Assembly: GCA_025057345.1 (NCBI GenBank)
Contig: JANWXX010000004.1
Coordinates: forward strand, 1 to 32,494
DNA from: Polyangiaceae bacterium
Lineage (GTDB): Bacteria > Myxococcota_A > Polyangia > Polyangiales > Polyangiaceae
DNA: 32,494 bases
Direction of reading: 5' to 3'
This document shows, one piece after another, positions 1 through 32,494 of this stretch (the first letter of the stretch is position 1; each line of letters starts with the position of its first letter). The notes under the pieces are model-generated. The model ran no database searches. It was given only the letters and a program-made list of their open reading frames with translations, and was not told the DNA's origin. The position numbers were made by a program, and so were the translations under genes.

Positions 1-54
1 GGATGCCCCCCGGGCAGCGCCGGAGCTAGCGCTCGTGATGTTGGAGCGCTCCCT

Positions 55-885
55 TCAGAGAGCCGAGGTGGGGGAAACTCCCTTGGGTACCGTGCTCCTG
101 GGTCGCTGGCGGGCGCGCGTCCCGGACGAGCGGAAGAGCGCTAGGCGTCGGGGGTCGTTGCGGAAGACGTAGCGACCGGCGGCGCGGATCTCGTCCATGG
201 CCTCCCGAAGGTACCAGAAAGCGCGGTTGCGCCGGTCCTGAAGGCGCCGGCTCTCCTCGGAGGTGACCAGGGAGCGCACCACCTCGTCGTGGCCCAAGGT
301 TTGGGCCAGCTCTTCCGCGCGCGTGGCGGCGTCCTTGGGCAGATCAGCCCGCGCCAGGGCGGCGGCGTTCTCCCGGAGGAGGGTGGCAAGCTTCTGGAGA
401 TCATCGATGAGATCCGCCAGGCCCGTTCCAGGGAGGATGTTGTCCACCCTGGCCTGTACCGCCTCATCCTGGTGGAGGAAGTAGCGGAGCGCCGCGATTA
501 TGTCCTTCTTCAACCGCTCGGCCTTCTGGATCATCTCCTTGCGCCCCGAGGAGGACGAGAGGCGATGAGCGAGCCATTCCTGCTCTCTCTCCTCAAGGAG
601 CTTGCGACGGGGCTTGAGAGCCGCGCAGAGCTCTGGATCCAGCCGCGAGCTTTCCACCAGCTTCGTCCCCATCTTGGCCACGATGACCTCCAGCTCCCGG
701 GCCTCCTGGCAGAGATCCGCCACGGGGATGTCGATGGGATCCGCGTAGCCCTCCCCCAGCTCCACCTCCGGCGCCTTCTTCTTCGCGGAAGCCTTGGTTG
801 CTCCCGCCTTCTTGCCTGGCGCCTTCTTCTTCGAGGTCGCTTCTACCTGGTTCTTCCCCTTACCGGTCTTCTTCCCGTTGGCCAT
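55..885 (-). CDS. Hypothetical protein with lysine/alanine-rich histone-H1-like N-terminal tail
   Basis: 276 aa. Residues 1-40 are rich in Lys, Ala and Gly with repeated KKKAP-type motifs, as in bacterial histone-H1-like tails; these usually bind nucleic acid or polyanions. The rest (about 45-255) is charged and predominantly helical with no enzyme motif I recognise. It ends in a basic segment (RARQRPRS). The ATG at 883-885 is chosen because it gives the full basic tail; the Shine-Dalgarno (GATGGGG) is weak. It is divergent from the AAA ATPase starting at 978, with only about 90 bp between the start codons, so the two may share a control region. The family is unknown to me. A DNA-associated role is inferred only from the tail, and such tails also occur on unrelated myxobacterial proteins. 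Confidence 0.75.
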   Translation of the reverse strand: MANGKKTGKGKNQVEATSKKKAPGKKAGATKASAKKKAPEVELGEGYADPIDIPVADLCQEARELEVIVAKMGTKLVESSRLDPELCAALKPRRKLLEEREQEWLAHRLSSSSGRKEMIQKAERLKKDIIAALRYFLHQDEAVQARVDNILPGTGLADLIDDLQKLATLLRENAAALARADLPKDAATRAEELAQTLGHDEVVRSLVTSEESRRLQDRRNRAFWYLREAMDEIRAAGRYVFRNDPRRLALFRSSGTRARQRPRSTVPKGVSPTSAL

Positions 886-977
886 GGCCCCATCTTACCG
901 GTATCTGGGAGGCTACTGAAGACCTCGGCGTGCAGTCCTCGGTGGGCGCTCCCAACGGCATGGTACGGTGCGGGGCG

Positions 978-2536
978 ATGGCGCCGCACTTCAACACGAC
1001 GGGCCCGTGCATCCCCGGCCAGCACCACATGATCCCCCCGGGGAGGCGGCTGGGCCGCGTGCTGGAACTCATCGAGCAGAACAAATACTTCCTTCTCCGC
1101 GCCGGCCGGCGGACGGGGAAGACCACCTCGGCCCAGTGGCTTGTCCGTCACCTGCGACGGACCGGGCGTTTCGAGGCCCCTGGGTGGATCTCCAACGGGC
1201 CCGTGAGCAGGCGGACCCTTCTCTAGCCTTTCCCACCCTCTTTCGAACCTTGAACCTGGCCCAGCAGGCCATCGGTGTCCCCTGGGCTCTCCCGGACGAG
1301 GCACAACAGCAGGCTTGGCTCCGGGATCCTGCCTCGGCCATCGCCGATTATCTTCGCTGGCTAGCGCAGCAGAGCACGAAGCCCCTGGTGCTGTTCCTCG
1401 ACGAGGCCGATGGCCTGGTGGGATGTGCCATGGTTTCCTTTCTCACCCAGCTCCGGGAGCTCTACGTAGGCCGTGCGCTCTCTCCTGCCCCCCACAGCAT
1501 CGTTCTGGTGGGGCAGCGAGCCATTCGCGATTACGCCCTGAGCGAGGAAGAACGCCAGACCATCGCCTGGCTCGGCACCACCTCCCCCTTCAACATCACC
1601 GCCGAAACCCAGACGCTGGAGCCGTTCACCGCTCGGGAAGTACGGGAGCTGTACCTCAAGCACACCCGGCAGACGGGGCAGTCGTGGAGCAAGAAGGCGG
1701 TGGCGCTGGCCTACGAACTGAGCCAGGGCCACCCCTGGCTGACCAATGCCCTGGCGGAGATCTGCGTCGAGCGCCTGGTCCGCGACCGCACTCGGATGAT
1801 CCGCGGCGAGGACATCGAGGCGGCCAAGGAGGTGATGATCCAAGAGCGGAGAACCCACATCGACTCGCTGGTGGCACGGCTCCATGAGGAGCGTGTCAAG
1901 CGGGTGCTGGGCCCGATGCTGGCCGGGGAAACCGCCGAAGGAGATACGCTTCACGACGACTTCGCCTATGTGGTTGGCCTGGGACTAGTGACCCACCGGG
2001 ATGGACGCTACGAGATCGCCAATCCGATCTACCGGGAGGTGATCCCCCGGGTGTTGACCTTCGAGCGACAAGCCCAGCTCCCCCATCGGACCGCCTGGTA
2101 CGTGAAGGAGGACGGCAAGCTGGATCTACCAAAGCTGATGACCGCCTGGCAGGAGTTCTGGCGGGAGGACGGTCACTTGGCTGCCGAGGGTTTCCACTAC
2201 CGGGAAGCGGGCCCTCACCTGATGCTCATGGCCTTTTTGCAGCGCATCCTCAACGGGGGAGGAAAGCTCGACCGGGAGTACGCCCTGGGCAAGGGAGCCC
2301 TGGACCTGCTGATCACCTGGAAAGGAGAGCGGCACCTGATCGAGGTGAAGGTGCGGCGGGACGAGCGGAGCGAGCGAAAGGCGGTGGAGCAGGTGGCGCG
2401 GTACCTGGAAGGGGCGGGAAGGAGGGAGGGGTGGGTGGTGCTGTTTGACCTGCGGAAGGGAGTGGGCTGGAAGAAGAAGCTGTTCCGGCGGAAGGTGAGG
2501 AGAGCGGAGGGGACCATCTGGGTGATCGGCTGCTGA
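978..2536 (+). CDS. AAA-like ATPase with C-terminal PD-(D/E)XK nuclease-fold domain, frameshifted near the N-terminus
   Basis: The N-terminal part, beginning MAPHFNTTGPCIPG, lies in one frame from ATG 978 and carries the Walker A motif GRRTGKTT (about 1108-1131). The remainder continues in another frame from WVDLQRAREQ (1181 on), with Walker B LVLFLDEAD near 1388-1414 and a sensor-like VLVGQR. The frames join if one C is restored to the C-run at 1177-1180, giving EAPWVDLQ. The last 110 residues look like a PD-(D/E)XK nuclease fold: GALDLLI then HLIEVKVRRD, followed by WVVLFD. Known relatives are single-frame ATPases in cyanobacteria, myxobacteria and similar genomes whose biological role is unclear. 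The gene may be a real pseudogene or an assembly error; the intact coding after the shift favours an error or a very recent event. Confidence 0.8.
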
Positions 2537-2539
2537 TCC

Positions 2540-2569
2540 CCCCCTCCCCGGCTCGAAAGGGGGAGGGGG
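2540..2569. repeat. GC-rich perfect hairpin, REP-like intergenic element
   Basis: CCCCCTCCCC (2540-2549) pairs fully with GGGGAGGGGG (2560-2569) around a 10-nt loop, just after the stop of the AAA gene. The following GGTCTGGGGAGTGAGG resembles the flank of the widespread CCCTC/GAGGG intergenic hairpin repeats. There is no T-tract, so it is not a classic intrinsic terminator. Confidence 0.6.
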
Positions 2570-2602
2570 TCTGGGGAGTGAGGTGTGGTATAGCCCGCCG
2601 TG

Positions 2603-4981
2603 ATGCGGCTCGCGCTTCTGGTCCACACGCCCACCGCCCCCACCGCCCGTGCCGACATCGAGGCGCTCCGCGCCCGCCTCCAGCGGCCGGAGCTTGGCTT
2701 CTGGGTGGTGGAGGTTGCGGCGAGCGATGACCTGGCGATGGGGTTGCCCCGGGCCCTAGAGGGGACGCCGGCCGGGTCTTCGCTGCTGGTAGTGGTGATG
2801 GGTGAGGTGAGGCGGGGGGCTGCCGGGTCCGTGGAAGTAACCGGGACCACCCGTCCGGTGCGGCTGGAGGAGCTGCGGGCAGCACTGGTGACAGCGGCTC
2901 CAGGGCAAGCGCTGCTGGTGATCGACGGGCTGCGAGGGGAAGAAGACCCGAAGGAGCTGACCGGGGCGGTGATCCGGGCGGTGGCTTCGGGGACCAGCGG
3001 GGTCGGGTTGCTCTGCTGCCTACGGCCTGGGGGAGAGGCAGGCGAGGGGCTCTCCCCGCTGATCTCGGCGCTGTGTGCGGTCGTGGACGAGGCGCTCTCG
3101 GGAGGACGGACACCGACGATCCCAGCAGGGCTGCTGGCAGGGCTGCTGCGGGACGATAGGGAACTGGGGGAGCGGGTGGATAAGATGCACTACACGCCGC
3201 CGTCAAGCGGGGAGCTCGTGCTGGTGCGCCCTCCCCCCCGGCCCTTCGCCAGCCCGCCGACCGTGGACGAGAGCTTCGCGAAGGCGAACGATCTTCTGGC
3301 GCAGGGGAGGCTGGAGGAGGCGCTGGAGGCCTGCAAGCGGGTGCTCTTCCAGTCGGGGAACGACCGGGAGAAGAAGTCGGAAGTGTACGTGCGGATCGCT
3401 GCGATCAAGCAGCGCCAGGGCAAGCTCCGGGAGGCGATCTTCAACCTGGAAAAATCCCTGAGCATCGATCCGAAGCACCGCACCGCCCTTGAAGGTCTGG
3501 TGCTGCTGGCGGTGGAGGAGAAGCGCTGGGAGGACGTGGCCACCCTGGGAGATAAGCTACTCGCGGTGCTGGAGGACGAGGACGCAAGGCTCCAGGCCAT
3601 GCTGGATCTGGCTGGGCTGCTCCTGGATGGCGCCGGCGACGAGGCGAGGGCCGTAGCGCTCCTGGAGCGAGCCCGTGCGCTGCGCCCTGGCGACGAGCGT
3701 CCCCTGGAGCGGCTGGCGCGGCTGTACGACCGGTCCGGGCGCTTTGAGGAGCTGGTGGGCGTGCTGGAAGCCTGGGCTACCACCTCGAACAACAGCTACC
3801 AAAAGGCAGCACGCTTCGCGGCGGCAGGCCGAGTGGCTTCGAAGGGGCTTGGGGATCGACCTCGGGCCATCCGGCTTCTGGATCAGGCGCTACGACTGCG
3901 GCGCGACGACGCACAGGTGGCGGAGGAGCTGGCTCGGGAACTGGAGGAAGAAGGGCTGCTGCCCCAGGCGCTGCGAGCGTACCAGCTCAGCGTCCACGGG
4001 GAGCCGAGGCGTGCCTCTGCCTATCGGGGGCTGGTGAGGCTGGGGGATCGCACCGGGAGGCCCGAGCTGGCTGGGGCAGCAGCGATGGCTCTCTGCCACC
4101 TGAACCAGGCAGACCTGGATGAAGAGCTGCTGGCGGATCAGCATCGCTCTGAGGGTCCAGTGGCTGCCCGCCGTCCGCTTTCACCTACCGCCTGGGAAGG
4201 GCTGCTGGCGCCCCCGGTGGTGCCCGGAGTCCGAGGAGTGCTGGCAGCCATCGAGGAGGCGGCTATCCAGGTGAAGATCGACGAGCTGCGGGAGGCGCAG
4301 CGGTTGCCCCAGCTTGATCCGCAGGCGCGGCAGGATCCCCAGACCAGTACCGTGAGCGCGCTCCGGGCCTTTGCCTTCGCGGGGAAGCTGCTCGGCGTGA
4401 CGCTGCCAGAGCTCTACCTGCTGCCCGAGGTTCCCGGAGGCGTAGCAGCGGTGGCTGCGGAGCGACCGACGACGGTCCTGGGGCGCTCGCTGCTCTCTGG
4501 ACGCTCGACGGTGGAGCTGGCCTTCCTGATGGCGCGACACCTGGCCTACCACCGGCCCGGGGCCAGGCTGGCGCTCTACTACCCGTCCCTGGCGGAGCTG
4601 ACCGCGCTGCTTTACGCGGCGGTGCAGATCGGGCGCCCAGGAGTCTCGGTGTCGTCGCCCCATGCCGCTGCCGCCGGAAAGCTCTACGCAGCCCTTCGGC
4701 CGAGGCTGGACGGGGAGGCTCAGAAGCACGTGGAGGCAGCGCTGGTCGAGCTGGAGCAGGCGGGACGACGCCCGGATCTCCTTCTGTGGCTTCGCAGGCT
4801 GGAGCTGACAGCCACCCGGGCGGGGCTGCTGGCCTGCGGCGATCTGGGCGTAGCAGCCAGGCTGGTGGAAAACGATCCAGTACCGGTAGGGGACCTGAGC
4901 CCCCGGGCCAAGGCCGATGACCTGATGGTCTTTGCCACCTCCGACGCCTACGAGACGCTCCGGCGCGAGATCCTTTCCTGA
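2603..4981 (+). CDS. TPR protein with an N-terminal caspase-like-fold region lacking a visible catalytic dyad
   Basis: 792 aa from ATG 2603; a GTG lies one codon upstream. Residues 1-200 alternate beta strands and helices (LALLVHT, SSLLVVVMGEV, QALLVIDGLRG, VGLLCCLRPG), recalling caspase/peptidase-C14 domains found with TPRs in myxobacteria. The positions where His-Gly and Asp-x-Cys would sit read MGEV and DGLRG, so catalysis is unlikely. From about residue 225 to 490 there are repeated helical pairs of TPR type (ANDLLAQGRLEEALEACKRV, QRQGKLREAIFNLEKSL). The C-terminal 250 residues hold MARHLAYHRP, a helix resembling a metallopeptidase helix but without HExxH. No signal peptide is seen. The likely role is a cytoplasmic scaffold. 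The caspase-like label is tentative; the TPR call is firm. Confidence 0.8.
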   Translation: MRLALLVHTPTAPTARADIEALRARLQRPELGFWVVEVAASDDLAMGLPRALEGTPAGSSLLVVVMGEVRRGAAGSVEVTGTTRPVRLEELRAALVTAAPGQALLVIDGLRGEEDPKELTGAVIRAVASGTSGVGLLCCLRPGGEAGEGLSPLISALCAVVDEALSGGRTPTIPAGLLAGLLRDDRELGERVDKMHYTPPSSGELVLVRPPPRPFASPPTVDESFAKANDLLAQGRLEEALEACKRVLFQSGNDREKKSEVYVRIAAIKQRQGKLREAIFNLEKSLSIDPKHRTALEGLVLLAVEEKRWEDVATLGDKLLAVLEDEDARLQAMLDLAGLLLDGAGDEARAVALLERARALRPGDERPLERLARLYDRSGRFEELVGVLEAWATTSNNSYQKAARFAAAGRVASKGLGDRPRAIRLLDQALRLRRDDAQVAEELARELEEEGLLPQALRAYQLSVHGEPRRASAYRGLVRLGDRTGRPELAGAAAMALCHLNQADLDEELLADQHRSEGPVAARRPLSPTAWEGLLAPPVVPGVRGVLAAIEEAAIQVKIDELREAQRLPQLDPQARQDPQTSTVSALRAFAFAGKLLGVTLPELYLLPEVPGGVAAVAAERPTTVLGRSLLSGRSTVELAFLMARHLAYHRPGARLALYYPSLAELTALLYAAVQIGRPGVSVSSPHAAAAGKLYAALRPRLDGEAQKHVEAALVELEQAGRRPDLLLWLRRLELTATRAGLLACGDLGVAARLVENDPVPVGDLSPRAKADDLMVFATSDAYETLRREILS

Positions 4982-5084
4982 GAGCCAGGATCTTGGTTGG
5001 GCGACCTGAAAGGCTGCCTGCCCCGGGAGACCGGGAAGGGCAGAGGTCAGCGAGCGTAGAAGGAAACCGCGAAAGCGAGGCTTC

Positions 5085-6170
5085 ATGAGGAAAAAGACCC
5101 TGTGGATGGTGCTTGGAATGATGGTGGCGGTGGCGTCGGTGGCCTGCGAGCCGGAGGAGAGCGGAGGCTCCGGGGCAGCGGCGGGCTCGGGGGGGTCGGG
5201 GGATGGGGGAGGAACCGGGTCCGAGTGCGATCTCCCCGCGGGGGCCGAAGTGGTGATGCCCTGGAAGAAGCTCGAGCCGGTGGACCCCACAGGCAGCCCA
5301 GGGCCGGCTTACGGTCTGGCTAACGACGGAACCAGCGTGTACGTCAATTTCTTCGATGTCCTGGTGAAGATGCCCCTGGCAGGTGGCGAGGTCACCACGG
5401 TCTACAAGTCAACCAAGGAGTTGACCACGGGGTTCCGCACCTTTGCCAGCACAACAGGGATCTACGTGTTCGAGACAGGCAGGGAAACCGTACTCCTCCC
5501 CTACGATGGTAGCGCCCCGAAGCCCGTCACCCTCCCCTTCCCCGGGAATTTCTCTGTCGTCCAGTTCGATCCAGCGTCGGATACCTTCTGGGCCGAGGTG
5601 AGGGATTTCGAGGCCAGGACGATCACGCTCTTCAAGGCGAAGGCAGGAGCCGCCTCCGCGGAGACGGTCCTCGGTCCTCTGGACAGCCTCTACGACGAAT
5701 CTCCCCGGTGGTTCGCCGCCGAAGATCGGGTCTTTGTCCAGGCATTCAAGCCGCCCTACCCCATCTACACGGCGCAGCCGGGAGGGGCGCTTGCGTCCTT
5801 CCCTGTGGACCCCCCCAGTGCCGGGATCATCGGTCTCCTGGGTTCCCACCTTTTCTACTCCTCCAAAGATATCTCCCGTCTTGGGGTTTACCGCATCCCA
5901 GTGGCGGGAGGGACCGCGCAGAGGGTGTACAGCAGCTACACCACGGCGGGGACCTTCGGAGGCGGTCGATGGAAGACCCCCGGGGCGATCTACCTGAACG
6001 ACGCGACCAACCTGCTCAAGATCCCCGAGAACGGAGAGGGGAAGCTCCTCAGCTCCGTCCCCACCGGGGCCTGCACCACGCACGAGGTCATGGCCCACGG
6101 TGGGTACGTCTACACGGTGACCTTCCGCTCCAGCACCGGGGAGAACACCGTCTGGCGCATCAAGGAGTGA
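5085..6170 (+). CDS. Predicted lipoprotein, beta-propeller-like
   Basis: 361 aa. The N-terminus MRKKTLWMVLGMMVAVASVAC is a type II signal peptide with lipobox SVAC (Cys21), followed by an acidic then Gly/Ser-rich linker to about residue 45. The remainder is a series of short beta-rich segments of the kind that recur in propeller proteins (YGLANDGTSVYV, GIYVFETG, RVFVQAF, HLFYSSKDIS, GAIYLND, GYVYTVTF). The start is supported by GCGAGG (5075-5080). A role as an outer-membrane-anchored, surface or periplasmic protein is inferred; no ligand or catalytic site can be named. It is convergent with the next lipoprotein, overlapping it by 11 bp at the 3' ends. Confidence 0.85.
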   Translation: MRKKTLWMVLGMMVAVASVACEPEESGGSGAAAGSGGSGDGGGTGSECDLPAGAEVVMPWKKLEPVDPTGSPGPAYGLANDGTSVYVNFFDVLVKMPLAGGEVTTVYKSTKELTTGFRTFASTTGIYVFETGRETVLLPYDGSAPKPVTLPFPGNFSVVQFDPASDTFWAEVRDFEARTITLFKAKAGAASAETVLGPLDSLYDESPRWFAAEDRVFVQAFKPPYPIYTAQPGGALASFPVDPPSAGIIGLLGSHLFYSSKDISRLGVYRIPVAGGTAQRVYSSYTTAGTFGGGRWKTPGAIYLNDATNLLKIPENGEGKLLSSVPTGACTTHEVMAHGGYVYTVTFRSSTGENTVWRIKE

Positions 6171-8196
6171 CCGGCAGCTTCCCCAGCTTGACCTCCGCCT
6201 GGAACAGCCAGGGGAGATCGTTCTGCTGAGCAGGAAGCTCCTGCCCCGGGGGGATCTGCCAGGAGCCCGTGGCCGGCGAGGGCAGCGAGATCACCAGGTT
6301 CCCTCCCCCCTTCTCCTCGACCCACCGGAAGCCCCCCATCCGCTGGGCCCAGATGGGGCCGCCGGTGTTCTTGTTGACCTTTCGCAGCCCGGAGGTCTGG
6401 AAGGAAGCCTCCGGGTTCTTCGGGTCCACCACCAGGAAGGAGAGTTCTTCCTCGTTCTCCAGCGCCACGAGGAAGCTCTCGTCGGAAAGGGAGCCGCTCT
6501 GCCCGGGGGGAGGCGAGGTCTTCTGGGTCCAGATGGGGCCGCCGGTGTTCTTGTTGACGCGCTGGGTCCAGACGGGGCCGCCGGTGTTCTTGTTGACGCG
6601 CTGGGTCCAGACGGGGCCGCCGGTGTTCTTGCTGATACGGAGCGCGAGGAACTCCTCGTGGTCGTCCGGGAAGCGGCGGTGGAAGACGAAGCTCACCTCT
6701 TCCAGCTCGTGGACATCGCCAGCCCCCTCGTAGCGGACGGGAGACTCGACCAGCTTGGACGGTTCTCCGAGAGGAATCGGCGTGATCTTGTCCTGCTTCC
6801 CCTTGGTACGGAGGACGCTCTCCAGGCTCTCTCCATCGGAGCGAACCAGCACCAGATCAGGGAAGGCGTCCCCGTCCACATCGTCCACGGCGACCTTGCA
6901 GATCGCGTGATCCTTGCACGGATCCGGGCCGAGGTTCCCGAGCTGGAGCTTGTTGTTCCCCGTGTCGGCGGCGAGGACAATTCCGACATCGAAGATGCTT
7001 CCCTTGGGGACCGAAACTCCTCCCCCGGCAAGGCCTCCCTCGGCGAGTACGACCCCCTGGAGGGTCCCCTCCTTGCGAGGATTCGAGAAGAGAGAGACGA
7101 CCGGCCCTGTCCCCTGGCCAGCGGGCTTGACCTCATCGAGGACCTTCGGCCCCTTGGAGGAGATCTCCACGAGGGCGATCCCGGGGATCTTGAGGGCGTT
7201 GGGTGCCGAAGGATCGGGGGTCGCCTGGGTCAGCGGGATCTCTCCAGGCCCCACGAGCAGGTAGCGGTTGTCGACGCGCTGGATGGAGCTGTCCCACTGG
7301 CACGTCGGGTCACTGGTGCACTGAGCCTCCTTGCCCCGAGAATAGCGGAAGCTGCACACCTGATCCTGCTCGCAGGGGGCGAGGAGGAGCGTGGTGGCCT
7401 TGTCCTTGTCGGGGGCGAACTCCACCATTGCGTCGCAGGAGACGCCGGTGAACCCCGCCACGCAGGAGGCGCTGTTCCGGGCGCCCTTGGCCCAGACGTG
7501 TCCTTCGGCGGAGACGTCGCTGGTCTTGCGGGTCAGCTTGTTGCCCTGACGGATGACCCAGGAATACACCGCCGGGGAGGGCTTGCCACTGCCGTCCACA
7601 TCCGGTGGGATGGGCTCCTCGAAGGTCTTGAGCTTCGTGTCTTTTTCAGAGATTTCCTCGTGGACCATGACCAGAGGCCCCGGTGGCGCCACCACCAGGT
7701 AGACCTCCCCGCCGTCCGGCGCCGGCCCCGAGGCGAGGACCGGGATCGGCTCGCGGGCGTCGTTCGGCAGAATCCGGAAGAAGAGAGACGCGCGATGCGC
7801 TCCGGAGGCGGCACTCTTGGGCTGGAGAAGCTCCGTCGTCGCGCCACCGGCTCCGCCCTGCCCAGCCGCCCCTGCCTTGCCGCCGTTGCCCCCCTCGCTG
7901 CCGCCGGCAGCACCGCCCTCTCCTCCGGAGGCCGAGCCCCCCTTGCCGCCCCCAGAGGAGCCTGCCTCCCCGTTGCCTCCCTTGCCGCTCGCTCCGCTGG
8001 TTCCCCCCTGCCCTCCCCCTGCATGGCTGCCCCCTTGTCCCCCAGGGTTGCCTCCCTTGCCTGCCTCTCCCCCCGACTGACCGGCCTGCCCCCCTTGCCC
8101 CGCGGGAGCCCCCTGCGGTTCAGGCTCCTGTTCCGAGCAAGCCAGGGAACCCATCAATCCAGCAAGCAACATCAAGTGAGCATGGTTGAATCTCAT
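6160..8196 (-). CDS. Large predicted lipoprotein with Gly-rich linker, FG-GAP-like segment and 13-residue repeats
   Basis: 678 aa from ATG 8194-8196, preceded by GGAGAGAGA. The signal peptide MRFNHAHLMLLAGLMGSLAC has lipobox GSLAC (Cys20). Residues 21-120 are a low-complexity Gly/Ala/Ser tract, typical of myxobacterial lipoproteins. The middle contains VDDVDGDAFPDLVLV, an FG-GAP/VCBS Ca-binding-type loop, and a Cys-containing patch (CSFRYSRGKEAQC). Near the C-terminus are three adjacent copies of VNKNTGGPVWTQR-like units and a fourth about 60 residues further on; these are near-identical in DNA. A signal-anchored extracellular or surface role is likely. No enzyme function is visible. Upstream ATGs at 8274 and between would add a region without signal-peptide character and are not preferred. 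Confidence 0.87.
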   Translation of the reverse strand: MRFNHAHLMLLAGLMGSLACSEQEPEPQGAPAGQGGQAGQSGGEAGKGGNPGGQGGSHAGGGQGGTSGASGKGGNGEAGSSGGGKGGSASGGEGGAAGGSEGGNGGKAGAAGQGGAGGATTELLQPKSAASGAHRASLFFRILPNDAREPIPVLASGPAPDGGEVYLVVAPPGPLVMVHEEISEKDTKLKTFEEPIPPDVDGSGKPSPAVYSWVIRQGNKLTRKTSDVSAEGHVWAKGARNSASCVAGFTGVSCDAMVEFAPDKDKATTLLLAPCEQDQVCSFRYSRGKEAQCTSDPTCQWDSSIQRVDNRYLLVGPGEIPLTQATPDPSAPNALKIPGIALVEISSKGPKVLDEVKPAGQGTGPVVSLFSNPRKEGTLQGVVLAEGGLAGGGVSVPKGSIFDVGIVLAADTGNNKLQLGNLGPDPCKDHAICKVAVDDVDGDAFPDLVLVRSDGESLESVLRTKGKQDKITPIPLGEPSKLVESPVRYEGAGDVHELEEVSFVFHRRFPDDHEEFLALRISKNTGGPVWTQRVNKNTGGPVWTQRVNKNTGGPIWTQKTSPPPGQSGSLSDESFLVALENEEELSFLVVDPKNPEASFQTSGLRKVNKNTGGPIWAQRMGGFRWVEEKGGGNLVISLPSPATGSWQIPPGQELPAQQNDLPWLFQAEVKLGKLPVTP
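6343..6639 (-). repeat. 39-bp in-frame repeat: three tandem copies plus one dispersed copy
   Basis: Units beginning CTGGGTCCAG (plus strand) occur at 6523, 6562 and 6601, exactly 39 bp apart. A fourth near-identical copy begins at 6343 (CTGGGCCCAG) and covers 6343-6381. The offset from that copy to the array (180 bp) is not a multiple of 39. Each unit encodes NKNTGGP(V/I)W(T/A)Q. Confidence 0.9.
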
Positions 8197-8433
8197 CGGT
8201 TCTCTCTCCGTCTCTGGAAAAGCATTGCACCTCAAGGAAGGTGGCAGGCGCTTTTCGCCCGCCCCGACCAGCAAAGGATGTACCAGGTACAGGTAACCCC
8301 CCCACTAGGGCTTACCATCCAGGACATACGCTAGTGTATGACGATGTCGCCACGAACTCCGCAAAGATTGCGTACCTCTGCGGTGGGGGGTTAGGTGGCT
8401 GAGGGAGCAAGGGGTTGGTCTACCCTCGGGTCC
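8197..8433. promoter_or_regulatory. Divergent intergenic region with two inverted repeats
   Basis: This 237-bp region separates two divergent genes. CATAC-GCTAGT-GTATG (8325-8340) is a short perfect dyad with a 6-nt spacer, operator-like. AACCCCCCCAC (8295-8305) and GTGGGGGGTT (8383-8392) form a wider inverted repeat around it, differing by one G. No clear sigma70 boxes could be assigned. Confidence 0.35.
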
Positions 8434-8939
8434 ATGTTCGAGCTGGACTTCTCGACCCCCACCGTGCCGCGTCTCCGCCACACACTACCCTCCTCCACCC
8501 GAGCCCATACCCTGGTGTCGAACCTGGGCTTGCGGGTGGAGCGGTGGTTTGTTGAAACCAGCGAGGAGGTGGACGGCCGCCCCGGGTACAGCGCCGCCTT
8601 CGCACCCCTTGCACCGGCGCAGCAGAGAGTGATCGCGGCGGCGCTGGCCAGCCCGCTGCTGGCCCGGAGCACCCCGCTCACCGAGGAGGATCTCCCGCAG
8701 GTCGAGGACGCCTGGCGTCAGGTAGAGGCGAGCCTGTTCCCGGATCCAGCGGAGGAGCTTCCTGCCCACCTCGACGTGCTCTTCCAGGCGAGCCTGACTT
8801 GTTCCATCCTGACGTGCTGAATCTGAAGAAGGCGACGACGGTGGAGAATTTCCGGGAGGCGTTGCTGATGCGAACGACGGTGGAGAATTTCCGGGAGGCG
8901 TTGCTGATGCGAGCACGTCTGGGGAAGATCCTGGAGTGA
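8434..8939 (+). CDS. Hypothetical protein, probably frameshifted by internal duplication near its 3' end
   Basis: From ATG 8434 (MFELDFSTPTVPRLRHTL) one frame runs to a stop at 8820 (128 aa). A different frame then continues with convincing coding character to a stop at 8937-8939: HPDVLNLKKATTVENFRE and RARLGKILE. The sequence GACGTGCT occurs at 8773 and 8811, 38 bp apart, with matching translations HLDVL and HPDVL in the two frames. A 38-bp duplication, not a multiple of three, therefore explains the shift. A perfect 39-bp tandem duplication follows. I recognise no family. The protein is mostly helical with acidic patches. No signal peptide is visible. The intact ancestor probably ended at 8939. 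Confidence 0.6.
8835..8912 (+). repeat. Perfect 39-bp tandem duplication
   Basis: 8835-8873 and 8874-8912 are identical, each starting ACGACGGTGG and ending CTGATGCGA. In the downstream coding frame this duplicates the 13 residues TTVENFREALLMR. The perfect identity implies a very recent event or an assembly duplication. Confidence 0.92.
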
Positions 8940-9079
8940 GCCGAGGTTTCCCTGGTGGGCTCGCAGCCTTGGGGTGGACGAACCGTTTCCGCATCGGGGT
9001 TGACCCCGGGGCCTGCGTGGGGGCGGGTTCTTGTGCCAGGTTGCCCTCACGGCTTCTCTGTGCTCAGGTGGCCGCCACG

Positions 9080-9409
9080 ATGGACTGGAAGAGGACGTTG
9101 ACCACCCAGGGGTTGAAGCTGATGAGCGACCCGCGGGTGCTGAAGCTGATGCAGGATGAGCGGTTCATGAGGCTGATGATGGCGGCCATGAGCGTGCCTG
9201 GGAAGGTGCAGAGCTTCACCGGTGAACAGAAGGATTTGCTCATTGAAACCATGGGTCTGGCGACGCGGCAGGAGGTGGAGGATCTCCGGAGGACGGTGAG
9301 AGCGCTGGAGGAGCAAGTCAGCGCGCTGCAGGAACTGCTGGGCCGCGTGTTGGAAACCTCGCCGAGGGAGGAGCCGAGAGAGGAGGCGAGCGAGGAGAAG
9401 GACGGCTGA
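9080..9409 (+). CDS. Small coiled-coil protein, phasin-like
   Basis: 109 aa from ATG 9080, preceded by AGGTGG about 9 nt upstream. The N-terminus MDWKRTLTTQGLKLMSDPRV and the LMQDERFMRLMMAAMSVPGK segment resemble a family of small myxobacterial proteins. The second half has clear heptads (EVEDLRRTVRALEEQVSALQ), predicted to be a parallel coiled coil, and ends in an acidic tail (EEPREEASEEKD). Related families include phasins and UbiJ-like accessory proteins, but no specific function can be assigned. It is cytoplasmic, since no signal peptide is seen. The stop is only 6 bp from the stop of the convergent MYXO-CTERM gene. Confidence 0.75.
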   Translation: MDWKRTLTTQGLKLMSDPRVLKLMQDERFMRLMMAAMSVPGKVQSFTGEQKDLLIETMGLATRQEVEDLRRTVRALEEQVSALQELLGRVLETSPREEPREEASEEKDG

Positions 9410-9415
9410 GCCCGC

Positions 9416-10993
9416 TCAGGAGGAGCGACGGCGGCGGGCGAGGAGGCCGGCGAAAGCGAGGAGGGCGAGGGGTGCGGCGCCAGGGGCGGGGGAGCCAGCG
9501 GTACGGCAGCCGCAGCCACCGTCGGAGGCGGACTCCTCGGTGGCGGGGCTGGCGAGGTTGGGCTTTTTGCCTCCCGAGCCGGAGGAGCCTGCGGTTCCCG
9601 GGTCGGAGCCGCCGGAGCCCGGAGCAGAGCCGCCGGAGCCGCCTTCGCCTTCGGAGGGCATCTTTCCGGTGCCGGTGACCTTGAGGGATTGCTCGGGTTG
9701 GTCCGGGTCGTTGGAGTTGAAGAAGATCGTGGCCTCGACCTTACCGGCTTTCTTGGGGAGGAAGGTAATCTCGACCTTCTCTTCCTCGTCGGGCTCAAGG
9801 TCGAAGGAGGCTTTGGCGACCTTAAAATCGCCGGCCTGGGAGCTAAGAGTTTCGCCCACGGCGTTCATGGCGCCGAAGTTCTTGAGGGTGATGGTTTTGG
9901 TCTTCTGCTCACCGACAAGGACTTCTCCGAAGTCGATAGCACCCGCGGAGTTAAGAGCAGCAATGACGGTGAGGTCGGGGAGCTGGATGGTGAAGTTGGT
10001 GGGATTGAGGGTAATGGGGATGGTGCCTTCGAAGGGGAGGTCAGCACCCACGTCGATGGGCCATTTGAACTTGAGGGGGAAGCCGGCGACCTCGGTGACC
10101 TCGATGGTAGGAGCGAGGAAGGTTTTTCCGGAGTAGATGAGCCTGCCTTTGGCCTGGACGGTAGCGGAAACCTCACTACCGCCGGTGTAAGGGATGTTGG
10201 TGGATGGGTTGTTCTGGGTAATTGGAGCATCGCCTCCCTTGACGGAGATTTCATCGGTCTGCCAGGTGAAGACCACATCGGTGGTACCTGCATCGAGGCC
10301 GAGGGCGATCTTGACGTACTCGTCGATGTCGATACCGATGTCGCTGAGGCCGAAGGAGAAGATGGTGCCGTTGGTGGATTGACCAGGGCAGACGACGGGT
10401 GGGTCGAAGGCGAAAGGAGCGAACTTGCAGGAGCCGCTAGCGGAGGAGGAGAACTCCTTGACGGTACCGCTCTTGTCGAGAATGTCGAGGATCTGGGTGG
10501 GGTCGACGCTGAAGAACCACTTGTTGTTCAGGGCATCGATGAGAATGCTGAAGGTGGGGGTGAGTTTGTAGGTGAAACTGAAGGAACCGCCCTCCTTGGG
10601 AGGTTTGCGGGGGAAGAGCTGGAGGGAGTTGACTTGGGGCCAGTAGACATCCCATTGGTGCTGCATGGCGATGTCGAGCTTGCTGTCGTCCATCGCCACC
10701 TGGAGGCAAGCCCCAAGGGTGTTGCACTTGCTCGGGGGCTGCTGGCTGCAGGGGTAGTTCTTGGGGACGTCCTCGCAGTTGAGCCAACCGGTATTGAGCT
10801 TGTTGTCGAAAGGGATGTTGGCGGAAGTCTTGGAAACCGTTACCGGGTCGCTCTTGAAACAGCGGAAGGTGGGGTCGTTGGGGAACTCGCAGGGAGTCGA
10901 GCCGTCCGCGCGGGCCAGGGAGGTGGCGAAGAACAGCGTGGAGGCTAGGGAGGCAACATGGTGGGAGGAAAGCAGGCGCGGGGAACGGTTCAT
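9416..10993 (-). CDS. Secreted protein with ASH/DUF1573-like domain and MYXO-CTERM sorting tail
   Basis: 525 aa from ATG 10991-10993. The start has AGGAGA about 9 nt upstream and overlaps the upstream gene's stop by 4 bp (ATGA). MNRSPRLLSSHHVASLAST is followed by a hydrophobic stretch and an ARA-type cleavage site. The body is beta-rich with several Cys. Residues about 365-465 form an ASH/Ig-like domain (FGEVLVGEQKTKTITLKNFG, then SNDPDQPEQSLKVTGTG). A Gly/Ser-rich spacer leads to GGCGCRTAGSPAPG, a hydrophobic helix and RRRRSS, the MYXO-CTERM layout recognised for processing by a dedicated sortase. The protein is probably surface or outer-membrane displayed. It forms a two-gene unit with a paralogue upstream. 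Confidence 0.88.
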   Translation of the reverse strand: MNRSPRLLSSHHVASLASTLFFATSLARADGSTPCEFPNDPTFRCFKSDPVTVSKTSANIPFDNKLNTGWLNCEDVPKNYPCSQQPPSKCNTLGACLQVAMDDSKLDIAMQHQWDVYWPQVNSLQLFPRKPPKEGGSFSFTYKLTPTFSILIDALNNKWFFSVDPTQILDILDKSGTVKEFSSSASGSCKFAPFAFDPPVVCPGQSTNGTIFSFGLSDIGIDIDEYVKIALGLDAGTTDVVFTWQTDEISVKGGDAPITQNNPSTNIPYTGGSEVSATVQAKGRLIYSGKTFLAPTIEVTEVAGFPLKFKWPIDVGADLPFEGTIPITLNPTNFTIQLPDLTVIAALNSAGAIDFGEVLVGEQKTKTITLKNFGAMNAVGETLSSQAGDFKVAKASFDLEPDEEEKVEITFLPKKAGKVEATIFFNSNDPDQPEQSLKVTGTGKMPSEGEGGSGGSAPGSGGSDPGTAGSSGSGGKKPNLASPATEESASDGGCGCRTAGSPAPGAAPLALLAFAGLLARRRRSS

Positions 10994-12624
10994 GGTGAGG
11001 TGGTCTCCTGGCGGCACAATGCGGACCGGAAGCGCGAAGAGGAAGAACGTCGGAGGGCGAGGAGGATGAGGAGCAAGGGGGCAAAGGCCCAGCGAGAGGA
11101 AGGAGCGGTAGTCGTGCGGCAACCGCAGCCGCCCTCCTGGGAGGCCTCTCCGTTGCGGGCTAGGGTTCCCGTGGAGGAGGCGTTGCTGCTTCCGGCGGTG
11201 CCATCCTTGGGGGGAGGTGGCTTGCTGGGAGTCGAAGTGGTAGGGGAATCGGGGTCGGGGGGCGGTGCGACGGCGTTGCCCTCAAGAGCGAACAGGAACT
11301 CGGGTTGGTCGGGATCGTTGGAGGTAACCCGGAGCTTCCCCTGGACCGATCCGAGCTTGGTGGGGGTGTAGCGGATGCGGATCTTCTTCTCTTGGCCGGG
11401 GCTGATCTCGGCGAAGGTATCCATAAGCTTGAAGGCGGGGTGATCGACCTCGGCGTCGAGGCGAGCGGTCGCCTCGCCGATATTGGAGAAGGGGATCTCG
11501 ATGACCTGAAACTCACCGAGGGTGACTTCGCCGGCAGAAACCTGCTCCCATGCGGGGGCGCGGACATCCGGCAGAGGAACGTGGACGAGCTGATCGTCGA
11601 AGACCCACTGCTGCTCAGCGATCTTCACCTCGTACTCGAAGTCATAGACGGGTATCTTGAACTTCTTGGTAAGAATCTCGATGTAGAAGGTTGGGATCAG
11701 GTGGATGGTGCCGCCGTACTCGACACGTCCCTCGGGGTGAATGAGGTACTCGCCCCAAGCCCCCTGCTGCCAGGTATGGAGCGCCTGTTGGTCGGGGCCC
11801 GTAATGTCCTGATCGATCTGGCTGGTGACGGTGCCGTTGGTAGGGGTGATGACGATGCGGTCGGTGGTATAGCGGACCCCTAGCTCCCCCTGGACATCCA
11901 GCAGGATACCGCCGCCAATTCCCGGGATGGGGATGAGGGCGTCGGTGATGTCGACCGTAAAGAGGGTAAGCTTCGGGGTGTATCCGGTGGCGATGACACC
12001 GGGCTGCCAAGCCCAAGGGTCGAAGGCCCGGTAGCCATCCACGTGGAAATCGACCTTGGGCACGAAGGGGATATCCCCCTCCCAGCCGTAGTCCTTCCCG
12101 AGAACCTCGACCTGGAACTTCGCCTGAGCACCGATCATCAGCCCGTAGTCGAACTCGACCTTCCCTGTGCCTCGGAGTCCGAAGGGGTCAAGGGTGATCG
12201 CGCCGGGCCAGGTGGCGAACACTCCACCTTGCATCTCCACCTGAGTGTACGCGGGGAGTTTGACATAGAACCGCACTTGGAGCGCAGAACTGTCGGGGAT
12301 CCAGCCAGTATCGAAGTCAAAGGCAATGGGGAGTTCGACCTTCTTCTTGTACGCCAAAGGAAGGGCTGCCATGCACCGCCATGGGTTGCCTTGTGCGCAA
12401 GGGAGGGCCACGATGGCGCCTGGTGTCCCCTTTCCTGCGAGCGGGTAGCCAGGGTTCCCTTCTCCTGTCGCACCAGCAGCTCCTGCGTCGCCAGCTGCCC
12501 CCGAAGCCCCCGCCCCACCGGCGGCCCCACCCGAACCATCCGCGAGGGCAAAGAGTGGAGAAGTGAGGATGAGCAAGAACCCTGCGACCGATGTCAGGGT
12601 GCGCAGCCAAGCCATGCGCAGCAT
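10990..12624 (-). CDS. Secreted ASH/DUF1573-like protein with MYXO-CTERM-like tail, paralogue of the downstream gene
   Basis: 544 aa from ATG 12622-12624; GGGGAGG lies about 15 nt upstream. ATG 12615 is an alternative. MLRMAWLRTLTSVAGFLLIL is a signal peptide ending near ALADG, followed by a Gly/Ala linker. The mature part is beta-rich and ends in an Ig/ASH domain (GEVTLGEFQVIEIPFSN, then SNDPDQPEFLFALEG) matching the same motif in the downstream gene. The tail has GGCGCRTTTAPSSR, a hydrophobic helix and RRSSSS, then continues 17 residues past the Arg cluster, as the reading frame carries on to TGA 10990 that overlaps the next gene's ATG. The extra residues are unusual for MYXO-CTERM. The role is likely surface display. 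Confidence 0.86.
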   Translation of the reverse strand: MLRMAWLRTLTSVAGFLLILTSPLFALADGSGGAAGGAGASGAAGDAGAAGATGEGNPGYPLAGKGTPGAIVALPCAQGNPWRCMAALPLAYKKKVELPIAFDFDTGWIPDSSALQVRFYVKLPAYTQVEMQGGVFATWPGAITLDPFGLRGTGKVEFDYGLMIGAQAKFQVEVLGKDYGWEGDIPFVPKVDFHVDGYRAFDPWAWQPGVIATGYTPKLTLFTVDITDALIPIPGIGGGILLDVQGELGVRYTTDRIVITPTNGTVTSQIDQDITGPDQQALHTWQQGAWGEYLIHPEGRVEYGGTIHLIPTFYIEILTKKFKIPVYDFEYEVKIAEQQWVFDDQLVHVPLPDVRAPAWEQVSAGEVTLGEFQVIEIPFSNIGEATARLDAEVDHPAFKLMDTFAEISPGQEKKIRIRYTPTKLGSVQGKLRVTSNDPDQPEFLFALEGNAVAPPPDPDSPTTSTPSKPPPPKDGTAGSSNASSTGTLARNGEASQEGGCGCRTTTAPSSRWAFAPLLLILLALRRSSSSRFRSALCRQETTSP

Positions 12625-12753
12625 GGTAGCGCACCGCAACCTCCCCTCGGAACCCCTCTTCCCAAGGCCCTTGTTTTAGGTAGGCCAGTGTGTGCGGAGC
12701 CTGCGGGATTGTGGGTTCCGATGGGGTTGCGGCTTTGCCGGGGAGGAGTAGAC

Positions 12754-13830
12754 ATGATAGCAAGAGGGGTCATGGAGCGCTCTTCCTCCCTCTCACGTCG
12801 GGGCTTGCTTGGTACGACGCTTAGCGTCGCTGCACTCTCTTCCTCCGCTGCTGCACAAGAGAAAAAGTCGGAGCAAAGCCGACCGGCGCTAGCTGCCTCC
12901 CCTCCTGAAGGATTCACCCCCTACAGCGCCCCCGGGAAGATCATCAAAGTGAGCAAAGGAGATTCACTCCAGGACAACAAGCTCTGGCCCAAGCCAGAGG
13001 TGGCGAAGCTGCTGCTGGACCGGGCGATGATAGAGTTTACGGGGGAGGCGGACGTGACCAAAGCCTTCGGCAAATTCATTCACAAGGAGGATAGGGTAGC
13101 CATCAAACTCAACGGGATTGCTGGGCAGAAGGGGCAGACGATGGCCACCAACAAGGAGCTGATCCTGCCGGTGGTGGATTACCTGCTGGCGCTAGGGGTG
13201 CCAGCGACGAACATTTGGATCTACGAGCAATATCCCACGTTTCTTGCGGGCACGAGGGTCAACGACAAGGTTCTTCCTGCAGGGGTGAAGTCTTATACGC
13301 ACAACAACGGCACGACGACGATGGATGAGATCAAGGTGGAGGGGATCGGAACCAAATTTACCCGGTACCTTACGGAAGCGACTGCCGTGATCAACATCTC
13401 CACAATCAAAGATCACTCGATCTGCGGCTATACCGGGATGATGAAGAACATGACCCACGGATCCTGTATCAATCCCCATGATTTTCACGCACACAATGCA
13501 AGCCCGCAGATCGCACATCTCTACGCTCAGGACGTGATCAAGAGTCGGGTGAGGCTCAACATCAGCGATGGGTTCAAGGTGATGTACGAGGGAGGCCCCC
13601 TGGATCGACGCCCCGACTGCCGCATCCCCCACGATGCGGTCTACGTTTCCACCGACCCGGTGGCCATGGATGCCTATCATGCGCACCTGATCGACAAAAT
13701 CCGCGTGGAGAAGAAGCTCAAGACCCTCAAGGATGCCAAGCGAGATCCATCGTATATTCGGGTAGCGGCCCAACTTGGCCTAGGCATTGCGGATCTCAAC
13801 GCGATCCGGTTGCGAGAGATCTCGTTGTGA
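12754..13830 (+). CDS. DUF362 family protein with twin-arginine signal
   Basis: 358 aa from ATG 12754 with an excellent Shine-Dalgarno, GGAGGAG (12742-12748). An in-frame ATG at 12772 is a weaker alternative. SLSRRGLLGTTLSVAALSSS is a twin-arginine signal (SRRGLL), implying folded export. The body shows the DUF362 pattern: VAIKLNGI early, INISTIKDHSICGYTGMMKN in the middle and a C-terminal VSTDPVAMDAYH. The biochemistry of DUF362 is not established; many members carry a ferredoxin-type FeS domain, but no CxxCxxC set is seen here. The gene is divergent from the MYXO-CTERM pair (130 bp between starts). The gene downstream is only 12 bp away, so they likely form an operon. Confidence 0.88.
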   Translation: MIARGVMERSSSLSRRGLLGTTLSVAALSSSAAAQEKKSEQSRPALAASPPEGFTPYSAPGKIIKVSKGDSLQDNKLWPKPEVAKLLLDRAMIEFTGEADVTKAFGKFIHKEDRVAIKLNGIAGQKGQTMATNKELILPVVDYLLALGVPATNIWIYEQYPTFLAGTRVNDKVLPAGVKSYTHNNGTTTMDEIKVEGIGTKFTRYLTEATAVINISTIKDHSICGYTGMMKNMTHGSCINPHDFHAHNASPQIAHLYAQDVIKSRVRLNISDGFKVMYEGGPLDRRPDCRIPHDAVYVSTDPVAMDAYHAHLIDKIRVEKKLKTLKDAKRDPSYIRVAAQLGLGIADLNAIRLREISL

Positions 13831-13842
13831 GGCCCTCGGGAC

Positions 13843-14517
13843 GTGGCTCCCTACCGGCGCCTCGCCCCACTCCTGTGGGTGGCTTGCCACTCCCCTCCTC
13901 CCCTTCCTCCTCAACCTCCTAGCCCAGCCTCCATCACCCAGGCAACCCCCGGAGGCGATTCTCCACGTCCAGAACAGGCAGCCCTTGATCGGTTGGCACG
14001 CCAGCCCTGGGGGCTGCGGTCGGATCGCCGAGGTCGGGTGCTCATCCCCCTAGCGGACGCAGCTAACTGGCGCCGAGTACGCTTCCGGTTGATTCCGGCG
14101 CTGACCGGGTTCCGCTATGGCGACCAGCATCATGGGCTCGCTGCCCTCTTCGTCCGAGAAGCTCCTGCCCTGGCGCCAGGGCAAGACGCTAGCTCCGCCT
14201 GCCTCGCCGAATTCGAGCGCTGGGGTGAGCAGCAGGCCAAGCTCTTCGAGGTGGAGCTGGGGCAAGCTTCCGATCGAATCATCTCCTGGCGGGGGCACCC
14301 CATTCGTGTGCGGCAGCGGGAGGGGTCGGTTTTGTGGTGGTTCCGCCGTCGCCATTATGCGGGGGTCTACGCCTCGTTCCTGGCCTGGTCCGGGCGCTGC
14401 GCCACCCTGACCTACGCCTTTCCGACAGACGAGGCTGAGAAGGAAGCTCTCCAAGCAAGGGAGCGCTTCGCCGCAGAGGCCATGGGGCGCTTCTTTGCTA
14501 GCAGCACCCCCCCTTGA
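13843..14517 (+). CDS. Predicted exported hypothetical protein
   Basis: 224 aa from GTG 13843, the only early start available because the in-frame upstream stop is that of the DUF362 gene 12 bp away. The N-terminus APYRRLAPLLWVACHS is a short basic-hydrophobic segment ending in a Cys (residue 15). It may be a lipoprotein signal, but the lipobox is imperfect because position -3 is Trp. A Pro-rich linker follows, then a conserved-looking domain rich in Trp and Arg (RVRFRLIPALTGFRYGD, VLWWFRRRHYAGVYA). No family is recognised. The position suggests co-expression with the Tat-exported DUF362 protein. It is convergent with the MFS gene with a 1-bp gap. Confidence 0.72.
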   Translation: MAPYRRLAPLLWVACHSPPPLPPQPPSPASITQATPGGDSPRPEQAALDRLARQPWGLRSDRRGRVLIPLADAANWRRVRFRLIPALTGFRYGDQHHGLAALFVREAPALAPGQDASSACLAEFERWGEQQAKLFEVELGQASDRIISWRGHPIRVRQREGSVLWWFRRRHYAGVYASFLAWSGRCATLTYAFPTDEAEKEALQARERFAAEAMGRFFASSTPP

Positions 14518-14518
14518 T

Positions 14519-15697
14519 TTATCCGTGGATCGGTGAGCGATCGTCGGAGAGGTGAACGGGGGTAGCCAGGAACCCGAGGGCAAGCCCCATAGCTGCGAAG
14601 ATCGCCGAAAGAATACCGAAGGCTGGGATTAGGTTGCGTCCAATGAGGGCTCCTGCAGAGATAGTACCAAGGATCTGACCAAGGCTGCCAAGGGATTGGC
14701 TGACACCGAGGGCAGCCCCCTGCTGCTCCGAGGGAACGCTGCGAGTAATCAGCGTGGTGAGGGCAGGACGAACGACGGAGGTACCAAACCCGCCTACAGC
14801 GACCACCACCAGGAGGAAGGAAAGTTGGTTGATCCAGCCGAGGGCTGCATGGCTGAACATGGTGAGCAGACCGAGGGTGGCAAGCTTCTCCTCCCCAAGG
14901 GCCCGAGCCAGCCTGCCGAGAAGCCCCCCCTGGATGATGGCGCCAATGAGACCCGAGAAGGCGAAGATGTAGCCGGTCTGTTCGACGTTGTAGTGGAAGC
15001 GACGCTCTAGAAAGAGAGGAATACCTCCGATGAGGGTCGTAAAGGAGAGAATATAGCAGAAGAACTGGAGCAGCCGAGCACGGGCTGTAGGGAGCCGAAG
15101 GAAGTGGCCGAACGAGAGGGACCGACGAGGCGTGGAGGGCGTCAGGGAGGGGGGGAGGTCGGGGAGAAAGAAGAAGGTCAGCGAGGCCGAGCACATCGAG
15201 AGCACCGCTGCCGCCAGCGCAGGGGCCGGATAGCCAAAGCGGTGGGCCATCACCCCAGCCAGGGGCGGTCCGATGAGGAAGCCCATGCCGAAAGCGATGC
15301 CGATGAGCCCAAAGGAACGGGTGCGGTTCTCTGGGGTGGTCACATCAGTGATGTAAGCCTGAGCAATGGTGAGGTTGCCAGCGGTGGCGCCGGCAATCAG
15401 ACGACCCGCAAAGAGCATCCAGAGAGACTGGGCCCCGCCGAGGATGGCAAAGCCCACCAAAAGACCAAGCTGGCTGGCCAGCAACATGCGTTTGCGCCCC
15501 AGTTGGTCAGAGAGAGAGCCGAGGAGTGGCCCCGAGAGGAGCTGTACCGCCGCATAGCTTGCGTTGAGCAGTCCCACTTGAAGCGGCGTCGCCCCAAAGT
15601 GGAGCGCATAGTAGGGTAGCAGGGGGATCACCAGGGTAAACCCCAGCACATCGACGAAAATCGTCAGGAAGAGGGGGAGCAGCGGGGATGCCGTCAC
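14519..15697 (-). CDS. MFS transporter, TetA/multidrug-efflux type
   Basis: 392 aa, with about 12 hydrophobic helices. The MFS motif A is GSLSDQLGRKR in the loop after TM2, and FDVLGFTLVIPLLPYY-like TM1 and RLIAGATAGN are typical of the TetA/DHA1 subgroup. The substrate cannot be deduced; efflux of a small drug or metabolite is the usual role. It starts with GTG 15695-15697, overlapping the apt stop by 4 bp (GTGA), so it is translationally coupled as the last gene of the long minus-strand operon. The length is normal and no domain is missing. Confidence 0.9.
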   Translation of the reverse strand: MTASPLLPLFLTIFVDVLGFTLVIPLLPYYALHFGATPLQVGLLNASYAAVQLLSGPLLGSLSDQLGRKRMLLASQLGLLVGFAILGGAQSLWMLFAGRLIAGATAGNLTIAQAYITDVTTPENRTRSFGLIGIAFGMGFLIGPPLAGVMAHRFGYPAPALAAAVLSMCSASLTFFFLPDLPPSLTPSTPRRSLSFGHFLRLPTARARLLQFFCYILSFTTLIGGIPLFLERRFHYNVEQTGYIFAFSGLIGAIIQGGLLGRLARALGEEKLATLGLLTMFSHAALGWINQLSFLLVVVAVGGFGTSVVRPALTTLITRSVPSEQQGAALGVSQSLGSLGQILGTISAGALIGRNLIPAFGILSAIFAAMGLALGFLATPVHLSDDRSPIHG

Positions 15698-16350
15698 TCG
15701 CCCTCACCAAAAGAGATGAGAGAGAGGACTGCGGTGGGGGCGAGGCGCTCCCGGCCCTCAAGCCCGCGGATCTCCACCGCGAAGGCGAAGGCTGCCACAT
15801 ACCCTCCCTGACGCCGGATGAGCTCTGCGGCGGCGGCGGCTGTGCCCCCTGTTGCCAGCACGTCATCCACGATCACCACCGTGTCGCCTGCCTGGATCAG
15901 ATCGGCCTGGATCTCCAGAGCCGTGCTGCCATATTCTAGGTCGTAAGATACCCTATCTAGCTCTCCAGGGAGCTTGCCTGGCTTGCGTAGGGGGACAAAG
16001 CAAGCATTGAGCCTTGCCGCGAGGGCGCCACCGAAGATGAAACCACGAGCCTCAACCCCGGCCACTACGTCGATGTGTTCGCCGATAAAGTGCTCGGCCA
16101 TACCATCCAGGATCATGTGGAAGGCCCTTGGGTTGGCCAGCATGGGGGTGATGTCACGGAAAAGCACTCCGGGGCGGGGGAAGTCAGGTACAGCCCGGAT
16201 GAGGGACCGCGGGCGCGCGCCGCGCCCGGGTGGCTGCCCGGGGGGGGCCGTCGATCCGCCGGGGGGCCTTCCTCCTCGGGGCGTGGGGGCACTGCGAGCA
16301 GGAGGGCGCGGAGGTTTCTTGGAGGAGCGTCCAGGAGGGGGCTGGTTCAT
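15694..16350 (-). CDS. apt: Adenine phosphoribosyltransferase with Pro-rich N-terminal extension
   Basis: Catalyses adenine + PRPP to AMP + PPi in purine salvage, in the cytoplasm. The core (about residues 48-218) begins SLIRAVPDFPRPGVLFRDIT and carries the PRPP loop VVIVDDVLATGGTA near residue 160, both diagnostic. The family usually has only a few residues before this core; here about 47 residues of Pro/Arg/Gly-rich sequence (RSSKKPPRPPARSAP) precede it, coded by a locally extreme GC segment (16201-16290). The first ATG (16348-16350) overlaps the surE stop by 4 bp, which supports this start, but an internal alternative start cannot be excluded. Its neighbours are surE upstream and the MFS gene downstream. 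Confidence 0.93.
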   Translation of the reverse strand: MNQPPPGRSSKKPPRPPARSAPTPRGGRPPGGSTAPPGQPPGRGARPRSLIRAVPDFPRPGVLFRDITPMLANPRAFHMILDGMAEHFIGEHIDVVAGVEARGFIFGGALAARLNACFVPLRKPGKLPGELDRVSYDLEYGSTALEIQADLIQAGDTVVIVDDVLATGGTAAAAAELIRRQGGYVAAFAFAVEIRGLEGRERLAPTAVLSLISFGEGE

Positions 16351-17126
16351 GGCGAGGAAAAACCTTGAGCGACAGCTAGAGCGAGGGGAGCATCCGTGGT
16401 GTGGGTAAGGTCGAGGATCAAGGGGGTCAGACTGGCAAGGCCTTCTTCATGGGCCTCTGTGTCGCTCCCTGGAATATTTTCGTGGTGCTCGGGGGCACCG
16501 CCGATCCAGAGGTAGTCGCGGCCCTGCGGATCCTGGGCGTGGACGACCTGATCCGCATAGAGCCGTGAGCCTAGCACTGTCGAGCGGAGCGCCCAGGGGC
16601 CGGACCCCGGCGGAATGTTCAGGTTGAACAGCAGGGGCTTCCTTACCCCCGCCACTCCCCGAGCTACCTCCAGGAAGCGGTGCGCAACGCGCGACGCAAA
16701 GGCTGCCGCGGCGCACCGCTCCGCCCGGGATGCTGCTGAGCAGGCCAGCGCCGGGATTCCTCGAAGCGCGCCCTCTCGTGCTCCCCCTACGGTCCCAGAG
16801 TAGAAGACGTCAGCCCCCAAGTTCAGCCCGTGGTTGAGACCACTGACCACCAGGTCAGGCTTCCGTGGGAGCGGTTGCTTGGGGGAGTGGAGGCCGACAT
16901 ACACGCAATCCGCAGGAGTACCATCCAGCGCAAAGACCTCGTCTTCCACCTGCCGTAGCCGGAGCGGGCGGTGGAGCGTCAGGGCATGGCTGGTGGCACT
17001 CTGCTCACTCTCCGGGGCGACTACTACCACCTGTGCCCAGGTGCGAAGCTCGTCGCGGAGCGCCCGGAGGTTGGGGGCCAGGTAACCGTCGTCGTTGGTC
17101 AAGAGAACCAGAGGTCGTCCGTCCAC
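16347..17126 (-). CDS. surE: 5'/3'-nucleotidase SurE
   Basis: 259 aa, normal length. SurE is a metal-dependent nucleoside monophosphate phosphatase. The N-terminal metal-binding motif TNDDGYLAPN is at residues 10-19, with VVVVAPESEQSATSHALTL after it and SGLNHGLNLG later, all family hallmarks. It starts at GTG 17124-17126, 15 bp after the sua5 stop, with no strong Shine-Dalgarno; translational coupling is likely. The C-terminal part matches the family except for a variable Ala-rich tail. The link to apt (purine salvage) is suggestive: SurE releases nucleosides that feed the base pool. Confidence 0.93.
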   Translation of the reverse strand: MDGRPLVLLTNDDGYLAPNLRALRDELRTWAQVVVVAPESEQSATSHALTLHRPLRLRQVEDEVFALDGTPADCVYVGLHSPKQPLPRKPDLVVSGLNHGLNLGADVFYSGTVGGAREGALRGIPALACSAASRAERCAAAAFASRVAHRFLEVARGVAGVRKPLLFNLNIPPGSGPWALRSTVLGSRLYADQVVHAQDPQGRDYLWIGGAPEHHENIPGSDTEAHEEGLASLTPLILDLTHTTDAPLALAVAQGFSSP

Positions 17127-17141
17127 AACGGCAGGGTGAAC

Positions 17142-18182
17142 TCATCCTTGCTGAGGCAGCAAGCCTTGAGCTTCTCTCTCGGGCTTGTCATCTCCCCTCG
17201 CAGTGGCCCTGCGGAGCCGATCCAGGACGGCTTCCCACGCGGGACCACTCCCGGGCGCCTCGATCACAAGGGCGTCAAATCGCGCATCCAGTTCATGCAG
17301 AGCTGCATACAGCCCCCGAGCATAGCCTTCTGGGTCCGCAGGGAGCAAGAGCCCCTCCCCCCACGATAGGCTTACCCCCAACACCCCCACCCGAAGCCCA
17401 TGCGCTGAGAGACGTGCTCGCTCTGCCTCGATCTGTTCCGGTAGCGCCAGCACCGCGATGGACCGTGGAGCATAGTGGCGCTCCAGAAGCCCTGGCGATC
17501 GCAGTGGTCCCCCTTCTGCCCCTCCCTCTCCCAGCCTCGGAGGGAAGGGAGGGAACGAGTAAGATGGCTTCAGTACAGCTTCGATAGCCTCACGAGAAAT
17601 GCTCCCTGGGCGCAGTACCACGGGTACCTCCCCGGTGATGTCCAGCACCGTGGACTCAATGCCTATCGTGCAGGGCCCTCCATCCAGAATCAGCCCGATG
17701 CGGTTCCCCAAGGCAGTCTGCACGTGAGCTGCGGTTGTCGGTGATACCTCCGAGGATCGGTTAGCGCTGGGTGCGGCCACCGGCTTACCAAGGGCGGCGA
17801 GAAGCGCCCGGGCGACCGGGTGTGCCGGAGAGCGCAATGCCACCGTTGGCCCGCCTGCAGTTACCTCATCGGGAACTATCGTGGAACGAGGGAGTACCAG
17901 GGTCAGCGGCCCAGGCCAGAAGGCATTGGCCAGGTGCTGCGCCAGGGGGGGAATGGAGGTGACCAGCGGAGCCGCCTCGTCGAGGCCGAGGACATGTACG
18001 ATGATCGGGTTGGAGGGAGGTCGCCCCTTGACCTCGAAGATGGTGCGGACCGCAGCAGGATTGAGGGCAAGAGCACCGAGCCCATAAACGGTTTCGGTAG
18101 GGAAAGCGGCCAGCTCCCCCCCAGCGAGAGCAGCAGTGACTTGGCGGATCCCCTCGTCGGTAGGGGCGAGGATGCGGGCCAC
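17142..18182 (-). CDS. L-threonylcarbamoyladenylate synthase, Sua5 type
   Basis: 346 aa. Makes threonylcarbamoyl-AMP for the t6A37 tRNA modification. The YrdC domain (residues 1-205) shows FPTETVYGLG, KGRPPSNPIIVHV and a SANRSSEVSP motif; the Sua5 domain (about 230-345) begins SPGLLERHYAPRS. Between them is a segment reading KPSYSFPPFPPRLGEGGAEG that looks like a translated intergenic repeat, not a normal linker. It starts at GTG 18180-18182, 7 bp after the E2 stop, with no clear Shine-Dalgarno. It is part of the lipA-to-MFS operon. Both domains are complete, so it should be functional. Confidence 0.94.
   Translation of the reverse strand: MARILAPTDEGIRQVTAALAGGELAAFPTETVYGLGALALNPAAVRTIFEVKGRPPSNPIIVHVLGLDEAAPLVTSIPPLAQHLANAFWPGPLTLVLPRSTIVPDEVTAGGPTVALRSPAHPVARALLAALGKPVAAPSANRSSEVSPTTAAHVQTALGNRIGLILDGGPCTIGIESTVLDITGEVPVVLRPGSISREAIEAVLKPSYSFPPFPPRLGEGGAEGGPLRSPGLLERHYAPRSIAVLALPEQIEAERARLSAHGLRVGVLGVSLSWGEGLLLPADPEGYARGLYAALHELDARFDALVIEAPGSGPAWEAVLDRLRRATARGDDKPEREAQGLLPQQG
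17520..17553 (-). repeat. GC-rich hairpin repeat embedded in sua5
   Basis: CCCTCCCTCTCCC (17520-17532) pairs with GGGAAGGGAGGG (17542-17553) with one bulge, around a 9-nt loop. It resembles REP-like CCCTC/GAGGG hairpins such as the one at 2540-2569. It is in frame and encodes the odd PPFPPRLGEGG linker of the Sua5 protein. Confidence 0.55.
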
Positions 18183-18189
18183 GTTCAGC

Positions 18190-19617
18190 TCAGGCCTCCA
18201 GCAAGAGCTGGTCAGGGTCTTCCAGGAAACGGATCACCTCATAGGCGAAGGCAGCGCCGACGTGTCCGTCGATAAGACGATGATCGAAGCTGAGGGAGAG
18301 TAGCATCACCTCTCCGATGACGATCTGATCGCCACGAACCACTGGCTTACGCTTCATCTGGTGAACCCCCAGGATGCCTACCTCCGGGGTGTTGAGGATG
18401 GGTGTGGCGAACAGCCCCCCCTGCTGGCCCAGGGAGGTCACGGTGAAGGTGGAGCCTTGCAGATCCTCCACACGAACCTTCCCCGATTTCGTGGCTTCCC
18501 CCAGCCGCTGAATCTCCCGGGCCAAGTCCAGCAAGGAGCGACGATCACAGTCCTTGATGACAGGGACCATCAATCCTGCATCGGTCGAGGAAGCAATGCC
18601 CAAGTTGTAATACTTTCGCCGAACAATCTCACCAGTGGACTCATCAAAGGCGCTGTTCAGTTCAGGGTGCCGCTTGAGTGCAGCAACCACTGCCTTGAGG
18701 ATGAAGGGCAAGAAGGTAAGCTTCACCCCTTGCTTCTCTGCGATAGGGCGCAGGCGGGTGCGAAGTTCCTTAAGAGCCGTGACGTCGCACTCCTCGACGA
18801 AGGTGAAGTGGGCCGCAGTTTGCTTCGAGCGAGCCATCTGTTCGAAGATCTTCTTGCGGACCCCTCGTAGCGGCTCCCTCTCTTCAAGAGCGGCTTGCGC
18901 CGGAGTAGGGGCTACGACCCGAATGGGCTCGCGCTGCAGAGGAAACCTGGAGAACGAAGCAGGAGGCTCCGAGGTGGGAGGGGGGGCAGGTGCAAGTGCG
19001 ACCGCAGCGGCGCGCTTTACGTCTTCGTCGGTAATGCGTCCGTTGGGGCCGGTGGGGGTGACCTGGTGAAGATCCACAGAAAGATCTCGAGCGAGCTTGC
19101 GGGTCGCGGGGGTGGCCAGAGGGCGCTCGGAGGGGCCTGTGGAGGGCGTGGACGTCAGGGTCGTGGTAGGCGGCAGGGCAGGAGCGGGTGTGGGCCTGGC
19201 TCCGCCCATGCCAGGGAGGGTCTCTTTGATGTCACCGACAGCCGTGGCGGCGGGGCCGTCCTCCCTGGATGGGGAGGCGGGGTGCGGAGCCGGGGCCTGG
19301 GGTCTGGGGGCAGGTCTGGAGGGAGCATCGTGGTGGCTGTGAGCCTGAGGAGGAGGTGGTGCATCGCCGTCCGCGAGATCGAGGACGACCAGGTTGGCAC
19401 CGACCTGGATGATATCCCCGACCTTACCGCCAAGTTCAACGATGACCCCCCCACGAGGAGACGTGATAGTGACGGTAGCCTTGTCAGTAAGGACGTCGAC
19501 CAGGGGGGCGTCTGCCTGGATGGTGGCACCGACGGAGATCCCCTCGCACCAGCCGACGATTTCACCTTCGGTGACGCCCTCACCGATGTCAGGAAGCTTG
19601 AATTCCCAGCGTGCCAT
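18190..19617 (-). CDS. 2-oxoacid dehydrogenase E2 component (dihydrolipoamide acyltransferase)
   Basis: 475 aa from ATG 19615-19617, with GAGGA in the E1 tail upstream. The lipoyl domain (1-85) has LPDIGEGVTEGEIV and the lipoylation site DVLTDKATVTI (Lys47). A long Pro/Ala/His linker follows. The peripheral subunit-binding domain (ATPATRKLARDLSVDLHQVT, about 170-205) docks E1/E3. The catalytic domain (about 245-475) ends with the active-site motif SFDHRLIDGHVG. It is of branched-chain (BCKDH) or pyruvate type; the sequence alone does not separate them. It would take acyl groups from E1 to CoA; the lipoyl arm would be built by LipA, encoded in the same operon. No E3 gene is present in the window. 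Confidence 0.94.
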   Translation of the reverse strand: MARWEFKLPDIGEGVTEGEIVGWCEGISVGATIQADAPLVDVLTDKATVTITSPRGGVIVELGGKVGDIIQVGANLVVLDLADGDAPPPPQAHSHHDAPSRPAPRPQAPAPHPASPSREDGPAATAVGDIKETLPGMGGARPTPAPALPPTTTLTSTPSTGPSERPLATPATRKLARDLSVDLHQVTPTGPNGRITDEDVKRAAAVALAPAPPPTSEPPASFSRFPLQREPIRVVAPTPAQAALEEREPLRGVRKKIFEQMARSKQTAAHFTFVEECDVTALKELRTRLRPIAEKQGVKLTFLPFILKAVVAALKRHPELNSAFDESTGEIVRRKYYNLGIASSTDAGLMVPVIKDCDRRSLLDLAREIQRLGEATKSGKVRVEDLQGSTFTVTSLGQQGGLFATPILNTPEVGILGVHQMKRKPVVRGDQIVIGEVMLLSLSFDHRLIDGHVGAAFAYEVIRFLEDPDQLLLEA

Positions 19618-19623
19618 GGTTCC

Positions 19624-21606
19624 TCAGTAAGCGGCGGTAGAGAGAAGGGCTGGCAGGATACGATGGGCCAGAGGGAGGTAGTCGTTTTCAAGCGTGTAAG
19701 GGAAGGGGGTATCCCAGCCAGCAACGCGAACTGGCGGCGCTTGAAGGGAAAGGAAGGCGCGCTCAGTAACGAGGGCAACGATCTCGGCACCGAAGCCACA
19801 GCTACGAGGGGCCTCGTGGACCACCACCAGGCGCCCAGTCTTCTGAACGCTGCGCACCAGGGTTTCGATGTCGAGAGGCCAGAGGGTGCGTAGATCGATG
19901 ACCTCGGCCTCGACGCCCTGGGCAGCGGCCTGCTGGGCGGCCTCCAACGCCTCGTAGACCATGGCCCCCCAGCTCACTACAGTGACAGACGAGCCGCAAC
20001 GACGGATCGCGGCTTTGCCCAGATCGACAGTGTAGTCCCCTTCAGGGACTTCCCCCTTGGCAGCCCGGTAGACCCGCTTGGGTTCGAGGAAGATGACCGG
20101 GTCTGGATCACGAATGCTAGCGAGGAGCAGGCCCTTGGCATCGTAAGGAGTCGAGGGGCATACCACCTTGAGACCCGCAACGTGAATGAAGAGGGACTCC
20201 GGGGATTGAGAGTGGTAGAGCCCACCGCGGATGCCGCCGCCTACCGGCGTCCGGATCACCATCTTAGCTGCATACTCCCCGCCGGAGCGGTAACGAATCT
20301 TAGCCAGCTCAGACACGATCTGGTCGTACGCAGGGAAGATGAAGTCAGCAAACTGGATTTCGGCCACCGGGACCATCCCGTAGAGGGCCATACCGATAGC
20401 GGTACCAATGATACCGCCTTCGCTCAACGGTGTGTCGATCACTCGGTCCTCACCGAACTCCTGATGGAGCCCGTCGGTGACCCGGAAAACCCCGCCCACC
20501 TTACCCACGTCCTCACCTAGGATCACCACCCGGCGATCCCTGGCCATCTCTAGGCGTAGTGCCCCGTTGATGGCCTTCACCATGTTCACCTGTTCCATCG
20601 TTCTGGTCTCCCATAAGCCGCCCAGCAGCGCCTCACGCTGCTCGATCAAGTGCCAGGGCGGCCGTGCAAACGTGTCATCCAGCAGGGAGGCAACGGGGGG
20701 GGCTGCGGCCTCCTCGGCCCGAGCAAGCGCCTCCTGAATGTCTGCGTTAATCCGCTCCTCCAGGTCCCGCTGTGCCTGCTTGCTCCAAGCCCCCTGGCGC
20801 TCCAGGAACCGCCGCGCTCGGGCGATCGGATCAGCGCCGTCGCCCAAATGGAGTTCCAGGAGAGTCGGGCCATGCCCAGCGAGGGCTCGCTCGCGAGCAT
20901 GAGCGGTGGCCGTAAGCACCGCCAGGGGATCAAGCCCGTCGCAGAGGACACCCTCAAGGCCATATGCGACCGCCTTCGCTGCAAGTGCCCCCCTCTCACC
21001 CCGGTTGCGCCCGAGGAAGATCGTAGCGGCGCGGAACACCCCGGCAAAGTTGAGCGCAGTATGGAAGTCGGCGGATTCTGCGGCGCTTTCCCGGAAGAAG
21101 GCAGCACTCACAAGGATGTCGCCCTGCATGCGAGCTGCCCAACCGCAGCCGGCGGCATGGACCAGGTGATTTCCCAGGAGCCCGGAGGACCCGACCACAT
21201 TAACTGCACGAACCCCCTGGAGCCCTGGAAGAACCCGCCCCTTGGCTCTGTCACTAGCATTACCATATGCGCTGTCGATGCAGTGCTGGAGAGCGACCCC
21301 ACGCCACAGCAAAACACCTAGATCTCCGTTCGCTGGAAAGAGCCAGTCCTCCGGACGCAGAGCAGCAGTGGCAGCCACGGTTGCAGCTTCCTCCCCCGGA
21401 TGGGTCGCATAGAAAGCGATACGACCAAGCCGGTGTCGTTCCGCTAGAGCTATGTCGAGGGCTCTCGCTCGCACCATCGCTTCGTAAATGGGCCTCACGT
21501 GCTCGGTGGAGAGAGAAGGTTCGCTGTCGGGCAGGAGAACCCCCTCGGCGGTCAGAATCCTTAGCTCGTTCGGCGCAGCTAGCGCGCTCATTTCGGTCGT
21601 CGCCAT
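19624..21606 (-). CDS. Fused alpha-beta E1 component of a 2-oxoacid dehydrogenase, alpha half degenerate
   Basis: 660 aa, ATG 21604-21606. Residues 1-320 are E1 alpha-like; residues 335-660 are E1 beta-like and look normal (VVILGEDVGKVGGVFRVT, EIQFADFIFPAYDQIVSE, HSQSPESLF). The alpha half keeps DFHTALNFAGVFRA and KAVAYGLEGVLCDG but lacks the TPP/Mg motif. The usual GDGATSEGDFH reads RESAAESADFH (about 172-182). The NN after it becomes NR, and the roughly 11-residue loop with AIS and QTAS is missing. The conserved Arg of the FP-x-x-R-x-x-G motif is Gly (94). The HxTSDDP loop is replaced by GDGADP. E1 normally decarboxylates the oxoacid with TPP bound between alpha and beta. The fusion itself is known in related families; the loss of the alpha sites is the oddity. 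It sits 6 bp before E2. Confidence 0.9.
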   Translation of the reverse strand: MATTEMSALAAPNELRILTAEGVLLPDSEPSLSTEHVRPIYEAMVRARALDIALAERHRLGRIAFYATHPGEEAATVAATAALRPEDWLFPANGDLGVLLWRGVALQHCIDSAYGNASDRAKGRVLPGLQGVRAVNVVGSSGLLGNHLVHAAGCGWAARMQGDILVSAAFFRESAAESADFHTALNFAGVFRAATIFLGRNRGERGALAAKAVAYGLEGVLCDGLDPLAVLTATAHARERALAGHGPTLLELHLGDGADPIARARRFLERQGAWSKQAQRDLEERINADIQEALARAEEAAAPPVASLLDDTFARPPWHLIEQREALLGGLWETRTMEQVNMVKAINGALRLEMARDRRVVILGEDVGKVGGVFRVTDGLHQEFGEDRVIDTPLSEGGIIGTAIGMALYGMVPVAEIQFADFIFPAYDQIVSELAKIRYRSGGEYAAKMVIRTPVGGGIRGGLYHSQSPESLFIHVAGLKVVCPSTPYDAKGLLLASIRDPDPVIFLEPKRVYRAAKGEVPEGDYTVDLGKAAIRRCGSSVTVVSWGAMVYEALEAAQQAAAQGVEAEVIDLRTLWPLDIETLVRSVQKTGRLVVVHEAPRSCGFGAEIVALVTERAFLSLQAPPVRVAGWDTPFPYTLENDYLPLAHRILPALLSTAAY

Positions 21607-21648
21607 GGTTGCTCTAGCCCCAGGGGCGACGGCAGCATAGTCTACCAG

Positions 21649-22218
21649 CTAGCTAAACAAAGCCCTTTCTGCTTCCCGGATCGCTTCCTGCACTGCATCG
21701 TCGCCGATCTGGAAACCTTGAGCAAGCCGCGTGAGTACCCCTCGCTCTATGTCATTGACACCACCGGAGACGTGGGCAAGGAGCGCAGCGATGCGAAGGA
21801 TCTCCCGCTGGTGGACTTCCTTCTTCACGGTGCGCCCTACCATGGCGATACGGCGCTCTAGGCCGTCTTCTTTGAGAAGCTCGGTCAGATCGCTAACCAG
21901 CGCCTCAAGCTGGCGCTCATCGATCTGATCCTTGCAAGCTTCTAGGACCACCGACTGGAATGCCTTACGCTCGTTCTCATCAAAATCTCCATCCGCATTG
22001 GCTACGAGAAAAGCTGCCTCCACGACCGCTTCGAAGAGCACCGCAGCGTTGATATCAAAACCGGTGGGGAGCGTGATCTCCTCCTCGTCCGGCTTCGCGC
22101 CGTACGAGGAGGCTGCCGCTGCCAGGATGGAGTGACTGGACCCAGTCGGGGCATCGCTGGGGGGCAAGCTTAGGGATCTCGCCACCTTGGCGAGGAGAGA
22201 TTCATCAACAACCGTCAT
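21649..22218 (-). CDS. TerB-like domain protein
   Basis: 189 aa from ATG 22216-22218 (an in-frame ATG at 22275 would add 19 residues). The region around residues 65-180 is an all-helical domain of TerB/tellurite-resistance type: AAFLVANADGDFDENERKAF early, then LERRIAMVGRTVK, and an acidic C-terminal helix. The conserved DGDFDENE acidic cluster is present. The function of TerB-like domains is mostly unknown, and tellurite resistance should not be assumed. It lies between lipA and E1 in the operon, 42 bp before E1. Confidence 0.75.
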   Translation of the reverse strand: MTVVDESLLAKVARSLSLPPSDAPTGSSHSILAAAASSYGAKPDEEEITLPTGFDINAAVLFEAVVEAAFLVANADGDFDENERKAFQSVVLEACKDQIDERQLEALVSDLTELLKEDGLERRIAMVGRTVKKEVHQREILRIAALLAHVSGGVNDIERGVLTRLAQGFQIGDDAVQEAIREAERALFS

Positions 22219-22308
22219 AGCGAGGGGGGCTCCAGGCTTCGCAGGAGCGCAGCCTACGACAAAGGAGCCCGCCATGGTGTGTTTTTTCCATGCCCCCTGC
22301 TCCAGGGT

Positions 22309-23376
22309 TCACGGGGGAACCCGCCGGACCAGCCGCTCCGCGGGGAGCAGGCTGGCCCGCGCTGCCACGCTCTCCAGGAGAGATGCTGCTTCGTGGGCCG
22401 CCACCGACGCCATGCTGAGAGAGCCTTGCGCTTGAGCTGCCTGCGTCCGAGCTCGCTCCAGTCGCTCAGCCAAGAGCTGCTCTGCCCCCACGCCGTCCCC
22501 GGGTCGGAGTACGCTCCGCACAAAAACCTCCGCCGCTTTGTAGCTGGAGCGCACCAGCGGTCCGCTCGCGGCATAAAGGAAACCCATTCGTCGCGCTTCC
22601 TCGGCGTAGCTCTCGAAGGTCGCCGGAGGAACATACCTTGTTACCTCATGATGTTTCGGCGTAGGGCGGAGGTACTGCCCCAGAGTGACCACGTCGACCC
22701 CCGCACTCCTTAGATCCGCCAGAGTTTCCATCACCTCTTCGTCCGTTTCCCCTATACCGACCATCAGAGAAGATTTGGTGATGCGCTGCGGCGCTCGCTC
22801 TTTGGCGCGACGCAGCACTGCTAGGGATTGATCATAACTGCACCGGGCGTCACGTACTGAGCGAGTGATCCGCCGTACCACCTCAATGTTATGGGCAAAT
22901 ACGTCCGGGCCAGCGTCGATGACCGTATCTACGTACTCCCTGTGGCCCTGGAAATCGCCTACCAGCGCCTCAATCAGGATGTCCGGCCGGAGTTCGTGGA
23001 GCCGCCGGATGGTGCGACCAACATGCTCTGCGCCACCGTCCAGCAGGTCGTCTCGGTCGACCATCGTGAGTACCACATATTGGAGTTCCAAGCGGGCAAT
23101 GGCCCGGGCAGTGTGTTCCGGCTCTCGGACGTCAACGGCTCCCCGGGGATTCCCAGTAGTGACTGCGCAGAATCGACAGCCTCGCGTGCAGGTATCCCCC
23201 AGCAGCATGATGGTGGCCGTACCCTCTCGCCAGCACTCGCCGACGTTGGGGCATCGAGCCTCCTCGCAGACTGTATGGAGATCCAGGGTGCGCAGCATAT
23301 GCTTGAGCTTCTGGTGAGTTTCCCCACCGGGAGCACGCACACGCAGCCAGTCGGGCTTGGGGTCAAATCGCGTCAC
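22309..23376 (-). CDS. lipA: Lipoyl synthase
   Basis: 355 aa. A radical-SAM enzyme that inserts two sulfurs into octanoyl-protein to make lipoyl groups. The auxiliary cluster motif CEEARCPNVGEC (about 38-49) and the radical-SAM CxxxCxxC, CTRGCRFC (about 64-71), are present. The C-terminal RSSY motif that ligates the auxiliary cluster is in GPLVRSSYKA. Beyond it are some 50 extra Ala/Arg/Glu-rich residues, longer than in most LipA proteins (about 290-330 aa). It begins with GTG 23374-23376 without a clear Shine-Dalgarno. It heads the minus-strand operon that encodes E1 and E2, the lipoyl-dependent complex; this gene order is functionally sensible. Confidence 0.96.
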   Translation of the reverse strand: MTRFDPKPDWLRVRAPGGETHQKLKHMLRTLDLHTVCEEARCPNVGECWREGTATIMLLGDTCTRGCRFCAVTTGNPRGAVDVREPEHTARAIARLELQYVVLTMVDRDDLLDGGAEHVGRTIRRLHELRPDILIEALVGDFQGHREYVDTVIDAGPDVFAHNIEVVRRITRSVRDARCSYDQSLAVLRRAKERAPQRITKSSLMVGIGETDEEVMETLADLRSAGVDVVTLGQYLRPTPKHHEVTRYVPPATFESYAEEARRMGFLYAASGPLVRSSYKAAEVFVRSVLRPGDGVGAEQLLAERLERARTQAAQAQGSLSMASVAAHEAASLLESVAARASLLPAERLVRRVPP

Positions 23377-23560
23377 GGTCTACGAAATGTGGGCACAATC
23401 TCCCCTCCCCGGCAACCCCTTCCTGTTCTCATCAGGAAGGAGGATGATGCAGGAACTATCCTCTGATGATCCGAGAGAGAAAGGAGCGTTCTCCAAGGCT
23501 TGGGCAAGGGCAGGGATCTTGGCTAGGCTGCTGCGAATGACGGAGGGCTCAGAGAACATC
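23377..23560. promoter_or_regulatory. Divergent lipA / nth-ung intergenic region with hairpin
   Basis: CCTTCCTG (23418-23425) and CAGGAAGG (23433-23440) form an 8-bp perfect dyad with a 7-nt loop between two divergent start codons. There is no T-tract. It could be an operator or leader hairpin. No convincing -35/-10 pair was identified. Confidence 0.35.
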
Positions 23561-25006
23561 ATGGCCAAGAACCTGCCCAACCACCACATTCCAGTTCTGT
23601 TGAACCGTCTGCAAGACAAATACCCAAACGCACGCTACGAGCTGGATTGGACGACACCGCTGGAGATGCTGGTGGCGACAATCCTCGCAGCGCAGTGTAC
23701 GGAGGCACGGGTCAACCAGGTAACAAAAAGGCTGTTCAAGAAGTATACGACGGCGAAGGACTACATGAACGCGGACACCGCGGAGCTGGAGCAGGATATC
23801 AAGGCGACAGAAACATACAAGCAGAAGGCAAAGGCGATCCAGGGGGCTTGTAGGGTGCTGGTGGAGCGCTTCAACGGGGATGTACCGCAGACCATGGAGG
23901 AGCTGCTGACGCTCCCCGGCGTGGCCCGCAAGACCGCCAACGTGGTGCTCAACAACGTATGGAACATCCCCTCGGGTATCATCGTCGATACCCATGTCAA
24001 CCGCACCAGCCAACGAATGGGTTTGACCAAAAACAACAAGCCCGAAGCCATCGAGAAGGATCTGATGGCGCTGATACCGATAGAGCGCTGGACATTCTTT
24101 GGCCCAGCGATGGTGCTCCACGGTCGCTATACCTGCACCGCGAAGAACCCCAAGTGTGGCCAGTGCATGTTCAACGACATCTGCCCCAAGCTCAACCTGA
24201 ATAACCCAAACCAGGGAGGTGAAGAGGAGCGCGAGGAGGAAGCTCCCAAAGCTGTGCCTCGGGCTCCTGCCAGGGCAACACCTAAGGTGGCCCCCACCGA
24301 ACAGGTGACGCTGGACTTCACCCCGGAAGCTGCTAGCGGCCTGACATTGCCTACTTCATGGCAAGCCATCCTCGGCTCCGAGGTGAAACAGCCTTACTTC
24401 CTTAAGCTGATGCAATTCCTCGAACAGGAGCGGGCCACAAAGCAGATCTTCCCTCCCGAAAACGAAGTCTTCTCGGCCTTGGAGCTGACTCCTTACGAGA
24501 ACGTTGGCGTGCTGCTCCTTGGACAAGACCCCTACCACGACGATGGGCAGGCTCATGGACTCTGCTTCTCCGTGAAGCCTGGCATTAAACCTCCGCCCTC
24601 GCTGGTCAACATGTACAAAGAGCTCAAGACCGATCTAGGGTGCAAGATCCCCAACAACGGCTATCTCGTCCCCTGGGCCCGACAAGGTATATTGATGCTC
24701 AATGCAGTGTTGACAGTTCAGGCCCATACGCCCAACTCCCATAAAGATCGAGGTTGGGAGCAGTTCACTGACGCCATCATTCGCAAGGTGAACGAGCGGC
24801 CCCATGTGGTCTTCCTTCTCTGGGGCTCCTATGCGCAGAAGAAGGCCAGGTTGATCGACGCCAAGAAGCATACCATCATCAACTGCGCCCACCCGTCGCC
24901 CCTGTCGGCCGCCAAATTCTTCGGTAGCAAACCGTTTTCCCGGACCAACGCGGCTCTCAAGGCCCACGGCCAGCCGGAGATCAACTGGCAGATCCCGGAC
25001 CTCTAA
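23561..25006 (+). CDS. Fused endonuclease III and uracil-DNA glycosylase
   Basis: 481 aa from ATG 23561 (MAKNLPNHH); GGAGGG is about 13 nt upstream and an in-frame ATG at 23537 is an alternative. Residues 1-212 are a complete Nth: LPGVARKTANVV with the catalytic Lys at about 124, VDTHVNR with catalytic Asp at about 143, and the 4Fe-4S ligands C192-x6-C199-x2-C202-x5-C208. A 50-residue charged and Pro/Ala-rich linker follows (about 213-262). Residues 263-481 are a complete family-1 Ung: GQDPYHDDGQAHG (Asp about 323) and HPSPLSA (His about 444). Both enzymes act in base excision repair, on oxidised pyrimidines and uracil respectively. No Met or clear ribosome site lies in the linker. The fusion is the notable point. 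Confidence 0.95.
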   Translation: MAKNLPNHHIPVLLNRLQDKYPNARYELDWTTPLEMLVATILAAQCTEARVNQVTKRLFKKYTTAKDYMNADTAELEQDIKATETYKQKAKAIQGACRVLVERFNGDVPQTMEELLTLPGVARKTANVVLNNVWNIPSGIIVDTHVNRTSQRMGLTKNNKPEAIEKDLMALIPIERWTFFGPAMVLHGRYTCTAKNPKCGQCMFNDICPKLNLNNPNQGGEEEREEEAPKAVPRAPARATPKVAPTEQVTLDFTPEAASGLTLPTSWQAILGSEVKQPYFLKLMQFLEQERATKQIFPPENEVFSALELTPYENVGVLLLGQDPYHDDGQAHGLCFSVKPGIKPPPSLVNMYKELKTDLGCKIPNNGYLVPWARQGILMLNAVLTVQAHTPNSHKDRGWEQFTDAIIRKVNERPHVVFLLWGSYAQKKARLIDAKKHTIINCAHPSPLSAAKFFGSKPFSRTNAALKAHGQPEINWQIPDL

Positions 25007-25040
25007 GTTGGAGCAAGGGCTCTGCACCGATGAGTCTACC

Positions 25041-25058
25041 CCCCTCCGTACAGAGGGG
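25041..25058 (+). other. Small hairpin in the murD leader
   Basis: CCCCTC-CGTACA-GAGGGG: a 6-bp perfect stem with 6-nt loop lying 18 nt upstream of the murD ATG and 34 nt after the nth-ung stop. No U-tract follows. It might affect translation or be incidental. Confidence 0.35.
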
Positions 25059-25076
25059 CACTATAAGCCTGCTCTT

Positions 25077-26453
25077 ATGGAGCTAGCCGGAAAAACCGTC
25101 GTCATCGTCGGAATGGGTCGTAGCGGGGTCGCAGCAGCCCGGGTGTGCTTGCAGCGAGGAGCACAAGTCCTGTGCAATGACGCTGCCCCACGGGAGCATC
25201 TCTCCTCCGCGGCCCTTACCCTGGAGGCCAACGGCGCCCGAATCATCGCGGGTGGACACAACGCTGTCGACTGGCGCGCAGTAGATCTGATCGTGATTTC
25301 TCCTGGCGTGCCCCTCTTCCCTGCACTGCTGGAAGCCGAGGCTGATGGCATCCCGGTGCTGGGTGAACTTGACTTTGCCTGGCAGCTCCTTGCCCCAGCC
25401 CCCCCCACGATAGCCATCGGAGGAACCAACGGCAAAAGCACGACTACCACCCTCGTCGGTGCCATGATGGAGGCCGCCGGGCGCCGAGCCTTTGTCGGAG
25501 GGAACCTTGGAATCCCTCTAGCCGAGGTAGTCCCTCCACCCGGAGCACCTTTCTCCTTCGATACGCTGGTCTTGGAGGTTTCCAGCTTCCAGTCCGAGCG
25601 CATGCCCGCGCTACACCCCCGCGCAGCGACCTTGCTCAACATCACCCCGGATCACCTGGATCGCTATGCCTCCTTCGATGACTACGCAAATGCGAAAGGT
25701 AACCTCCTACTCCGCATGGATGCAGGAGACACGATCATCATCCCCCACCATGATCCTGTCTGCACACGCCAAGCCCGCCGTGCTCGCCCTGGTGCTCGCA
25801 TCGTGACCTTCGGACCTGAAGGAGATGTGCGCGTGGAGGCCCATGCCCTTGTCGATACCCTGTCCGGCGATGTGTACCCTCGCGATGAGATCCGGCTCCG
25901 GGGGGAGCACAACGTACTCAATGCTGCAGCCGCCATTGCACTCGCACGGGGAGCAGGTGTCGAGCATGGACCTATCCGGCAAGCGCTCCGTAATTTCGCT
26001 GGGTTGGCTCACCGGATCGCACTCGTTGCCGAGATCGATGGAGTTCGCTACTACGACGACTCGAAGGGGACGAATGTGGGGGCAGCGGTAGCAGCTTTGC
26101 GAGGGCTGACGGAGCCCAAGGCCGTGCTCTTGGCTGGAGGACGAGACAAGCAAGGGAGCTATGAGCCGCTGGTGGCAGCCCTCCAGGAGCGGGGCCGAGC
26201 CCTCGTGGTGTTGGGTGAGGCCGCCGACCGCATCGCCGAGGCTGCTGCAGGTGTAGTACCCATCCTCCGCGCCTCATCCATGGCTGAAGCAGTCGCACTA
26301 GCACGAGAGGCAGCAAGGCCAGGGGATGCGGTGTTGCTTTCGCCGGCCTGCTCCAGCTTCGATATGTTTCGTGATTACAAGGAGCGTGGTGATCGCTTCA
26401 CCCAAGCCGTACTATCCCTCACGGGTACAGCATCCCCCGGTGAGCAATCATAA
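25077..26453 (+). CDS. murD: UDP-N-acetylmuramoyl-L-alanine--D-glutamate ligase
   Basis: 458 aa from ATG 25077 (MELAGKTVVIVGMGRSG). Adds D-Glu to UDP-MurNAc-L-Ala in cytoplasmic peptidoglycan synthesis. Domain 1 is Rossmann-like; the ATP loop is GGTNGKSTTTT, then NITPDHLDRY and AKGN (carbamylated-Lys region), DDSKGTNVGA, GGRDKQG and LSPACSSFDMFRDYKERGDRF, all Mur ligase hallmarks. Length is normal for the family. It is 70 bp downstream of nth-ung, not inside a mur/div cluster, which is unusual since murD normally sits with murE, murF and murG. A standalone murD does occur in some phyla. Confidence 0.95.
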   Translation: MELAGKTVVIVGMGRSGVAAARVCLQRGAQVLCNDAAPREHLSSAALTLEANGARIIAGGHNAVDWRAVDLIVISPGVPLFPALLEAEADGIPVLGELDFAWQLLAPAPPTIAIGGTNGKSTTTTLVGAMMEAAGRRAFVGGNLGIPLAEVVPPPGAPFSFDTLVLEVSSFQSERMPALHPRAATLLNITPDHLDRYASFDDYANAKGNLLLRMDAGDTIIIPHHDPVCTRQARRARPGARIVTFGPEGDVRVEAHALVDTLSGDVYPRDEIRLRGEHNVLNAAAAIALARGAGVEHGPIRQALRNFAGLAHRIALVAEIDGVRYYDDSKGTNVGAAVAALRGLTEPKAVLLAGGRDKQGSYEPLVAALQERGRALVVLGEAADRIAEAAAGVVPILRASSMAEAVALAREAARPGDAVLLSPACSSFDMFRDYKERGDRFTQAVLSLTGTASPGEQS

Positions 26454-26677
26454 CTGGCCTCGGCCGTCGCGCAGGTTGTTGCCGTATCCAGTAGGCCAGC
26501 GGAGGCAAGTGCATGCCTCACCCGAGCGCCGTCACCCCAAGAACTCAAGGCCGTGCCAGGGAACGCATTCTCGCAAGTGTAGTTGTTTCGGATGCGGTCT
26601 ACCATCGCCAGGCGACTATCTTTTGTCCTACCCTCGGCGAGGTTAGACGAAGCCTGGCACGAGGCAACAATCAACGG

Positions 26678-27742
26678 ATGACCTTCTACGAACGACTACG
26701 CAGGCTGCTGGAGTGGCGTGGGGAGCCCGGGATCCGGGTGCTTAGCCTCTACCTGGACATCGTGGGCCCCGGTGAGGAGCGGGCAATCTCCGCGGCAGAA
26801 ACCCTCTGGGAAGAAGCAAAAGCGGCACTGGATGACGACACGTTCTTCGACCGAGTCGAGGAGATCCTCGACGAACTTCCCCAGGAGATCGTCGCAGCGC
26901 AGACAGAAGGATACGACGGGCTTGCGCTCTTCTTTTGCCCCAATCCCCCTCTGCGAGAAATCTTTCGGCTGCGTTTCGCTTTCGAGAACCAGATCGAGGT
27001 GAGCCACGAGCCACAGACCTGGCAGCTCGCCTACTACGAGGAGGAGTACGAGCAGGCGCTGGCAGTCTCCCTCGGGAGCACCCTAGAGGTAGCCGAAATT
27101 CATGTGGGAGACGTAGTAGCGCGTCACTTGGTCCGACCCAGCCATGGGCGTACACCCGAGCAGGAAGCTAGCACCGTCGTTCATCGACTTCTCCATGATA
27201 GTCCCGGTGCCCACCTGATTCTCCTGGGTTCCCCTGAGCACCGAGCTACCTTTGAGGATGTTCTGGAGCCTGAGCTCCGGGCCCGTATCATCGGAGTGAG
27301 CGATGAACCGCTGCTTGCCAGCGATCCAAGCTTTCTCCGGGCAATTCACCGAATCCAGCAGGCTTATGAGCGTCGCTCCGAGGCGGAAGGCGTCCGAGCG
27401 CTCCTCGCAGCCAGGGAGAACGAAACCACCGCCTCTATGATCGCCGCAGGGAGTGACGAGGTGGTGGCCGCTGTCAACCGAGGATCTGTCCGGAAGTTCT
27501 ACATACTCCAGGGCTTCTCCGAGTGCGGCTGGCTTTGCGATGCATGCGATCGCATGGGGTTGCTTCCGGTACCACCGGCTTGCGTGGCCTGCGGTGCGTC
27601 AGTGGCGAAGGTCGAGCTGAGGCCCCATCTCATCCAGCACGCGCGGGCCTGTGGTGCCGAGATCGAAACCGTTCTGGAGAGCGAGGCGCTGGAAAATCTC
27701 GGAGGAGTTGCAGCGGAACTACACGGTAGCTCCCAGGTCTGA
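26678..27742 (+). CDS. Bacterial eRF1-like (baeRF) family protein
   Basis: 354 aa from ATG 26678 (MTFYERLRRLLEW). The sequence order fits bacterial archaeo-eukaryotic release-factor-like proteins: N-terminal domain with YDGLALFFCPN, a middle region ending in VVARHLVRPSHGRTPEQEA, then LILLGSPEHRATFEDVL and the helical ASDPSFLRAIHRIQQAYERR, and a C-terminal eRF1-domain-3-like part with Cys pairs (CGWLCDAC, CVACG) of a likely Zn ribbon. Related proteins have been proposed to act on ribosomes. No GGQ motif is visible, so hydrolysis is not supported. Between murD and this gene, 26454-26677 holds no gene I can support. It precedes the kinase by 46 bp. Confidence 0.75.
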   Translation: MTFYERLRRLLEWRGEPGIRVLSLYLDIVGPGEERAISAAETLWEEAKAALDDDTFFDRVEEILDELPQEIVAAQTEGYDGLALFFCPNPPLREIFRLRFAFENQIEVSHEPQTWQLAYYEEEYEQALAVSLGSTLEVAEIHVGDVVARHLVRPSHGRTPEQEASTVVHRLLHDSPGAHLILLGSPEHRATFEDVLEPELRARIIGVSDEPLLASDPSFLRAIHRIQQAYERRSEAEGVRALLAARENETTASMIAAGSDEVVAAVNRGSVRKFYILQGFSECGWLCDACDRMGLLPVPPACVACGASVAKVELRPHLIQHARACGAEIETVLESEALENLGGVAAELHGSSQV

Positions 27743-27788
27743 GTAGCTAAGATTCCCCTGCGATGGCACAACCGAAGGGAGGCCCGGG

Positions 27789-30050
27789 ATGGAACTACGT
27801 GAAGGACAGGTGATCGAGGGGCTACGGGGTCGCTTCCAGATCCGACGACGCTGCGGTGAAGGCGGGTTCGGTCTGACCTTTGAGGGGGTCGATGCACAGG
27901 AGCGAGCCGTGGCGATCAAGCAGCTCCGCTTTGAGAAGCTACGGGACTGGAAGGCCCTAGAGCTGTTCGAGCGGGAAGGTAGGGTGCTTGAGCAGCTCTC
28001 TCATCCCAACATCCCCGCCTACATTGACTTCTTCGTTCACGACGGCCACCGACCCCTGCCACCGTCGCAGGCCGCTGCTGCGGTCAGTCCAGTTTCCTGG
28101 TTTCTGGTGCAGCAGTTCGTCCAGGGCCCCTCGCTCCAGCAGGTGATGGACGGCCACCGGCGCCTGGACGGCAGCCAGCTGACGACAATTCTAGACTCAC
28201 TGCTTTCGACCCTGGACTACCTGCATCAGCTCAACCCTCCGGTGATCCACCGGGACATCAATCCTAAAAACATCGTCCTCTCCCCGGATGGCCGACCTTT
28301 CCTCGTCGATTTCGGTGCCATCCAGGATCGCCTTCGCTTCGAGAACCAGCAGGGCTCTACCTCCGTCGGGACGCTGGGCTACATGCCGCTGGAGCAGCTT
28401 CGCGGCGTAGCCCGCCCCTCATCAGACCTTTACGCACTGGGGATGACCATCTTGGCATTGGCCTCCGGACGATGCCCGGCGGAGATGCCTGTGGACGAGT
28501 CTACCGGCAAGGTTGTCATAGAGCAGGTGGCTCCAGAGCTCCCTCCGCAACTCCGTGCGGTCCTCGACCGGATGATCGAACCCATCGTCGGTCAGCGCAT
28601 CGCTTCAGCAGCGGAGGCCCTCCGCCTGCTGCGAGAGCCTGTACCTACCCCTCGGCCCCACTCTGCCCCACCCCTCTTCGGGGCTCCCCCACAACCCCCT
28701 CCGTTCCAGACGTCAACACTTTGGGCCTCACCGTCGAAGATCCTGCTCATAATAGGGGTGGCCGTAAGTGCCCTGGTGTTCTCCGGAGGATTCGTCGCTT
28801 TCCTGACGTTCCGCCCTGTCAAAAGGCCCCCACGTATCCTCACGATTCCGGCAAAAGAACCAGCCTCGAACATCCCTCCCGATACTCCCACTATCCCCCT
28901 GATACCGACATTCCCTTCGCCCGAGAAGCCGTACCCCACAACGACCCAGAGCACTCCCGTTTCCCTCACTTGGAAAGCTCGCGTTACATCCTCCACGGAC
29001 AAGGCACTGGCCCTGGGTTCCCCGTGTGAGGTGAAGCTTGATGTCATGGTGAACAACGACGAGTTCACCAACCCCGTCCTTCAAGCGCACTGTCGTGAGA
29101 AGGTGCTCTACGACAGCCGAGCACCGCTCAATGGTACCAGCATGAGCAGCTGGGAGATGAGCGAGAATCCGCTCTCAGGGAAGGTCGGGGCATTCTCCTA
29201 CCAGCTCAGGTACTCCGACACCGGGCCGCGGACTGGCGAGCGCGCCCAAGCCGTACTGGATACGAGCGAACGTCAGGGGATCTTCTTCCGTGAGATGCTG
29301 CCTCTCTACCGGGTCACCCTCGCCGTGGACCCGGATAGTGCCAACCGGATGGGAGAGCCCTTCCTCAAGGAGAACCAGCCTCCCTTCCGCAAGGTTCTCC
29401 AGCGCAAGGGGAAGGTCGTCGAGGTAAGCGGCAAAAGCCCAGTGATGGTAGGAGCCCTCTGTCAGCTTATCCTCTCGCCTGCCAAGGCAATAGGTTCCAC
29501 CTGCCGTGCTCAGCTCTTCTGCGGGGGCAAGACACTCTATGGGGCCCTGCCGAGCAATGGCTTTGCCCCATGCGAACTGGAGGACGGAGAGCCGGTTCGC
29601 TTCTTCGATCCGGGCAGCGACAAGCCCAACGGCGACCCGGAAACCCGACTAGACCTGAAGGCAGGGCAGGTGGAACTGAAGGATACCCGAGGTGGCAAAT
29701 TCTCCATGAAAGTCAAGCTGTTATCCAGGAGACGAACGCCGACCGTCCTTGCGCTTCACCCGGAGCACGGCCACCTTGGTCGTATGATTGAAGGGGGCAG
29801 GATCCACGGGGGGGTTTCCCAGCTTGGTCATCGGGAAGCCGGTACAGTCCACAGGAACATGGAGCAGCTCCTCGACGCGCAGGTACCCGCTGGAGCTGAG
29901 GTTCTCAAGCATCTGGTAATACGCAGCTCCCGGAAGGAAGAGCGCGTTGTTGACCGCGACGAGGGCCCCGCCATCCCCCACCAGAGGCCTCGCCTTGTTG
30001 AGAACCCGGTGAGCCTCTCCCACCAGATCGACACGCCCCCAGGAGGTTGA
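27789..30050 (+). CDS. Transmembrane Ser/Thr protein kinase, reading frame extends antisense into the next gene
   Basis: ATG 27789 has GGGAGG 7 nt upstream. The kinase domain (about 1-285) has GEGGFG, VAIKQL (Lys44), VIHRDINPKN (Asp156; the usual Lys after HRDx is Asn), VDFGA and a GTLGYMPLEQ activation segment. A Pro-rich linker, one TM helix (about 318-341, ILLIIGVAVSALVFSGG) and a beta-rich extracellular domain with Cys follow. The natural end is probably near residue 648 (about 29735); residues beyond are antisense to the methyltransferase and composition looks non-native. The frame has no stop until 30048-30050. Loss of a nearby stop, a frameshift, or a real overlap are possible. It likely senses an external signal and phosphorylates intracellular targets; the catalytic state is uncertain but such Asn variants occur in active-looking myxobacterial kinases. 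Confidence 0.85.
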   Translation: MELREGQVIEGLRGRFQIRRRCGEGGFGLTFEGVDAQERAVAIKQLRFEKLRDWKALELFEREGRVLEQLSHPNIPAYIDFFVHDGHRPLPPSQAAAAVSPVSWFLVQQFVQGPSLQQVMDGHRRLDGSQLTTILDSLLSTLDYLHQLNPPVIHRDINPKNIVLSPDGRPFLVDFGAIQDRLRFENQQGSTSVGTLGYMPLEQLRGVARPSSDLYALGMTILALASGRCPAEMPVDESTGKVVIEQVAPELPPQLRAVLDRMIEPIVGQRIASAAEALRLLREPVPTPRPHSAPPLFGAPPQPPPFQTSTLWASPSKILLIIGVAVSALVFSGGFVAFLTFRPVKRPPRILTIPAKEPASNIPPDTPTIPLIPTFPSPEKPYPTTTQSTPVSLTWKARVTSSTDKALALGSPCEVKLDVMVNNDEFTNPVLQAHCREKVLYDSRAPLNGTSMSSWEMSENPLSGKVGAFSYQLRYSDTGPRTGERAQAVLDTSERQGIFFREMLPLYRVTLAVDPDSANRMGEPFLKENQPPFRKVLQRKGKVVEVSGKSPVMVGALCQLILSPAKAIGSTCRAQLFCGGKTLYGALPSNGFAPCELEDGEPVRFFDPGSDKPNGDPETRLDLKAGQVELKDTRGGKFSMKVKLLSRRRTPTVLALHPEHGHLGRMIEGGRIHGGVSQLGHREAGTVHRNMEQLLDAQVPAGAEVLKHLVIRSSRKEERVVDRDEGPAIPHQRPRLVENPVSLSHQIDTPPGG

Positions 30051-30749
30051 GGAAAAGAACGGAGGGTCAACGATGACCACGTCGAACAAATCCTTTTGCT
30101 TTTTGAGACGCCCCACATGCTCAAAAAAATCAGCAACGACCATGGAGCCACGGGAGGGTTCAAAGCCGTTGAGTTGGCAAGAGCGTACAGCCACTTCCAG
30201 GAATGCCCGGTTGCGGTCGACCTGAACCACACGGGAGGCACCGCCTACCAGGGCCGCTACACCCAGGCTTCCGGTGTACGCGAAGGTATTGAGCACTGCC
30301 TTGCCCCGAGCATTCTCTAGGAGCCACCCCCGAAGCCCCCGGGTGTCCAGGTAGAAGCTTGTATCCTGGTTCAGGCGTAGATCCAGCGCATACCAGACAC
30401 TGCTCTCTCGGATCCGATCTTCTAGGCCATGATGTTCCCCGAGGAGCAAACGCCCCTTACGCTCCTTAGCATCACGAGAAGTATGGATTTTCCACAGGGC
30501 AGAAGAAATCCACGGGAGGCGCTTCAAGACAAGGTCGAGAGCAGCACGAGCAAGTACCTCGTTGCCGCCATGCTTGCTGTAATCATGGAGGACAAGGGTA
30601 CGACCAAAAAGCTCAACAGAGAGGGGCGGGAAGCCTTCGAGAAAGCCGTGAAACAGCCGCAAGGCGGCATGCTCTTGGGGTCCAGGGAAGAGGGAGGAGC
30701 GAGCGTCAAGGGCAGAGGAGAGGGTGGTGCGGAGCCTATCTATCGTCAT
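29721..30749 (-). CDS. Class I SAM-dependent methyltransferase, RlmI-like
   Basis: 342 aa from ATG 30747-30749. The SAM-binding motif LNTFAYTGSLGVAALVGGAS and the acidic VQVDRN follow an N-terminal part with DTSFYLDTRGLRGWLL, diagnostic of the RlmI/RlmK-type 23S rRNA cytosine/guanine methyltransferase group. Motif IV is VDPPFF. The substrate is likely rRNA but not settled. The last residues lie where the convergent kinase frame runs through, an overlap of about 330 bp. The start overlaps an upstream 21-codon ORF by 4 bp (ATGA). Confidence 0.88.
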   Translation of the reverse strand: MTIDRLRTTLSSALDARSSLFPGPQEHAALRLFHGFLEGFPPLSVELFGRTLVLHDYSKHGGNEVLARAALDLVLKRLPWISSALWKIHTSRDAKERKGRLLLGEHHGLEDRIRESSVWYALDLRLNQDTSFYLDTRGLRGWLLENARGKAVLNTFAYTGSLGVAALVGGASRVVQVDRNRAFLEVAVRSCQLNGFEPSRGSMVVADFFEHVGRLKKQKDLFDVVIVDPPFFSSTSWGRVDLVGEAHRVLNKARPLVGDGGALVAVNNALFLPGAAYYQMLENLSSSGYLRVEELLHVPVDCTGFPMTKLGNPPVDPAPFNHTTKVAVLRVKRKDGRRSSPG

Positions 30750-30811
30750 CGATGAAGCAAGAAGGCGACGAGGCCGACGATAAGGAGATCGGCAACGACG
30801 ACAAGGGGCAT
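30746..30811 (-). CDS. Possible 21-aa transmembrane micro-ORF coupled to the methyltransferase
   Basis: MPLVVVADLLIVGLVAFLLHR, a continuous hydrophobic helix with a final basic residue. Its stop overlaps the methyltransferase ATG by 4 bp (ATGA). No convincing Shine-Dalgarno is seen. The frame stays open upstream with GAQDSSPTL, so it might instead be the C-terminal anchor of a longer, damaged gene that lies antisense to the kynureninase-like gene. Speculative. Confidence 0.25.
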   Translation of the reverse strand: MPLVVVADLLIVGLVAFLLHR

Positions 30812-30900
30812 GTTGAGGGTGGGAGAGGAATCCTGTGCCCCGGCATTGGCAGAAAGCACCTTGTTCGAAGAGGGCGTGTAAACAGCTATCCTGTACTGCG

Positions 30901-32061
30901 ATGCTCGACCTGGACGCCTTCCGCGGCTGCTACACAGCTTTCCTTCGACCAGACCGCATCCTTCTCACGGGGCACTCCCACCAGGCCTGGCCTAACGTCG
31001 TTCGAGAGGCACAGGCGCGCTACTTCGATGACAGCGCTGCATGGGTCGATGATAAGTGGAGCCAAGCGATCTTCCCCAAGGTAGAACGGGTTTCCCAAGA
31101 GATCCTGCGTCGCATGGGGTTTCCAGAGCAGGATGCATTGGCCTTCGGACGGAGCACCCACGAACTGATCTTTCGCTTGATGAGTTGCCTTCGCTGGTCC
31201 GAGCGACCCCGGGTCGTCACCACCACCAGCGAGTTCCATTCCCTCTACCGCCAGCTCTCTCGGCTCTCCGAGGAGGGGGTCGAGGTGGTATGGGTCGATG
31301 GTTGGCCTCGGACGTCTCTGGCAGAGCGGCTCCTCGACGCCATCACTCCTCGAACCGCGATGGTAGCCTTGTCCGGGGTGTTCTTCGAAGACGCCTTCGT
31401 CTTTCGCGAGATTGGGACTGTGCTGGAGAAAGCCGCCGCGGTGGGTGCCCTGCCGCTGGTGGATCTGTACCACAGCTTCAACGTCGTCCCTCTCGATCTA
31501 GGGCCTGCCGCAGCCCAAACCTTCGTTACCTCCGGCGGGTACAAATACGCTCAGTTCGGGGAAGGAATCTGCTGGCTCAGGGTGCCCCCCGGATGTACGT
31601 TGCGCCCCGCGTACACCGGCTGGTTCGCCGATTTCGCGGCCCTCTCTCAGGAACGCACCCCAGGCGTGGTTTCCTACGGGAGCGGTGCAGCGCGCTTCGC
31701 CGGCGCCACCTTCGACGCATCCGCTTTTTACCGCGCCGAGGCGGTGCTCAACCACTTCCACCGGTTCAGTTTGGGTGTCGAGGAGCTCCGGGCCATCTCC
31801 CTTCGGCAGACTGCGCTGCTGGCAGAGGCGCTGGCAGGGGCGGCGGATCTCGTTTCCCCCGCCGACCCGAAGATGCGCGGCGGGTTCCTCTCGCTGCGGG
31901 TCCGAGGTGCTGAGCGGGCTGTGCGGATGCTTCGAGAACGAGGTGTCTTCGTCGATGCCCGCGGCGATCTGCTCCGACTGGGCCCTGCACCGTACCTCAC
32001 CGACGAGGAGCTTCGCCAGGGAGCAGCGATTGTAAGAGACGTCTTGCTTCGGATGGGTTGA
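30901..32061 (+). CDS. Kynureninase-like PLP-dependent enzyme (aminotransferase class V fold)
   Basis: 386 aa from ATG 30901 (MLDLDAFRGCYTAFLRPDRI). The PLP site has Asp188-x2-His191 (VDLYHSFNVVPLD) and Lys215 (SGGYKYAQFGEG), with the spacing seen in kynureninase (D-x-x-H and Lys about 26 later). Kynureninase splits kynurenine to anthranilate and alanine. No other kynurenine-pathway gene is near, so the substrate is uncertain and it may be a paralogue with another role. An in-frame upstream ATG at 30835 adds 22 residues of non-family sequence and is not preferred. It is convergent with the last gene (12-bp gap). Confidence 0.86.
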   Translation: MLDLDAFRGCYTAFLRPDRILLTGHSHQAWPNVVREAQARYFDDSAAWVDDKWSQAIFPKVERVSQEILRRMGFPEQDALAFGRSTHELIFRLMSCLRWSERPRVVTTTSEFHSLYRQLSRLSEEGVEVVWVDGWPRTSLAERLLDAITPRTAMVALSGVFFEDAFVFREIGTVLEKAAAVGALPLVDLYHSFNVVPLDLGPAAAQTFVTSGGYKYAQFGEGICWLRVPPGCTLRPAYTGWFADFAALSQERTPGVVSYGSGAARFAGATFDASAFYRAEAVLNHFHRFSLGVEELRAISLRQTALLAEALAGAADLVSPADPKMRGGFLSLRVRGAERAVRMLRERGVFVDARGDLLRLGPAPYLTDEELRQGAAIVRDVLLRMG

Positions 32062-32073
32062 GCACCAACGACG

Positions 32074-32494
32074 TCAGGGCAGCCGGGGGAGACCTCGCAA
32101 GATCTCAAGGGAGTCGCCTCGAGAAAGAGCCACATCCTGCACACCGTCCCCGTCAAAATCTCCGCAGGCGAGAGTCTTGATCCCACCCCGCGGAGCCAAG
32201 GTCGTATTGGACAGGGAGGAGAACCGGAAGGAATCGCTCTCTCGTTTCCCAAGGAACACCCTATCGAATGTGCTGACCACCATCGTCGGCGGGCTCCCTT
32301 CCGAAGGGAGGAGGCAGAACCCGGTGACCTGTTGAACAGCCTCCGGCAGCTCGACCTGGATTGGATTTGCCCAGTCGAGCACACCAGGATTCGTCTGTCG
32401 GATGATCCAGAGCGCACCGTTCGCAAAGAAAGGGTTCCCACTGAGGTAGGGGTTACGCACCCACCCAGGAATGTTGAGGAATATCGGGCTGTTA
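32074..32494 (-). CDS. C-terminal part of an FG-GAP/VCBS repeat protein (cut by the window end)
   Basis: The frame is open to the window edge, giving about 140 C-terminal residues. CGDFDGDGVQDVALSRGD is a classic FG-GAP/VCBS Ca-binding loop, part of an extracellular beta-propeller. The usual role is in secreted or surface proteins. The 5' end lies beyond 32494, so domain count, signal peptide and start are unknown. A GTG at 32458-32460 is an in-frame codon, not a start, because the frame continues upstream. Confidence 0.8.
   Translation of the reverse strand, partial: NSPIFLNIPGWVRNPYLSGNPFFANGALWIIRQTNPGVLDWANPIQVELPEAVQQVTGFCLLPSEGSPPTMVVSTFDRVFLGKRESDSFRFSSLSNTTLAPRGGIKTLACGDFDGDGVQDVALSRGDSLEILRGLPRLP

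Follow-up and report, generated by a model that had tools for sequence, protein, structure and literature searches.

The window, by which we mean the whole 32,494-nucleotide stretch of DNA that was analysed, lies on contig C444 of a Polyangiaceae genome of 5.0 Mb. Another genome of the same family, G019, has a sua5 locus that shares 84-89% DNA identity with Sorangium cellulosum So ce26, in keeping with this placement. Its sua5 gene (17142..18182, minus strand) is intact and encodes a threonylcarbamoyl-AMP synthase of 346 amino acids. The protein scores 188 bits against TIGR00057 (cutoff 123) and matches PF01300 at residues 18-193 (E 1.4e-56) and PF03481 at residues 195-328 (E 6.8e-18), so that both the YrdC/TsaC-like domain and the C-terminal SUA5 domain of a two-domain Sua5 are present. 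Between the two domains we found an imperfect hairpin, CCCTCCCTTCCC / GGGAGAGGGAGGG with a 9-nt loop, which folds at 17520..17553 on the minus strand. This is the sense strand of sua5, and the hairpin codes for the interdomain linker of the protein, as an earlier note on this DNA had described.

The hairpin stretch corresponds to approximately residues 205-225 of Sua5 and is flanked by the last helix of the YrdC domain (197-207) and by the conserved motif SPGLLERHYAP. The PG(M) and HY motifs of the interdomain loop are present (P230 G231, H236 Y237), and the third residue of the PG(M) motif is leucine in place of methionine. Among 53 sequences G231, H236 and Y237 are invariant and P230 is nearly invariant. 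An AlphaFold2 model based on a 53-row alignment has a mean pLDDT of 92.4; in it the linker stretch is predicted to be without secondary structure, and the block 211-220 has a pLDDT of 57. The available text of PMC10321239 describes the Sua5 interdomain loop as a flexible segment, some 20 residues long, in which the PGM and HY motifs are conserved, and proposes that it gates the active site. The loop studied here resembles the one described there in being flexible and in carrying the PG and HY motifs; it differs in the long Pro/Gly-rich stretch ahead of PG-HY and in having Leu rather than Met.

The linker peptide had been called unlike the family, and this holds for its length. The linker has 36 residues against a median of 29, and 36 or more were found in 4 of the 96 linkers measured, this one included (14 of 110 were unmeasurable with the motif rule). 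It does not hold for its character, as the linker is hypervariable across all orthologues aligned and the linker of the sister G001, the sole same-genus genome compared, is equally rich in Pro and Gly (0.33 of residues, 0.31 in the own linker).

The hairpin had also been thought notable in itself, an idea that did not survive the folding controls. It folds at about -22 kcal/mol. Its z against shuffles is -1.15, and 27 of 200 shuffles fold equally well. The window holds 17 strand-sites at -23.5 kcal/mol per 40 nt, the sua5 hairpin and 16 others. When the linker was recoded synonymously 5000 times, 46% of the versions folded at least as well, because proline codons (CCN) followed by glycine codons (GGN) pair in any case. 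Since shuffles, other sites of the window and recodings all match it, we dropped the strength of the hairpin as evidence for a REP origin.

These results also bear on the possibility that the sua5 coding sequence contains a functional mRNA hairpin or G-quadruplex that is kept for regulation, with the peptide incidental. Such an element would fit a hairpin of this energy and the four G-runs in canonical G-quadruplex pattern that overlap its 3' arm (17509..17532, minus strand). However, the G-run pattern is one of 14 in the window, the folding energy per nucleotide of the linker ranks only 62nd among 96 orthologues, synonymous recodings fold as well, and a search of the window against Rfam returned zero matches. 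We consider a regulatory element in the mRNA improbable.

A BLAST search of the own genome with the 63-nt hairpin segment found the segment itself and nothing else (next best E = 0.275). Extending the search to 98 genomes of the family and 183 of the order yielded matches at the level of chance and no convincing relative; the best match other than self, in one genome of the 183, spanned 27 nt at E = 0.0007. A simple hairpin pattern occurred 21 times in the own genome and 18 times in the reversed control, showing no excess, and a search of the own genome with the linker peptide returned the peptide itself and one chance match (E = 1.92). The flat pattern counts at first pointed away from a REP, a reading that was overturned once the flanks of the sister's hairpins revealed a longer common unit. 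The hairpins of the sister run on into a common tail, GGGGGTGAGGTCTC, and a similar tail is found on some hairpins of the own genome, including one at 2542-2567 of the window. In some relatives the same kind of pattern is strongly enriched over the reversed control (127 vs 0, 96 vs 3, 86 vs 0). Six family members (G087, G015, G066, G080, G063 and G069) carry 48-127 CCCTC...GAGGG palindromes with 0-3 in the reversed control, and a 22-mer, CCCTCCCCATCGATGGGGAGGG, is identical in G066 and the sister.

We found that a REP-like family is present in both the own genome and the sister. About 50 nt long and rich in GC, the element forms a stem-loop that runs roughly CCTCCCCCCTCTGCCCGCC-N-GGGAGAGGGGG-NN-TGGGGGGTGAGGT, with arms CCCCCCTCTGCCC / GGGAGAGGGGG and a conserved tail, GGGGGGTGAGGT (GTGAGGT), after the 3' arm. 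In the orientation of the sua5 stretch it has one stop-free frame, which reads PPSARLGEGGWGGEV. Two models were used: R2, a covariance model seeded by the sister's hairpins and built from 16 copies (alignment A1) of three genomes, four of them from the own genome, and R3, built from 13 own-genome copies with sua5 excluded. In the own genome at least 20 R2 matches, on 15 contigs, score no less than 22.8 bits, and at least 30 score no less than 15.4 bits. The genome-wide R2 list comes from a first look that scored 150 of 6428 candidates, and the sua5 site is absent from it. Clear copies score 22.8-59.4 bits. The genome does contain REP-like copies that the family model detects, although BLAST with the sua5 hairpin had found only that hairpin itself. 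Of 20 distinct hairpins of the CCCTCYC...GRGAGGG type in the own genome, 6 overlap an R2 match.

One clear copy of the family to which the putative sua5 copy would belong lies in the window itself, in intergenic DNA at 2538..2587 on the plus strand (R2 43.3 bits, at 2540-2586; R3 43.6 bits). This copy sits in a terminator-like position, directly after the stop codon of the ORF 968-2536. Its presence on the same contig, along with the intact 346-residue frame and its two domains, argues against an assembly or binning artefact of this metagenome-assembled contig as the source of the linker stretch; a genome in 720 contigs, 84% complete and 3% contaminated, leaves some room for such an error, which we regard as highly improbable. 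In unrelated genomes R2 gave 17-26 bits at L107 3090-3135 and L112 5508-5573 (Thermoflexus) and at L163 2423-2450 (Planctomycetota). These hairpins may be similar repeats of other origin or cases of convergence.

The sua5 linker scores 16.2 bits with R3, over the full model length (1-51), and 15.6 bits with R2, at 17509-17554 on the minus strand. The putative decayed, in-frame copy spans 17501..17558 (minus strand) and codes for linker residues of approximately 209-228 (FPPFPPRLGEGGAEGGPLR). When the window was ranked with filters off, both models placed the intergenic REP first and the sua5 linker second. The R3 score is above the background of the own-genome sample and below the clear copies (22.8 bits or more): with filters off, the best R3 background score was 14.8 bits in 99 kb of the own genome and 13.2 bits in the sua5 loci of the family (90 kb). 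In 91 kb of the sister genome R3 found one site at 18.0 bits, and R2 with default filters found three distinct sites above 15.6 bits in 441 kb of unrelated genomes. A site of about 16 bits in every few hundred kb is thus at background level, and the score by itself is suggestive but not decisive.

Matched controls are stronger evidence for the likeness than the bit score. Ten of the 13 non-REP hairpins of the CCCTCYC...GRGAGGG type in the own genome served as controls (the other three were without a locus), and R3 gave at most 11.4 bits at these hairpins. Compared with the 20 own copies, the sua5 stretch has a mean similarity of 28.2; in 2000 codon-order shuffles p is 0.0005 for this mean and 0.004 for the maximum. 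By the same measure the four weakest accepted copies reach 25.8-28.4 and the ten matched hairpins, on both strands, no more than 22.9. A profile HMM gave the linker 9.8-10.0 bits. In the shuffle controls 10.0 bits was attained 16 times in 3000 dinucleotide shuffles and 5 times in 3000 codon-order shuffles. Since 519 of 3000 synonymous recodings score as high, the signal lies in the residue order of the peptide, with no extra DNA identity. The DNA identity of the linker to the family is low, and the conserved GGGGGGTGAGGT / GTGAGGT tail is missing from the sua5 copy, where AGAAGGGGGACCACTG is found instead.

The peptide encoded by the linker has the orientation and frame of the copies that lie within other genes (PPSARLGEGG... 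in sua5, PPFPPRLGEGG... in those copies). In this orientation the in-frame peptides are SSPPPSARLGEEGWGGEV on contig C482, SPPSARQGEGGRRGEVAL on C554 and IPPSARLGEGVEGELSL on C28, and the sua5 peptide is FPPFPPRLGEGGAEGGPL. Permutation tests of the sua5 peptide against these three gave p = 0.014, 0.0026 and 0.0002, respectively.

By our reading, half of the 20 clear copies are in-frame parts of long ORFs: two each on C28 and C482, one each on C353, C713 and C554, and three on C328. One further copy (C482:851) forms the end of an ORF, and the remaining nine lie between genes or at their edges. The earlier note's proposal that repeats become protein is therefore borne out by half of the strongest copies and is probably right at the level of the genome; for sua5 itself it is moderately likely. 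Family matches support six of the ten, namely those in the DrmMI / type IIG ORFs of C28 and C482, the topoisomerase III of C353 and a FabA-like gene of C713. The ORFs of C554 and C328 had zero family matches and are weaker cases. Codon-score framing (23 of 32 rows, with sua5 outside these) showed that the two sides of the C554 copy, and of two copies out of the three on C328, disagree in their best frame. The three C328 copies (L231, 339-532) are REP-like, in frame and in tandem, and follow a lipobox-like sequence in a lipoprotein-like ORF.

The best case is the C482 ORF, in which a single DrmMI match pairs residues 2-695 with profile positions 671-1301 (631 positions). About 63 residues are in excess of the profile, and the match crosses both internal REPs. 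The C28 ORF encodes a DrmMI-like protein with two REPs, and a PDB search with it returned zero matches. The REPs lie at 65-201 of L230 (C28) and at 851-899, 2439-2493 and 2813-2857 of L229 (C482). Both ORFs run off their contig ends and cover complementary parts of the DrmMI profile; together they hold four in-frame REPs and one at an ORF end. C28 and C482 may be one gene broken in assembly, in which case the DrmMI-like methylase may hold four internal copies. The topoisomerase III ORF of C353 contains one clear REP and one weak one.

The C713 gene calls for a reservation. Its "copy", which scores 22.8 bits, is part of a Pro/Ala linker, and the linker of the sister is of approximately equal length without the repeat. 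We rejected this gene as a clean empty-site insertion, as the linkers of its orthologues are Pro/Ala-rich and the sister's is about as long. The stretch is REP-like and length-neutral, which indicates that Pro-rich linkers can mimic the element. We kept it among the ten in-frame copies on the understanding that its comparison speaks against an insertion.

The same observation favours the main alternative for sua5, in which a Pro/Gly linker of low complexity changed by plain drift and slippage with no mobile element involved. In that case CCN codons followed by GGN codons would give a hairpin automatically, and DNA rich in GC and G-runs would favour small indels. Drift would also account for a hairpin no stronger than shuffles or synonymous recodings, for the zero DNA relatives that BLAST detects in the genome, and for the sister's linker, which is Pro/Gly-rich too and folds more stably per nucleotide. 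It does not readily account for a base order that fits the REP family beyond same-codon shuffles (p 0.0005-0.004) and beyond ten other hairpins, nor for the agreement in frame and orientation with in-gene copies elsewhere. Drift from a shared linker also gains little from the alignment of PRLGEGGA with the sister's PGLGPGAA, for which p is only 0.12. For the variable part of the two linkers, permutation gave p = 0.12 in local and 0.36 in global alignment.

The sister linker is 9 residues (27 nt) shorter and has no such hairpin. An orthologue with the same linker peptide and no hairpin in its DNA, which by the earlier note would refute the insertion, was not seen in the one same-genus genome compared: the peptide of the hairpin-free sister matches only at the level of chance. 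Relative to the sister, the own linker has gained some half of a unit, whereas a whole REP unit of about 50 nt would add 15-17 residues. The G+C content is 59% in a sample of the own genome, 70% in a sample of the same-genus sister and 63% in the window, a large gap within one genus.

Weighing these tests together with the prior of 6 in 20 hairpins, we think it moderately likely that the sua5 interdomain linker holds what is left of a copy, now decayed, of the REP-like element native to this genome, and we rate drift and slippage as possible but rather less probable. We infer common descent behind the resemblance and an insertion event with a neutral outcome. A REP copy would have landed in an ancestor of sua5 just ahead of the SPGxxxxHYAP gate loop, would have kept the reading frame and would afterwards have drifted. 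We propose that the loop, being flexible and of variable length, tolerated the insertion. The insertion of a REP-like element that the earlier note had suggested is thus likely: the family exists and the linker resembles it beyond controls, but the copy is decayed, its tail is gone and the net gain falls short of a whole unit.

Beyond sua5, we tentatively suggest, at a confidence somewhat short of even, that this lineage has a REP population that is protein-coding. Its palindrome would be stop-free in either orientation and would have been fixed repeatedly, with the frame kept, in loops and in the linkers between domains, making this selfish DNA repeat a standing supplier of Pro/Gly-rich linkers to the DrmMI-like protein, topoisomerase III, a lipoprotein-like ORF and Sua5, an enzyme of t6A synthesis.

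REPs within genes are already known. The available text of PMC3733652 describes REPs that encode amino acids in unrelated proteins of several species, including Opitutus terrae, and that text and the available part of PMC10969869 describe the RPEs of Rickettsia, palindromes found in frame in genes for unrelated proteins, with a tolerant host protein. The Polyangiaceae family described here is a new one. Like the GTAG- and CGTC-tagged intragenic REPs as presented in PMC3733652, it consists of short dispersed stem-loops, some wholly within ORFs, that are translated, singly or paired, in unrelated proteins. Unlike them, it has the consensus GTGAGGT, which is neither tag, and its host is a member of the Polyangiaceae; in addition, decay has taken the sua5 copy much further from the consensus of its family. 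As described for RPEs, the family inserts in frame in conserved genes (C482, C28, C353), and for sua5 this is only probable. With about 50 nt, the unit described here is shorter than the approximately 150 bp given for RPEs in the review PMC10969869; the phylum is another one, and roughly half of the clear copies fall between genes or at their edges. In the open-access literature searched, coverage of which is incomplete, REPs within genes of Myxococcota were not reported.

If the proposed reading is true, a repeat that has decayed within a gene can escape BLAST and simple hairpin counts, both of which were negative here, and become visible only with a model of its family. Comparative genomics can test the reading, since in-gene copies should have orthologues that lack them. 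It would, if true, provide a well-populated case, outside Rickettsiales, of short palindromic repeats becoming protein.
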